Assembly (NCBI GenBank): GCA_027491115.1
Contig: JAIXWV010000010.1
Location: forward strand, 1 to 39,230
Direction of reading: 5' to 3'
From: Pseudomonadota bacterium
GTDB lineage: Bacteria > Bdellovibrionota > UBA1018 > CAIMNF01
DNA: 39,230 nucleotides
Positions 1-39,230 of this stretch are shown here, one piece after another (the first letter of the stretch is position 1; the number at the start of each line of letters is the position of its first letter). The notes beneath the pieces were generated by a model that was given only the letters and a program-made list of their open reading frames with translations, was not told the DNA's origin and did no database searches. Both the position numbers and the translations under genes were made by a program.

Positions 1-202
1 GGAGAGGTGAATGCGCGACGGGGTTCACAAAAAGCCCATGAGGGGCTTTTTGCACAGCGCGAGCGGTAGCGAGTGCTGCCCGCAGGGTGAGGGCCAGGAG
101 GGCCCGAATGAAATCCCTCGTTAATGCGTTACCTGTGTCTCGAAATGGACAACAACGGAAAGGGTAGCCAAGTCCTAAGTGACTAACACCTTCGTGAACT
201 TT
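1..202. other. Gene-free left edge of the window
   Basis: The first 202 bases hold no recognisable gene. They contain the terminator hairpin at 29-51. From about 58 to 125 there is a GC-rich stretch with short internal repeats (gcgag units) and a GGGCC-aggag-GGCCC stem near 91-105. This could be an intergenic repeat or the edge of an upstream feature, but no second copy was noticed in this window and I assign no function. Confidence 0.5.
29..51. terminator. Bidirectional intrinsic terminator
   Basis: A perfect 9-bp stem (AAAAAGCCC with GGGCTTTTT) closes a 5-base loop. A run of five T's is present at the 3' side on either strand, so it can terminate in both directions. It lies about 150 bases beyond the RND permease stop codon and most likely ends the minus-strand tetR-pump operon. 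Confidence 0.82.
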
Positions 203-3200
203 TCAACGATTGCTCCAGGCTATTTTAGCTCGCCCAGCCACTGTCAAAAGGCATGGAATCAAGAACAGGGTAAAGAGGGTTGATGTGATGGTTCCTCCAA
301 GAATCGCAATACCCATTCCCGTCCGTTGGGCAGAAGCTTCGTTGAGTCCAATGGCAATCGGCAGGGTTCCTGCCATCAAGGCAAGACTCGTCATCAGAAT
401 GGGGCGCAGTCGTTTCACGCACGCATGGATCAGGTTTCCACCCTCATGCACGGACTCCACAAGAAGGATCGAGTTTTTCGTTGCCACACCGAGGAGGAGG
501 AGCACGCCGATCAGAGAGTAGATGTTGAGGGTTTCGCCCTTGAGCCAGATGGCAAACAGCGCACCGCTAATGGCAAGCGGCAGACTAAAGAGATTGAGCG
601 CTGACAAAAGGAAGCTCTCATACAAACTGGCCAGTACCAAGAAAAGAAGCACAAGTCCGAACAAGGTTGCTGTTCCCATACTCTCGGACATCTCTTCATA
701 GCTCTCGGAATCGCCCTCATAGACATGTTTAATGTCTCCGCGCCCCTGCGCAGCCTCCCTGACATAGCCGTCGACGACCTTCAGAATTTCTCCAAGACCA
801 GCTCCGTCTGCAAGATCCGCAGTGATTCTGACAGAGTAAAGTCGATTCAGTCTCTCGATCCGCGAGGGTCCGACGACCTCGACAAACTGAGCCGCTTTCC
901 TGAGATCCACCGGATTGAAATTGAGATTCGGTACAAGGATCTCCTGATCGCGCTTGTACCAATTCCGTGCCGGATCCAGAGTCTTGAGACGCAAATCGTA
1001 CTCCTTTCCCTCCGAGCGAAAACGTCCGACTTTCAGTCCTTCCAGTCTGCCACGAACCTCAAGTCCGGCTGTGACCGGATTGATGCCCAAGAGGCCGGCC
1101 CCTTTTGAATCCATCTGAATCTGTAGCTGCTTGGATCCCGGCTTCAGCTCAATCACAGGAGAAACCAAATTATCGTATGACTGAATCTTAGCATAAACGG
1201 CTCGGGCCACTTCCTCTGCCTGCCTCAGATTTTTGGCTTGAATCACCAAATTGAATGGCCGCATCCCCGATCCGGAAATGTCATTCTGGGAGACGTAAAC
1301 CTCAGGATTCTCTGGAACCCCTTTCACCGTAAGGTTCAGCATTTCTCGAACTTGTTCGCGAATCTCGCTCGGTGATTTACCAGAGCGATCAGAGGGGCCC
1401 TTGAGTTTCACCAGAATCGAAGCTCGGTTGATTTCTTGTGAGGCGTTGCCGACTTGAATCGTCAGATGATCAACCGAAGGGACCTCACTGACCTTGGCTG
1501 CAATATGTTTTGCAACCTTTGCAGTGGTGGAAAGAGCAACCCCCGGATTGAGAGTCACTTGAACGCTGAACGTGTCGCTTTGGTCAGTCGGTAAGAAGGA
1601 CGACGGGGTCTTCGTCACAACCGAAGCAAGGGAGATCGAGGCAATGAACAGAATCCCGAGACTTTTCCAGGGAGACTGAATCGCCAGACTGAGCGCTCGA
1701 CGATAGAGGTCTTCCAAACGATTTTGCAATTTCTCAAACCTTCTAACCAGCCACTGAATCGGGTTTGTCCTCTTTTGGTGAATCAAGGCCGCGTGCCCGC
1801 CCCAATATGCAGAGAGCATGGGGGCTACAGCCATCGCATCAAAAAGCGAAACCAATACGGCAAAACAAACTGTCAGACCGAACTCACGGAAAAACTGTCC
1901 TGTAACGCCTTTCAGGAATCCAACCGGTCCAAACATTGCCAATATCGCAGCGGTTACCGCGACTACGGCCAAGGCCACTTCATTTGCACCGTTGATCGCT
2001 GCATCCCTCGCTGAACTTCCTGCCTCGCGGTGTTTGAAAATATTTTCACGTACGACGATCGCATCATCTACAAGCAAGCCGACGCTCAAGCTCAAGGCGA
2101 GCAAGGTCATGATGTTCACCGAAAATCCAAAAACCGCCATCAGCAGGAACGCACCGAGAAGGGAATTGGGTATTGCAAACCCTGTGATGACGGTTGAACG
2201 GAAAGAACCCAAAAAAAGATAAACGACAATAATCGTAAGCAAGATCCCCAGTGCGATCGACTCCCAAACATCAAAAATGTTGTCGCGGATCGGCTTACTT
2301 CCATCTTGAATCACTTCGATCGAAAGATCACCGGACTGAGTCAGTTCTTGGCTGACTTTATCGATTTCGGCGCGGGCAAGATCGGCAACCTGGATCGTAT
2401 TGGCGCCGCTTTGTTTGTAAAGATTGACAATGATCCCCTGCACACCATTCCTGAAAACCTGGGATCGTTCTTTCTCGGCTCCCCATTCCACAGTGCCGAG
2501 GTCAGAAACATGAAAAGATCTCTCGCCGCTTCCAAAAGCCACAACCCGGTTGCGGACGTCATCAAGGGAGGTGAACTGGGCGATCGAGCTGAGTGTGGTT
2601 TCGTTCCCGCCGTTTGTAAATGATCCAGCAGGGACATTGGATCCCGAGTCTTTGAGCGATTGAGCGACTTGCAAAAGCGGAAGACGCGCCAACCCTAGCC
2701 GTTTCGAATCAAGGGAAATCCATACCTCGGGCTTTTGTCCTCCAAGAATTTCAACCCTGCCAACCTTAGGAATTCGCGTGAGCGCTACTCGAAGCTCGCG
2801 CTCAGTCCAATCAGTGAGATTTACGCGATCCATCGACTTGCTCTTTACGAAGATGGACAGTACGGGCTGGTTTGACGGGTTGAAGCGTTCGAGGGTGGGC
2901 AATTCAGCATCACGTGGAAACTTCGCACTCGCCTGTGCTGCACGCTCTCGGAGTCGCTGTTCGGCCCCATCGAGCGCGACATCCAAGTGAAATTCGACCC
3001 AGATCACTGAAACAGATTCCTGACTTGTCGATGAGACTTTCTTTACACCTTCAAGACTTGCAATTTCATCCTCAAGCGGTTGGGTGATCGCGCTTTCAAT
3101 CTCGCTCGGACCCGCTCCAGGATACACAGTGGTCACGGCAATCCAAGGCATAGGGGTATCCGGAAACAAGCTTACCGGAAGAGAGGTGAGGCTTCTCCAC

Positions 3201-3274
3201 CCGGCGAACAAGATCAGGAGTACAATACTTGAGATAAAGATCGGACGATTAACCGAAAGCTTTGCAATGCTCAT
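203..3274 (-). CDS. RND-family (HAE1-type) efflux permease
   Basis: A 1023-residue inner-membrane proton/drug antiporter of the AcrB/MexB superfamily, close to the usual 1020-1050 residues. Seen: an N-terminal first span followed by LFPDTPMPWI, a large periplasmic porter region, and the TM4 motif LLVDDAIVV with the proton-relay aspartates D403 and D404. The matching TM10 lysine is in GVATKNSILLVE (K933). The second half repeats the layout of the first, as in the whole family. The start ATG overlaps the stop of the outer-membrane factor gene by four bases (ATGA), and GAGGAAG lies 7 bases upstream, so the two genes are translationally coupled. It should form the inner-membrane part of an export pump. 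The operon encodes no periplasmic adaptor, so the adaptor must come from elsewhere. The substrate cannot be read from the sequence. Confidence 0.95.
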   Translation of the reverse strand: MSIAKLSVNRPIFISSIVLLILFAGWRSLTSLPVSLFPDTPMPWIAVTTVYPGAGPSEIESAITQPLEDEIASLEGVKKVSSTSQESVSVIWVEFHLDVALDGAEQRLRERAAQASAKFPRDAELPTLERFNPSNQPVLSIFVKSKSMDRVNLTDWTERELRVALTRIPKVGRVEILGGQKPEVWISLDSKRLGLARLPLLQVAQSLKDSGSNVPAGSFTNGGNETTLSSIAQFTSLDDVRNRVVAFGSGERSFHVSDLGTVEWGAEKERSQVFRNGVQGIIVNLYKQSGANTIQVADLARAEIDKVSQELTQSGDLSIEVIQDGSKPIRDNIFDVWESIALGILLTIIVVYLFLGSFRSTVITGFAIPNSLLGAFLLMAVFGFSVNIMTLLALSLSVGLLVDDAIVVRENIFKHREAGSSARDAAINGANEVALAVVAVTAAILAMFGPVGFLKGVTGQFFREFGLTVCFAVLVSLFDAMAVAPMLSAYWGGHAALIHQKRTNPIQWLVRRFEKLQNRLEDLYRRALSLAIQSPWKSLGILFIASISLASVVTKTPSSFLPTDQSDTFSVQVTLNPGVALSTTAKVAKHIAAKVSEVPSVDHLTIQVGNASQEINRASILVKLKGPSDRSGKSPSEIREQVREMLNLTVKGVPENPEVYVSQNDISGSGMRPFNLVIQAKNLRQAEEVARAVYAKIQSYDNLVSPVIELKPGSKQLQIQMDSKGAGLLGINPVTAGLEVRGRLEGLKVGRFRSEGKEYDLRLKTLDPARNWYKRDQEILVPNLNFNPVDLRKAAQFVEVVGPSRIERLNRLYSVRITADLADGAGLGEILKVVDGYVREAAQGRGDIKHVYEGDSESYEEMSESMGTATLFGLVLLFLVLASLYESFLLSALNLFSLPLAISGALFAIWLKGETLNIYSLIGVLLLLGVATKNSILLVESVHEGGNLIHACVKRLRPILMTSLALMAGTLPIAIGLNEASAQRTGMGIAILGGTITSTLFTLFLIPCLLTVAGRAKIAWSNR

Positions 3275-4716
3275 TGGGTAACTTCCTCATAAAGTCGTAA
3301 TTCAACCGAGCTTTCCAGGCGGAGCATCAAAGCATCAAGCCATGCCAATTTGGCGGTGAAGTGATCCTGTTCAGCCCGTAGGATGTCAAATGTTGTGGCA
3401 CGCCCCTGTTTCTGCCTCTGTCGTTCGAGCAGCAATCTCTGTTCCTGGCTACTTAATACCTGTTCGGCGAGCCCAATCGAACGTGATTGGAGGTCAACCG
3501 AACCTTGGATGCGATGATAGTTTGCCATCGACTCGATTCGAATTTGTTCAGCGCTGAGTCGCTTTGCTTCGGCGGCTTGTTCAAGCCCTAGCTGTGCTGT
3601 CGAACTCGTCGGAACCGCAATGGGAATTGAAAGGTTGAGTGCGACCGAGAATTGACCGCATCGGTCTATGCTGACACAACGTTGGCTGTCGTTGTCCTGA
3701 GAGCCTCGATTGAACGCCAGATAGCGACTGACGATCTTCAGGTCTGGTCGGTACTCCTCGCGCTTCAGTGCCAGTTCATGTCCTTCGGCCTCTGCGGATC
3801 GAGCGACGACTTCAGAGTCGATTCTTTGTATGTGACTGGGGTCTTTAGGTCCGAGATGGGGAGATATTTGGTGAAGTGGGCTGAGCAAGGGCATCGACTC
3901 GAGGGAGGACTCCTGTCTGAGGGCTTGAAACTGGGCAACGAACTCCGAGAGGCGTATTTGTTGTTGGACAAGCTCAAGTTTTCGCTGGCCAAGTGCCGCT
4001 TCGGCCTGAGCAGCCTCTGCGGGGTCAAGGAGTCTAAGGTCGACCCTTTTTTTTGCCCACGCCAAAAGACTGATTCCACGCGACACCAGGTCTGCGCGCA
4101 TGCGATTTTCCTCTTGAAGCCTTGCTACTGCAAAATAGGTTTTCTCAGCCTTGATCAGAAGCATCTGGCGCTCAAGTCTTGCCTGGGCACCTTTCGCAGC
4201 GGCATCGGCATGAATCAGTAATTTTTGATGTTTGATGTCGCGACCAAAAGAGTTCTTGAGTAGGGAAAAGCTCAATTCAGCTCCAGTGCCCGACAAGGCA
4301 AGGGAGTTTTGATTGGAAGGTATCAGCGCTGCACCCAGTGCCGACTGTTGATCGTTAAAATAGAAAACTCCTGCATTCAGACCAATGTCCGTTTGCGTGT
4401 CGATCCCGAGTTGAAATCTTCGTCCGATTCGTTCCTTACCTGTGAAGTCGGGAAAGAGCACAGGGCTTCGATCGTTCAGATAGGAAGCCTCGCCCTTCAA
4501 GCGTGGGAGGGTGAGTAAGGATGCCTGGGACGGCAATTTCGATGCCGCATTCTCCATGACCTCTGCCGATTTAGAACCCGGATTGCGTTCCGAAACCTGG
4601 ACCAGATAGTCAGCAAGGGTGAGCTCGTGCGCCGCTGCAAGGCAGTTTGAGAGACCCACCAAAAGTGCGATTCCGATGTGCACCGGGTTAATGCGTCGTT
4701 TTTTGTCCATCACCAT
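3271..4716 (-). CDS. TolC-like outer-membrane efflux channel protein
   Basis: A 481-residue protein with a signal peptide (basic start, hydrophobic core, cleavage after about AAA-HE) and long Ala/Glu/Gln/Arg-rich helical stretches. It carries the doubled architecture of the outer-membrane efflux family, which forms a trimeric barrel plus periplasmic tunnel. It sits between the TetR gene (23-base gap) and the RND permease (4-base overlap), which supports the pump role. The start is ambiguous: ATG at 4716, GTG at 4713 or ATG at 4710. GGAG at 4721-4724 is 4, 7 or 10 bases from these, so the inner two are better spaced. Family membership is clear from composition and context; the substrate is unknown. 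Confidence 0.88.
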   Translation of the reverse strand: MVMDKKRRINPVHIGIALLVGLSNCLAAAHELTLADYLVQVSERNPGSKSAEVMENAASKLPSQASLLTLPRLKGEASYLNDRSPVLFPDFTGKERIGRRFQLGIDTQTDIGLNAGVFYFNDQQSALGAALIPSNQNSLALSGTGAELSFSLLKNSFGRDIKHQKLLIHADAAAKGAQARLERQMLLIKAEKTYFAVARLQEENRMRADLVSRGISLLAWAKKRVDLRLLDPAEAAQAEAALGQRKLELVQQQIRLSEFVAQFQALRQESSLESMPLLSPLHQISPHLGPKDPSHIQRIDSEVVARSAEAEGHELALKREEYRPDLKIVSRYLAFNRGSQDNDSQRCVSIDRCGQFSVALNLSIPIAVPTSSTAQLGLEQAAEAKRLSAEQIRIESMANYHRIQGSVDLQSRSIGLAEQVLSSQEQRLLLERQRQKQGRATTFDILRAEQDHFTAKLAWLDALMLRLESSVELRLYEEVTQ

Positions 4717-4739
4717 AGATCTCCACCAGCGGTTTTCAG

Positions 4740-5396
4740 TCAGACGCCCTCCGAGAGTGCGCTGATTTCCTTCATCACTTGCGCATGTTCGGCGTCGGTC
4801 ATTCCGTAGATGCCGAGGGCTTCGCCAAGCCAGAGTCCATCCAGGGCAAGGTTGAGAACGAGATCCAATCCTTTTGGCATGCCTGAGTTCGGCTGACCGG
4901 TCCCCAGGCCACGCAAGTACGCCATGTTCAAGTCGCGGTAGCGGGCTACTGTTTTTGGCGCCTGAGAAAGACAGAGCATCAAGGCCCTCGCAAAGGCGAT
5001 CGATTTTTCAAATTCAGGCGAATTGCGGCTGATCGCTATCGCAATCCAGGCACGAGTCAATGACCCCTGCGGATTGCGATCTTGGGAAGATCGCAGCAAG
5101 AGTGCATCCACGAGCTTCGGATAATGGTTCTCAAGAATGGCCAACATCAGGTCATCTTTCGACTTAAAATGATGAAAAAATCCACCCTTGCTGATCCCGG
5201 CTTTGGCGATGACATGATCAACCGATAGGGCCCCCGGACCCTCCTCAATCAAGATTTCATTCACCACCCGGATGATGCGCTCTTTCATTCCTTGAGAAGG
5301 AGCCTCGTGATGCGCGGCGGTAGGTTTTTTGGATTTGGGTTGAAGCGGTTTTCGGGCCTTGGAAGCGGTTGCCGTGGCTTTTCGATGTTTGGTCAT
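4740..5396 (-). CDS. TetR-family repressor of the efflux operon
   Basis: A 218-residue regulator. Residues about 38-85 form a TetR DNA-binding domain: a helix, then ALSVDHVIAKAGISKGGFFHHF, the classical helix-turn-helix with its GxFxHHF signature. The rest is the helical ligand-binding and dimer region. A 35-residue Lys/Ala/Pro-rich basic N-terminal extension is unusual. The frame stays open upstream to 5498. The start is nevertheless placed at ATG 5396, because a -35/-10 pair with an embedded palindrome lies directly upstream and its predicted transcript begins at about this ATG. ATG 5288 is a possible shorter start, with AAGGA directly adjacent. It is first in the operon with the outer-membrane factor and RND permease, so it most likely represses the whole operon and itself. 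Confidence 0.9.
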   Translation of the reverse strand: MTKHRKATATASKARKPLQPKSKKPTAAHHEAPSQGMKERIIRVVNEILIEEGPGALSVDHVIAKAGISKGGFFHHFKSKDDLMLAILENHYPKLVDALLLRSSQDRNPQGSLTRAWIAIAISRNSPEFEKSIAFARALMLCLSQAPKTVARYRDLNMAYLRGLGTGQPNSGMPKGLDLVLNLALDGLWLGEALGIYGMTDAEHAQVMKEISALSEGV

Positions 5397-5402
5397 CCAT
5401 CC

Positions 5403-5432
5403 AGTATACAGACTGACTAGTCGGTCTGTAAA
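5403..5432 (-). promoter_or_regulatory. tetR operon promoter with embedded TetR operator
   Basis: On the minus strand TTTACA (5427-5432) and TATACT (5403-5408) are 18 bases apart. The spacer and flanks form a 24-bp palindrome (5407-5430) centred on GACTAGTC, with one mismatched pair. This layout suits a TetR dimer that blocks RNA polymerase directly. The -10 hexamer ends 6 bases before the ATG at 5396, so the transcript would be leaderless or nearly so. Confidence 0.75.
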
Positions 5433-5511
5433 GGGCCTTGAATCGTGCCATTCGGAAGGGAAGGGTGTCCGACTGGCCACCGCGCAAGCCAAACCCATGC
5501 TAGGATGTCGT

Positions 5512-5634
5512 ATGAGCCAAATTTGTTTCTTCTGTAAGCGCGCCCCTTCCGACCATCAGTGTGAAACCTGCAAGAGATGGGTCTGTCTGCAGTGTTCAGG
5601 TCCCCACAACCACAATTGCTATCCACGCGATTGA
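5512..5634 (+). CDS. 40-residue AN1-like zinc-finger microprotein
   Basis: A complete small gene: AGGA at 5502-5505, six bases, ATG, 40 codons, TGA. The ligand pattern is C5-x2-C8-x8-C17-x2-C20-x4-C25-x2-C28-x5-H34-x-C36, with an extra H32. That is nearly the AN1-type zinc-finger pattern (C-x2-C-x9-12-C-x1-2-C-x4-C-x2-H-x5-H-x-C), with a cysteine replacing the first histidine and a linker one residue shorter. It should therefore bind two zinc ions in a compact fold. AN1 fingers in eukaryotes and some bacteria bind proteins or occur in fusions. Here the finger makes up the whole protein. It is divergent from tetR (115 bases apart) and ends 3 bases from the convergent SRPBCC gene. The partner and function are unknown. 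Confidence 0.78.
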   Translation: MSQICFFCKRAPSDHQCETCKRWVCLQCSGPHNHNCYPRD

Positions 5635-5637
5635 ATT

Positions 5638-6081
5638 TCAATGGCCTCCGAACACCCTTCGATAAACAGATGCTCTCCCTGCAAACGAGAGCCAGAGGGG
5701 TCCAAAGAGGACGAGGTCCAGAATCCGGTTTCCGCTGGAGTAAGTGATGTCGTCGGTGATTTCTGAACCTCCGGAAGGCTTGGATCTGACACCGTGATGG
5801 TGTCGCCACTTCTTCAGGGGGAAGGGGAGTGGTCCTCCTTCATCAACAAAGCTCCAAGAGTCTTGGGCGAACTGGTGAAAAGTGATTCGACTGACCCAAG
5901 TCTGAAGGAGTCCCGGAAGCCCCACGCGAAGGTGGATTTCATGCCCGACTTCGCAGCCATCGAAGCGGTCAAGGGCCAGTTGAATCAGGGGTGGTTTGAG
6001 CTGAAGAAACAGGTTGCGGTCGAACCCCTGTTTCACCTGTTCGAGGGACGATGAGACTTCGGTTTTGAATTTCAGATTCAT
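5638..6081 (-). CDS. SRPBCC-family ligand-binding-like protein
   Basis: A 147-residue cytoplasmic protein resembling the SRPBCC (Bet v 1/START-like) proteins grouped as COG4276. Seen: an alternating beta pattern, SWSFVDEGGPLPFPLKKWRHHH near residues 76-96, and a C-terminal amphipathic helix, all typical of the helix-grip fold. These proteins hold hydrophobic ligands and the exact ligand here is unknown. The ATG at 6081 has no Shine-Dalgarno sequence but is preceded by a promoter-like pair, so the message is probably nearly leaderless. The gene lies behind the chemoreceptor gene, separated from it by a stem-loop, and is convergent with the zinc-finger gene. Confidence 0.7.
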   Translation of the reverse strand: MNLKFKTEVSSSLEQVKQGFDRNLFLQLKPPLIQLALDRFDGCEVGHEIHLRVGLPGLLQTWVSRITFHQFAQDSWSFVDEGGPLPFPLKKWRHHHGVRSKPSGGSEITDDITYSSGNRILDLVLFGPLWLSFAGRASVYRRVFGGH

Positions 6082-6092
6082 GGGATGGGGTG

Positions 6093-6121
6093 ACGATAGC
6101 CAATGACAATGGCGAACTCAA
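6093..6121 (-). promoter_or_regulatory. Candidate promoter for the SRPBCC gene
   Basis: On the minus strand TTGAGT (6116-6121) and TATCGT (6093-6098) have an ideal 17-base spacing. The -10 ends 11 bases before the ATG, leaving only about 4 bases of untranslated leader and no room for a Shine-Dalgarno site. Confidence 0.45.
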
Positions 6122-6136
6122 TCCTATTGATTATCC

Positions 6137-6159
6137 TGATCGCCCGGCCAGGGCGATCA
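6137..6159. terminator. Perfect 9-bp stem-loop after the chemoreceptor gene
   Basis: TGATCGCCC pairs perfectly with GGGCGATCA around a 5-base loop, just beyond the chemoreceptor stop codon. No T-run follows on either strand, so it may be a weak or factor-assisted terminator, or an RNA-stabilising 3' end, rather than a classical intrinsic terminator. Confidence 0.5.
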
Positions 6160-6164
6160 TGGTT

Positions 6165-7793
6165 CTAACCATTTCGGCCAACGCTCTGGAGAGTTCCTTG
6201 ATTCAGCTCATGGGAAAGGGCATTTGACCCACGGATGGTCGTGTAAAGACGATCCACGAGGGCTTTCATCTGTACCGCTTGTGCGCTCAACTGCTCGGCG
6301 GCAGAGGCGGAATGGGTCGACACGCTGGCGTTCTGCTGGGTCACTTGATCCATCTGGTGCATGGCCTTGGAGACTTCAGAAACACCGGTGGATTGTTCGT
6401 GGCTTGCCGATGCGATCTCGTTCACCATGATTTCCACCTTTTCTGCGTTTTCAAGAATCTGGATCAAGGATTCCCCGCAGCGCCTACCGACCTCGATTCC
6501 GTGATCGACCCGGGCTTTGCTCTCCCTGGCTTGGTTCTCGACTCGCGCGCGGGTCGACTTGACGATGCTTTCCACCATGGTCACGCTGGTTGAGAGAAGG
6601 TCCGATATTTCCTTCGCGGATTTACCGCTCATTGCGGCAAGATTCCCGACCTCCTCCGCCACCACGGCAAAGCCCTTCCCGGTCTCGCCCGCTCTTGCTG
6701 CTTCAACCGAGGCATTGAAAGAAAGGAGCTTGGTCTGGAAAACGATGTCGTTGATCACGTTGGTCTTCGACTCGATCTCACTGATCACGCTGACAATCTT
6801 GGTGAGCTCCTCGTTGCCACTCTCCACCGAATTCATCAACTCGAGGGTGCTGGTCTGAATCTGTTGCACCTCCCCGACAAGAACCTCGACCAACTTTTTG
6901 CCTTGTTGGGCCACCTGTAGGCTGGATGCTGCCGATTGCTTGGCTTGGCTCGCGTTCTGAGAGTTCCTGGTGATCATCGAACTGATCTCTTCAATGGCAC
7001 TCACCGTCTCCTGAAGCGCTGCCGCCTGTTCCGTTGCCGCAGTAGAAATATCACTCCCATTTGAAGAAACCTGTCGGGCGGCCACCGTGACGTTTGCCGA
7101 GCTTTTCGACAAATCAAGTGCCAGTGACTGCAGTTCTCGCGTGATGGACAGTGCAACCAGCGTCCCGAGCCCGATCGCCAGGATGAAGCCCAGAGCCGAG
7201 CCGAAGAATATGGCGTAAGTGGTTTGTTGATTTGCGGCATGCGCGGCTGCCACCAGAGCGCTGGCCTCGGTCGACTGCTGTTCCACGAGTTCGGCGATTG
7301 CCTTTTCCACCTTTGCCGCCTTTACCGGGCAAACTTCACGGATCAACCGTGCCGCTTCATCAAGCTTGCGTGGGTCGTGTGCCGAAGTCAGGGCGATCAG
7401 ATCACCACCGAAGTCCAGGAACTCCTTGGACTCGGAATCGAAACGCATAAAGAGTGCCCTCTCTTCGTCATTCTCGATTTTGGCTTCATACTCTTTCTTG
7501 GCCTCCAGAAAAACTCCCACGGCCTTCTTTGTGCTGGCGAGGTATTCGTCAATGGCTTCCCACGACATCCCTCGGATGGGAACCGTTCGAATCTGGATGC
7601 GGATGTCGCGGAACTTGAAGACGAGCTCGCCGAGTTGTTTGGTTTTAGGCAACTTGACACTCGAAATCTGTTTCTGGAGATCGTCAACTTTCTTTGATTG
7701 ATAGTAGGTAAATGCTCCGAGCAAGGGAACCATGGCACCGATGGAGATGCCCATGAGGATCAGTTTTTTTGCGAGACTCGGTTTTTTGCTCAT
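6165..7793 (-). CDS. Methyl-accepting chemotaxis protein
   Basis: A 542-residue transmembrane chemoreceptor. TM1 is at about 10-30, followed by a roughly 160-residue periplasmic helical sensor and TM2 at about 192-214. The long cytoplasmic coiled-coil hairpin has its conserved tip around 346-386, including [27 protein letters not shown] and NLA, where CheA and CheW bind. No standard HAMP region is obvious: the usual Arg-Pro after TM2 is replaced by ITREL. There is no C-terminal NWETF-like CheR tether. The ligand is unknown. It would bias flagellar or gliding motility through CheA. It is monocistronic, with a stem-loop at its 3' end and a possible FliA-type -10 upstream. Confidence 0.96.
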
Positions 7794-7847
7794 CTTGGTG
7801 TTCCTTAGTCGTGGTTCGGTGGGGGGGGCGCAACTCGATCTGAAAAA

Positions 7848-7875
7848 CTATCGGCATGGTACGCGGTAAAATAAA
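7848..7875 (-). promoter_or_regulatory. Possible sigma-28 (FliA) promoter for the chemoreceptor
   Basis: On the minus strand GCCGATAG (7848-7855) matches the FliA -10 consensus GCCGATAA at 7 of 8 positions, about 55 bases before the chemoreceptor ATG. The -35 is poor: TTTA at 7872-7875 after 16 bases instead of TAAA after 15. Sigma-28 control would fit a chemoreceptor. Confidence 0.32.
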
Positions 7876-7900
7876 CTAAACATTGTTAGAGGCGACGATA

Positions 7901-7985
7901 GCCTTTCTGTCATAAGGCGGAACCCTGGTCCGAGGCCGGTGCCTCATGGTTGGGGTGCATCACGGCGCCCCGCATTATTTTTTAA
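7901..7985 (+). ncRNA. Candidate structured RNA: three stem-loops plus T-rich tail
   Basis: Three consecutive perfect or near-perfect hairpins lie in the 273-base gap: GCCTT/AAGGC (7901-7918), GAGGC/GCCTC (7932-7945) and GGGGTGC/GCGCCCC (7952-7971, one G-T pair). ATTATTTTTT follows the third. The last hairpin plus T-tract looks like a plus-strand intrinsic terminator, yet no protein gene precedes it on that strand. A TAAAAT at 7867-7872 could be a -10, but no good -35 is seen. It may be a small RNA of roughly 100 nt. I recognise no known riboswitch family. Confidence 0.35.
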
Positions 7986-8004
7986 ACAACCGCTGTTTAT
8001 TTTA

Positions 8005-8033
8005 TTGACTCCGCCGTCGCTGGGAGGTAAAAC
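8005..8033 (+). promoter_or_regulatory. Promoter for the 8067 gene
   Basis: TTGACT (8005-8010), 17 bases, TAAAAC (8028-8033). The predicted transcript starts near 8040 and leaves room for GGAG at 8055-8058, eight bases before the ATG at 8067. Confidence 0.55.
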
Positions 8034-8066
8034 ACGCCCTTTCCAACCCCATTCGGAGATCGAATC

Positions 8067-8453
8067 ATGAAAAAGTTCATCGTCTCGTCGCTTACCTTAC
8101 TCCTTTCATCCCAGTCAGCTCTCGCAAGCGATTACAATGAGGTGTGTTTGAATCGATACCGCGACGCCACCTACATGCTCATCGATGCGGCCAGGTCTTT
8201 CAATTCGGGAGATATCGGTTCTGCCCAGATGCTTGCCGAGTTTTCGCTGATCGAATCTCAGATTGGTGCGAAGCGACTCATTTGTGCCTTAGAAGAATCG
8301 TCGATTAAGGATTGCGTTCGCCTTTACAAAAAGCAGTACAAGAAAATCCGCGATGAAATCGATCTGGTTGCCATCGGAGGCGGAAATCAGACCAAAATCA
8401 GGGTCGGCCTGGTAGAGGCCGGGCTTGGTTTGGCCGATCTTCGGTGCCAGTGA
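8067..8453 (+). CDS. Small exported protein of unknown function
   Basis: A 128-residue protein with a clean signal peptide (MKKF, hydrophobic core, cleavage at about ALA-SD near residue 21). The mature part is about 107 residues, mostly helical, with four cysteines able to form two disulfides. I do not recognise a family. It has its own promoter and a good Shine-Dalgarno (GGAG, 8-base spacing). The glutaredoxin gene follows after 10 bases, and its ribosome site overlaps this stop codon, so the two are co-transcribed. A periplasmic role linked to thiol chemistry is possible, but that rests on context only. Confidence 0.7.
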   Translation: MKKFIVSSLTLLLSSQSALASDYNEVCLNRYRDATYMLIDAARSFNSGDIGSAQMLAEFSLIESQIGAKRLICALEESSIKDCVRLYKKQYKKIRDEIDLVAIGGGNQTKIRVGLVEAGLGLADLRCQ

Positions 8454-8463
8454 GGGTTTCGCT

Positions 8464-8832
8464 ATGATGACCTTGGTTCGAAAGATTCTAGGTGCCTTGA
8501 TTCTTTTTCTCGACCGGGTCTTTGTTCCGGTAGTCAAAGTGCAGAGGTCTCCCGCGGACCAAGCCCGCGTCGATGCGAAGCTCGCCACTTGGACTTTGTA
8601 CCACCTCGAGGCGTGCCCCTTCTGTGTGAAAGTTCGCCGCGAGATGAAGCGCTTGGCGGTCACCATCCCGATGAAAGAGATCAATGCGGATCCCCGCCAC
8701 CATGAGGAGCTCATGGCAGGAGGCAAGATGGATCAGGTGCCTTGTTTGCGTTACTTTGACGACTCCGGAACCGAGCATTGGATGTACGAGTCCGATGACA
8801 TCAACGCGTTTTTTGCCAAGCTGGGAGTGTAG
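8464..8832 (+). CDS. Membrane-anchored glutaredoxin
   Basis: A 122-residue glutaredoxin-fold protein. Residues about 4-25 are hydrophobic and form a probable N-terminal anchor or uncleaved signal. The thioredoxin-like domain follows, with the CPFC active site (C51, C54), the cis-proline in QVPCL, and the C-terminal MYES-D-I region that closes the glutathione site. The start is ATG 8464 (or 8467), with GAGG 8 bases upstream overlapping the previous stop. It would reduce disulfides or deglutathionylate proteins. Which side of the membrane it faces is not clear, since positive charges flank both ends of the span. Its last 82 bases overlap the end of the convergent desaturase gene. Confidence 0.85.
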   Translation: MMTLVRKILGALILFLDRVFVPVVKVQRSPADQARVDAKLATWTLYHLEACPFCVKVRREMKRLAVTIPMKEINADPRHHEELMAGGKMDQVPCLRYFDDSGTEHWMYESDDINAFFAKLGV

Positions 8833-9833
8833 TACTTCTCCATGAATTCGGCCCGATCGTCGCGGTACGAAGACACGATTCCGAACTTCGACCAAAGGCG
8901 GATGATCTCAAAAGCTCCGTCAAACTGATAAGGAAGGAATCCTGAGCGGGCTGAGCTCGCATAGAGGTGGTGGTTGTTGTGCCACTCGCCTGCGACGTAA
9001 CCCGGCCAGATCTGGTTCACCGACTGGTCCTTGCGGTTGAAGTCGATTCCGTCCTGGCGTCGGTCCTTGCCTCGACCGTGACCGTCGTAGTTGAAGGTGC
9101 GGACTCCGAAGGCCCAAACTCCGGCCATTCCGAAAATCGCGACCGCCAAGGGAAGCCCACCGATCCAGTAGAAGAACGCGAAGTTCCCAGCCCAGTTGAG
9201 CAGGTAGTGGGCCACTGTCCGGGCCGGATGCGCAACACTGCCCCAGCGCAGGTACTGCGCATAGGTGTTCGGTTTCACTCCGGTGTGTTCGACCATCCGG
9301 ACGACTCTGCCGTAATCCATCTCCGAAAGGTTTCTTGCGATGGACTGATGATTCGCATCCGACAAAAAGCAATACAGCCATCCGCCATTCACATTGTACG
9401 GATCCCAAGCTTGCTCGGAGTACTTGTGGTGCACATGGTGCGAGACCACATAAATCTCTTCGGGGATCACCTTGATCACCAGATTCCGAGCAATTTGAAG
9501 CCAAAAGCGATTGCTGAACTTGAAAGCGCGGTGGGTCCCATACCGATGCAAGTAAATCGTTCCGTGGGTTCCCATCAGGACCATGCTGTACACGAGTCCG
9601 ATCGCAAACAGCTTCCAGGAAAAGAATTTCAGGAAGAACAGAAAGAACACCGGCACAAAGCAGAAGGTCATGAACCAACCGAAGGCGGTCAACCAGTTCC
9701 GACGGTCTTGGAACGGGTTCATCCGGAAGAGGAATTCACGCCAAAGTTGTTTGGAGTTCGGTCGGGTGAATCCACCCTGATCGTTCGTAAACCCGTAGTG
9801 CGGTCGATCCAATACCGATTGTAAAAAACACAT
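8751..9833 (-). CDS. Membrane fatty-acid (acyl-CoA type) desaturase
   Basis: A 360-residue integral-membrane di-iron desaturase. The three histidine boxes are HRYGTH (96-101), HHVHH (132-136) and HNNHH (285-289, preceded by EW), as in delta-9 acyl-CoA/acyl-lipid desaturases. Hydrophobic spans lie before the first box and between the second and third. It introduces a double bond into fatty acyl chains, using oxygen and an electron donor, and adjusts membrane fluidity. Start ATG 9833 has AGGGGAG about 9 bases upstream. The C terminus runs roughly 20 residues past the last conserved part (about RDDRAEFMEKYY). Those codons are antisense to the conserved end of the glutaredoxin gene, so the tail is probably not under strong constraint. 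Confidence 0.93.
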   Translation of the reverse strand: MCFLQSVLDRPHYGFTNDQGGFTRPNSKQLWREFLFRMNPFQDRRNWLTAFGWFMTFCFVPVFFLFFLKFFSWKLFAIGLVYSMVLMGTHGTIYLHRYGTHRAFKFSNRFWLQIARNLVIKVIPEEIYVVSHHVHHKYSEQAWDPYNVNGGWLYCFLSDANHQSIARNLSEMDYGRVVRMVEHTGVKPNTYAQYLRWGSVAHPARTVAHYLLNWAGNFAFFYWIGGLPLAVAIFGMAGVWAFGVRTFNYDGHGRGKDRRQDGIDFNRKDQSVNQIWPGYVAGEWHNNHHLYASSARSGFLPYQFDGAFEIIRLWSKFGIVSSYRDDRAEFMEKYYTPSLAKNALMSSDSYIQCSVPESSK

Positions 9834-9925
9834 TTCCCATTTCTCCCCTTAAAGTTCCAAAGGAGTGTACGGGAGGAGTGCCTGATTCCCTATCAAAAAG
9901 TAGGGTTTGTCATAATTGACACAGA

Positions 9926-9954
9926 TTGGAGGAACCCCCGAGATCATCTATTCT
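9926..9954 (+). promoter_or_regulatory. Candidate promoter for the 9961 gene
   Basis: TTGGAG (9926-9931), 17 bases, TATTCT (9949-9954), ending 6 bases before the ATG. This predicts a leaderless mRNA, which fits the absence of a properly spaced Shine-Dalgarno site. A perfect TTGACA at 9916-9921 is also present but has no -10 at a usable distance. Confidence 0.4.
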
Positions 9955-9960
9955 AATGGA

Positions 9961-10848
9961 ATGGTCCGGGCTTTCCCCCTTCTGGTGTCGTTGACGTTGC
10001 TCCTGGTTGCGATTTCTCCCGGCCGGGCCTGGGACGATGAGCCCGTGGTGCGCGACAAGTCCGCGGTCTGGGCGAAATTGTCCGAGCGTTTTCCTCCGGA
10101 ACGGTATCCCGATCTCACCCGTATGATGAAGGTGTTGCGGGAGGTGGAGGAGAAAAAAATCCGGTATAGCCAAGGCAATCGGGGAACCGGGTCCAATCTC
10201 GATTGCACCAAGGCGATCGAGACAGTTTTCAATCAGGCCTTTGATCTCGAGCTCGAGAGAGACCTGGTCCGCGAAAAAAAGGGCTCCTTCACCACGGCAC
10301 TCCTCACGCGCTATTTCCAATCTCCCTCAGCGTTTCCGACCCTGAATCGGGAGTTCGAAGTGATCCCTAAGGCCAAGCTAAAATCCCCAATCAGGCTGAC
10401 CCCGTCTCATCACGGGTCTGAAATCCCCGTTCATCATTATTTCGAGGTGCTTCCGGGCTCGGTCTGTTTCTACAACAAAAAAGGAGTGGGGCACGCTTTT
10501 GTGGTCGTTGACCCTGAACAGTGTATCGGCTTTGATGTCAGCAGCGATCATATGGGAGTCTCGCGCTATCGCGAAGAGTCCGGAGGAAAGCTCGAGTCCG
10601 ATGCCTCAGAGCTGATCACCTTGTCAGGTTGTGAGAACGGGAAAGTGTGGGATTTCAATCTTGCTCCGGGCGCGACCAAAAACCACCCCTTGTCCGGCTG
10701 CATGAATCATCGGAAGGTGGCGTTGGAACAAAAGCTCACGCCTGTTCCGGAAGCCGGAGCCATCTGCAACGTTCCCGGAAGAGCGCTTCCCGCATCGACC
10801 GACTCTTGGATCAAGGAAACTCTCCGCAGTTCAGGGCGCGGAATTTGA
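9961..10848 (+). CDS. Exported protein, possible papain-like/NlpC-like fold
   Basis: A 295-residue protein with a signal peptide (MVRAFPLL, long Leu/Val core, cleavage at about GRA-WD, residue 23). I do not recognise a family. Two segments recall papain-like cysteine enzymes such as NlpC/P60 or CHAP: SNLDCTKAIETVF at the start of a helix, and, about 100 residues later, GVGHAFVVVDPEQC, a histidine on a beta-strand. If real, these would be a Cys/His pair acting on cell wall or protein in the periplasm; this is inference only. Several other cysteines lie near the C terminus. The in-frame upstream TTG at 9916 is rejected as the start because the signal peptide begins at ATG 9961. Its end overlaps the convergent gene by 18 bases. 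Confidence 0.65.
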   Translation: MVRAFPLLVSLTLLLVAISPGRAWDDEPVVRDKSAVWAKLSERFPPERYPDLTRMMKVLREVEEKKIRYSQGNRGTGSNLDCTKAIETVFNQAFDLELERDLVREKKGSFTTALLTRYFQSPSAFPTLNREFEVIPKAKLKSPIRLTPSHHGSEIPVHHYFEVLPGSVCFYNKKGVGHAFVVVDPEQCIGFDVSSDHMGVSRYREESGGKLESDASELITLSGCENGKVWDFNLAPGATKNHPLSGCMNHRKVALEQKLTPVPEAGAICNVPGRALPASTDSWIKETLRSSGRGI

Positions 10849-11454
10849 GCGGTTTCCGCCCCGGATCAGATACCGGTCCACGGTGCGGCCCTCCTGGTCG
10901 ATTTCGTGAATCACCCGGTCGCCTCCCTCGAACTCCTCGGTTCTTGAGACAATGACCCCCGAGACATCCTGGTGCACATAGAGCATCGAGGTATTCCGAA
11001 AGCGCCACTTCAATGCCTGGGTGAAGCCGTTGTCATGAAAAGTTCGGCTGATCTCTTCGCCTTTTTCGCGCTCGAGCTTTTCAGCAACGATCAGGCCACG
11101 TTTGTCGTATTCGCGGAATACTTGGTGGCCGCTAGCGATCTTCTCCACGGTGTACAGGGTTCCGTTCGGGCTTTGGTGCTGGCTCAGAACTTCACCCTTC
11201 ACGGGAATCTCTTTCAGTAGCGCGGCCAGGTAGCGTTCGAGCTCGGGCTTCAGCAAGCGGGGCGCATCCGAGCCGAGCTTGGACCCTTTCGGGACCGGGC
11301 TGACCGAAGCCACCGGAGTGGGGCTGGGTGAGGGTATAGAAGGCTCGCGGAGGGTTTCTTTGGAAGTCTCTCCTCGCTTCGAATTCTCATTCAGGATGAG
11401 CAGGGTCACTGAGCCGAAAATCCCCAACATCAAAATTGCAAAGAAGCGGTTCAT
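10831..11454 (-). CDS. Membrane-anchored periplasmic protein with Pro/Ser linker
   Basis: A 207-residue protein. Residues about 2-21 form a hydrophobic signal anchor. A Pro/Ser/Thr/Val linker (SPSPTPVASVSPVP) follows at about 41-57, then a globular domain of about 145 residues rich in beta-turn elements (RTFHDNGF, EYDKRGLIV, EIDQEGRTV). These resemble MORN/toxin_WGR-like 'antisense' beta-hairpins, but I do not assign a family. The ATG at 11454 is preferred over GTG 11460; an AGG lies 6 bases upstream. The layout (anchor, flexible linker, domain) suggests a protein that reaches into the periplasm from the inner membrane. It overlaps the convergent exported-protein gene by 18 bases. Confidence 0.65.
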   Translation of the reverse strand: MNRFFAILMLGIFGSVTLLILNENSKRGETSKETLREPSIPSPSPTPVASVSPVPKGSKLGSDAPRLLKPELERYLAALLKEIPVKGEVLSQHQSPNGTLYTVEKIASGHQVFREYDKRGLIVAEKLEREKGEEISRTFHDNGFTQALKWRFRNTSMLYVHQDVSGVIVSRTEEFEGGDRVIHEIDQEGRTVDRYLIRGGNRSNSAP

Positions 11455-11513
11455 GGACACAGCCTAAAGCGAGGGCGGGACTTAGTAAAGGTGTCTCAAG
11501 CAAATCACATTCC

Positions 11514-11529
11514 GTGTCGAGCCCGACAC
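11514..11529. promoter_or_regulatory. Palindrome GTGTCG-N4-CGACAC upstream of the 11538 gene
   Basis: A perfect 6-bp inverted repeat with a 4-base gap, in the 83-base region between the divergent genes at 11454 and 11538. It ends 8 bases before the ATG at 11538. It may be a regulator site or an RNA hairpin near the ribosome site. There is no T-run, so it is not a terminator. Confidence 0.4.
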
Positions 11530-11537
11530 TCTGAAGA

Positions 11538-12965
11538 ATGATCCCCGCCCATCCGATAAAGATAAAGATGGGTTCCGGATTCAAGGCATGGTGCTTTGTG
11601 CTCAGCTTGCTCGGCGCGACCTCCGGTTGCGGCCTCGGGATCGATCCTTTTCCGAATGCCCCTTTTCGCTCCACTGCAAGTTTGTCGGGTTCCGTCTTTT
11701 TTTCCGGCTTCGACCCCTTCGAGGAGCACCTGTATCGGTTGACTGAGGGGCGCATTCGGAAAATCTCCCTCCCGGGTCTCATCGACAAATCCATCGAGAA
11801 CCTGATTGCCTTCAGGGGGGCGTTGTATTTCACGATGATCATCGGAAAGGATCCGAACACGGAACTCTCGATCTACCGGATCTGCCGCTATGGACCCGAT
11901 GGGGACATTCGATTTTTTCCCTTTTCGTTGTCACACCTTCAGAACCTCCGCTACCTGAAGACGATCGGAGATCGACTGGTATTTCTTGCAAATAATTCCG
12001 CCGGGTTCAGCAGGCTTTACCTTTGGGATGGCGAGGGAACGCCGTTCGAGGTTCCCTCGCCCAACCCAGAGGCGCAATCGGATGATCCCCGGGATCCGGT
12101 CCTGTTCGGTGATTGGCTGGTCTACGTGGCATTGGGTGACAATCGAGGAAGCTACGAGGATATGATCCGGGCCTACCACCTGACCACCGGCGAGGTCCTG
12201 AATTTTGCGGGCGATCCTATGAGATATCTTTTTTCGGGAAAGGTATTCTTCCCCTGGGGTGAGTGGCTCTACATGCGGGATGATCACGGCTTGCTGATGC
12301 GTTGGGACGGAGTCGGAACCGCCTTGTCAGAGCTCGGCGGATTCACCAACATCTCGAATCTCATTCCTACTGCCTCCGGCGTCTATTTCGCCGGGCTGAG
12401 GTCGGGATTTCGAAGGCTCCATCGGTTCCCTGTTGGATCGAGCTTCTTCACCGAGCCTGTGACCGAAACGGTTTTGAATGACCATGAAGTGAGTTACATT
12501 TCGCCTCTTTTTTTGGGCCCAGATCGTCTTTACTTTCTTTGCCCGCCTCCTTCGAGGATGGGTGGACCGGATCGGCTTTGCTCCCTTCAGTTGGGTGGCA
12601 TGGTGGTTTCAGAGGTCAGGTCGACTTCAAATCAGGAGCCAGAGCATGGAGATGATCCCCAAGATGCCATGATTCACGCCGGACGAGTGTGCTACACCGC
12701 CCACAACCCAATCAGGATGCGCAAGCTCTACTGCCTCTCCGGCAATACGCCCATCCAGGTCGGAAATACCAATCCGGGAGCGGGCGATGACCCCGCAGGC
12801 CTTCTGTCGACGACCAGCGGGCTGCTTTACGCAGCGGTTCCGCCTGGGTTGGGGGTCGTCGACAAGAAGCTTTATCTCAGCACGGACTTGGTCACCTCGA
12901 ATCCGATTCCTTCAGATGAGGAGTACTGGTACGCACCCACCACTCCTCCCTACTCTTTCCCCTGA
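11538..12965 (+). CDS. Lipoprotein with probable beta-propeller repeats
   Basis: A 475-residue lipoprotein. A signal sequence ends in a lipobox-like LGATSGC, and the lipidated cysteine is about residue 31 from the ATG at 11538. ATG 11568 is an equally plausible start that gives a shorter signal. The mature protein is built of repeated blocks of the type hydrophobic-strand, LYLWDGEG or LMRWDGVG, strand, 'GDRLVFLAN', 'DWLVYVA', 'GKVFFPWGEWLYM'. These are characteristic of ELWKSDGT/hyalin-like or similar beta-propellers. Such proteins usually mediate binding at the cell surface. The exact family is not recognised. It is followed 20 bases later by folE on the same strand. Confidence 0.75.
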   Translation: MIPAHPIKIKMGSGFKAWCFVLSLLGATSGCGLGIDPFPNAPFRSTASLSGSVFFSGFDPFEEHLYRLTEGRIRKISLPGLIDKSIENLIAFRGALYFTMIIGKDPNTELSIYRICRYGPDGDIRFFPFSLSHLQNLRYLKTIGDRLVFLANNSAGFSRLYLWDGEGTPFEVPSPNPEAQSDDPRDPVLFGDWLVYVALGDNRGSYEDMIRAYHLTTGEVLNFAGDPMRYLFSGKVFFPWGEWLYMRDDHGLLMRWDGVGTALSELGGFTNISNLIPTASGVYFAGLRSGFRRLHRFPVGSSFFTEPVTETVLNDHEVSYISPLFLGPDRLYFLCPPPSRMGGPDRLCSLQLGGMVVSEVRSTSNQEPEHGDDPQDAMIHAGRVCYTAHNPIRMRKLYCLSGNTPIQVGNTNPGAGDDPAGLLSTTSGLLYAAVPPGLGVVDKKLYLSTDLVTSNPIPSDEEYWYAPTTPPYSFP

Positions 12966-12973
12966 GGTTCGGG

Positions 12974-12979
12974 TATCGT
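12974..12979 (+). promoter_or_regulatory. Possible -10 element for folE (leaderless start)
   Basis: TATCGT ends 6 bases before the folE ATG and no Shine-Dalgarno sequence is present. No convincing -35 is seen, so this call rests mainly on its similarity in position to other genes in the window. Confidence 0.25.
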
Positions 12980-12985
12980 GGTTGC

Positions 12986-13534
12986 ATGAAACCTTCTGCT
13001 CCCCGTTTGATCGATTGGATTTCCGGAAACGTCACCGAAGACCCGCGCGCGCTCGAGTGGTTCGGGCGGGGAGAGCAGCCGGATCCCGAAGAAGAACTGG
13101 TTTGCGAAAAACGCGTGGTGAAGGCCTACAAGGAGCTGCTCTCGGGTTACACCATCGATGCTTCCAAAATCTTGAAGACCACTCGGAAGGTCGAGCCGGG
13201 CGAGCGGGTCTCCAAGGTGACCGTCTCCGACATCACGTACTATTCCATGTGTGCCCATCACTTCCTGCCTTTCTTCGGCAAGGTGAGCATCGAGTACCTG
13301 CCTGGCGACCGGATCCTGGGTTTGGGTAAGTTCCCGCGCCTCGTGCAAGCCTATGCCCGCCGGTTCCAGATCCAGGAGGATCTCGTCCGCGACATCGCCG
13401 AAGAGGTGATGCGTTCCGGACATGCCCGCGCCGTTCGCGTGATTTCTGACGGGCGCCACATGTGCATGTGCAGTCGCGGGCCTTCCGATGCCAGCGCCAC
13501 CACGCGGACCGAGTACGAAACCGGCACATGGTGA
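12986..13534 (+). CDS. folE: GTP cyclohydrolase I
   Basis: A 182-residue type-I GTP cyclohydrolase. It converts GTP to 7,8-dihydroneopterin triphosphate, the first step of folate and tetrahydropterin synthesis. Seen: the zinc ligands in MCAHHFLPF (C89, H92) and HMCMCSRG (C160), plus the catalytic histidine neighbour H91. GKVSIEYLP, GLGKFPRLVQAYARRFQIQE and the C-terminal block are all in family order. It is somewhat shorter than E. coli FolE (222 residues), mainly at the N terminus. Its end overlaps the next gene by 7 bases, which suggests coupling to the exported cytochrome fusion. No other folate or queuosine genes are nearby. Confidence 0.95.
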   Translation: MKPSAPRLIDWISGNVTEDPRALEWFGRGEQPDPEEELVCEKRVVKAYKELLSGYTIDASKILKTTRKVEPGERVSKVTVSDITYYSMCAHHFLPFFGKVSIEYLPGDRILGLGKFPRLVQAYARRFQIQEDLVRDIAEEVMRSGHARAVRVISDGRHMCMCSRGPSDASATTRTEYETGTW

Positions 13535-14346
13535 TCTGGCTTTTCATTTCGATTTTCGCCCATGCTGAATCGCCTTTCCCTTTGAGCTTCCACGATTCGG
13601 CACTGAAGCAGACCCGGGTCGATTCGAAAGGGACGCTTCCGATGAGCAAGGTGCGCGTTCAGGATCCCTACGAGCTCAAATCGATTGAATTCGAAGGTTA
13701 TGCCCTGACTGATCTTCTTGATCTTGTGTACGGCCCGGGGTGGCGCAAGCTGGCCGACACCCATCAGCTTCGGATGAAGTGCCTCGATGGGTACCGGTTG
13801 AGTGTGCCCTTGGCCCGCATCCTGAAACACCGTGCCCTGGTGGCTGTCCGCCGCACCGATCAGCCCGCCTTCACGCTCCTCAAAAAAGATGTGACCCCCG
13901 CCAAGACCGTTGAACTTGGCCCGGCCTACCTGGTGTGGGAAAACGAGCAGGACCTCGTCATCCGAAGCGAAGGCGATTACGGGTGGCCCTTTCAGTGGGC
14001 CGAGGCCTCAATTGAAAAGCTCGGCGAGGGCGATCCTCTTCCTTTGCCTCCTCGTGGGGCGAGCGCCTCCGCGCTCCGGGGATATTCGCAGTTCAAGGTC
14101 CATTGCTTGAAGTGTCACTCGCTTGCAGGAGTGGGCGGCAAGGTCGGACCCGAGCTCCATTCTCCGCAAAATGTGACCACTTATTGGAGGCCCGGTAAGC
14201 TCGAGGCCTGGATCCTGGATCCGGCTTCATTCCGCACTCCAAACGGAATGCCCCCGATCGCCCCGGCCCATCCGGACCGGATCACTCTGGCTCGTGACAT
14301 CGTCGCATACCTGTCGAGCCTTCCGCCCGCAAAGGAGAAGCGATGA
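13528..14346 (+). CDS. Exported c-type cytochrome fused to a molybdopterin-oxidoreductase-like domain
   Basis: A 272-residue protein. A short signal peptide begins at ATG 13528 (MVIWLFISIFAHA-ES). Residues about 30-150 resemble the SUOX/molybdopterin-binding fold (YELKSIEFEGYALTDLLDLVYG, MKCLDGYRLSVPLARIL) but show no clear cofactor-binding set. A C-terminal monohaem cytochrome c domain carries CLKCH as the CxxCH haem site, with a methionine in NGMPPI as probable axial ligand. It should act in the periplasm in electron transfer. It overlaps folE by 7 bases and the following membrane-protein gene by 4 (ATGA), so the three are probably one transcript. The in-frame upstream region (from 13462) lies inside folE and is rejected. 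Confidence 0.8.
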   Translation: MVIWLFISIFAHAESPFPLSFHDSALKQTRVDSKGTLPMSKVRVQDPYELKSIEFEGYALTDLLDLVYGPGWRKLADTHQLRMKCLDGYRLSVPLARILKHRALVAVRRTDQPAFTLLKKDVTPAKTVELGPAYLVWENEQDLVIRSEGDYGWPFQWAEASIEKLGEGDPLPLPPRGASASALRGYSQFKVHCLKCHSLAGVGGKVGPELHSPQNVTTYWRPGKLEAWILDPASFRTPNGMPPIAPAHPDRITLARDIVAYLSSLPPAKEKR

Positions 14347-15014
14347 ATCCCGGTTTTTTTGAAGCGTTTTACAACAGCCCGATCCAGCACCCGGTTTTGC
14401 TCTGGGCTTCGAACCTGGTGGGTACCTTGCTCGCACTTCTGGCGCTCCGACTCCGGACCGGAGAGGGCGCCACCCGTCTCCGGTGGTTCATTCTTTTTTG
14501 GGCAGGTGTCTCAGCTCTCGATGCTTGGCTCTCGGCTAACCTGGTTTTCGGAATCGGTGCACTGACTGCCCCCTGGAGTTCGATCGTTCCCTTGTTCTTT
14601 GTGTGGATGGGCGACTTCCGCATTTTCCTTTCGATGGAGCTCTTCGGAGCGGGGTTCCCCAATCAAACGGTCAAGCTGCGGTGGTGGAGACCGGTGCTGG
14701 CATGCTGGATCGTTCCGATAGTCGCCGGACTGCTGACCCGGGGAAGGGATTCACGGGTTTTGTTCCTGGTGTATGAGGCGCTCTTTTTGGTGATGATCAC
14801 CGGGTATGGTCGCTTCACGGGCACCACCCAGAATCCGGCAGCCAAAAGAGTACGTAACCTCTCTTGGGTGTTCTATTCCCTATGGGTTTCAGCGGATGTG
14901 GCGATTCTGGTACTGCCCGAAAGCCTGAGGGACTTGGGCTTCGGAATCCGGGTGCTCCCGAACCTCATCTACTACGGCGCGTTCGGCTGGGTCTGTGCCC
15001 GCGTCTCAAAGTGA
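14343..15014 (+). CDS. Multi-span membrane protein of unknown function
   Basis: A 223-residue, strongly hydrophobic protein with about six to seven predicted spans, joined by short Arg/Lys-rich loops (RLRTGEGATRLR, LTRGRDSR, NPAAKRVR) that suggest the cytoplasmic side. The family is not recognised. The start ATG overlaps the cytochrome stop codon (ATGA), and GGAG lies just upstream in the cytochrome gene. The coupling suggests that it anchors, or exchanges electrons with, the exported cytochrome fusion. This is inference from context only; no haem-ligand pattern is obvious. Its last 9 bases overlap the convergent lipoprotein gene. Confidence 0.7.
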   Translation: MNPGFFEAFYNSPIQHPVLLWASNLVGTLLALLALRLRTGEGATRLRWFILFWAGVSALDAWLSANLVFGIGALTAPWSSIVPLFFVWMGDFRIFLSMELFGAGFPNQTVKLRWWRPVLACWIVPIVAGLLTRGRDSRVLFLVYEALFLVMITGYGRFTGTTQNPAAKRVRNLSWVFYSLWVSADVAILVLPESLRDLGFGIRVLPNLIYYGAFGWVCARVSK

Positions 15015-15485
15015 CTCGCACACTTCGATTTTCGGAGTGACGGTGATGTGGTTTTTCAGGTCCGTGATCGAACAATAGTGGGCGGTGGATCCGTTTGTCT
15101 TTTCGTGGACGCACCGGATCCGGAAGGTGAGTGCCGGAGCTCCGTTCGAGTTCCGGATGACTCGCACACGGTATTGCTCACCGGGGGCTTTTTCCAGGCG
15201 CTCGGGCTCGAGTGCGGTGAAGCGGTCGCGGACGGTTTCGAGGTTCCCCAGCGCGCGCTTCAGTGACTCGATGCCTTCTTCGGATGAATAGATGCAGTTC
15301 ATTTTGCCTTCAAAGAGGATCCCGAAGTCTCCGTTTGCATCGTCAGTTCTCAGAGCTTCATAGAGCCGGTACAGAACACCCTTCGGGTTGTAGAGGTATC
15401 CGTACTCCCACAGGCCCGGGTCGCAGGCGGAACCCAGGAACGAAACAACCCATACCATTGCAATTGAAGCCATTTTTGAATTCAT
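15006..15485 (-). CDS. Small lipoprotein of unknown function
   Basis: A 159-residue lipoprotein. The signal sequence starts at ATG 15485 and ends in the lipobox LGSAC (Cys at about residue 21). The mature domain of about 138 residues has four further cysteines (including KMNCIYSS, RIRCVHEK, HYCSI and VCESL) able to form two disulfides. No family is recognised. AAGG lies 8 bases before the start. The frame remains open upstream to 15566, but the signal sequence and ribosome site fix the start at 15485. The gene is divergent from the exported-protein gene at 15580. Confidence 0.7.
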   Translation of the reverse strand: MNSKMASIAMVWVVSFLGSACDPGLWEYGYLYNPKGVLYRLYEALRTDDANGDFGILFEGKMNCIYSSEEGIESLKRALGNLETVRDRFTALEPERLEKAPGEQYRVRVIRNSNGAPALTFRIRCVHEKTNGSTAHYCSITDLKNHITVTPKIEVCESL

Positions 15486-15528
15486 GGTGCGAACCTTATC
15501 CCAGGTGAGGGGAGGATTCAATAAAAGA

Positions 15529-15558
15529 TTGACGCATGGCGCATTCGGGTGGTACGAT
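15529..15558 (+). promoter_or_regulatory. Promoter for the 15580 gene
   Basis: TTGACG (15529-15534), 18 bases, TACGAT (15553-15558). The transcript would begin near 15565, leaving about 15 bases that include AGGA (15569-15572), seven bases before the ATG. Confidence 0.5.
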
Positions 15559-15579
15559 CCCGCCACTCAGGAACAAGAT

Positions 15580-16044
15580 ATGACACTCGCAACTCGACTC
15601 AGCATCACTGCCGCTCTCGTGTTCGCCCTACCGGCTCAAGCCGGCGTCTGTGGCGACCCGGACTTCTTGTTGGCTCCCCAGGACCGGGTGATCTCAAGTT
15701 TCGAGTGCAAAAACGCCGTAGAAACCTTGTGTGTGGTCCAGGCCTACAACGGACTCCGCTCCGCCCATTACTATCGGGTGAAGGGGCACAGCCGTTTTGC
15801 CTGGCCGCTTCATGCCTGGATCGACTCTCCGACTCCCGAGAGTGCCGCGAATGACGGTGAGTCAGCACTTTCCTTGTACCATCAACCTCCGGGTATCCTC
15901 GGTGGGCCCCGCTTTCGCCTCGAGATGATCATTCAAAAAGCAACCGGGGATGCGGCCTTCATTGTCGAACAGAATAAATCGGGTGCAATAGCGGGCTGGG
16001 AAAACGTCATTCAAGAAGCCCTCCGTTGTAAGCTCCAGAAGTGA
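15580..16044 (+). CDS. Exported protein of unknown function
   Basis: A 154-residue protein with a signal peptide (MTLATRLS, Ala/Leu core, cleavage at AQA-GV near residue 20). The mature part is about 134 residues with four to five cysteines (VCGDPDF, SFECKN, LCVVQAYNG, RCKLQK), probably forming disulfides in the periplasm. The family is not recognised. AGGA is 7 bases before ATG 15580, and a promoter lies just upstream. The stop codon overlaps the GTG start of the ABC1-type kinase gene (GTGA), so the two genes are translationally coupled. Confidence 0.68.
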   Translation: MTLATRLSITAALVFALPAQAGVCGDPDFLLAPQDRVISSFECKNAVETLCVVQAYNGLRSAHYYRVKGHSRFAWPLHAWIDSPTPESAANDGESALSLYHQPPGILGGPRFRLEMIIQKATGDAAFIVEQNKSGAIAGWENVIQEALRCKLQK

Positions 16045-17348
16045 AAAACCCACCCCGTTCCGCATGGTCCCGCTCGCTCGGTCTTGCCAAACTGGCCGCT
16101 CGTGTGGCTGGAGAAGAATTGCTCGGGAGGGTGGACCAGGTGAAGACCCGGATCGAGCAGACCCGACTGCTGGTAGAGGAGCTCGGACGACTGAAGGGAG
16201 CCGCGCTGAAAGCCGGCCAGTTCCTGACCCTCGAACTCCGCGAGCACCTTCCCCCCGAGGCGAATCTCATCCTCCAAAAACTGCAAGATGCCGTGACCCC
16301 CGTGATCTATGCCGAAATCGACCGCATCCTTCGTCGGGAGCTCGGACCCGAGCGTAGAGGCCGGGTGGAGGCCTTGTCTGAAACCGCCATTGCCGCCGCA
16401 AGTATCGGGCAGGTTCATTCTGCGCGGCTCAGGTTTCTGGACGGCACTTCAGTCGATGCGGTCTTGAAGGTCCAGTACGACGGAATCCGAGACAGCATCG
16501 AAAGTGATCTGGCCGTTCTGCGTCGGATCTCCACGGTGATGATGACCTTGGGCGGAAAAAAGGGTGATTTGGAGCCCATGTTCCGCGAAATACAAACTGT
16601 CCTCGTTTCTGAAACCGATTATCTCCTCGAGGCTCGGAACCTCGAATCCTATCGCGAACGCCTCTCCAAACGACCGGATCTCGCCAGTCGGGTCCGAATC
16701 CCGAAGCTGCATCCGGAGTTCAGCACCGCGAAGGTCCTGGCATTGGAGCACATGCGCGGAATTCCGCTCGAAGCCTGGATTCGCGCCAAACCGTCCTTGG
16801 AGCACCGTCAGCGGATCGGAGGTCTTCTGCTCGAACTGCATTGGGCCGAGTTCGCTGAATGGGGGTTCGTGCAGACCGATCCGAATCCTGGAAACTTCCT
16901 CGTCATGGAGGAAAACGGTGAGCCGAGCTTGATCCTGCTCGACTTCGGATCCATGAAGGAGTTCTCGGCGGAATTCAGGAGAGACTACTTCTCGCTGTTG
17001 CAGATGACCGTGCACGGAACCGAGCAGGATTTTGTAGAGGGCTTCATCCGCATGGGGATGCTCGATGCAAAAGAAGACGCCGAGACACGCCAAGCATTCG
17101 CTGAGATGGTCCGTCATTCGATGTGCCTTTTTGAGCCCGCTCGCCAACCGGTCGACTTTACAGATCCGGAATACATGAAACAGTCAAAAGATTTGGCCCT
17201 GACCTTCATTCGTCGATCCAAGCACACCGCTCCGCCCGAGTCTCTTCTGTTTTTGAATCGAAAGATCACCGGATTGTATCGCCTCCTCGGCTTGCTCGAG
17301 GTTCGACAGGATCTCACTCCGTATATTGAACGGGCTCGAGCTTACTAA
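16041..17348 (+). CDS. ABC1/UbiB-family atypical protein kinase-like protein
   Basis: A 435-residue member of the ABC1/ADCK/UbiB family. Seen: the KxGQ motif (K57-A-G-Q60), the Ala-rich nucleotide loop in AAASIGQVH (118-126), the lysine VLKVQ (K143), the catalytic loop QTDPNPGNFL (D280, N285) and LLDFG (DFG at 301-303). The family's usual HxDxHxGN is slightly altered to QTDPNPGN. These proteins are ATPases linked to ubiquinone or other isoprenoid-lipid metabolism and membrane-lipid handling. Start is GTG 16041, overlapping the previous stop. The usual C-terminal membrane spans of UbiB are absent, so it is probably soluble or peripheral. It overlaps the convergent large envelope gene by 4 bases. 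Confidence 0.92.
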   Translation: MKNPPRSAWSRSLGLAKLAARVAGEELLGRVDQVKTRIEQTRLLVEELGRLKGAALKAGQFLTLELREHLPPEANLILQKLQDAVTPVIYAEIDRILRRELGPERRGRVEALSETAIAAASIGQVHSARLRFLDGTSVDAVLKVQYDGIRDSIESDLAVLRRISTVMMTLGGKKGDLEPMFREIQTVLVSETDYLLEARNLESYRERLSKRPDLASRVRIPKLHPEFSTAKVLALEHMRGIPLEAWIRAKPSLEHRQRIGGLLLELHWAEFAEWGFVQTDPNPGNFLVMEENGEPSLILLDFGSMKEFSAEFRRDYFSLLQMTVHGTEQDFVEGFIRMGMLDAKEDAETRQAFAEMVRHSMCLFEPARQPVDFTDPEYMKQSKDLALTFIRRSKHTAPPESLLFLNRKITGLYRLLGLLEVRQDLTPYIERARAY

Positions 17349-19765
17349 AGCCGGTCGTCTTTCTCGTCCGGCATGTCGCGATCATCCGGCAAGGCATCTG
17401 GAGATTCGTTTTGCTCTTGATTCAAGGTTCTGAAGCGAGTGGAGGCTCCGTAGCCCCATTTGTTTCCTGAACGGCTGTATCCCACCGTAAAGTTCATCAA
17501 TCCGCCCGGAATCACCCGGAGTGCGAGCCTGCGTGCCAGGTCGTCGGTCGAGTTCGGATCGAGAATGATTTCGTTCACACCTTCCTTGAATCGATCAGCA
17601 CGGTTATACACGACGAGCTGCAGGGGCTTGGACTTCCTCCGGGGGACGAGTAGCGGATTCAATCGGAAATAAACAAACTCGGGTTTCTTGGCGAGTGTGA
17701 AGCTCAGCTTGGTCCGACCATCCGCAAGAATGTCCGTGCGCACGCCGTTGACGATCGCCTCGGGATCGAGAGGGACTCGGTCGGTTTCCGAACCGATACC
17801 CATCGACTGGTTGGTTTGTTGGAGGATGCGCTCCATCGGGGACTGGTAGTTCCCTCGGAGTTGAACACTCCCGAAGGCGGTCGAGTTGGCAGAGAGGAAT
17901 TTTACCGCGCCCCCCTTGGGAACCACAGAGCTCAATATCCTCATCCAGCCCATGACGTGCTTGCGGTCCTTGAAGAGCTTGGTCATCGATTCACGAAACG
18001 CATCGGCCCGACGTTCTTTGGCGTGGAATTTGGCTTGTTCAAAATCCTCGCGCTTCACCCGGATGTCCAGTTTCTTGGCTTGGTCCTCGATTTGATTCCA
18101 GGGGGTTTCCAAAAAGTTCCGGAGCCCCTCGGCGTCCAGGCGAACCCCAAAATAAAAGGAACTCCGACCGAAGTTCGACTTTCCAAGCCTGAGGGGATTG
18201 CCGTCGTTCGGGGCCTGTTCGGGAAATTTCGGAAAGATCTTCGATTCACCGAGAGCACCCTCGATCTCCTCAGCGTAATCGTTCAGTTCTCTGTAGCGGG
18301 TAATCGGATCTTCGATCGAGCTCTCAAGCAGGAGGGCTGCGGATTCTGGATCGCGGTCGACATCATTGTAACCGTCTTCGTCAACAATCACCGACACCCG
18401 TCGCATCCGGCTCTGTCCCGCCCCAAAGAATCGGAACGAATTGTTCAATTGGTTCTCAGACTTGAAAATAGTGACTTCGCTGTCTGGCTGGATGACTTCC
18501 GTTTCACTCACTTGCTTGCGGTGTTCGCGATTGTATCTGAAAAAGTTGAGGATGTTCCCGAGAATCCCGCCGGACTCTGTCTTCCGGACCTGGCTTCGGT
18601 TGAATAAGCGTTCGACCGGTTGGTCTCCTCCCCGGTCTGCGATTTCGCTCGAAGTAGAATAAAAGCCGATCATGGCACGATGGTAGGCTTCGCGGCCTTC
18701 TTTCGAATGCAGGTCATAGCGATACCCGAGATCCACCTCGGTTTCGTGCCTCACGTCCTCATAAAGTCGGAAGGGCTGCCAGGAAGGCGAGTAGGCAAAA
18801 AAGCGTTTTTCGAGCTTCTTCCCTTTGAACACCACGATCCCGTCGAAGAGCTGGTTGTAGTTTCCGCCGACCTGGAACCGGAGGGAGGCGCCACGACCCT
18901 TGATCCGGCTGATGCGAACCTTGGCGTAGCGATCGGACTCCTTCAAGACTGCAACCTGGTAATCACCGCTCAGGTAAACATCCACTCCTGCGCTCGCGGC
19001 GTTGGTCAGATCTTCGATCGGGGGGAGGACCTGAAGGCCCACGTCCACTCCGAAGCCGATACGACCCGAAAGCGTGTAGCTGATGACTTCGCCCTCGCGC
19101 ATGTATTTTTTGAAGGTGCGGTGTGAAAACGGAATGCGGACCGGAAGGGTCACCAAGCCGAGAAGGTTTTTGAGCTTGGCTTTCAAGGGCGAATCGATCG
19201 TCGAACCGCGTAGATGGGGGTTCAGTTCCGTGATGTCGCCTTCATCGATCTCATCACCCTCGTTCGCCCCTCTGGCGCGAGGAGGTTTACGGGCATCGGC
19301 TGGACTCACCTGCCGAATGCTTTTGATTTCCAGGACCCCGGAAGTCCCGACCCGAACATTGAGTCCGAGACCGGCCGTCAACGGGACCGGAAGCTTGAAG
19401 TCGTAGAGCCCGTTCCCGTATCCGACCGAGAAAATCATCCGGTCGATCACGGTCCACGAGCCCAGCAAATCGAAATTGTCGAAAGCCCGACGACCGAACC
19501 GGAACCCGGCCGACACTCCATTCGGGAAACCTTGGTTCCAGGGAGAGATCAATGTCTCGCCTTCGAAGAGCTGGTTGGAGATCCGGTAACTCAGGTCGCC
19601 GAGCCCCCGCATCACTCTTTGGCGGAATGATTCTTGGAAGGGTTCGACTTCGAGATCTTTTAGCTCCGCTTCCGGAACCAAAGGAGGTCCCGGCTCCGCC
19701 CGGGAGTGGGCCCCGAGGAGTGTGATTCCGAGCAGCAGTAAGATGAGAAACCGTTTCAACAACAA
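17345..19765 (-). CDS. Large exported envelope protein of unknown function (TTG start)
   Basis: An 806-residue protein with a signal peptide (LLKRFLILLLLGITLLGAHSRA, cleavage near residue 23). The mature part has many alternating hydrophobic strands with Gly/aromatic turns (GVSAGFRFGRRAF, GYGNGLYDF, GLQVLPP, SLRFQVGGNYNQLFDG, SFYFGVRLD). An acidic disordered insert lies near 165-185, an Asp-rich segment near 470, and an acidic tail at the end, suggesting an outer-membrane-associated or periplasmic scaffold. No family is recognised. No ATG is available: an upstream in-frame TAG lies 15 bases before three consecutive TTG codons (19765, 19762, 19759), and the signal peptide begins there, so a TTG start is required. 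Confidence 0.75.
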   Translation of the reverse strand: MLLKRFLILLLLGITLLGAHSRAEPGPPLVPEAELKDLEVEPFQESFRQRVMRGLGDLSYRISNQLFEGETLISPWNQGFPNGVSAGFRFGRRAFDNFDLLGSWTVIDRMIFSVGYGNGLYDFKLPVPLTAGLGLNVRVGTSGVLEIKSIRQVSPADARKPPRARGANEGDEIDEGDITELNPHLRGSTIDSPLKAKLKNLLGLVTLPVRIPFSHRTFKKYMREGEVISYTLSGRIGFGVDVGLQVLPPIEDLTNAASAGVDVYLSGDYQVAVLKESDRYAKVRISRIKGRGASLRFQVGGNYNQLFDGIVVFKGKKLEKRFFAYSPSWQPFRLYEDVRHETEVDLGYRYDLHSKEGREAYHRAMIGFYSTSSEIADRGGDQPVERLFNRSQVRKTESGGILGNILNFFRYNREHRKQVSETEVIQPDSEVTIFKSENQLNNSFRFFGAGQSRMRRVSVIVDEDGYNDVDRDPESAALLLESSIEDPITRYRELNDYAEEIEGALGESKIFPKFPEQAPNDGNPLRLGKSNFGRSSFYFGVRLDAEGLRNFLETPWNQIEDQAKKLDIRVKREDFEQAKFHAKERRADAFRESMTKLFKDRKHVMGWMRILSSVVPKGGAVKFLSANSTAFGSVQLRGNYQSPMERILQQTNQSMGIGSETDRVPLDPEAIVNGVRTDILADGRTKLSFTLAKKPEFVYFRLNPLLVPRRKSKPLQLVVYNRADRFKEGVNEIILDPNSTDDLARRLALRVIPGGLMNFTVGYSRSGNKWGYGASTRFRTLNQEQNESPDALPDDRDMPDEKDDRL

Positions 19766-19872
19766 GACCCGAGGATACTAACCGATGGGAGGCGCTGTGT
19801 CGAGGGCTCTCTGTCATGAAAATGCGATGAATTTCATTTAATTAGGCCCGATCCGGGGGTTAGGATTCACGG

Positions 19873-20706
19873 ATGGATGTACCGACCAAGTCGAAGACCG
19901 TTCTCATCACCGGTGCGAGCGCCGGAATCGGGGCCGAGCTGGCCCGAGAATACCATGCCCGAGGATTGCAGGTGGGGCTCTTGGCCCGTCGTCAAGACCG
20001 CTTGCAGGCGCTCGAGACAGAATTGAACACGAAGCGTCCCGGATCGGCCCTGAGCCTCATGGCGGATCTTTCAGATCCAGCCCACCTTTCCGCCGCGGTT
20101 CAAAAAATGTTGGGGGTGTACGGGCGTATCGACGGGTTTGTTGCCAATGCCGGATTCGGCGTCGCCGGTCGTGTGGATTCGCTGACCGTGGAAGATTATC
20201 GACGCCAGTTCGACACCAATGTGTTCCCGGTGATCCACGGGTTCCAGCTGGTGCGGGATGAGTTGGTCAAAAACGGCGGGTTCTTTTGTGCCGTAGGGTC
20301 GGTGAACTCTTACTTGTCGCTTCCGACCGCATCGGCCTATGCCATGAGCAAGTTTTCAGTCCGAGCCCTGATGGAGGCGCTTTACTGGGAAATGAAACCC
20401 CTCGGAGTCTCGGTGACCTTGGTGTGTCCGGGATTTGTGAAAACCGAGATTCGCAAAGTGAACAACCGTGGAGAATTCCGCGAGCAAGCCAAAGAGCCCG
20501 TACCGGAGTGGCTGATGATGGATGCGAACGTGGCGGCGAAGCAGATCCTGCACGCGATCGAGCGCAAAAAACCGGAGGAAGTGATCACCCTTCACGGAAA
20601 GATCCTCGTCTGGATCCAGAGGCACTTTCCTTGGGTGCTGACTCCCGTACACCGGGGCTCGGCTCGAGCCCGAGAAAAGTGGAATGGAGACAAGAGTGGA
20701 ACATAA
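19873..20706 (+). CDS. Short-chain dehydrogenase/reductase
   Basis: A 277-residue classical SDR. Seen: the nucleotide-binding TGASAGIG (13-20), NAG at 92-94, and the catalytic tetrad N116, S143, Y156, K160 (YAMSK). PGFVKTEI follows the active site. The Arg-rich turn after strand 2 (LARRQDRL) suggests a preference for NADP(H). The substrate is not predictable; such stand-alone enzymes often act on lipid-like or fatty alcohol/ketone substrates. AGGA sits 7 bases before the ATG. It overlaps the downstream metallo-hydrolase gene by 23 bases (or 11 if the GTG start there is used), so the two are co-translated. Confidence 0.93.
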   Translation: MDVPTKSKTVLITGASAGIGAELAREYHARGLQVGLLARRQDRLQALETELNTKRPGSALSLMADLSDPAHLSAAVQKMLGVYGRIDGFVANAGFGVAGRVDSLTVEDYRRQFDTNVFPVIHGFQLVRDELVKNGGFFCAVGSVNSYLSLPTASAYAMSKFSVRALMEALYWEMKPLGVSVTLVCPGFVKTEIRKVNNRGEFREQAKEPVPEWLMMDANVAAKQILHAIERKKPEEVITLHGKILVWIQRHFPWVLTPVHRGSARAREKWNGDKSGT

Positions 20707-22096
20707 GCGAGAGTTCAAGCTGGGCGAAACCGAGCTCTACTTCTTGGGTGCTGCGGGAGAGGTGACGGGAAGCAAGTGTGTGATGCTGACCCACGGCAAA
20801 CGCATCCTGATCGACTGCGGTCTTTTCCAGGGTGAAAAATCCAGCCGCGAAAAGAACTGGGCTGCCCAGGATCCCTTGCTCGAGAACCTCGACGCCGTGA
20901 TCCTCACCCACGCACACCTCGATCATTCGGGATATCTGCCCCGCCTGGTCCGCTCCGGGTACCGTGGGCCGGTTTATTGCTCCGGCGGTACGCGCGATCT
21001 CCTGTCGGTCATGCTTTACGATTCGGCACACATCCAGGAAGAAGACGCCGAGTTCGCCAATCGCTCGGGGTATTCGAACCACAAACCTGCCGAGCCGCTC
21101 TACACGGTTCGAGATGTCCAGCAGACGATTCCTCTGGTGCAGTCCCTGCCGCTCTACCTGTGGCACACGATCGTTCCAGGGGTCGAGGTCGAGCTGACCC
21201 GTGCGGGGCACATCATCGGATCGACCTCGCTCCGGTTCCGCATCAAGGCGCACGGTAAGGAGCAATTCATCACCTTCAGCGGGGATGTGGGCCACTCGCG
21301 CCAGAAAACCATTCAAGGCCCGGATCCCCTGAGTCCCACAGAGGTGCTCATCGTCGAGAGCACTTATGGTAACCGCGAACACACGCAAGAAGACCCGCTC
21401 GATCGAATGGAGGAAGTGCTCAATCGCGCCAAGAAGCAACACGGCACCGTTGTGATTCCCTCCTTCGCCGTGGGTCGTGCCCAAGAGGTGCTGTTTCTGA
21501 TCCGCCTGCTCGAGGATCAGGGTCGCATCGAACCCGTGCCGGTGATCCTCGATTCGCCGATGTCGAGCGAGGCGACTCAGATTTATCTCGAACATCCGGA
21601 AGATCACCCTCCGGGGCTCAGCTTTGAAAAGAAGGCGCGCAATTTCTTTCCGAATCGCTTTGAACTCATCCGGAGCTCCAACGAATCCAAGGAACTCGCT
21701 GACCGAAAAGGTCCGATGGTGATCATCTCGGCTTCGGGAATGCTTCAAGGGGGCAGGGTGCTCCATCATTTGAAGCGACGTTTGCCGGATGAGCGCAATA
21801 TCGTGCTCTTTGTGGGCTACCAAGCCGAGGGAACCAAGGGAGCCTTCCTCAAGAATCATGGAAAGAAGGAAGGCGAGCTCCGGATCCATCACGAGCCGGT
21901 CCCGGTATCGGCCTCGATCGAGGCGATCGAGTCACTCTCGGCTCACGGGGATGTGCGCGATCTTCTGAGTTGGGTGCGTACCGCAGGAGTGCTTCCGAAG
22001 CACATCATTTTGAATCATGGATCCCCCGAAGCCATGGAGTCCATGGCCCGGAGGATCCAAAAAGAATTCGGAATTAAAGCCGGTCAAGTCGGGTGA
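20684..22096 (+). CDS. Beta-CASP metallo-beta-lactamase-fold RNase-like protein
   Basis: A 470-residue MBL-fold/beta-CASP protein of the CPSF73/YSH1-like group. Motif 2 is THAHLDH (H76, H78, D80, H81), with motif-3 and motif-4 metal ligands in AGHIIGS and SGDVG. Beta-CASP motifs follow: an Asp in LDSPMSSEA, the EGTKG block, SASGML, and a final histidine in SAHGD. Members process RNA by endo- or 5'-exonuclease cleavage in the cytoplasm. Start choice: ATG 20684 lacks a good ribosome site, whereas GTG 20696 has GGAG with 6-base spacing and could be the true start (466 residues). Its end overlaps the convergent exported-protein gene by 23 bases. Confidence 0.93.
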   Translation: METRVEHKREFKLGETELYFLGAAGEVTGSKCVMLTHGKRILIDCGLFQGEKSSREKNWAAQDPLLENLDAVILTHAHLDHSGYLPRLVRSGYRGPVYCSGGTRDLLSVMLYDSAHIQEEDAEFANRSGYSNHKPAEPLYTVRDVQQTIPLVQSLPLYLWHTIVPGVEVELTRAGHIIGSTSLRFRIKAHGKEQFITFSGDVGHSRQKTIQGPDPLSPTEVLIVESTYGNREHTQEDPLDRMEEVLNRAKKQHGTVVIPSFAVGRAQEVLFLIRLLEDQGRIEPVPVILDSPMSSEATQIYLEHPEDHPPGLSFEKKARNFFPNRFELIRSSNESKELADRKGPMVIISASGMLQGGRVLHHLKRRLPDERNIVLFVGYQAEGTKGAFLKNHGKKEGELRIHHEPVPVSASIEAIESLSAHGDVRDLLSWVRTAGVLPKHIILNHGSPEAMESMARRIQKEFGIKAGQVG

Positions 22097-22820
22097 TCAC
22101 GCGATTGATCGCCTGACCGTTCATCGCGCGGATGTGAATCAAGGTGTCGGTTGCCGGAAATCCCTTGAGGGTGACGCTCTTCTGATAACGGACGGCAATC
22201 GCTTTGCAGTTGTCGCGGGCCACGGCCAGAGTCGGCAGGATCTCGATCACGTTGTTCGCGGTCTGGCGGATCTCGAGGTTGGCAGGACTCAAGCAAGAGT
22301 TGGTCAGGATCCCGCCCAAGGTGATCACCGGCTCGGACATGGCCGGAGTCATGCTGAAGCTGACCGAGGTCACAGGCGCATAAACGCGCTCGTCAGTCGA
22401 GTGAGTGTTCAACACTGCGGCTTTCGCGATGGGAATCGAGCCCATGCGGATGAAGTTCCCGCTTTCGTCTTGAGCGCCAATTTCATACTGGCCTGCAGGG
22501 AGCGGTCCCAGGTCGACCGCGTTGGAGTAAGGAATGTACATGGCCAGGTCGGTGCACCCGTCTGCGATGGTCACCGAGTGGGTCAGATAAATGCGACGGT
22601 TGTTCAAGTCGACTTTCTTCTCGATGGACCGGGTCTTCATGCAGTAGCCGGTGAAGGATCCGCTGACCACCACTTGGGCGTTGTCATTGCTGTCGAATCC
22701 ACGCGGAGAGTAGACCACTTCTGGCTTCAACACGGTCACGCGAGTGCGCGCAGGCTCGGCTTGTGATGCCGTGCAGAAAATTGCGAACGAGAGAACAGAC
22801 AGAATGAATGAGTTTTTCAT
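22074..22820 (-). CDS. Exported protein of unknown function
   Basis: A 248-residue protein with a signal peptide (MKNSFILSVLSFAIF, cleavage at about SQA-EP, residue 22). The mature part appears all-beta and bipartite: two segments of about 100 residues each contain a similar arrangement (GSFTGYCMKTRS...ADGCTDLAMYIPY and GGILTNSCLSP...ARDNCKAIAVRYQ), suggesting two tandem Ig-like or similar domains, each with a disulfide. No family is recognised. The start is ATG 22820, where the signal peptide begins; the frame is open to 22946 but that extension lacks signal features. There is no Shine-Dalgarno site, and TATAAC ends 7 bases upstream. Confidence 0.7.
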   Translation of the reverse strand: MKNSFILSVLSFAIFCTASQAEPARTRVTVLKPEVVYSPRGFDSNDNAQVVVSGSFTGYCMKTRSIEKKVDLNNRRIYLTHSVTIADGCTDLAMYIPYSNAVDLGPLPAGQYEIGAQDESGNFIRMGSIPIAKAAVLNTHSTDERVYAPVTSVSFSMTPAMSEPVITLGGILTNSCLSPANLEIRQTANNVIEILPTLAVARDNCKAIAVRYQKSVTLKGFPATDTLIHIRAMNGQAINRVITRLDRL

Positions 22821-22822
22821 GT

Positions 22823-22850
22823 GGCGCGTTATAGCGCATCGGTGCGTTAA
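22823..22850 (-). promoter_or_regulatory. -10 element and tandem 10-bp repeat upstream of the 22820 gene
   Basis: On the minus strand TATAAC (22828-22833) ends 7 bases before the ATG, again suggesting a leaderless message. Two direct units, TTAACGCACC (22841-22850) and ATAACGCGCC (22823-22832), lie 18 bases apart with 8 of 10 bases identical. The second overlaps the -10. They could be a regulator site. Confidence 0.35.
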
Positions 22851-22981
22851 ATGCCATGAAGAATTAAACAAAAAATATTGAGAGGGGCTTTTGACACCGA
22901 TCGGCAGGTAGGGCTTTGAAATTCCAAAGGAAATTTCAGAATCCACGGGAAATGCCTGCGCCCGGATGGTAAGCTGGGATC

Positions 22982-23524
22982 ATGAAAACACTTCTCTTCT
23001 TGCTCGGTAGCTTCTCTCTTTCTGCCCAGGCCGGCGGATTCCACGACTTCAAGGTGAATCGGATCACCGGCGAGAGCGAAGCGCTCTCGAAGTACAAGGG
23101 CAAGGTTCTCTTGGTGGTGAACACGGCCTCGCGTTGCGGGTACACCTCCCAGTATCAAGGGCTTCAGGCACTCCAGGAAAAATACGGTGCCCGCGGATTT
23201 CAGGTTCTCGGGTTCCCGAGCAATGATTTTGGGGGCCAAGAGCCCGGAACCGCCAAGGAGATCAAAAACTTTTGCGAGACCAAATACAAGGTGAGCTTCC
23301 CGCTCTTCGAAAAAGGCGTGGTCTCCGGTTCACACAAGCAACCCCTCTACGCTTGGTTGGTGTCGAACGAGCCCGGAGCCAAGAAAGATTCGGTCAGTGA
23401 AGTCTCCTGGAACTTCGAAAAATTCCTGGTTTCCAAAGAGGGTAAGGTCTTGTCCCGCTTCCGTTCCAGCAAGAGTCCGGAGAGTGAGGATGTGGTCCAA
23501 GCTGTTGAGTCCGCATTGAAGTGA
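22982..23524 (+). CDS. Exported glutathione peroxidase-family thiol peroxidase
   Basis: A 180-residue GPx-fold protein with a signal peptide (MKTLLFLLGSFSLSAQA-GG). The active-site set is complete: peroxidatic C52 in NTASRCGYTSQY (cysteine, not selenocysteine), Q86 in FPSNDFGGQEPG, and W143/N144 in SWNFEKFLV. C98 in KNFCETKY is at the place of the resolving cysteine, so it probably works as a thioredoxin-type 2-Cys peroxidase rather than using glutathione. It would remove hydrogen peroxide or lipid peroxides in the periplasm. Its stop overlaps the start region of the MsrB-MsrA gene, and the two form an envelope redox operon. A TTGACA at 22891-22896 may be its -35, with no clear -10. Confidence 0.93.
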   Translation: MKTLLFLLGSFSLSAQAGGFHDFKVNRITGESEALSKYKGKVLLVVNTASRCGYTSQYQGLQALQEKYGARGFQVLGFPSNDFGGQEPGTAKEIKNFCETKYKVSFPLFEKGVVSGSHKQPLYAWLVSNEPGAKKDSVSEVSWNFEKFLVSKEGKVLSRFRSSKSPESEDVVQAVESALK

Positions 23525-24591
23525 CCATGCAATCCTCGGTCTGGGTGGGGGTCCTGATCGGACTCACCACTCTCTGCAACACCGCCTGCACAGCCGCCAC
23601 TTCTTCCAAAACCAAGGAGCGAGCCATGTCCGACGCGAAAGTGATCCAGAACCTCACGCCCGAGCAGTACCGCGTGACCAAACTCTGCGCGACCGAGAAC
23701 CCGTTCAACAATGCCTACTGGAACCATCACGATGCTGGAATCTACGTCGACATCCTCGATGGAAAACCCTTGTTTAGCTCAAAGGACAAATTCGATTCTG
23801 GAACGGGCTGGCCCAGCTTCACTCGCCCCGTGGAAGAAAAGACATTGAAGACGATCGAGGACCGCTCTCATGGGATGGTCCGGACGGAAGTGAAATCCAA
23901 GGTCTCGGATGCTCACTTGGGTCATGTGTTCGACGACGGACCTCGACCCACCGGCAAGCGCTTCTGCATCAACTCCGCCTCACTCCGCTTTGTGAATGTG
24001 CTCGAACTTGAGCGCGAAGGCTTGGGCAAGTTCCTGGCCCTGTTCTCGAAAGAACAGATCGAAGAGGAGAAAAAGAAGCGGGCGGATCGAATCAAGAGCG
24101 GGGACTATCGGACTGCGCTCTTGGCTGGAGGCTGTTTCTGGGGTGTGCAGGATCTGATCCGGAAGATCCCGGGGGTGATCGAAACCGAAGTGGGCTATAC
24201 GGGCGGAACGACCTCGGCTCCCAACTACGAACAAGTGAAGAAGGGTGAGACCGGCCATGCCGAGGCGGTCCGGGTCCTCTTCGATCCCAAGGTGGTCTCG
24301 TACGAGCGCTTGCTCGATTTTTTCTTCACGATGCATGATCCGACTACCCCCAATCGTCAAGGCAACGACATCGGATCACAATACCGCTCGGCCATCTTCT
24401 ATGCAGATTCCAAACAAAAGGAAGAAGCCGAAAAGAAGATCAAAGAGTGGAATGACACCAAAAAGTGGAAGAAGCCGATTGTGACCGAAGTGGTCCCGGC
24501 AGGCGCGTTCACTTCTGCCGAGGGCTACCATCAGGACTATCTGGTCAAAAACCCGGGCGGATACACCTGTCATTACTTCAGGGAGTTCTGA
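23521..24591 (+). CDS. msrBA: Exported bifunctional methionine sulfoxide reductase (MsrB-MsrA fusion)
   Basis: A 356-residue fusion. Residues 1-23 form an export signal ending in LCNTAC, possibly a lipobox. MsrB (about 40-160) has GWPSF and the catalytic RFCIN (C149); the usual zinc-binding CxxC pairs are missing, and C56 may be the resolving thiol. MsrA (about 196-356) has GCFWG (catalytic C205) and a C-terminal GYTC (C350). Together they reduce both R- and S-methionine sulfoxide in envelope proteins. The MsrB-first order is less common than MsrA-MsrB. Start is GTG 23521, overlapping the GPx stop (GTGA), or ATG 23527. Confidence 0.94.
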   Translation: MTMQSSVWVGVLIGLTTLCNTACTAATSSKTKERAMSDAKVIQNLTPEQYRVTKLCATENPFNNAYWNHHDAGIYVDILDGKPLFSSKDKFDSGTGWPSFTRPVEEKTLKTIEDRSHGMVRTEVKSKVSDAHLGHVFDDGPRPTGKRFCINSASLRFVNVLELEREGLGKFLALFSKEQIEEEKKKRADRIKSGDYRTALLAGGCFWGVQDLIRKIPGVIETEVGYTGGTTSAPNYEQVKKGETGHAEAVRVLFDPKVVSYERLLDFFFTMHDPTTPNRQGNDIGSQYRSAIFYADSKQKEEAEKKIKEWNDTKKWKKPIVTEVVPAGAFTSAEGYHQDYLVKNPGGYTCHYFREF

Positions 24592-25413
24592 GTGAGCTCG
24601 AACATCACCCCATCTCCGGCGATTGCGGTTCCATCAGATACCAGCATCCGCGAAACCCTGAGGGTGATGCGCGAGAACAATGTGGGCTCGGTCTTGGTCA
24701 ACGATTATCAGTCCCCTTACGGATTCAGCGGGATTTTCACGGAGCGAGACTTGCTCAAGTGGGTCGGCGAGATCGAGAAGCACGGATCTTGGGACACGGC
24801 GATCGGTACGATCATGACCAAGAAGGTGATCACCCTCACGCCGCTGGAGATCGACCGCGCACCGGAGATCATGGTCGAGTACAATATTCGGCACATTCCG
24901 ATCGTCTATGACAGCACCGACGGCAGTCGGGTTGTGGCTGGAGTGGTTTCCATGCGGGATCTCTTCCGTGGCATGATCCAGGACCGGAAGATCGAAAAAA
25001 CAGTCCAGCAATTCAAGGGAAAGCGAACTTTGCTCCTGGCGCACTCCGATCGCGAGCGTGAAACCCAGCGTAGGCTCTTGTCCGATCACCTTGACTTGCA
25101 AGTCATGCTCGGGGATTTCGATTTGAACACCCTGATCCCTGCCATTCTCTCTGGGGACCTCTTCATTTTCGACCTCGACCGCTTCCCGCCGAATTTTTGG
25201 CCGGTGCTTCTTAAAAAACTGCTCGACGAAAAGCACCGTCCCGAAATTCTCATCATCTATGACCCATTTTTGCAGGAGCCGAAGAGTGTCCAGGTCTTGC
25301 GGCAATTGTCGAAAGGCTCTGTTCTTCATGTGTTCCCGAAACCCCTGAACCTCCTCGAGTACCTCCGAAGGATCGAGAAGTGCTTATCCGAGAGCGTCAA
25401 ATCTCCAACATGA
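24592..25413 (+). CDS. CBS-pair protein with C-terminal receiver-like domain
   Basis: A 273-residue cytoplasmic protein. Two CBS repeats lie at about 5-57 and 72-128 (GIFTERDLLKW and GVVSMRDLFRG are their matching ends). A domain with response-regulator topology follows at 144-265: KRTLLLAHSD, DLFIFDLD with D194 at the phosphoacceptor place, ILIIYDP, and the K250-P251 pair. One of the usual two N-terminal acids is missing, so it may be a degenerate receiver. CBS pairs bind adenine nucleotides; the tail may sense or pass on phosphorylation. The GTG start directly follows the MsrBA stop, with GGGAG 6 bases upstream, so it is the third gene of the redox operon. Confidence 0.82.
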   Translation: MSSNITPSPAIAVPSDTSIRETLRVMRENNVGSVLVNDYQSPYGFSGIFTERDLLKWVGEIEKHGSWDTAIGTIMTKKVITLTPLEIDRAPEIMVEYNIRHIPIVYDSTDGSRVVAGVVSMRDLFRGMIQDRKIEKTVQQFKGKRTLLLAHSDRERETQRRLLSDHLDLQVMLGDFDLNTLIPAILSGDLFIFDLDRFPPNFWPVLLKKLLDEKHRPEILIIYDPFLQEPKSVQVLRQLSKGSVLHVFPKPLNLLEYLRRIEKCLSESVKSPT

Positions 25414-25451
25414 AAATGATCGATTCAAGATGTCCCCGCGATTGAAAAATC

Positions 25452-25460
25452 TGTTAGAAT
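25452..25460 (+). promoter_or_regulatory. Extended -10 promoter of the acyl-CoA dehydrogenase gene
   Basis: TGTTAGAAT is a TGn-TATAAT-type extended -10. The predicted start is near 25467, giving a leader of about 32 bases with AAAGGA (25484-25489), nine bases before the ATG. No matching -35 is seen, which is common for extended -10 promoters. Confidence 0.5.
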
Positions 25461-25498
25461 CAGCCTGAAACAAAAAAATTGAGAAAGGATCAACAGCC

Positions 25499-26644
25499 AT
25501 GATCAGTTTCGAATTATCAGACGAGCAAAAGCAACTTCAAGAACTCGCCCGCAAGTTCGCCAAGGAAGAAATGATTCCCAAGGCGGAACACCATGACCAT
25601 ACCGGTGAGTTTCCCTTCGAAGTGACCAAGAAGGCTTGGGAACTCGGACTGATGAACACGCACATCGGGCAGGAATACGGCGGACTCGGTCTCGGCGTGT
25701 TGGACGGCATCATCATCACCGAAGAACTGGCCTACGGTTGTACCGGAATCGCCACTGCGATGGAAGCCAACGCCCTCGCTGCAGCGCCCGTGATGGTCGC
25801 CGGTAATGACGAGCAAAAGAAGCAGTTTCTCGGCATGTTGACGAACGAGCCAAAATACGCGGCTTACTGTGTGACCGAGCCGGGTGCAGGTTCCGACGTC
25901 GCCGGCATCACGACCACGGCCAAAAAAGTCGGCGATGAGTACGTGATCAATGGCGCGAAGATGTGGATCACCAACGCCAGCGTCGCCTCCTGGTACTTTG
26001 TTCTGGCTTACACGGATCCTTCGCAGAAACACCGTGGAATGAGCGGCTTTCTGGTTCCACGCGACACCCCGGGCATCACCGTGGGTCGTAAGGAAGACAA
26101 TCTCGGCCAGCGCGCCTCTGACACTCGTGGCCTCACATTCGAAGACGTGAAGATTCCCGCCAAGTATCGTCTCGGAAATGAAGGCGATGGCTTCAAGATC
26201 GCCATGAGCGCCTTCGACCACACCCGTCCGGTGGTGGCTGCAGGAGCCGTGGGTCTCGCCCGCCGGGCGATGGACGAGTCGATCAACTACGCGTCGACCC
26301 GCAAGACTTTCGGAACTCCGATTGCGAGCTACCAGGCCATCAGCTTCATGATCGCCGACATGGCGAAGGACATCGAGGCTGCGCGTTATCTGGTCTGGCG
26401 CGCCGGTTGGGAAATCGACCAAGGTCGCCGGAACACCAAGTTCGCAGCTTTCGCCAAGGCCTATGCCGCAGACATGGCCATGAAGGTCGCCACTGACGCG
26501 GTTCAGGTGTTCGGAGGGTACGGGTACTCGAAGGAATATCCGGTCGAGAAACTCATGCGCGATGCCAAGATCTACCAGATCTACGAAGGCACTTCGCAGA
26601 TCCAGCGTTTGATCATCGCAAAAGAGATCTTCGAACGTCGTTGA
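25499..26644 (+). CDS. Acyl-CoA dehydrogenase
   Basis: A 381-residue FAD enzyme of fatty-acid beta-oxidation, catalysing alpha,beta-dehydrogenation of acyl-CoA. Seen: [14 protein letters not shown] and KMWITNA (FAD-binding loop), [14 protein letters not shown], an Arg-containing [11 protein letters not shown] block, and the C-terminal [27 protein letters not shown]. There E363 is the catalytic base expected in short/medium-chain enzymes. The full family length is present. The chain-length specificity (short, medium or branched) is not readable with confidence. Its own extended -10 promoter lies upstream, and its stop is 26 bases before the downstream lipoprotein gene, which is probably co-transcribed but functionally unrelated. 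Confidence 0.96.
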
Positions 26645-26670
26645 AGACTTCAGGCACAGGAACAGGAATG

Positions 26671-27567
26671 ATGAAGCCCCTCTTCGCGGCCTCGATCCTC
26701 TTCCTGTGCCTATCCGCTTGCGGGAAGCTCAACTTCGACCCCCAGCCGGTGGTGGGAGACGATTTTTCACCGAATTCCATTTCCGGGCTCAGTTTTTGGC
26801 TGCGCGCGGACCAGGGGGTGAGCACCGATCCTTCGAATGACAATGTCACCTCTTGGGTCGAGTCGATTTCTGGAACCATGAGTTTTATTGCCCCTTTGGG
26901 TTTCGGGACGGTGACGCCGCCGGTGTTCAGTGCATCCAATGTCAATTTCGGGGGAAGGCCAACTGTCGGTTTTGGTGTCTCGAGTGGGAGCGCCCTCAAG
27001 CACCTTCAGGTCGACTCCGCTAACGTGCCGGCGTTGTGTGATGGGACCTACACCATGTTCGCGGTGATCCGGCCGAACATGGTCGTGGATGGAATCAATA
27101 CATACTCCTATTTGAACTTTACGAGTATGAACAACACGCTGGCGAGAGCCGCCGTGTCTTACAACACGGCGGCGCCTCCCGGTCATAACTTCACTTATGA
27201 TCTCACCGACTTTTCCAGCCCTCAGAAATGGGTATATGCCTTCAACAGTACCTTGGCGCGATTCTCGACCGGAGTTGTGGCGATGGGCGCTGTATTCAGT
27301 GTTTCAGGTGGTGCGACGACCTTGTTTCGGGATGGGTTGACCAATGTCTTGCCGAATTCAAGTAGCTTGTCCTATACCGGAGGCTGTTCTACTGTAACGG
27401 CAAAAGTGGGATTCCTTTCCAATTCAACCGGGGTTCTTGCAAGCACCCTCGACATCGCCGAGTTGATGATTTACGACTGGCCGCTCGGTGCCACCGAGCT
27501 GAACGCGCTCGGATGTTACGCCAAAAAGAAGTACGGGATTCCCGGATACACCGGCACTTGTAATTGA
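26671..27567 (+). CDS. Lipoprotein with LamG/concanavalin-like domain
   Basis: A 298-residue lipoprotein. The signal (MKPLFAASILFLC) ends in the lipobox LSAC (Cys 17). The mature region resembles LamG/concanavalin-A-like lectin modules: ISGLSFWLRADQGV near the start, VTSWVES, then GRPTVGF, a YTMFAVIRP strand, and the closing DIAELMIYDWPLGATELNALGCYAKKKYGI. This last is the conserved edge seen in LamG-containing surface proteins. It probably binds glycans or proteins at the surface. Start ATG 26671 (or 26668) with AGGA 6-9 bases upstream; the in-frame TTG at 26641 is rejected. It is convergent with the FecR gene, with a 9-base gap. Confidence 0.78.
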   Translation: MKPLFAASILFLCLSACGKLNFDPQPVVGDDFSPNSISGLSFWLRADQGVSTDPSNDNVTSWVESISGTMSFIAPLGFGTVTPPVFSASNVNFGGRPTVGFGVSSGSALKHLQVDSANVPALCDGTYTMFAVIRPNMVVDGINTYSYLNFTSMNNTLARAAVSYNTAAPPGHNFTYDLTDFSSPQKWVYAFNSTLARFSTGVVAMGAVFSVSGGATTLFRDGLTNVLPNSSSLSYTGGCSTVTAKVGFLSNSTGVLASTLDIAELMIYDWPLGATELNALGCYAKKKYGIPGYTGTCN

Positions 27568-27576
27568 GACTCCGAT

Positions 27577-28734
27577 TCAGTTCGAACCGAACTCGATCCC
27601 CACGTGGTACACCGCCGTCGGATCCGGCACTGCGCCTTTGCGATCATAGAAGCTCATGCCGAGCACCAGGCCCCGGATCGGGGCGCTCCGGGGGGATGCG
27701 CCCAGGATGAGGTGTGCGAAAAAAAACGGTCCCGCATTCGTGTACTGGCCCCAGCTTTCGTGTCCGATCCCGGCTTCGGCGACCAAGCCACGCGTGAGGC
27801 TGACCCGCCCACCGAGGCCGACCCGCGTGCACAAAACCCACTGGCGAGGGGCTCCCAATCGGAGCGGAAATCCAGCCAGATATCCCACCAGTCCGAGGCG
27901 GTTCATCAAGCGAACTTGAGGGTTCCAGGACAACTGTCCGGTGTAGTCCCAGCCCAGGGTATTCCGCTGAAAAATGTAACTCGCGCCGATTCGAAAGCGT
28001 GAAAAATGGGTCTCTTGGATTCTGGTTTCCGAATCGGATTCGGGCTCGCCCGCAAACGGATTCCGAGGGTCGAGTCCGTAAGTTTCGGGGGTCATGCGTT
28101 TTCCGTCGAGTTCGCGCTCGTAGGAATTCGGATCGAAATTCCTGACGGCGCCAATGGGCAAGTTGGCACTCGTTGCATTGGCCAGCCATTCGCCACCCTT
28201 GACCGGAGCTCCTGCTCCTTTGGCGAGTGTTCCCTCGTCACCCGCAACTTCCACCAGTCCCTCGAGCACACGGGTGTCTGAATTCACGCCGTCAAAGCTC
28301 ATCACAAAGTCGGTTCCGCGTACGCCCATCACCGCGGCGCGGTTCTTGAAGAGGTAGTGGTGGCGTACGGCTTTGCGATCGAGCTTGCGGATGATTCCCC
28401 GGACCGAGCCCTTCGAGAGCTCATTGGTTTCGACTCCGTCGATCTTGGCCTTGACCTCGAACTTGGTCCCCGGACCCAGCAGCGCGCGGGATCCGTCCGG
28501 ATAGGTGAGAAGCGCCGAGGCGGTTTCGTCCGTCTCGATGATCTCACCGACCTCGAGCACCCGGCCCGGCTCGGCGGGCTGCACGTAGCCGTTCCAGCCG
28601 ATGATCTTGGCTTTTCCTTTGACCAGTGCCGAGAGCACCGGGCGGTCCCCGGCCCAGCCGTGAGCCATGTCAGAAAGCAGCCCCTGCGATACGAAGAGGC
28701 TCGTCATGATCGCAAAGAAACGGATCGCCTTCAT
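27577..28734 (-). CDS. Exported FecR-domain protein with C-terminal outer-membrane barrel-like region
   Basis: A 385-residue protein: signal peptide to about residue 28, then a FecR domain at about 60-190. This has the typical VGEIIETDETASALLTYPDGSRALLGPGTKFEV, KGSVRGIIRK and GVRGTDFVMSF-x-VLEGLVEV blocks. An Asn/Glu-rich linker follows, then about 130 residues of alternating amphipathic strands (FRIGASYIFQR, RLMNRLGLVGYLAG, GLVAEAGIGHES, GIEFGSN at the end) that look like an outer-membrane barrel. Classical FecR is an anti-sigma partner; here neither a sigma factor nor a TonB receptor is adjacent, so this belongs to the exported FecR-domain type. It starts 2 bases after the rsgA stop, with AGGGG 8 bases before the ATG, so it is in that operon. 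Confidence 0.85.
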   Translation of the reverse strand: MKAIRFFAIMTSLFVSQGLLSDMAHGWAGDRPVLSALVKGKAKIIGWNGYVQPAEPGRVLEVGEIIETDETASALLTYPDGSRALLGPGTKFEVKAKIDGVETNELSKGSVRGIIRKLDRKAVRHHYLFKNRAAVMGVRGTDFVMSFDGVNSDTRVLEGLVEVAGDEGTLAKGAGAPVKGGEWLANATSANLPIGAVRNFDPNSYERELDGKRMTPETYGLDPRNPFAGEPESDSETRIQETHFSRFRIGASYIFQRNTLGWDYTGQLSWNPQVRLMNRLGLVGYLAGFPLRLGAPRQWVLCTRVGLGGRVSLTRGLVAEAGIGHESWGQYTNAGPFFFAHLILGASPRSAPIRGLVLGMSFYDRKGAVPDPTAVYHVGIEFGSN

Positions 28735-28736
28735 TC

Positions 28737-29606
28737 TTATCGCCCCTCATCCTCGAGAGCCGCACGGATTCGAGTGTAACTCTCAAAACGGGGGAGGTGC
28801 GAGTACGCCTCCCGCTTTTCTTGCAACTCAAACAGCTCAGGAAAGTACTGGATGAGATCCTTCGCGTCGACCCCGATCAATCCGAACTCCTTGATGCCCG
28901 GAGTGTCGATGAAGCGGGTTCCGCCTCCCACTGGAATCAGCTTCGACACCGTGGTGGTGTGCTTTCCTTTTCCGGTCGCCTTGCTGATCTCGCCGACCCG
29001 GCCGACCACCTCGCCAAAGAGCGCAGAAAGAAGTGAAGTCTTGCCGACTCCCGAGTGTCCGCAAAAAACAGAGGTCTTGCCCTTCAGCATGTCCCGGAGC
29101 GTGTCCACCCCTTCGCCGGTCTGGGTCGAAACCGGCACACAACGGTAACCGAGATCCTCATACAGTTTCCAAGGAGCTTCTTCGCCCGCGCGAAGATCCA
29201 TCTTGTTGATGACCAGAATCGGCCGGATCTGCGCGACAGTCGTCGCAATCAGGAAGCGATCCACCAAGCCCGGAGAAAAATCCGGATCATGGAGTGAGGT
29301 GGTGATCACCACGAAGTCCACATTGGCGGCGATGGTGTGCATGATCTTGCCTTCTCGACCGGGCGCCCGTCTGACAATCGAGTTCGTCCGGGGCAGCAGC
29401 TCCTCGATCACGCCATCCTTCGAGCCGTAGGCGTGGATCTGCACCCGGTCACCCGGAGCGACCGGCGATCGTTCGCGCCATTCGGCGTCCCGGTCCACAA
29501 TCTGGCCCCTGCGATAAGGACAGAGCACCTTCTGGTTCTCGTCTTCGTCGAGGATCACGTTCGCCATCTTCGGAAACACTTCGCTGACGGTTCCTGTTTT
29601 TTTCAT
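28737..29606 (-). CDS. rsgA: Ribosome small-subunit maturation GTPase RsgA lacking its zinc knuckle
   Basis: A 289-residue circularly permuted GTPase that helps late 30S maturation. Seen: an N-terminal OB-fold region, then motifs in the permuted order G4 NKMD (134-137), G1 GHSGVGKTS (183-191), G2-like KGKHTTT (203-209) and G3 DTPG (234-237), then EFGL. After QYFPELFEL, E. coli RsgA has a zinc knuckle (C-x4-C-x-H-x5-C). Here that stretch is missing and the chain passes directly to RFESYTRI. The DNA is continuous with no frameshift evident. The start overlaps the methyltransferase stop (ATGA), so the operon order is methyltransferase, rsgA, FecR protein. Confidence 0.93.
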   Translation of the reverse strand: MKKTGTVSEVFPKMANVILDEDENQKVLCPYRRGQIVDRDAEWRERSPVAPGDRVQIHAYGSKDGVIEELLPRTNSIVRRAPGREGKIMHTIAANVDFVVITTSLHDPDFSPGLVDRFLIATTVAQIRPILVINKMDLRAGEEAPWKLYEDLGYRCVPVSTQTGEGVDTLRDMLKGKTSVFCGHSGVGKTSLLSALFGEVVGRVGEISKATGKGKHTTTVSKLIPVGGGTRFIDTPGIKEFGLIGVDAKDLIQYFPELFELQEKREAYSHLPRFESYTRIRAALEDEGR

Positions 29607-30286
29607 GGGCGTCTCGCCAGGATGGCGATCACATCGACTCCGTGATCCCGGTATTCTTTGAAGCTCAGGGTTTGAAAATCCTTGAAGGCCGCCTTGAGAG
29701 TGGAGCTCTTCACCAAGAAGTCATCGGGAGTGGTTCCGGCAGCGGGCTTGCCGGTGTCGGCTTTGACGTAAACCATGATGTGCCCTCCGGGCTTGACCAC
29801 TTGTTTGAATTTCGGAATCAACTGTTCCATGTAAAAGAGCGACACGAATACAAAGTCGTAAGTTTGCAGAGGATAAGCATAGGTGGTCAGATCGGCGACA
29901 ATGCCTTTCACCGAGACGTGTTGGGATCGGGCCAATTCAACAGCACGATCCACGGCAATGGGCGACAAATCGACTCCGTCCACCTGGAATCCATGGCGAG
30001 CGAGGTAAACGGCGTTGCGGCCCTCTCCCATTGCGGGGACAAAGGCGCGTCCCTTTTTTCGCACCCGGTGTAGATTCTCTTTCAGGAAGCCGACCGCCTC
30101 TTTGCCGAATACATTCGATTTGTGCTCGTAGAAGCTATCCCAGATCGAACGATCTTCATCCGGGCTGTCGCCGGTGACCGCTTCGTAACCCGACAGAGCA
30201 GAAGGGGGGGCGCTCCATGCAGAACCCCCCGCCCCGGAACAGGCGATGAAGAGGCAAAAAATTGAGATCGCAAAGCGGGCGGTCAT
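29603..30286 (-). CDS. SAM-dependent methyltransferase with an apparent export signal
   Basis: A 227-residue class-I methyltransferase, TehB/UbiE-like: AFVPAMGEGRNAVYLARHGF (motif I, with GEGRN), VDGVDLSP (acidic end of strand 2), KGIVADLTTY, YDFVFVSLF, and VVKPGGHIMVYV. The first about 25 residues are a typical lipoprotein/export signal (MTARFAISIFCLFIACSGAG), which is unexpected because SAM is cytoplasmic. The start could be a mis-call, but no better downstream ATG with a ribosome site precedes the domain. Upstream, TTGACG-N17-TAGGAT ends 9 bases before the ATG, giving almost no leader. It is the first gene of the operon with rsgA and the FecR protein. The substrate is unknown. Confidence 0.85.
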   Translation of the reverse strand: MTARFAISIFCLFIACSGAGGSAWSAPPSALSGYEAVTGDSPDEDRSIWDSFYEHKSNVFGKEAVGFLKENLHRVRKKGRAFVPAMGEGRNAVYLARHGFQVDGVDLSPIAVDRAVELARSQHVSVKGIVADLTTYAYPLQTYDFVFVSLFYMEQLIPKFKQVVKPGGHIMVYVKADTGKPAAGTTPDDFLVKSSTLKAAFKDFQTLSFKEYRDHGVDVIAILARRP

Positions 30287-30295
30287 TCCTGCAAA

Positions 30296-30324
30296 ATCCT
30301 ACGAAATTCCCGTGACTCCGTCAA
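30296..30324 (-). promoter_or_regulatory. Promoter of the methyltransferase-rsgA-FecR operon
   Basis: On the minus strand TTGACG (30319-30324), 17 bases, TAGGAT (30296-30301). The -10 ends 9 bases before the ATG, so the predicted leader is about 2-4 bases. The only purine-rich stretch (AGGA) directly abuts the ATG and is too close to serve as a ribosome site. Confidence 0.55.
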
Positions 30325-30328
30325 AGAG

Positions 30329-30351
30329 ATGCTCCAAAATATCGGGAGCAT
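30329..30351 (+). promoter_or_regulatory. Hairpin that could hide the ribosome site of the PilZ gene
   Basis: ATGCTCC (30329-30335) can pair with GGAGCAT (30345-30351) around a 9-base loop. The 3' arm contains the GGGAG-type ribosome site and most of the ATG at 30350. If transcribed, the stem would hide the site, giving a possible translational control point. The 5' arm itself begins with an in-frame ATG (30329). Confidence 0.35.
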
Positions 30352-31090
30352 GAAGTGCTCCCGGACCCTGTGGGTCGCCACCTTGTTCATGATCGCTTTC
30401 CCACTGGTGTACCCCTCGTTCACCGCGATGCTGTTTCAGTTCGGATCGAAAGGGGTCGTGTCACTCGGGCTCTCTCCGTTCTTTTACCTGACCTCAGCAC
30501 TCTGGGTGGCCTCCGGAATCGGGATTCAGACCCTTCGGCACTGGTCCTGGTACACCTTCGGTGTTGCAGAGGCCCTCACGGTGTACTTGAATGCGTGGAG
30601 CTTGGTGGCCAACAGTGAATCCGAGTACAAGGTGTTCGCCTTCGGTGTGATTTTATTGGTTCAGTATCTGGCCTTCAAATTAGTAGCCCGTGAGCTTCGT
30701 GTGCCTTACCTGTTTCCGCGCATCAAGTGGTGGGAGAGCGGCATCGCCGGAATGCACCATGTTCAAGCTCGCATCCTCCACCCGCGGGGTCCGGAGGGGG
30801 TGTTCGAAGCGCAACTTTTGGATGTGAGCCCAAAAGGCTGTTTTTTGAAAATCCCTGTTGATTTCGGCTTCGGGGAAGCGGTTCGTATTCGGGTCGCCGC
30901 CTACGAACAAGAAATCGATCTCCCGGGCACCATCGTGTGGAACGCCAAGAGTTCGGTGACCCACCCTAAAGGAATCGGCGTGCAGTTCGGCGTGCTCGAG
31001 CGCGCTCAGCGCCGCAAGCTTCGGCAGATCGCAAAACAGTTCAACCAAGAAAAGGCACTGACCCGTGGACTCCCGGTCATATCTTCTTGA
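30350..31090 (+). CDS. Membrane protein with C-terminal PilZ domain
   Basis: A 246-residue protein (from ATG 30350; ATG 30329 would add 7). The N-terminal half has about four membrane spans (LWVATLFMIAFPLVY; SLGLSPFFYLTSALWVASGIG; WYTFGVAEALTVYL; FGVILLVQYLAFKLV). The C-terminal half is a PilZ-type domain. It contains an RILHPR element, then LLDVSPKGCFLK, matching the (D/N)xSxxG c-di-GMP site, a beta-barrel strand set and a final GIGVQF-x-L block. PilZ proteins bind c-di-GMP and change behaviour at the membrane. The coupled downstream gene is tadA (26-base overlap), so the two are co-transcribed although unrelated in function. Confidence 0.8.
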   Translation: MKCSRTLWVATLFMIAFPLVYPSFTAMLFQFGSKGVVSLGLSPFFYLTSALWVASGIGIQTLRHWSWYTFGVAEALTVYLNAWSLVANSESEYKVFAFGVILLVQYLAFKLVARELRVPYLFPRIKWWESGIAGMHHVQARILHPRGPEGVFEAQLLDVSPKGCFLKIPVDFGFGEAVRIRVAAYEQEIDLPGTIVWNAKSSVTHPKGIGVQFGVLERAQRRKLRQIAKQFNQEKALTRGLPVISS

Positions 31091-31523
31091 GGCGCTGAAG
31101 CTGGCTCAAGAGGCGGCCTTGCGGGGCGAAGTGCCGGTTGGCGCAATCGTGGTGAATGAGGGGGCAGTGATCGGGCGCGGTTCGAACACCCGTGAGGCCG
31201 ATCAAGATCCGACCGGTCACGCCGAAATGATCGCCATCCACGAGGCTTGCCGGAATCTCGGATCCTGGCGACTGGTAGATTGCGAGCTCTACGTGACGCT
31301 TGAGCCTTGCCCGATGTGTCTCGCCGCCTGCCAGCAGGCGCGGATCAGGCGGGTGGTGTATGGCGCCAAGGACGAAAAGGGCGGGGCGATCTGTTTGGGC
31401 TTCCATGTGCACGACCATCCCCGGCTGAACCACCGTTTTGCGGTGGAGCACGAGCCGGTCGAGGAGTGTGGCGAGGTACTGCGGGAGTTCTTCAGGAATC
31501 TGCGGCGCGGCTCAGGCGGCTGA
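31065..31523 (+). CDS. tadA: tRNA-specific adenosine deaminase
   Basis: A 152-residue TadA, which makes inosine at the wobble position of tRNA-Arg(ACG). Zinc site: HAE (H52, with E54 as proton shuttle) and PCPMC (C82, C85). Family blocks GEVPVGAIVV, GRGSNTRE and YVTLEPCPMCLAACQQARIRRVVYGAKDEKGGA are present, and the length is normal. The GTG start (31065) has AAAGG 9 bases upstream, inside the PilZ gene, and overlaps that gene by 26 bases. About 96 bases without a gene follow, containing a T-rich stretch (31549-31560) with no convincing stem. Confidence 0.96.
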   Translation: MDSRSYLLEALKLAQEAALRGEVPVGAIVVNEGAVIGRGSNTREADQDPTGHAEMIAIHEACRNLGSWRLVDCELYVTLEPCPMCLAACQQARIRRVVYGAKDEKGGAICLGFHVHDHPRLNHRFAVEHEPVEECGEVLREFFRNLRRGSGG

Positions 31524-31584
31524 CTTCAGAAGCACCTGAAATATATGCGCTTTATTTTTTATGGCGGGGCCTGTTAAAAACCGC

Positions 31585-31613
31585 TTAATCTAGTCAACTA
31601 TTTGACCGATACT
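31585..31613 (+). promoter_or_regulatory. Candidate promoter for the RDD gene
   Basis: TTAATC (31585-31590), 17 bases, GATACT (31608-31613), ending 6 bases before the ATG at 31620. No Shine-Dalgarno sequence is present, so the gene may be read from a leaderless mRNA. The -35 is weak. Confidence 0.3.
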
Positions 31614-31619
31614 GATCAT

Positions 31620-32291
31620 ATGGATCTGAGGGGTGGCCTCTGGTGGAGGCGTTCAGCATCGAGTGCGGTGGATTTTACTCTGGAGCTCTGGGGCGGTCTG
31701 CTCGGCTCCTATTTTGGTGCGATGGTGGCCGCTTTGGTCACTACCATGAAATCGAGCGCCCCTGAACAAATGGAGCAATCGGTCCGGAGTGGCTTCGGCC
31801 TCGGATTTGCCTTTTGGGCCCTGTCGATTTCTTTGGTGAATCGCGTACTGATTCAAGGTGTATCCAGAGCCTCGATCGGAAAAAAACTCTTCAAGCTCGA
31901 ACTGATTTCCTCGGGTGAGCCCATCACCTGGACGACCATGCTCAAGCGTTGGGTGGTGTCGGTGGGTTCGATGGCTGTCGGGGGCTTCGGTTACTGGTAT
32001 GCGTTTTTCAACGACGAACGCAAGACCTTGCACGATCTCATTGCCGGAACCGATGTGGTGCCCATGTTTGAGAGTACTTCGGTGGCCATGGAGTACTCGC
32101 AGGAGTCCAAATCCTTCGAAGAAATTCGCGAGATTCTTGTGCCTCAGCCAGTGGCTCCACTCTCAGTGGAACCCGTGCTGGTAGTAGCCGAAGTGGTCGC
32201 AGAAAAGTCCACTTTGGCGGATGTGATCAGTATCGAGGAGTGGAGGAAGGACGACGACGAGAATCAGGACGAGAAGAAGCGGGTCGCTTGA
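31620..32291 (+). CDS. RDD-family membrane protein
   Basis: A 223-residue protein with the RDD signature: an Arg-rich N terminus (LWWRRSASSAVDFT, where the RDD pair is R and D), three hydrophobic spans, the conserved RASIGKKLFKLELIS loop, and the closing FNDERKTLHDLIAGTDVV. RDD proteins are small inner-membrane proteins of poorly defined role, often transport- or stress-related. After the core comes a long hydrophilic tail (about residues 160-223), ending in an acidic/basic run (WRKDDDENQDEKKRVA). Start ATG 31620 is preferred over the in-frame TTG 31602. The tail is antisense to the C terminus of the convergent 32227 gene (65-base overlap). Confidence 0.88.
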   Translation: MDLRGGLWWRRSASSAVDFTLELWGGLLGSYFGAMVAALVTTMKSSAPEQMEQSVRSGFGLGFAFWALSISLVNRVLIQGVSRASIGKKLFKLELISSGEPITWTTMLKRWVVSVGSMAVGGFGYWYAFFNDERKTLHDLIAGTDVVPMFESTSVAMEYSQESKSFEEIREILVPQPVAPLSVEPVLVVAEVVAEKSTLADVISIEEWRKDDDENQDEKKRVA

Positions 32292-34242
32292 TCGGAATTC
32301 CGATCTTCACGTTGCCCTGAACACCCTGATTTCCGCCCACCCCCTGAATGAACCCCGAGATGTTCGTTCCACCCTCGGTCTGCAGTCGGAGCCCGCCTTG
32401 CGCGCCGGTCGGGGCATTCAATAAATTATTTTGTGAGCGGTATCCGCCCCAATTCCCGTTCTGGTATCCGACGAACGCGTAAACCCTCACGCCAAGCGGC
32501 GCCTGCACGCTGAGTCCGGTGGTGATCCCGGCCACCTGCCCGATTGCTGTGCCTTGGTAATCCACCTTGGTGATCGAGCTCATTCCAGCCTGGATCGGCA
32601 CATGCATTGCGCCCTGTGCATTCACTTGGTTCAAGATCAGACCGGAGTGGTCGAAGGTCCGTTTGATCCCGTTCCAGCCTGGAGCCGACATCGCGCCGTG
32701 GTGAGCGCCGACGTTGGTGAAGCCGAAAAAGTGATCCACCTCCGCACGCCCCGTGAACACCGGTGCCTTCGGATTCCGAGGAGTGGTGCGGAAATCAATC
32801 GCATTCTGGGTCTGGAAATTACCCGAGAAAGACGGAATCCAACTGCCCACCGCATCTGAATCCAGATTGCGTCCATAGGTGGCGTCGAGTTGCACGCCGG
32901 TCGTTCCACGGATCGTCACACCCGGGCCCACGTACTGGAACACCTGACGACTCAGGTTCTGCTGGACTGCAAACACCACATTCACGGGAGATTCGCTTTG
33001 ATGCAGTCGCTGGACGCCTCCGCCCACCTGGGTGAACGACTCGAAGCCCAGGAGCTTGCCACGGTGCTTGGCGACCAACACCAAGACCTCCGAGTTTGAG
33101 GTTTGGGCCACACCCGCACCAAGTGCATTCCTGCCTCTTTCGAATTCGGCCAACAAGAGGCTCGGTCGGTAGCCGGTCTGGATGATCCGGGTCCCTTCGC
33201 CTGCGGCCATCCGGAACACTTGCCCAAGTTCAGTTTCAGCGACGGTCACCTCGCGCATCACGCCTTGGTCGACTTTGGCGATCCTGGTGTTGGTGGTGGG
33301 CATCTCCGGGTCGATGGTGATATCTCCCTTGCCGGTCGTGCGTTCGTCTTGGTTGATGATCGTCCTAACTTTACCTTCATCACTCATCAAAAGGGCGTAG
33401 TGGGAGCCGCTGTTGATGGTGAACACGTCTTCTTTCGGGAAGAGTTTGGCGGCAACCTGGGCCAGGGCTTGGTTGATGTCGTTGCAGACGCCTCCTTGTT
33501 TCTCATTTCCGGCCACGGCAGCGTTGATCATGTGCGAGAGCGAAAGATTCTGTGTTGCGATCGGGTCTTTACCTGTGTGCTGAAGCGGGTTGCGCTCATC
33601 ATTGTAGTTGTCATAGAGGAGCTCCGAGAGATTCGTCAGCAATTGGAGGCGAATTTCCTTGTCGGGGGAGTAGGCCTGCATGGCTCCGGCAATGCGGGTG
33701 GCGATTTCATTTTCACTGAGTCCCGGGGATTCCTGGGTGAGGCGGGCCAGTCCGTTGATGAACAGGGTCTGGGCACGAATCTCGTTTTCGCCCGAATTGG
33801 CTTTCGCAAAGTTGACGAGACTCTGGGTCGGCCATTCGTTCGTGCCGCCATGGCTGGGGGTCGGGTAGGCAAGGGATCCCTGCAGATTCCTCACGCGATT
33901 GTAATCCGGCGACCGAACCGGGCCATTCGGATTCCGCGTGTTCTTCTCGGCAATCAAGAGAATCGTCGTCTGTTCCTCTTCTTCCTTTCCGGGGTTGGAA
34001 GACGGAGTGGGCCCTGCCAGAGAAGCCGTGCAGGCTGCCGGAGTTGGACTCGGAGCAGCCGCATGGATCAAGGCATCGAATGGAAGGTTCCGACATCCCT
34101 CTTCTTGAGTGAGGCACTGATTCACCAAATTCTGACCGAGGGCACGTGTCAGCCCGGTCAAGCTGCTTCCTCCTGCAAGGGCACGGGACTCTCCCAGGAG
34201 GGGCATCAAGAGGATGGCAAACAGGATTCGATAAAGGTTCAC
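32227..34242 (-). CDS. Large exported protein with transglutaminase-like Cys/His motif and C-terminal beta-rich repeats
   Basis: A 671-residue protein (GTG start, 34242). Signal peptide: MNLYRILFAILLMPLLGESRALA-GG. A Pro/Ser/Glu-rich linker lies at about 62-95. The central domain has GGVCNDINQALAQVA (C253) and, 28 residues on, INSGSHYALLM (H281) followed by RTIINQDE, an arrangement like the Cys-His-Asn/Asp of transglutaminase-like or papain-fold enzymes. From about 370 to 650 the protein is Gly/Asn-rich and beta-like, with repeated aromatic-ended strands (GVRVYAFVGYQNG, GGLRLQTEG, GFIQGVGGNQGV), suggesting an outer-membrane barrel or surface repeat. The tail is basic (RRRP, SSTPRY). No family is recognised. 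It is divergent from the Cys-rich gene at 34350. Confidence 0.75.
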   Translation of the reverse strand: MNLYRILFAILLMPLLGESRALAGGSSLTGLTRALGQNLVNQCLTQEEGCRNLPFDALIHAAAPSPTPAACTASLAGPTPSSNPGKEEEEQTTILLIAEKNTRNPNGPVRSPDYNRVRNLQGSLAYPTPSHGGTNEWPTQSLVNFAKANSGENEIRAQTLFINGLARLTQESPGLSENEIATRIAGAMQAYSPDKEIRLQLLTNLSELLYDNYNDERNPLQHTGKDPIATQNLSLSHMINAAVAGNEKQGGVCNDINQALAQVAAKLFPKEDVFTINSGSHYALLMSDEGKVRTIINQDERTTGKGDITIDPEMPTTNTRIAKVDQGVMREVTVAETELGQVFRMAAGEGTRIIQTGYRPSLLLAEFERGRNALGAGVAQTSNSEVLVLVAKHRGKLLGFESFTQVGGGVQRLHQSESPVNVVFAVQQNLSRQVFQYVGPGVTIRGTTGVQLDATYGRNLDSDAVGSWIPSFSGNFQTQNAIDFRTTPRNPKAPVFTGRAEVDHFFGFTNVGAHHGAMSAPGWNGIKRTFDHSGLILNQVNAQGAMHVPIQAGMSSITKVDYQGTAIGQVAGITTGLSVQAPLGVRVYAFVGYQNGNWGGYRSQNNLLNAPTGAQGGLRLQTEGGTNISGFIQGVGGNQGVQGNVKIGIPIKRPASSRPDSRRRPSSTPRY

Positions 34243-34349
34243 TCACTCGGATCGGCGGGCGCGCCCCAAAAGATGAGTCAAACAAGACACATTATGGGAC
34301 CCAGCAGAAACAATTATCATCATGGAGTCAAGGCAGGTGGAATTCTGAC

Positions 34350-36170
34350 ATGATGGCACACGTTAGGACAGTGAAGCAGGGGGTGAGGTTGGGAGCGATA
34401 TCCGTTCTGACACTTGCCTGGGTCACCATTTTTATTCCGATCTCGTTTGCCCAAATGGCCAATCCCGACGCACCTCCCTCGACCCAGCCCCAAGAACGTG
34501 AATATTGCATCATGGATACGGAGGGAGTCTGCCTCACCACTCCCACCCCCACAGCAGGAGGGGGCGGAGTGAGGCCTGTCGGCCCATTGGGACCCCTAGG
34601 GCCCTCAGGACAATCAGGCCATTCTGGCACGACGCCGGTGACGCCGGATCCTTATGGCGGGACTAATGAAGGCACGTCGGGCCCCAGCGTGAATCTGAAT
34701 TGCGTAGCTGGAGTGGCTTGCACGGGTCTTGGGGGTCGAAGCGGGGTCTGGTTCGTGGGGCGAGGCAACCCCTGTTGTGGAGAAGGTGGAGGATGCTGTC
34801 AGGTCGACCCTCGCGGAGTTCCGATTGCCTGTCTTGCGGGACCCTTCACCTGTTCCGGGGGAGCGGAATCTTCTCCGAGGCCTACTGCGACACCCAATCT
34901 CTCGCTGCCACTTTGCGCCGAAGGAGTGACCTGCACCTCCGTCACGCCACCCAATCCATCCGGGAAGTGGACCAAAATTTGCGGTCCAGGGAACTTAGAT
35001 TGTTTCTCCTGTTGCATGTCCTCCACCCGACCTTTTTTTGCTGGAGGAGGGAGCTTGCCCCCAGTCATGAGCTGCCATTCGGGGCCCTTTCAGCAATGTC
35101 GTGCTGAGCCCACGCCTCCTCCTCCGGTGTCTTCTGCGTCCAACTGCGGAATTGGCCTTGCTTGCCAGAGTGTCGGTTCCGGAGGGGTCGGTAAGATGAC
35201 CCTCGATCGGGGCTGTTGCTCGACTGAAACGGGATGCATGGCCCCCCCTTATGTTTGCCCTCCAACCATCGGCGTGACTCCACCATCACCCCCGAGCTCG
35301 CCGTATCTGGACCCGCTTCAGCCAGCCCAGTGCCAGAAAGGATTCACGAAACTGGGGGGCCGGTGCGTGATCGATCCTGTGTTTCACACCTGCGCGCGAT
35401 CCGCGAATGGATCGGTGATGTCTTCGGCATCGGGTGCGGATTTCGATACCTTCTTGAATCCCAAACTCAAATGTTGCATGGGTGAGTACGACGGAACCTT
35501 CATCGGTGGAGCTCACTACAAGTTCGATTGTATTGAGAATGTGAAGTCCTATCCGGATTTCGACCAACTCTGGGATAAGAGCGATCTTGATGTCAATGGG
35601 GGGGCGCCTTACGCGGTGACACTTTCTGGCTTTGCATCGAAGCCCGTCACAGGATTTTACGCGCTGGAGTCGGGTAATTTGCGCCGATGTGGAGAGTTCA
35701 GCGAGTTTGCGGCAAACGGGCCGATTCAGCCCTATCGAGTCGACGGGCCTCAGACCGTGGTTCAACAGAACAAAGTGGGCGAAGGGGTCAAGGTGCCCGT
35801 GGGGTCTCCCATTCCGATTCCGACGGGTGCGGGATTTTCTTCGATCCGTTCAAAGGTGCTGGGTCAAGGAAAAAGGATTCCTGAAACAGTCCAGGAGATG
35901 CGGCGCTGTCCGGTTCTGGTTCGTGCAGCGATGCTGATCAATTGTAAGCCATCGAGTTCATCCAATCCCAACACCTATGTTGACAACACCGCCTCCACTG
36001 ACAAGGTCCGCTGTATCTCTGGGGCCAGTGTTCAATTCCAGATTCAACTCAGGCAGGTGTACGAGATCACCGGACAGGCAACTTTGAAGACCGTGGACAC
36101 CTTAGTGAACTCTGGAGCACAGGGAACCTTGTCGATCGAGCAAATCTTGAAGACTCGCGTGGATCAATAA
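34350..36170 (+). CDS. Large exported Cys-rich repeat protein with a short collagen-like tract
   Basis: A 606-residue protein; ATG 34350 (or 34353) with AGGTGG 9 bases upstream. The hydrophobic export segment is GAISVLTLAWVTIFIPISFA, after a basic start (RTVKQGVR). A Gly-X-Y run of five triplets lies at about 78-93 (GPLGPLGPSGQSGHSG). Three Cys-rich repeats follow at about 118-168, 189-250 and 266-303. Each opens with the pattern C-x2-G-[VL]-[AT]-C, has a CC pair in the middle, and closes with another cysteine around a CxxGPF or PPYVC block. The C-terminal half is less Cys-rich and contains a beta-like region. About 30 cysteines suggest an extracellular, disulfide-stabilised protein. The family is not recognised. 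Confidence 0.75.
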   Translation: MMAHVRTVKQGVRLGAISVLTLAWVTIFIPISFAQMANPDAPPSTQPQEREYCIMDTEGVCLTTPTPTAGGGGVRPVGPLGPLGPSGQSGHSGTTPVTPDPYGGTNEGTSGPSVNLNCVAGVACTGLGGRSGVWFVGRGNPCCGEGGGCCQVDPRGVPIACLAGPFTCSGGAESSPRPTATPNLSLPLCAEGVTCTSVTPPNPSGKWTKICGPGNLDCFSCCMSSTRPFFAGGGSLPPVMSCHSGPFQQCRAEPTPPPPVSSASNCGIGLACQSVGSGGVGKMTLDRGCCSTETGCMAPPYVCPPTIGVTPPSPPSSPYLDPLQPAQCQKGFTKLGGRCVIDPVFHTCARSANGSVMSSASGADFDTFLNPKLKCCMGEYDGTFIGGAHYKFDCIENVKSYPDFDQLWDKSDLDVNGGAPYAVTLSGFASKPVTGFYALESGNLRRCGEFSEFAANGPIQPYRVDGPQTVVQQNKVGEGVKVPVGSPIPIPTGAGFSSIRSKVLGQGKRIPETVQEMRRCPVLVRAAMLINCKPSSSSNPNTYVDNTASTDKVRCISGASVQFQIQLRQVYEITGQATLKTVDTLVNSGAQGTLSIEQILKTRVDQ

Positions 36171-36183
36171 GTCCGGTTGGTTC

Positions 36184-37263
36184 TCAGGGAAGTCGCGACA
36201 TCGCCGCCCGCACCGGTGGCGCATCGATCAGGGCCTCAATCCGGCCGGTGACGGTGGCCACCACCTTCTCGAATGCTTCCGGTCGCGCCACTCCAGCGGC
36301 ATACTCGTGACCACCACCACCGAGTTCCATGGCGATCTTGTTGATCACGAACTTGCCCTTCGACTTGATCGAGACCCGGGTCATCTCGCCGTCGTCTTCT
36401 TCGCGGAAGATGCACACCACTTCTGCCGTGCGGAGGACAAGGAGCAGGTTCAAGAACGACATCGTGTCGTCGGCTGTGGCCTTGAACTTTTTGCGCAGAT
36501 CGAGCCGCATCTCCATCCAAGCGAGCTTGCCGTTCTTCGAGACCTTGGTGTTCTGGAGCAAGAGCCCAAGCAACTGCACATGCGAGAGCTCTTTGGTGCT
36601 GTAGATCTGTTGATAGATCTCTTCCGGATTCACACCGAGCTCGATCATCTCGGCTGCAATACGATGGGACTCGGGCGTGGTCCGGGCGTATCGGAAGCTG
36701 TTCGTATCCGTCATCACCGAGACATAAAGCCCAAGGGCCATGTCTCCGTTCAGCTTGGTGAGTTGCAGCTCATTGAAGAGTTGATACAGCAATTCTCCAA
36801 TCGAGCTCGAATGATGATCCGAGACCACCATGGCGTTTTGAGGCAATGTCGGGGTTTCAGAAGAAGTGAGCAGATCGGGGTGATGATCGAGGAATACGAT
36901 CTTCCGTGCGCGGAGCGGAAGCTCCTGCCAGAGCTTGCCGAGTCGACGTGGATCATTGGTGTCGACGATGATCCAGAGATCGCACTGATCCCAGATCTCG
37001 GCCTCGCCCGGACCGAGCAAAATGGTTTTGTCAGGATCCAGGAAGCGGTATCGGTTCGGGATCGTGTCCGGGTTGTAAACCTTGACCGATTTCCGGGCGC
37101 GCTTCAGGTAATGAAAAAGCGCGACTTCGGCCCCGAGGCCGTCGCCGTCGGGCTGGACGTGAGTCGAGATCAGGATACGTTTTGCGTCTCCGATCAAGGT
37201 CTTGAACGATGCGAATTCCTTGTTCTTCGACAAGGGCACCGGTTTGGTTTTTTTTGCGCTCAA
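36184..37263 (-). CDS. DHH-family phosphoesterase (NrnA/RecJ-like)
   Basis: A 359-residue DHH/DHHA1 enzyme. Seen in order: STHVQPDGDGLGAEVAL (metal-binding Asp pair), LWIIVDTNDP, the DHH motif LDHHPD, VMTDTNSFRY, and the C-terminal DHHA1 block with GGGGHEYAAG (substrate phosphate binding). This is the set of nano-RNase/pAp-phosphatase or c-di-nucleotide phosphodiesterase-like members, so it may degrade short oligonucleotides or cyclic dinucleotides. Start: TTG 37263 with AGG 6 bases upstream. Frames open to 37365 run over the start of the divergent gene and are less likely; GTG 37239 is another option. It is divergent from the 37298 gene, 34 bases apart. Confidence 0.9.
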   Translation of the reverse strand: MSAKKTKPVPLSKNKEFASFKTLIGDAKRILISTHVQPDGDGLGAEVALFHYLKRARKSVKVYNPDTIPNRYRFLDPDKTILLGPGEAEIWDQCDLWIIVDTNDPRRLGKLWQELPLRARKIVFLDHHPDLLTSSETPTLPQNAMVVSDHHSSSIGELLYQLFNELQLTKLNGDMALGLYVSVMTDTNSFRYARTTPESHRIAAEMIELGVNPEEIYQQIYSTKELSHVQLLGLLLQNTKVSKNGKLAWMEMRLDLRKKFKATADDTMSFLNLLLVLRTAEVVCIFREEDDGEMTRVSIKSKGKFVINKIAMELGGGGHEYAAGVARPEAFEKVVATVTGRIEALIDAPPVRAAMSRLP

Positions 37264-37297
37264 GCTCCACCTCGGAATTGCCGAAATCTTTCTCAAG

Positions 37298-37663
37298 ATG
37301 ACTTCACTTGATTCGGCAGCTAAACAAGATCCTCTGTACACCATCTTCGAACAACACCTCTTCAACTTTCAAGATCCGAATTCTGACAGGAATGTGTTTG
37401 TCGAGACCGTCATCCAGGACTACCTGAGTCACATGCGCCGATTGGGGCTTTCGATTCCGGTCGAGTGGGAGCACCAGATTTTTGAGGAATTGTTCTTCCA
37501 AGTGAACTCGATGCTCGTTAAGAAGATCTACGGATGTCAAACGATCGACGAGTACACCGCCAAAGCTCCGGCGGCCGCGAAGCGCAAAGCACGCGCGAAT
37601 TACAATCGCCTGAGCAAAGCCAAGCCGAAGACGAAGAAAGCCGCCACCAATCAAGCCGCTTGA
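37298..37663 (+). CDS. Small protein with basic Ala/Lys-rich tail
   Basis: A 121-residue cytoplasmic protein. Residues about 10-80 are helical, with an aromatic-rich core (YTIFEQHLFNFQ, VFVETVIQDYLSHMRRLG, IFEELFFQVNSMLVKKIYG). The last 30 residues are Lys/Ala-rich (AAAKRKARANYN, KAKPKTKKAA), as in small histone-like or nucleic-acid-binding tails. The family is not recognised. The start ATG 37298 is divergent from the DHH gene. The stop codon overlaps the TTG start of the glycosyltransferase gene (TTGA), so the two are translationally coupled. No good Shine-Dalgarno is seen at this ATG. Confidence 0.65.
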   Translation: MTSLDSAAKQDPLYTIFEQHLFNFQDPNSDRNVFVETVIQDYLSHMRRLGLSIPVEWEHQIFEELFFQVNSMLVKKIYGCQTIDEYTAKAPAAAKRKARANYNRLSKAKPKTKKAATNQAA

Positions 37664-38802
37664 AGGTCGCGATCGTCCACGATTGGCTGAACGGCATGCG
37701 CGGAGGCGAGATCGTCTTCGAGGCCCTGCTTGATCTCTATCCGGATGCGGACGTCTTCACTCTGATCTACGAACCGCGGAAGCTTTCGCCCGGGCTTCAA
37801 GAAAAACTCAGGCGCACGCGCGTGCACGCCTCGTTTTTGAGCGTGCTGAAGCTGACCCGCAAATTCTACCGTCAATTATTGCCCATTCTGCCCTTTGCGA
37901 TCCGGAGCTTCGATCTCTATCCCTATGACCTCGTGATCTCGTCTTCTCATTGCGTGGCCAAGGGGGTGAAGAAGCGCCCGGATGCCACCCATGTGAGTTA
38001 CATCCACGCGCCCATGCGTTACATGTGGGATCGCTTCGATGATTACTTCGGCAAGGGGCGGGTTTCGCCCCTGATTCGTCTGGTGGCCCTGGTGTGCCGA
38101 CCTTTTTTGCGGGCCTGGGACCGCCGGTCTGCCCGCACCGATAGAATTGACGTGCTCCTTTCGAACAGCGACTTCATCGGTCAGGAAATCGAGCGGAACT
38201 ACAGCCGCCCCGCCCGGACCCTTTATCCCTTTGCCCGACTCGAGCGCTTCCGGCGCCCTCGCCAGGTCGGGAACTACTATTTGATGGTGGGGGCCTTTGC
38301 TCCCTACAAAATGACCGATCAGGCGATCGAAGCCTTCGCCCGGCTGAGCCTTCCGCTCCGGATTGTGGGCTCTGGGCAAGACGAAGCCAGGCTCTTTGCG
38401 CTTCGTGACCGGCTCCATGCCCGCAACATCGAGTTCGTCAAAAGCCCTGACAATGAGAGAATCGAGCGCCTGTACGCTGAATGCAAAGCCTTCATTTTCC
38501 CTGGAAAAGAGGACTTTGGCATTACTCCTCTGGAGGCCATGGCCTCGGGGGCGCCCGTGATTGCATTTGGGGAGGGTGGGGCCTGCGAGACCGTGAGCCC
38601 GGACGCTGGGATCCTTTACCGCCCTCAAACCGTCGAGGCATTGATGGAGGCCGTGCTCGAGATCGAGACCGGCCGACGGTACTTCCAAGAGCAAAATTGC
38701 CGAAAAAGAGCAGCTTTTTTCACCGAATCGCGCTTCAAAGCCGAGTTCCAAGAGGTGGTCGAAAACGCTCTTTCGGCAAAAGCCGACCGTAAAAGAACAT
38801 AA
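37660..38802 (+). CDS. GT4-family glycosyltransferase
   Basis: A 380-residue GT-B fold glycosyltransferase. The N-terminal domain starts KVAIVHDWLNGMRGGE (the acceptor/sugar-binding GG loop), with HAPMRYMWD in the middle. The C-terminal nucleotide-sugar domain has YLMVGAFAPYK, then FIFPGKEDFGITPLEAMASGAPVIAFGEGGACETV, containing the E-x7-E motif typical of GT4. It resembles WbaZ-type mannosyl/rhamnosyl transferases used in surface polysaccharide synthesis; donor and acceptor are unknown. The only supportable start is TTG 37660, overlapping the stop of the small gene. Frames further upstream run inside that gene in another phase. Confidence 0.9.
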   Translation: MKVAIVHDWLNGMRGGEIVFEALLDLYPDADVFTLIYEPRKLSPGLQEKLRRTRVHASFLSVLKLTRKFYRQLLPILPFAIRSFDLYPYDLVISSSHCVAKGVKKRPDATHVSYIHAPMRYMWDRFDDYFGKGRVSPLIRLVALVCRPFLRAWDRRSARTDRIDVLLSNSDFIGQEIERNYSRPARTLYPFARLERFRRPRQVGNYYLMVGAFAPYKMTDQAIEAFARLSLPLRIVGSGQDEARLFALRDRLHARNIEFVKSPDNERIERLYAECKAFIFPGKEDFGITPLEAMASGAPVIAFGEGGACETVSPDAGILYRPQTVEALMEAVLEIETGRRYFQEQNCRKRAAFFTESRFKAEFQEVVENALSAKADRKRT

Positions 38803-39132
38803 AAGATCCAAAATGGCACGCCGCATTTACGCGGGGCGCATGGGCAAAAAATACCAAGTGCCGGGGTTGGGCTCGAGGGTGCCGTAGGAGCCTGCGGGAA
38901 AAAGATGGCTGATTTTCGGCCAAAAAAAGCAGGTTTTCCGAAATCCGTGCGTGAATAAGGTCGTTGATGCCTGTTCTGCCGCCCGGCTTTGCCGAGGGGG
39001 AAGGGTGGGCCCCATGTCGCCCCGAAAATTGACAATCATCGGTCTGCCCTTATCCTGAGTGCATAGACAACAGAAGAGGGGCCCAATAAAGGGATCCTCA
39101 AACAACAACGAAGAAAAAGGAGTGTCCAGGTT
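38803..39132. other. 330-base intergenic region before the last gene
   Basis: I see no coding gene here. It contains a small CGGC-ttt-GCCG stem (38984-38994), scattered GC-rich palindromic bits near 38820-38835, and a promoter for the final gene at 39029-39056. On the minus strand a TGGC/GCCA stem near 38910-38926 is followed by TCTTTTT, but there is no minus-strand gene for it to terminate. No terminator is obvious for the glycosyltransferase transcript. Confidence 0.5.
39029..39056 (+). promoter_or_regulatory. Promoter of the last (partial) gene
   Basis: A perfect TTGACA (39029-39034), 16 bases, TATCCT (39051-39056). The leader is about 70 bases and ends with AAGGAG (39117-39122), ten bases before ATG 39133. 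This is one of the strongest promoter-like pairs in the window. Confidence 0.65.
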
Positions 39133-39230
39133 ATGAAAAATACCCTCGCACTAGTTCTGGCTTTAGCAGTTGTATCGTCCCCTGCATACGCATCTCGCGC
39201 GCGCCTCGAAGCGCTCGGCGAAGGTAAGAA
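39133..39230 (+). CDS. N terminus of an exported envelope protein (cut by the window end)
   Basis: Only 32 codons are present. They encode a signal peptide (MKNTLALVLALAVVSSPAYA) followed by SRARLEALGEGK. The mature start ASRARLEALG is like what I recall of outer-membrane proteins of Bdellovibrio-type bacteria; this is from memory and unverified. The strong TTGACA promoter, long leader and good AAGGAG suggest high expression. Confidence 0.7.
   Translation, partial: MKNTLALVLALAVVSSPAYASRARLEALGEGK

Follow-up and report, generated by a model that had tools for sequence, protein, structure and literature searches.

The gene at positions 5512–5634 (forward strand, stop codon included) of the window, that is, of the whole 39,230-nucleotide stretch of DNA analysed here, encodes a 40-residue protein, MSQICFFCKRAPSDHQCETCKRWVCLQCSGPHNHNCYPRD, that is predicted to be a minimal two-zinc cross-brace finger of the RING-related kind (B-box/AN1/zf-HIT-like) with nothing else in the protein, and its family is confined, within the genomes scanned, to one uncultured order of Bdellovibrio-like bacteria. 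The putative ligands, a CCCCCCHC set, lie in four pairs, C5 and C8 (5524–5535), C17 and C20 (5560–5571), C25 and C28 (5584–5595), and H34 and C36 (5611–5619), all on the forward strand. Their spacing, C-x2-C-x8-C-x2-C-x4-C-x2-C-x5-H-x-C, bears out the AN1-like arrangement of the preliminary description, with the first linker shortened to x8 and one His exchanged for Cys, C28 standing in the place of the first His of AN1. A Shine–Dalgarno-like AGGA (5502–5505, forward strand) lies 6 nt before the ATG, and similar motifs precede around 16 of 25 homologous starts, a count that is approximate because the start offset was slightly off at a few loci, compared with 11% of random stretches. There is a second in-frame ATG at 5497; the homologues start within 0–2 residues of the equivalent of 5512. 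The translation, the AGGA and the homologues thus confirm that this is a free-standing bacterial zinc finger of 40 residues with a ribosome site and a stop, and the remark that a bacterial finger of such a size is easily missed was, we judge, right.

Homologues with E < 1e-7 were found in about 30 of 58 related genomes in a search of relatives, and, when 369 genomes of the phylum were searched with a profile, 31 proved to be carriers, the source included, all of them metagenome assemblies and all belonging to one Bdellovibrionales/Oligoflexia order; the sole match outside this order among the 369 was weak (G240, E 3e-4) and lay in a 173-aa open frame. From 84,980 species representatives we recovered 24 loci, mostly in Bdellovibrionales, Oligoflexia or Bacteriovoracaceae metagenome-assembled genomes, using one strict peptide pattern, so that remote relatives may exist elsewhere. 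The search of phages gave only a partial, weak match and no full homologue, the viral contigs searched gave no homologue, and a candidate plasmid homologue was rejected because the sole match lay out of frame within a dehydrogenase-like gene.

The preliminary description had staked the finger on its Cys and His residues, and all eight are invariant in 30 aligned members of the family, as are three non-ligand residues, R22 (5575–5577), Y37 (5620–5622) and R39 (5626–5628), while F7, K21, V24 and N35 are nearly invariant. The spacer before the His is x3 in 19 of the 30 members and x5 in 11. Most members have 37–41 residues, several end in a tail that reaches about 20 residues, or about 34 in one case, and in one member (L014/L040) the reading frame stays open into a long ORF downstream. 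Same-genus copies differ mostly at codon position 3 (for example, 5, 1 and 21 differences at positions 1, 2 and 3, respectively) and have pN/pS values of 0.06–0.28, with third codon positions near saturation; the gene is under purifying selection. It is present in a single copy in the source genome (2.55 Mb, 98.7% complete), and looks accessory because it was not found in three of the 12 genomes of the genus, two of which are more than 90% complete.

Clustering of the flanking ORFs gave no fixed operon partner; the neighbours vary from genome to genome, and within the genus the flanks also differ, except in one pair (G002 and G011). At the top of the unsupervised clustering of all flanking ORFs were DEAD-box helicases and ABC ATPases (seven loci each). 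PAS proteins and an FtsJ-type rRNA methyltransferase came next (four loci each), and then three families with three loci, which include an RF-1-domain protein and an S4-like protein, the latter named from its appearance and having no Pfam match. Neighbours confirmed with Pfam were SUI1, ABC-F (ABC_tran_Xtn, at L052), DEAD (one with a DbpA domain), RF-1, FtsJ (RlmM-like, at L051) and ribosomal protein bL31 (at L042).

Four neighbour families were located in all 31 carriers, and their distances were compared with random placement, in genomes that share ancestry and on contigs of which some are short. A DEAD-box helicase lies within 2.5 kb of the finger gene in six genera, compared with 0.25 expected (Poisson 3e-7), an ArfB-type release factor within 2.5 kb in four genera, compared with 0.042 expected (Poisson 1e-7), and SUI1/YciH within 0.3 kb in three genomes of two genera, compared with 0.012 expected within 0.5 kb; the families had been picked from the same loci before testing, so these values need correction for about 3000 gene families, after which ArfB and DEAD remain below 0.01 and the other families alone do not survive. 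SDR dehydrogenases, a control of similar copy number, occurred once within 10 kb (in G006) among the matches listed, compared with about one expected. In three genomes from three families (G016, G025 and G023), a gap of 15–29 nt separates the finger gene from a co-directional DEAD-box helicase gene downstream; the three helicases differ (35–42% identity to that of G023). The chromosomal association of the finger gene with RNA helicase and translation-factor genes is therefore non-random. Some neighbour families also associate with one another: SUI1/YciH and ArfB-type genes lie next to each other in three genera, as a divergent pair 42–72 nt apart (G023:C440, G028:C23, G040:C159 and G032:C130), an arrangement that recurs in this order. 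In G010 (C13:119577–119732), the finger gene is followed after 26 nt, near bL31, by a match to SUI1/YciH of only 52 residues; this SUI1 gene is possibly truncated or frame-shifted.

These recurrent helicase and translation-factor neighbours suggest a small, unrecognised helper of the protein-making machinery, and it is from the gene neighbours alone that we infer such a role. Tentatively, then, we favour a minimal two-zinc cross-brace finger whose binding partner would belong to the translation or RNA machinery. Two Zn2+ ions would be held cross-brace, by C5/C8/C25/C28 and by C17/C20/H34/C36, and the zinc-stabilised fold would hold a surface of R22, Y37 and R39, which may bind the ribosome, rRNA or a DEAD-box helicase. 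The role, perhaps in ribosome assembly, stress or rescue, would be accessory and non-essential, because near-complete genomes of the same genus do without the gene. The invariant residues, the purifying selection, the similarity of 26 of the 30 members to the B-box, the fold model and the neighbours all back this explanation. Counting against it are a pTM of only 0.53 for the model, for which Foldseek gave no match at E ≤ 0.001, and a net charge of about +2 for the 40-residue protein, which is not typical of a strong RNA binder; against the translation role in particular, the neighbours in the window itself are a divergent TetR regulator and an ORF without assignment, not translation genes.

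Cross-brace fingers are mostly protein-binding modules, and the protein could instead be a protein–protein adaptor or regulator outside translation, such as a finger for DNA binding or signalling, with neighbours that reflect gene-dense housekeeping regions. The variable flanks, with no fixed partner, would suit such a role, as would the presence of a DNA-binding piggyBac cross-brace (5lme) among the weak structural matches, but no neighbour excess was seen for the control family, which is similarly abundant, and the same translation genes recur near the finger gene in differing orientations and families, and we regard this alternative as rather unlikely.

The preliminary description had named the protein for AN1, and in Pfam searches part of this held, in that weak similarity to both AN1 and the B-box was found; no model, however, reached its cut-off, and the B-box scored above AN1. 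For the window protein, the scores were 11.2 bits (E 0.43) against a cut-off of 27.9 for zf-AN1 (PF01428), 17.7 bits (E 4e-3) against 24.1 for zf-B_box (PF00643) and 21.6 bits (E 1.8e-4) against 27 for zf-B_box_Trim66 (PF25287). Across the family, zf-B_box matched 26 of 30 members, zf-B_box_Trim66 25 and zf-AN1 three, and none of 40 relatives exceeded the curated cut-off of the B-box models. The AN1 model does work on genomes of this order, because a bona fide AN1 domain there (L095, G028:C15:56765–56878) scores 43 bits, over the cut-off; that domain stands at the C-terminus of an apparently exported bacterial protein of about 300 residues. A minimal bacterial AN1 domain, working by protein binding as AN1 fingers do in eukaryotic host proteins, would account for the ligand spacing and H-x-C end of the window protein and for its top structural match, the AN1 domain 1x4v (Z 4.0 over all 40 residues). 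Besides the low scores, it has against it that AN1 has the ligand order CCCCCHHC with a C-x2-H-x5-H-x-C end, whereas CCCCCCHC is invariant in the 30 members, the sixth ligand always being Cys, and that x5 is the minority spacer. This explanation is improbable, and we do not accept membership of AN1.

In sequence, the finger appears nearest to the B-box, which it resembles in size, in the C-x2-C...C-x2-C-x4-C-x2-C core, in its best profile scores and in the two-zinc RING-like fold expected of it. It differs in scoring below the curated cut-offs, in standing alone, whereas B-boxes occur in TRIM or plant multidomain proteins, and in its ligands: the usual B-box set is CC/HCCCCHH and the ZZ set CCCCCCHH, and CCCCCCHC is neither (PMC4506424). 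Searches of NCBIfam and PHROGs gave no convincing match, and, judged from these comparisons, the family belongs to no Pfam, NCBIfam or PHROG family. In the open-access literature, we found no paper on stand-alone bacterial B-box or AN1 proteins this small.

The AlphaFold2 model made with the family alignment, for which sequences were read from the fetched loci and the GTG start of L021 was written as M, has a pLDDT of 82 and contains no metal; the single sequence alone gave a poor prediction (pLDDT 57). As the preliminary description would lead one to expect, an AN1 domain ranks first among the structural neighbours of the model, but the ranking is weak and effectively tied, with Z values of 4.0 for AN1, 3.7 for the zf-HIT finger of yeast Hit1 (3.1 for a further zf-HIT match) and 3.3 for the plant B-boxes of CONSTANS/COL2 (TMq 0.58–0.60). 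The Foldseek match to AN1 had an E value of 0.67, and a sequence search of solved structures gave nothing below E 0.4. Because of the profile scores and these structural neighbours, we place the finger in the RING-like cross-brace group and not in AN1; its eight invariant ligands in four pairs fit the RING-like binuclear treble clef, or cross-brace, superfamily, and we consider this kind of fold likely. The zf-HIT fingers have the same ligand order, CCCCCCHC, although their third and fourth ligand pairs are spaced otherwise. For the window protein, no zf-HIT profile came up at E ≤ 10, in a search in which HMMER filtering removes weak hits. Hit1 and Bcd1, two proteins of the zf-HIT type, are described as assembly factors of box C/D snoRNPs (PMC7994586 and PMC9418376). 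A connection of the finger with ribosome production would be in line with its gene neighbours, and the zf-HIT proteins are a possible functional parallel by analogy; we do not claim homology.

Being Cys-rich, short and accessory, the protein might also be a small, metallothionein-like protein that stores or buffers metal. Such a protein would hardly be expected to have exactly eight invariant ligands ordered as in a structural two-zinc finger, to keep R22, Y37 and R39 invariant and F7, K21, V24 and N35 nearly so, and to have no further thiols save an occasional eighth Cys, and we think this explanation very improbable.

In the window, the gene lies between the TetR gene (minus strand, probable start 5396), which precedes TolC/RND efflux genes, and a convergent 147-aa ORF. 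Just upstream of the probable TetR start, at 5408–5429, is a near-perfect 22-bp palindrome, ACAGACTGACTAGTCGGTCTGT, which from its sequence is likely to be the TetR operator. The start of the finger gene and the probable one of TetR are 115 nt apart, and this operator-like sequence lies between them, as might be the case if the finger gene were an accessory gene under the divergent TetR and part of the efflux locus; but that TetR was found in no other genome of the genus and the flanks of the finger gene differ almost everywhere, and we dropped this link as highly improbable. The 147-aa ORF (5638–6081, minus strand), for which Pfam gave no match, is probably a genuine gene that annotation has missed, because a stretch in G002 matches its DNA at 72% identity and shorter stretches match in G001 and G011.

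Although the gene is only 40 codons long, a spurious ORF is scarcely credible given the conserved homologues, the codon-position pattern and the relaxed eight-ligand pattern, which matches once in the six-frame translation of the window and never in 3 Mb of random DNA generated by a Markov-1 model to match its dinucleotide composition.

A second family of finger proteins, of 160–175 residues, occurs in the same order (L080, L081, L083, L085, L086, L093, L094, L037 and L033). Its members resemble the finger described here in having an N-terminal C-x2-C-x8-C-x2-C-x4-C-x2-C finger, most having been found with the same B-box model, and in lying near ArfB in G010 (about 60 nt away) and near a DEAD helicase in G005 (about 0.5 kb away). 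They are longer, with a conserved C-terminal domain and the last ligand pair far downstream, and form a separate family.

The family is absent from the annotation libraries Pfam, NCBIfam and PHROGs, so zinc fingers of this kind, of 37–56 residues, go unnamed. A more specific proposal, which we put forward as doubtful, is that these undescribed proteins, each consisting of a finger alone, serve the ribosome or DEAD-box RNA helicases as dedicated cofactors that depend on zinc, a functional counterpart of the zf-HIT assembly factors of eukaryotes, and are confined to one Bdellovibrio-related order. If the link to translation is true, this lineage would have its own ribosome or helicase factor, made from one RING-like finger of a type known chiefly from eukaryotes, and the protein would lend itself well to a simple biochemical test.
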